Below are positions 1 through 5,338 of a DNA stretch of 5,338 nucleotides, in pieces. The stretch's first letter is position 1; each line of letters begins with the position of its first letter. A program made the translations under genes and the position numbers. Origin of the DNA: Candidatus Fermentibacterales bacterium (GTDB lineage Bacteria; Fermentibacterota; Fermentibacteria; Fermentibacterales; JAFGKQ01); the NCBI GenBank assembly GCA_016928495.1, contig JAFGKQ010000163.1, positions 1 through 5,338 on the forward strand, in the 5' to 3' direction. Under the pieces are notes generated by a model. That model did not search any database, was not told where the DNA came from, and was given only the letters and a program-made list of their open reading frames with translations.

Positions 1-1773
1 CGGGACAAGGAGCACTCCGGAGAGGCCCTGTTCGTCGTGGCCTACGGCGTGCTCGACTACATCGAGCTGGGCGCCAGGCTCTCCTACCAGGTCAACTACT
101 ACGAGAGGGACATGCAGCAGCCCAGGGGTCTCTCCTGCGGCCGCTGGGACGGTGTGCACGGCCTGAGCGATGCGACCATCGGCTTCAAGGCCGGCTTCGC
201 CCCCATCAGTGACTCCGACCTGCTCTGGCTGGGTCTGCAGAACTGGTGGTCGTTCGCTCCCAGCACCAACGAGATCGTCCTCAGCGAGGACTACTGCGGG
301 CGCTGGTATCCCCCAACGCCCATGTGGGAGATGCGCAGGCCGAGGCTCTCGACCGGGCACACTTCCATAGGAGTCGGGGCACTCATATCGTTCGACTTCG
401 CCGAGGTGATGCCCTCGGCCCCCATGCGCTTCCACATGAACTGCGCCTACAACAGGTTCAAGCAGTCCTTCAGCATGTGGGACTTCCGCTCCAACTACGA
501 CTCCACGAGCTACAGCTCCGACGACAGCATCCACGTCAACATGGCCTTCCAGGAGAGCGCGCTCGACTTCGGGGCGGCTCTCGAGATGCCCACGCAGTTC
601 GCCATCATCTTCACCGAGTTCTCGATGAGGTACTTCCTCGATCGGGAGCAGGACAACATGGTGGGCTACTTCACCCCGGGCATCAGGTTCATCACCAAGG
701 CCGGGGCGATGATGGACGTCACCTTCGACCTGGGCATCACGGATTTCAATCCGGAGTACCACGATCTCGGCCATGAGCTCTACCAGTCCGGGCCGGTGAG
801 CATCGATGACAGGCTCGAGCGCTCGCCCCTGCCTCTGGGAGGCACCAACGACTGGTGCGTGGGCTTCAGCCTGGCTTTCTCGAGCGACCTGATCTCCGAG
901 AGGCCCGCCCCGACGACGGGCACGGTCTCCGGAGTTGTCACCGATGTCGAGACCGGCGAGCCCGTTCAGGGCACGGTCTCGTTCCCGGGCACGGCAGTGC
1001 CTCCAGTCGTCTCCGATCCTCAGACCGGCTACTACACGGTAGTCATACCCGAGGGCAGTGTGCCCTTCGCCGTGTCGGCAGAAGGCTACCTGCCAGCCTC
1101 GGCCACAGTTGTCATCCAGGGCGGCCAGTCGGTCGTCAAGGACTTCCAGCTCGAGCTCAAGCCTTCCGGCGGGGCGATAGTAGGTACCGTGACCGATGCG
1201 GAGACCGGAGACCCGGTGGTGGCCACCATCTCCTTCCCCGACATAACCGACGGTCCAAGCGTTACCACCAATGCCGAGGGCGTCTACAGCGTGGAGGTCC
1301 CGGCAGGCACCTGGACCATCAAGGTCGAGGCCGAGGACTACCTGCCGAAGAGCCAGCCGGTGGTGGTCGGCGAGGACCAGACAGTGGTCCAGAACTTCGA
1401 GCTCAGGCCCGCACTGGTCGAGGGTCAGGTGCTCAGGTTCAGCAACATCTACTTCGACGTGGGCAGCGCTCAGCTCAAGCCCGAGTCCTACGCGGTGCTC
1501 GACGGTATCGTCGAGGTCCTGCTGGCCAACCCTGATGCAAGGGTACAGATAGCCGGCCACACGGACTCCGACGGCAGTACCTCCTACAACCAGACTCTGA
1601 GCGAGCAGAGGGCTTCGTCGGTGTTCACCTACCTGGTCAACCACGGGGTGCCCGCGGCCCGTCTGACGACGATCGGGTTCGGTGAGAGCCAGCCGTTCGT
1701 GCCCAACACGAGCGCGGCCAACAAGGCGCAGAACCGCAGGATCGAGTTCACCGTTCTCTCGGTAGGACGCTAG
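1..1773 (+). CDS. OmpA-family outer-membrane protein, barrel plus two regulatory-like domains (5' partial)
   Basis: The frame is open from base 1 to TAG at 1771-1773, giving 590 residues. It aligns with the downstream paralogue from that protein's residue ~82, so about 80 N-terminal residues, including any signal peptide, lie upstream. The GTG at 37 falls inside the aligned region and is not a credible start. Codons ~8-297 hold amphipathic strands separated by aromatic, Asp-rich turns, as in an outer-membrane beta-barrel. Two carboxypeptidase-regulatory-like beta-sandwich domains follow (codons ~307-385 and ~391-470), each opening with a TGEPV/TGDPV turn. Codons ~474-590 form an OmpA C-terminal domain: NIYFD, GHTDSDG, NxxLSxxRA and a closing NRRIEF. 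Asp522 and Arg537 are 15 residues apart, matching the Asp/Arg pair that binds diaminopimelate in Acinetobacter OmpA. The likely role is anchoring the outer membrane to peptidoglycan. Whether the barrel also forms a pore or carries a partner cannot be told. The OmpA domain is near certain; the barrel is inferred from strand pattern. Confidence 0.9.
   Translation, partial: RDKEHSGEALFVVAYGVLDYIELGARLSYQVNYYERDMQQPRGLSCGRWDGVHGLSDATIGFKAGFAPISDSDLLWLGLQNWWSFAPSTNEIVLSEDYCGRWYPPTPMWEMRRPRLSTGHTSIGVGALISFDFAEVMPSAPMRFHMNCAYNRFKQSFSMWDFRSNYDSTSYSSDDSIHVNMAFQESALDFGAALEMPTQFAIIFTEFSMRYFLDREQDNMVGYFTPGIRFITKAGAMMDVTFDLGITDFNPEYHDLGHELYQSGPVSIDDRLERSPLPLGGTNDWCVGFSLAFSSDLISERPAPTTGTVSGVVTDVETGEPVQGTVSFPGTAVPPVVSDPQTGYYTVVIPEGSVPFAVSAEGYLPASATVVIQGGQSVVKDFQLELKPSGGAIVGTVTDAETGDPVVATISFPDITDGPSVTTNAEGVYSVEVPAGTWTIKVEAEDYLPKSQPVVVGEDQTVVQNFELRPALVEGQVLRFSNIYFDVGSAQLKPESYAVLDGIVEVLLANPDARVQIAGHTDSDGSTSYNQTLSEQRASSVFTYLVNHGVPAARLTTIGFGESQPFVPNTSAANKAQNRRIEFTVLSVGR
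919..1413 (+). repeat. Two tandem carboxypeptidase-regulatory-like domain repeats in the first OmpA-family gene
   Basis: Two consecutive units of about 80 codons begin near 919 and 1171. Both run G-x-V-x-D-x-ETG-[ED]-PV, then a SFPG or SFPD strand, a GYY or GVY strand, an EGYLP or EDYLP turn and an end like V-x-(D/N)F-x-L. They diverge at the DNA level, so this is an old protein-level duplication rather than a recent DNA repeat. Such domains are small beta-sandwiches, here likely periplasmic spacers between barrel and peptidoglycan-binding domain. Confidence 0.8.
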
Positions 1774-1782
1774 ACTCGATAG

Positions 1783-1827
1783 CGACGAGGCTGGAGGGGG
1801 CGGGTTCCCGCCCCCTCCTCTTCGTCG
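1783..1827 (+). terminator. Strong GC hairpin between the paralogues: Rho-independent-like terminator or intercistronic stabiliser
   Basis: A perfect 12-base inverted repeat, 1793-1804 against 1807-1818, is separated by TT, so in practice it forms an 11-bp stem with a 4-base loop. A further 6-bp outer stem (CGACGA 1783-1788 with TCGTCG 1822-1827) can form across a 4/3-base internal loop. It starts 10 bases after the upstream stop codon, typical of a terminator, but the downstream side (TCTTCGTC) has no U-tract. It could therefore be a GC-rich terminator, a partial terminator or an mRNA-stabilising hairpin between co-transcribed genes. The hairpin is certain; its function is inferred. Confidence 0.7.
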
Positions 1828-1840
1828 AGGGATCCGATTC

Positions 1841-1846
1841 GAGGTG
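1841..1846 (+). promoter_or_regulatory. Ribosome binding site of the second OmpA-family gene
   Basis: GAGGTG lies 5 bases before the ATG at 1852 and is a good Shine-Dalgarno match. The frame upstream has a stop at 1780-1782 and no other ATG, GTG or TTG before 1852, so this site fixes the start. It sits 14 bases after the outer stem of the preceding hairpin. Confidence 0.75.
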
Positions 1847-1851
1847 AGCGG

Positions 1852-3753
1852 ATGAGAGCAGCAACGGCCCTGAGGTGCCTCGGAGCGCTCCTGCTCCTGG
1901 CCTGCCAGGTCTCCTGGTCGCTCCCGTCGGTGTACGGGCTTCGCGGCCTCTACAGAGTGATCGATGCCAGGACCCCGCCTCCGGCCACCTACTCGATAGC
2001 GCTGATATCGAAGTACCAGTACGCCGGCGTCAGCGATACTGTGCGCCTTCGGCCTCCGGGGTACCCGGACGTCGACACCCTGCTGACCATCTACGATGCC
2101 GAGCACTACCTCGACGCCACTATCCTCGTGGACGTCGGCATCCTGGACTACCTGGAGATCGGGCTGACCGGAACCTACATCGCCAACGTCTACCAGTACG
2201 ACCAGGAGTCCCCCAGGGGCGACTTCGTCGGCTATCTCGACGGTTCGCACGGGTTCGCCGATGTGATGCTGAGCGGCAAGTACAGCCGGGCCATCAAGCC
2301 CTGGCTTACGGTCGGCGGAGCACTCTGGCTGGCCTTCCCGCCCGGGGAGAACTACGTAGACTGCGCGGCCGACTACGACGGCTACTGGTACAGCGGCCAG
2401 CCCAGGCTCCAGACCCGCCGCCCATTCCTGCACACGGACGGCTTCTCCTGGGGCCTCATGGGGCTGGGCACTGCTGTCCACGAACCGGTCGAGGGGCACA
2501 TGAACCTCGGCCTCAGCGGCTTCAGTCAGTCCTGGGAGGACCAGGTCATGGGAAGCGTCAGCGAGTCGGACATCGCCATCGACTTCGGGATAGGCGCGGC
2601 CCTCCCCTCCAGAAGCGCTCTGGTGTACCTCGAATACACAGCGAGGTTCTTCACGGGCCGGGGCGATCAGCCCGGCTACTCCCCGCCGAGCCGGCTTGCC
2701 GGAGGCCTGAGGATACATCAGGACAACGGCGCTTTTCTCGATTTCGCCGGCGTTGTGGGTCTTTGCGGGTCCTTCGACAGACGGGAGGCCGATCCCTGGG
2801 TCACCGGGATGCTGCCGGTTCCGGGAGGGCTGGACGGCGACTGGGGCGTGATCTGCGCCGTCGGCTACGACACGGCTCTCTTCGGAGCCTCCGGAACCGG
2901 GGGAAGCGGAGTCGTGTGCGGCACAATAACGGCATCGGAGACCGGTGAGCCCATTGCGGCCCGGGTCAGCTTCCCCGGGCATGAAGGGACCGGTGCAGAC
3001 TCGACTGCGGCCAACGGCTTCTTCAGCATTCCCATTGGCTCCGGACCGCTGGTCGTGCGAGTGGAGGCCGATGGCTACGTGCCCTACACCTCCACCGTGG
3101 TAGTCCCGGAAGGCGGGACCTGGGCAGTGGACTTCAGGCTCGAGAGGGCTGGACCGGCGCGCGGGATGGCGGCAGGGACGGTCACCTCCCTGTCCACCGG
3201 AGACCCCGTCAGGGCTCAGGTGAGCGTGTCGGGGCTCGCGGATGCAACGGCTTCCTCTTCCGGGAGTGACGGATCCTACAGGCTGGAGCTTCCGGAAGGC
3301 ACCTGGACGCTCCAGGTGGAGGCGCCAGGATTCCTGGGCGCAACCTCCGTGGTCCAGATCACGGCAGGGCAGACCTCCGTGGTTGACTTCGCGGTCAGGG
3401 AGGGCCTGACACAGGGCACGGTCCTCTCCTTCGCGAACATCTACTTCGATTCGGGCAGCGCGACCATCAAAACGGAGTCATACCCGGTGCTGGACGAGAT
3501 CGCAGACCTGCTGCGGCTCAATGCCAACGTGAGGGTCGAGATATCGGGGCACACCGACTCGGACGGCAGCGAATCCTACAACCGCACCCTGAGCGAGAAC
3601 AGAGCCGCCAGCGTTCGGGACTATCTGGCTCAGAAGGGAATAGCGGCCACGAGGATGACGACGGTGGGCATGGGAGAGTCCCGGCCCGTGTCAGGCAACG
3701 ACACCGCCGCCGGCAAGGCCCGGAACCGGAGGATCGAGTTCAGGGTTCTCTGA
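1852..3753 (+). CDS. OmpA-family outer-membrane protein, barrel plus two regulatory-like domains (complete)
   Basis: 633 residues, ATG to TGA, with GAGGTG 5 bases upstream. Residues 1-23 form a Sec signal peptide: Arg2 and Arg8, then a Leu/Ala core. Cleavage is plausible after SWS (residue 23); LLAC at 15-18 is an imperfect lipobox, so a lipoprotein is a less likely alternative. Residues ~47-345 show about 12 amphipathic segments consistent with a small outer-membrane barrel. Two carboxypeptidase-regulatory-like sandwiches occupy ~353-432 and ~438-515. Residues ~521-633 are an OmpA C-terminal domain with GHTDSDG (566-572), Asn577, LSENRA (580-585) and NRRIEF. Asp569 and Arg584 have the 15-residue spacing of the diaminopimelate-binding pair. 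The domain matches the upstream gene's at about 60% identity without gaps over 113 residues by hand count, whereas barrel loops differ. The likely role is an envelope anchor linking outer membrane and peptidoglycan. No substrate or partner can be read from the sequence. Confidence 0.92.
   Translation: MRAATALRCLGALLLLACQVSWSLPSVYGLRGLYRVIDARTPPPATYSIALISKYQYAGVSDTVRLRPPGYPDVDTLLTIYDAEHYLDATILVDVGILDYLEIGLTGTYIANVYQYDQESPRGDFVGYLDGSHGFADVMLSGKYSRAIKPWLTVGGALWLAFPPGENYVDCAADYDGYWYSGQPRLQTRRPFLHTDGFSWGLMGLGTAVHEPVEGHMNLGLSGFSQSWEDQVMGSVSESDIAIDFGIGAALPSRSALVYLEYTARFFTGRGDQPGYSPPSRLAGGLRIHQDNGAFLDFAGVVGLCGSFDRREADPWVTGMLPVPGGLDGDWGVICAVGYDTALFGASGTGGSGVVCGTITASETGEPIAARVSFPGHEGTGADSTAANGFFSIPIGSGPLVVRVEADGYVPYTSTVVVPEGGTWAVDFRLERAGPARGMAAGTVTSLSTGDPVRAQVSVSGLADATASSSGSDGSYRLELPEGTWTLQVEAPGFLGATSVVQITAGQTSVVDFAVREGLTQGTVLSFANIYFDSGSATIKTESYPVLDEIADLLRLNANVRVEISGHTDSDGSESYNRTLSENRAASVRDYLAQKGIAATRMTTVGMGESRPVSGNDTAAGKARNRRIEFRVL
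2908..3396 (+). repeat. Two tandem carboxypeptidase-regulatory-like domain repeats in the second OmpA-family gene
   Basis: Units of roughly 75-80 codons begin near 2908 and 3163. Each has a G-T-(I/V)-T-x-S/E-x-TG-[ED]-PV opening, an RVSFPG or QVSVSG strand, a VEADGY or VEAPGF turn and a VDF-x-(L/V) end. They correspond one to one with the pair in the upstream paralogue, so the domain duplication predates the gene duplication. Confidence 0.78.
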
Positions 3754-3800
3754 GGCACGGCTGACAGCTTGCAGGCCCTGGACGGCGTTGGGTCCCTCCA

Positions 3801-3838
3801 TTGACTTCCCTTGCCGGCGTTTGCAGGTACAGTATTAG
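3801..3838 (+). promoter_or_regulatory. Possible promoter of the C13 peptidase gene
   Basis: This is the most AT-rich stretch of the 168-bp gap. It holds TTGACT (3801-3806) and TTGCCG (3811-3816) as -35 candidates, and TACAGT (3828-3833) and TATTAG (3833-3838) as -10 candidates. TTGCCG with TATTAG gives a 16-base spacer with 4/6 matches each. The better -35, TTGACT, is 21 bases from TACAGT, too long for a standard sigma-70 promoter. Transcription starting just beyond would give a leader of about 75-80 bases. Confidence 0.35.
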
Positions 3839-3865
3839 TGATAGTTCGGGCAATGGTTCCTGGAA

Positions 3866-3886
3866 TGCGGCGTAGCCCCCGCCGTG
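3866..3886 (+). other. Small hairpin in the leader of the peptidase gene
   Basis: GCGGCG (3867-3872) can pair with CGCCGT (3880-3885), with a G-U at the base, around a 7-base loop TAGCCCC. A further T-G wobble is possible at 3866/3886. It lies 22 bases upstream of the Shine-Dalgarno and leaves it free. No known riboswitch or leader class is recognised and it may be chance in GC-rich DNA. Confidence 0.25.
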
Positions 3887-3908
3887 CAGTGGATGTTTAC
3901 TACATGTG

Positions 3909-3916
3909 AAGGAGGT
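3909..3916 (+). promoter_or_regulatory. Near-perfect Shine-Dalgarno that fixes a GTG start
   Basis: AAGGAGGT is an almost complete anti-16S complement, 5 bases before GTG at 3922. The same frame has a TGA at 3907-3909 that overlaps this site, so no earlier start is possible. The next in-frame ATG (3955) would remove most of the signal peptide. The GTG is therefore the start. Confidence 0.88.
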
Positions 3917-3921
3917 CTGAA

Positions 3922-5338
3922 GTGCGAGCTGCTGTTCTTCTGGTTTCCCTGCTGATGGTGCCCGCGGTGATAGCCTCGGTAGGCAGCCCGAGGGAGGCCG
4001 CCGACCTCGTCGTCACCGAGCTTCTCTCGGGGAGCTACGAGGGCAAGAGCGTCCTCTCGCTGCCCTCCGGGGTCACCGAGGGCCAGCTCGTGGACAGTTG
4101 GCATGTCCAGGTGGAGGCCCCGTTCGATGGTTTCCTCGTCCTTGTGGACGACATCGCCCTGGCGAACTGGGAGCACCCCTGCCGCTGGGTCTTCGTGAGC
4201 TTCGCCGGCGACATGGAGGTCGTCCGCATGCAGACGCCTCCCGTCGCACTTCCCCGGATGACAGTGGAGTACAGCGACCTTCCCGTTCCGGGCCAGGCCT
4301 CCGTGCAGAGCTTCCTCGAGTGGTTCGAGGCCAACCCGAGGGCAGGCAACGACCCGGCCCACACCTTTGCCTTGATCATCTCCGGCGGCGCAAGCCAGGG
4401 CAACAACCACATTCGCTACTACGGCGACGTCCAGTTCATCTTCACCACGCTGCAGGGTGATTACGGCTACACCGACGAGAACATCGTGGTATGCTTCGCC
4501 GACGGCACGAACCCCGCGCCGGACCAGTCGGGAGGGCTCAACTCGAATCCGGACCTGGACAACGACGGTGACACCGACTTCGACTACGACGCGACTCTCG
4601 CCGGAGTCACCAGCGGGTACAACGATATACTCGGCATGGTCAGCAATGACGATCACCTTCTGATCTTCACGACCGACCACGGCGGCAACGGCAAGCTGGG
4701 CTCCGATATCCCTCCCGAGGTCTACCTGAACCTCTGGAACTGGGAGCAGCTCAACGACGACGTGTTCGACGGCTGGCTCGACAACATCGATGCAGCCTCG
4801 ATACACGTCGTGATGGAGCAGTGCTACTCCGGCGGCTTCCTGGAGGAGACCGTTCCGACGACCGGCGGCCAGCCCAGGACCTTCTCCTCGGCGGCCAGCG
4901 GCTACCAGTCCTCCTGGGCCGGGGCCACCTACCCCGAGTACGATGAATGGGCCTACTGGTGGACCGGGGCCATGCACGGCTCCGTCCCTCCCGGCGGCTC
5001 GTACCCCGGCGGCCCGCTTCCGTACGACCCCGACGCCAACAACGACGGGTACGTCGACTACAAGGAGGCCTGGGACTGCGCCTACGACTGGGACTCCTGC
5101 TGCCCCGGCCAGGAGAACCCCCAGTGGGGTGACGATCCTGACAGCTGTGGATCGGACTACTACCTCGGCGGGCTCATACCTACGTCTACGGCCGACCAGG
5201 GCTACGTTGTCCCAGGGCCCTTCTCCGCGGGAGTAGAGGTCAACCCCTTCTCGGGTACCGCCTCGCTGCGCGTCAGCCTGGCCTCGGGCTCCAGAGTGGT
5301 CGTCAGCTTCTTCGATCTCACCGGCCGCATGGTGGACC
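3922..5338 (+). CDS. Secreted C13 (legumain-like) cysteine peptidase with calcium loops and sorting tail (3' partial)
   Basis: 472 codons from GTG, open at the window end. Residues 1-19 are a Sec signal peptide (Arg2, hydrophobic 5-17, VIAS). Residues ~22-103 precede the catalytic part and contain FDGFLVLVDD and NWEHPCRWVFV; this may be a prodomain. Residues ~147-310 match clan CD family C13: strand plus ISGG (148-156), NNHIRYYGD (161-169), NIVVCFADGT (187-196), catalytic His253 in IFTTDHGGNG, and catalytic Cys301 in VVMEQCYSGGF, each after a hydrophobic strand. A DxDxDG loop lies at 211-222 and a canonical EF-hand-type loop at 371-382, suggesting calcium binding. Residues 386-409 are Cys-rich. 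Residues ~439-472 (NPFSG, then FFDLTGRMV) resemble the start of a T9SS type A sorting or FlgD-Ig-like domain. Legumains cleave after Asn or Asp, but specificity here is unknown. The fold and dyad are confident; export by T9SS is inferred. Confidence 0.9.
   Translation, partial: MRAAVLLVSLLMVPAVIASVGSPREAADLVVTELLSGSYEGKSVLSLPSGVTEGQLVDSWHVQVEAPFDGFLVLVDDIALANWEHPCRWVFVSFAGDMEVVRMQTPPVALPRMTVEYSDLPVPGQASVQSFLEWFEANPRAGNDPAHTFALIISGGASQGNNHIRYYGDVQFIFTTLQGDYGYTDENIVVCFADGTNPAPDQSGGLNSNPDLDNDGDTDFDYDATLAGVTSGYNDILGMVSNDDHLLIFTTDHGGNGKLGSDIPPEVYLNLWNWEQLNDDVFDGWLDNIDAASIHVVMEQCYSGGFLEETVPTTGGQPRTFSSAASGYQSSWAGATYPEYDEWAYWWTGAMHGSVPPGGSYPGGPLPYDPDANNDGYVDYKEAWDCAYDWDSCCPGQENPQWGDDPDSCGSDYYLGGLIPTSTADQGYVVPGPFSAGVEVNPFSGTASLRVSLASGSRVVVSFFDLTGRMVD

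Follow-up and report, generated by a model that had tools for sequence, protein, structure and literature searches.

A putative secreted legumain-family (C13) peptidase of Fermentibacterales with an unnamed N-terminal domain

The stretch of DNA analysed here (the window, 5338 bp) encodes a protein that is best interpreted as a secreted legumain-family (C13) cysteine endopeptidase, probably calcium-stabilised, which would be exported as cargo of the type IX secretion system (T9SS) and would carry an N-terminal domain (N-domain) serving as its propeptide or inhibitor. We place the probability of this reading as a whole at roughly 0.7. The best-known legumains are proteases of plants and animals. 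The literature searched contained nothing on bacterial legumains or on a legumain associated with T9SS. A first-pass annotation of the same DNA had proposed an exported C13 peptidase with a His/Cys dyad; the T9SS tail, an EF-hand loop and the N-domain are additions to that description.

Gene, genomic context and distribution

The C13 peptidase gene occupies 3922..5337 of the forward strand, on which all window features described below also lie. It comprises 472 codons from a GTG start, which is preceded by a Shine-Dalgarno-like AAGGAGG at 3909..3915 as read from the sequence. The window is one entire contig (C256) from a 2.3 Mb draft genome that is 81% complete, and the 3' end of the gene is therefore missing, truncated by the contig end. 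Full-length orthologues are mostly 509-526 amino acids long, and orthologues across the order share 51-64% identity with the window protein. The nearest named relatives of the host are Candidatus Fermentibacteria / Hyd24-12 genomes, and the Fermentibacteria are represented in this analysis by metagenome-assembled genomes only. Differences from a 63%-identical orthologue numbered 128, 102 and 204 at codon positions 1, 2 and 3, respectively, which indicates a frame under protein-level selection. This codon-position bias, the match to PF01650, the orthologues across the order and a catalytic dyad kept in 35 of 35 aligned sequences show that the frame is a bona fide gene and not a chance one. On the minus strand, two very long open frames at 1-2982 (994 amino acids) and 3835-5337 (500 amino acids) lie opposite real genes and are shadow frames of GC-rich genes.

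Upstream on the forward strand, 1-1773 and 1852-3753 encode a tandem pair of paralogues, outer-membrane proteins that combine OmpA C-terminal domains with CarboxypepD_reg/PEGA repeats. In several relatives the same OmpA-type outer-membrane family is found downstream of the C13 gene, on the opposite strand. An operon or functional neighbourhood was considered and rejected, as the partner is inconsistent: MatE, EamA, NUDIX, glycosyltransferase and signalling genes are found there in other members.

Orthologues were detected in 31 of the 42 sampled genomes of the order (E<1e-40), with two copies in at least two of them (G009 and G017). More distant relatives, at about 22-35% identity, come from Solidesulfovibrio, Verrucomicrobia, Bacteroidetes, Prevotella, Kiritimatiellae, Lentisphaerae, Anaerolineae and others. 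Most genomes of the order also encode another caspase-fold protein, about 790 amino acids long, which matches the Pfam C14 caspase domain (E 1.9e-12; in G000 on contig C244, L141:1191-3587, minus strand).

The catalytic domain has the sequence profile and predicted fold of legumain

The C13/legumain catalytic domain, at residues 146-417 (4357..5172), is supported by Pfam, an AlphaFold model, and structure and profile matches. In a Pfam scan the window protein matched Peptidase_C13 (PF01650), the sole Pfam family found, at 32.4 bits, which exceeds the gathering cut-off of 22.8 (E 8.8e-8), and an NCBIfam scan of the protein returned no match. A profile built from 35 relatives was compared with PDB sequences. 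The top match was VdiPAL1, a peptide asparaginyl ligase (1.1e-19), and human legumain scored 1.5e-14, so that matches to legumains range from 1.1e-19 to about 1e-14; the match to metacaspase-4 was weaker, at 1e-10. These scores uphold the C13 assignment of the first-pass annotation.

The AlphaFold model has a mean pLDDT of 87.4, with values mainly above 90 in the catalytic core. Its best structural match, for residues 146-417, was human legumain (7fqi_C; Z 23.0, rmsd 2.4 Å, 214 residues aligned), followed by plant legumains and ligases, metacaspases (6w8r, Z 21.8) and GPI transamidase (Z about 20.9). An overlay on legumain had been suggested earlier as a check, and in this predicted model it puts His253 and Cys301 in the legumain active-site framework.

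His253, in the motif TTDHGG (4678..4680), aligns with legumain His148, and Cys301, the predicted nucleophile (4822-4824), aligns with legumain Cys189, where the legumain numbers are derived from chain numbering. Cys301 ends the triplet Glu299-Gln300-Cys301 of the motif EQCYSGGF (4816..4824), which aligns with E-A-C of legumain. Both dyad residues were present in 35 of 35 sequences of the diverse alignment, as was Gly254 after the histidine, and Glu299 in 32 of 35; His253 and Cys301 lie outside the search patterns by which these sequences had been gathered. Predicted strands E245-251 and E293-298 precede His253 and Cys301, respectively. The dyad is thus as first described, in motifs, in numbering and in the strand before each residue.

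The zwitterionic S1 pocket of legumain consists of Arg44, His45, Ser216 and Asp231 (PMC4357240). Arg165 of the window protein (4414..4416) aligns with the Arg of legumain RHQAD, which is Arg44, and Ser331 (4912..4914) aligns with Ser216; each was found in 34 of 35 sequences. The position of His45 is occupied by Tyr166, and no equivalent of Asp231 was placed, the alignment being too weak at that point. The kept equivalents of Arg44 and Ser216 lend indirect support to the Asn/Asp-type protease first proposed. A preference for Asn or Asp is likely, though cleavage specificity may differ from that of legumain insofar as Tyr166 replaces His45 and Asp231 lacks a placed counterpart.

Two loops in the same domain are candidate metal sites. 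A canonical EF-hand loop, DANNDGYVDYKE, lies inside the catalytic domain at residues 371-382 (5032..5067). Its D371, N373, D375 and E382 are near-invariant across phyla in the 35-sequence alignment, and the profile matches the EF-hand protein 1jfj at residues 368-388 (E 0.006). An acidic loop, DLDNDGDTDFDYD, at residues 211-223 (4552..4590) is a probable metal-binding loop, with Asp211 conserved in 32, Asp213 in 29 and Asp215 in 34 of the 35 sequences. These loops suggest that the window protein is probably calcium-stabilised. Calcium dependence has been reported for metacaspases and for RgpB, which belong to the same clan (PMC4357240).

An unnamed N-terminal domain accompanies caspase-fold peptidases

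The N-domain, a candidate propeptide or inhibitor, spans approximately residues 19-125 (about 105 residues; 3976..4296), and when modelled alone it folds at a predicted pLDDT of 89. No match to it was found in Pfam or among PDB sequences, Foldseek returned nothing under E 1, and a second structure comparison gave no Z of 5 or above. Against stefin B (4n6v) the comparison reached Z 3.9 (rmsd 4.2, 71 aligned); cystatin-type matches as a group, at Z 3-4, are too weak to use.

The sequence signature of the domain is a loop, LANWEHPCR, at residues 80-88 (4159..4185). Strict invariance of ANWEHPCR was withdrawn: in the distant set it is circular, since ANW[EA]HPCR was among the two patterns used to collect that set, and among the relatives detected with a profile and no motif, Trp83 and His85 are the only residues that hold. 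For an unbiased sample, 385 genomes were searched by profile. Trp83 and His85 were kept in all seven unbiased relatives read, with Asn82 changed to Asp or Glu in two. The variants found by profile outside the order (AANWEH, GANWEH, FADWEH and WAEWEH) indicate that the Trp and His are fixed and that Asn82 can be Asp or Glu.

The unbiased sample yielded ten N-domain copies from outside the order, and every one of them either shares a protein with a caspase-fold peptidase or is encoded next to one. In seven the fusion partner is a C13 domain. In two more (G221 and G076) it is a divergent protein bearing His-Gly and Cys-His-Ser-Gly motifs; the G076 partner is a sub-threshold C13 match and the G221 partner, with no Pfam match, was assigned to the caspase fold by resemblance. 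In the tenth (G114) the N-domain has a gene to itself, immediately ahead of one that has no N-domain and is called caspase-fold-like from its motifs and a weak profile match (E 0.007).

Free-standing N-domains beside peptidase genes were seen in three lineages, namely Anaerolineae, a gammaproteobacterium and G114. At three near-identical Anaerolineae loci (L078, L080 and L081) a gene for a 120-residue N-domain follows the C13 gene, and in the gammaproteobacterium a gene for a 148-residue N-domain abuts the C13 gene, upstream of it. These peptidase-adjacent copies (L078/L080/L081, L066 and L133; free-standing domains at L078:11295-11672, L066:9824-10285 and L133:1206-1703) occur in other organisms and not beside the window gene. 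No further free-standing copy was found among 394 additional genomes of the class of the Anaerolineae genome. Other free-standing N-domains were located at L087:9815-10297 and L088:9863-10303, and for those of G386 and G387 the draft assembly contains no full-length partner.

Domains of this kind, fused to such proteases or encoded separately beside them, suggest a built-in inhibitor, and a propeptide/inhibitor module is the most likely reading of the N-domain, one that we favour by analogy with some reserve. Adhesion or help in folding are the main alternatives. That the N-domain is a binding or adhesion module, localising the enzyme or its substrate instead of inhibiting it, is rather unlikely. 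Such a role would suit a domain without a recognised family, and it would suit the copies that stand apart from peptidases: a Bacteroidales free-standing N-domain (L089:9959-10681) has a T9SS sorting tail and no peptidase domain, and copies in Cloacimonadota are lipoprotein-like and distant from the C13 gene, which itself was found in one of the two genomes. The association of all ten outside-order copies in the unbiased sample with caspase-fold peptidases speaks against it, as does the placement of the fused N-domain N-terminal to the peptidase, the usual position of a propeptide. Free copies adjoining peptidase genes likewise follow the pattern of protease-inhibitor genes. A more far-reaching version of the propeptide/inhibitor reading is offered tentatively: the N-domain may belong to a new class of regulators of bacterial legumains, one that works in cis when it is a propeptide and in trans when it is a free inhibitor encoded by an adjacent gene, and its conserved A-N-W-x-H loop may present an Asn to the S1 pocket as a pseudo-substrate.

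Asn138 (4333..4335), in the linker between the N-domain and the catalytic domain, is a candidate self-cleavage site. It is invariant in the 26 order members compared and was found in 8 of 20 sequences outside the order. Autocleavage at this residue is a guess.

Export through type IX secretion

The N-terminus, MRAAVLLVSLLMVPAVIAS, was recognised by eye as a Sec-type signal peptide of about residues 1-18 (3922..3975), and a hydrophobic signal stretch is present in every orthologue with an intact start. At the other end, 5218..5337 encodes the truncated start of a T9SS type A sorting domain, identified as TIGR04183 in complete orthologues; three of these scored 28.1-32.7 bits against a cut-off of 23. 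T9SS cargo was recognised by a signal peptide together with a C-terminal sorting domain (TIGR04183/PF18962), and since that domain is incomplete in the window, the case for T9SS export is built on the orthologues. Signal peptide and sorting-domain scores agree with the export proposed in the first-pass annotation. In the host genome TIGR04183 was matched 52 times, mostly above cut-off. Across the 41 genomes of the order that were searched, the SprA model was matched in all (above cut-off in 39), and the PorU model in all at E<1e-30 (above its strict cut-off in 10). Each of these genomes also has C25 peptidases, about 10-31 of them.

With SprA, PorU-like sortases and C25 peptidases in all 41 genomes, the C13 protein is best read as a cargo enzyme of the T9SS and not as its sortase. 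The rival reading, of a transpeptidase or ligase resembling GPI8 or plant peptide asparaginyl ligases, used in surface attachment and possibly as an accessory T9SS sortase, appears improbable. It can draw on the ligase VdiPAL1 as top PDB sequence match, on the fold shared with GPI transamidase chains (Z 20.9) and on PorU, the T9SS sortase, being likewise a member of clan CD. The presence of PorU-like C25 proteins throughout the order argues that the sortase role is filled, and on this ground the C13 protein was rejected as sortase; the window protein itself showed no C25 catalytic domain (PorU, NF033707) in the Pfam and NCBIfam scans. The C13 gene is moreover missing from three genomes of the order of at least 90% completeness each (G006, G012 and G019), which argues that it is not essential to the T9SS. 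The C13 protein is also itself tagged with a sorting tail, as a cargo would be, and relatives in Solidesulfovibrio and Anaerolineae have C-terminal sequence without such a tail.

Two further readings are very improbable. An inactive pseudoenzyme with a retained fold would be compatible with the lack of biochemical data on the subfamily in the literature searched, but conflicts with the conservation across phyla of the dyad, Glu299, Arg165 and Ser331. Membership of the metacaspases/caspases (C14) instead of C13 could appeal to the nearness of metacaspases to legumains in the fold comparison and to the calcium dependence of some of them, but the Pfam scan of the whole protein gave C13 only, the profile favours legumains over metacaspase-4 by the values given above, and the pocket Arg stands at the legumain RHQAD position.

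Proposed mechanism and comparison with known systems

In the mechanism that we propose for the cargo enzyme, the protein would be exported by Sec to the periplasm, where the N-domain would cover or stabilise the active site. The T9SS would then carry it over the outer membrane, and PorU would cut off the sorting tail and anchor or release the enzyme. Removal of the N-domain, perhaps through self-cleavage after Asn138 in the linker, would free the enzyme, which might then cut environmental protein after Asn or Asp. The N-domain would be the propeptide/inhibitor module, which in other bacteria would also be produced on its own, encoded by an adjacent gene.

With legumain, the window protein shares the fold (Z 23), the His-Gly and Glu-x-Cys layout of the dyad, the equivalents of Arg44 and Ser216, and a secretory route. 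Its regulatory domain would be N-terminal, whereas that of legumain is C-terminal, and it differs further in the EF-hand loop in the catalytic domain, the T9SS tail and the Tyr in place of His45. The eukaryotic activation peptide and LSAM are absent: beyond about residue 417, all that follows in complete orthologues is a linker and the TIGR04183 domain. GPI8/PIGK of GPI transamidase shares the C13 fold (Z about 20.9), but evidence of an anchor acceptor or complex was not found for the window protein and the domain layout differs. Gingipains and other T9SS C25 peptidases share clan CD, T9SS secretion, an extra N-terminal domain and a C-terminal sorting domain; the window protein, in contrast, is C13 with no C25 match, and the C25 enzymes of the order are encoded by other genes. 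Calcium involvement has been reported for the RgpB gingipain (PMC4357240).

The gene arrangement recalls SpeB/Spi and the Bacteroides C10 pairs, in which the small proteins co-transcribed with the protease are thought to be its inhibitors (PMC3462683). In both cases a protease gene adjoins a gene for a small protein, whose inhibitory role here would be by analogy. Those proteases are of the papain fold (C10/C47), whereas the small protein in question here is a homologue of the N-domain carried by an enzyme of the caspase fold.

Legumains are known to be controlled by the C-terminal domain of the eukaryotic enzymes and by cystatins. If the propeptide/inhibitor reading is true, the bacterial N-terminal module, fused and free, would be a second, independent way of keeping a legumain inactive. 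It would then also supply small inhibitor candidates for a medically interesting enzyme, and the peptidases would offer new enzymes from which to develop Asx-specific cutting or ligation. The C13 finding points to T9SS-exported proteolysis in Fermentibacteria, and in the literature searched, Fermentibacteria and type IX secretion were not named together in any paper. The number of C25 peptidases in Fermentibacteria is unusually high.
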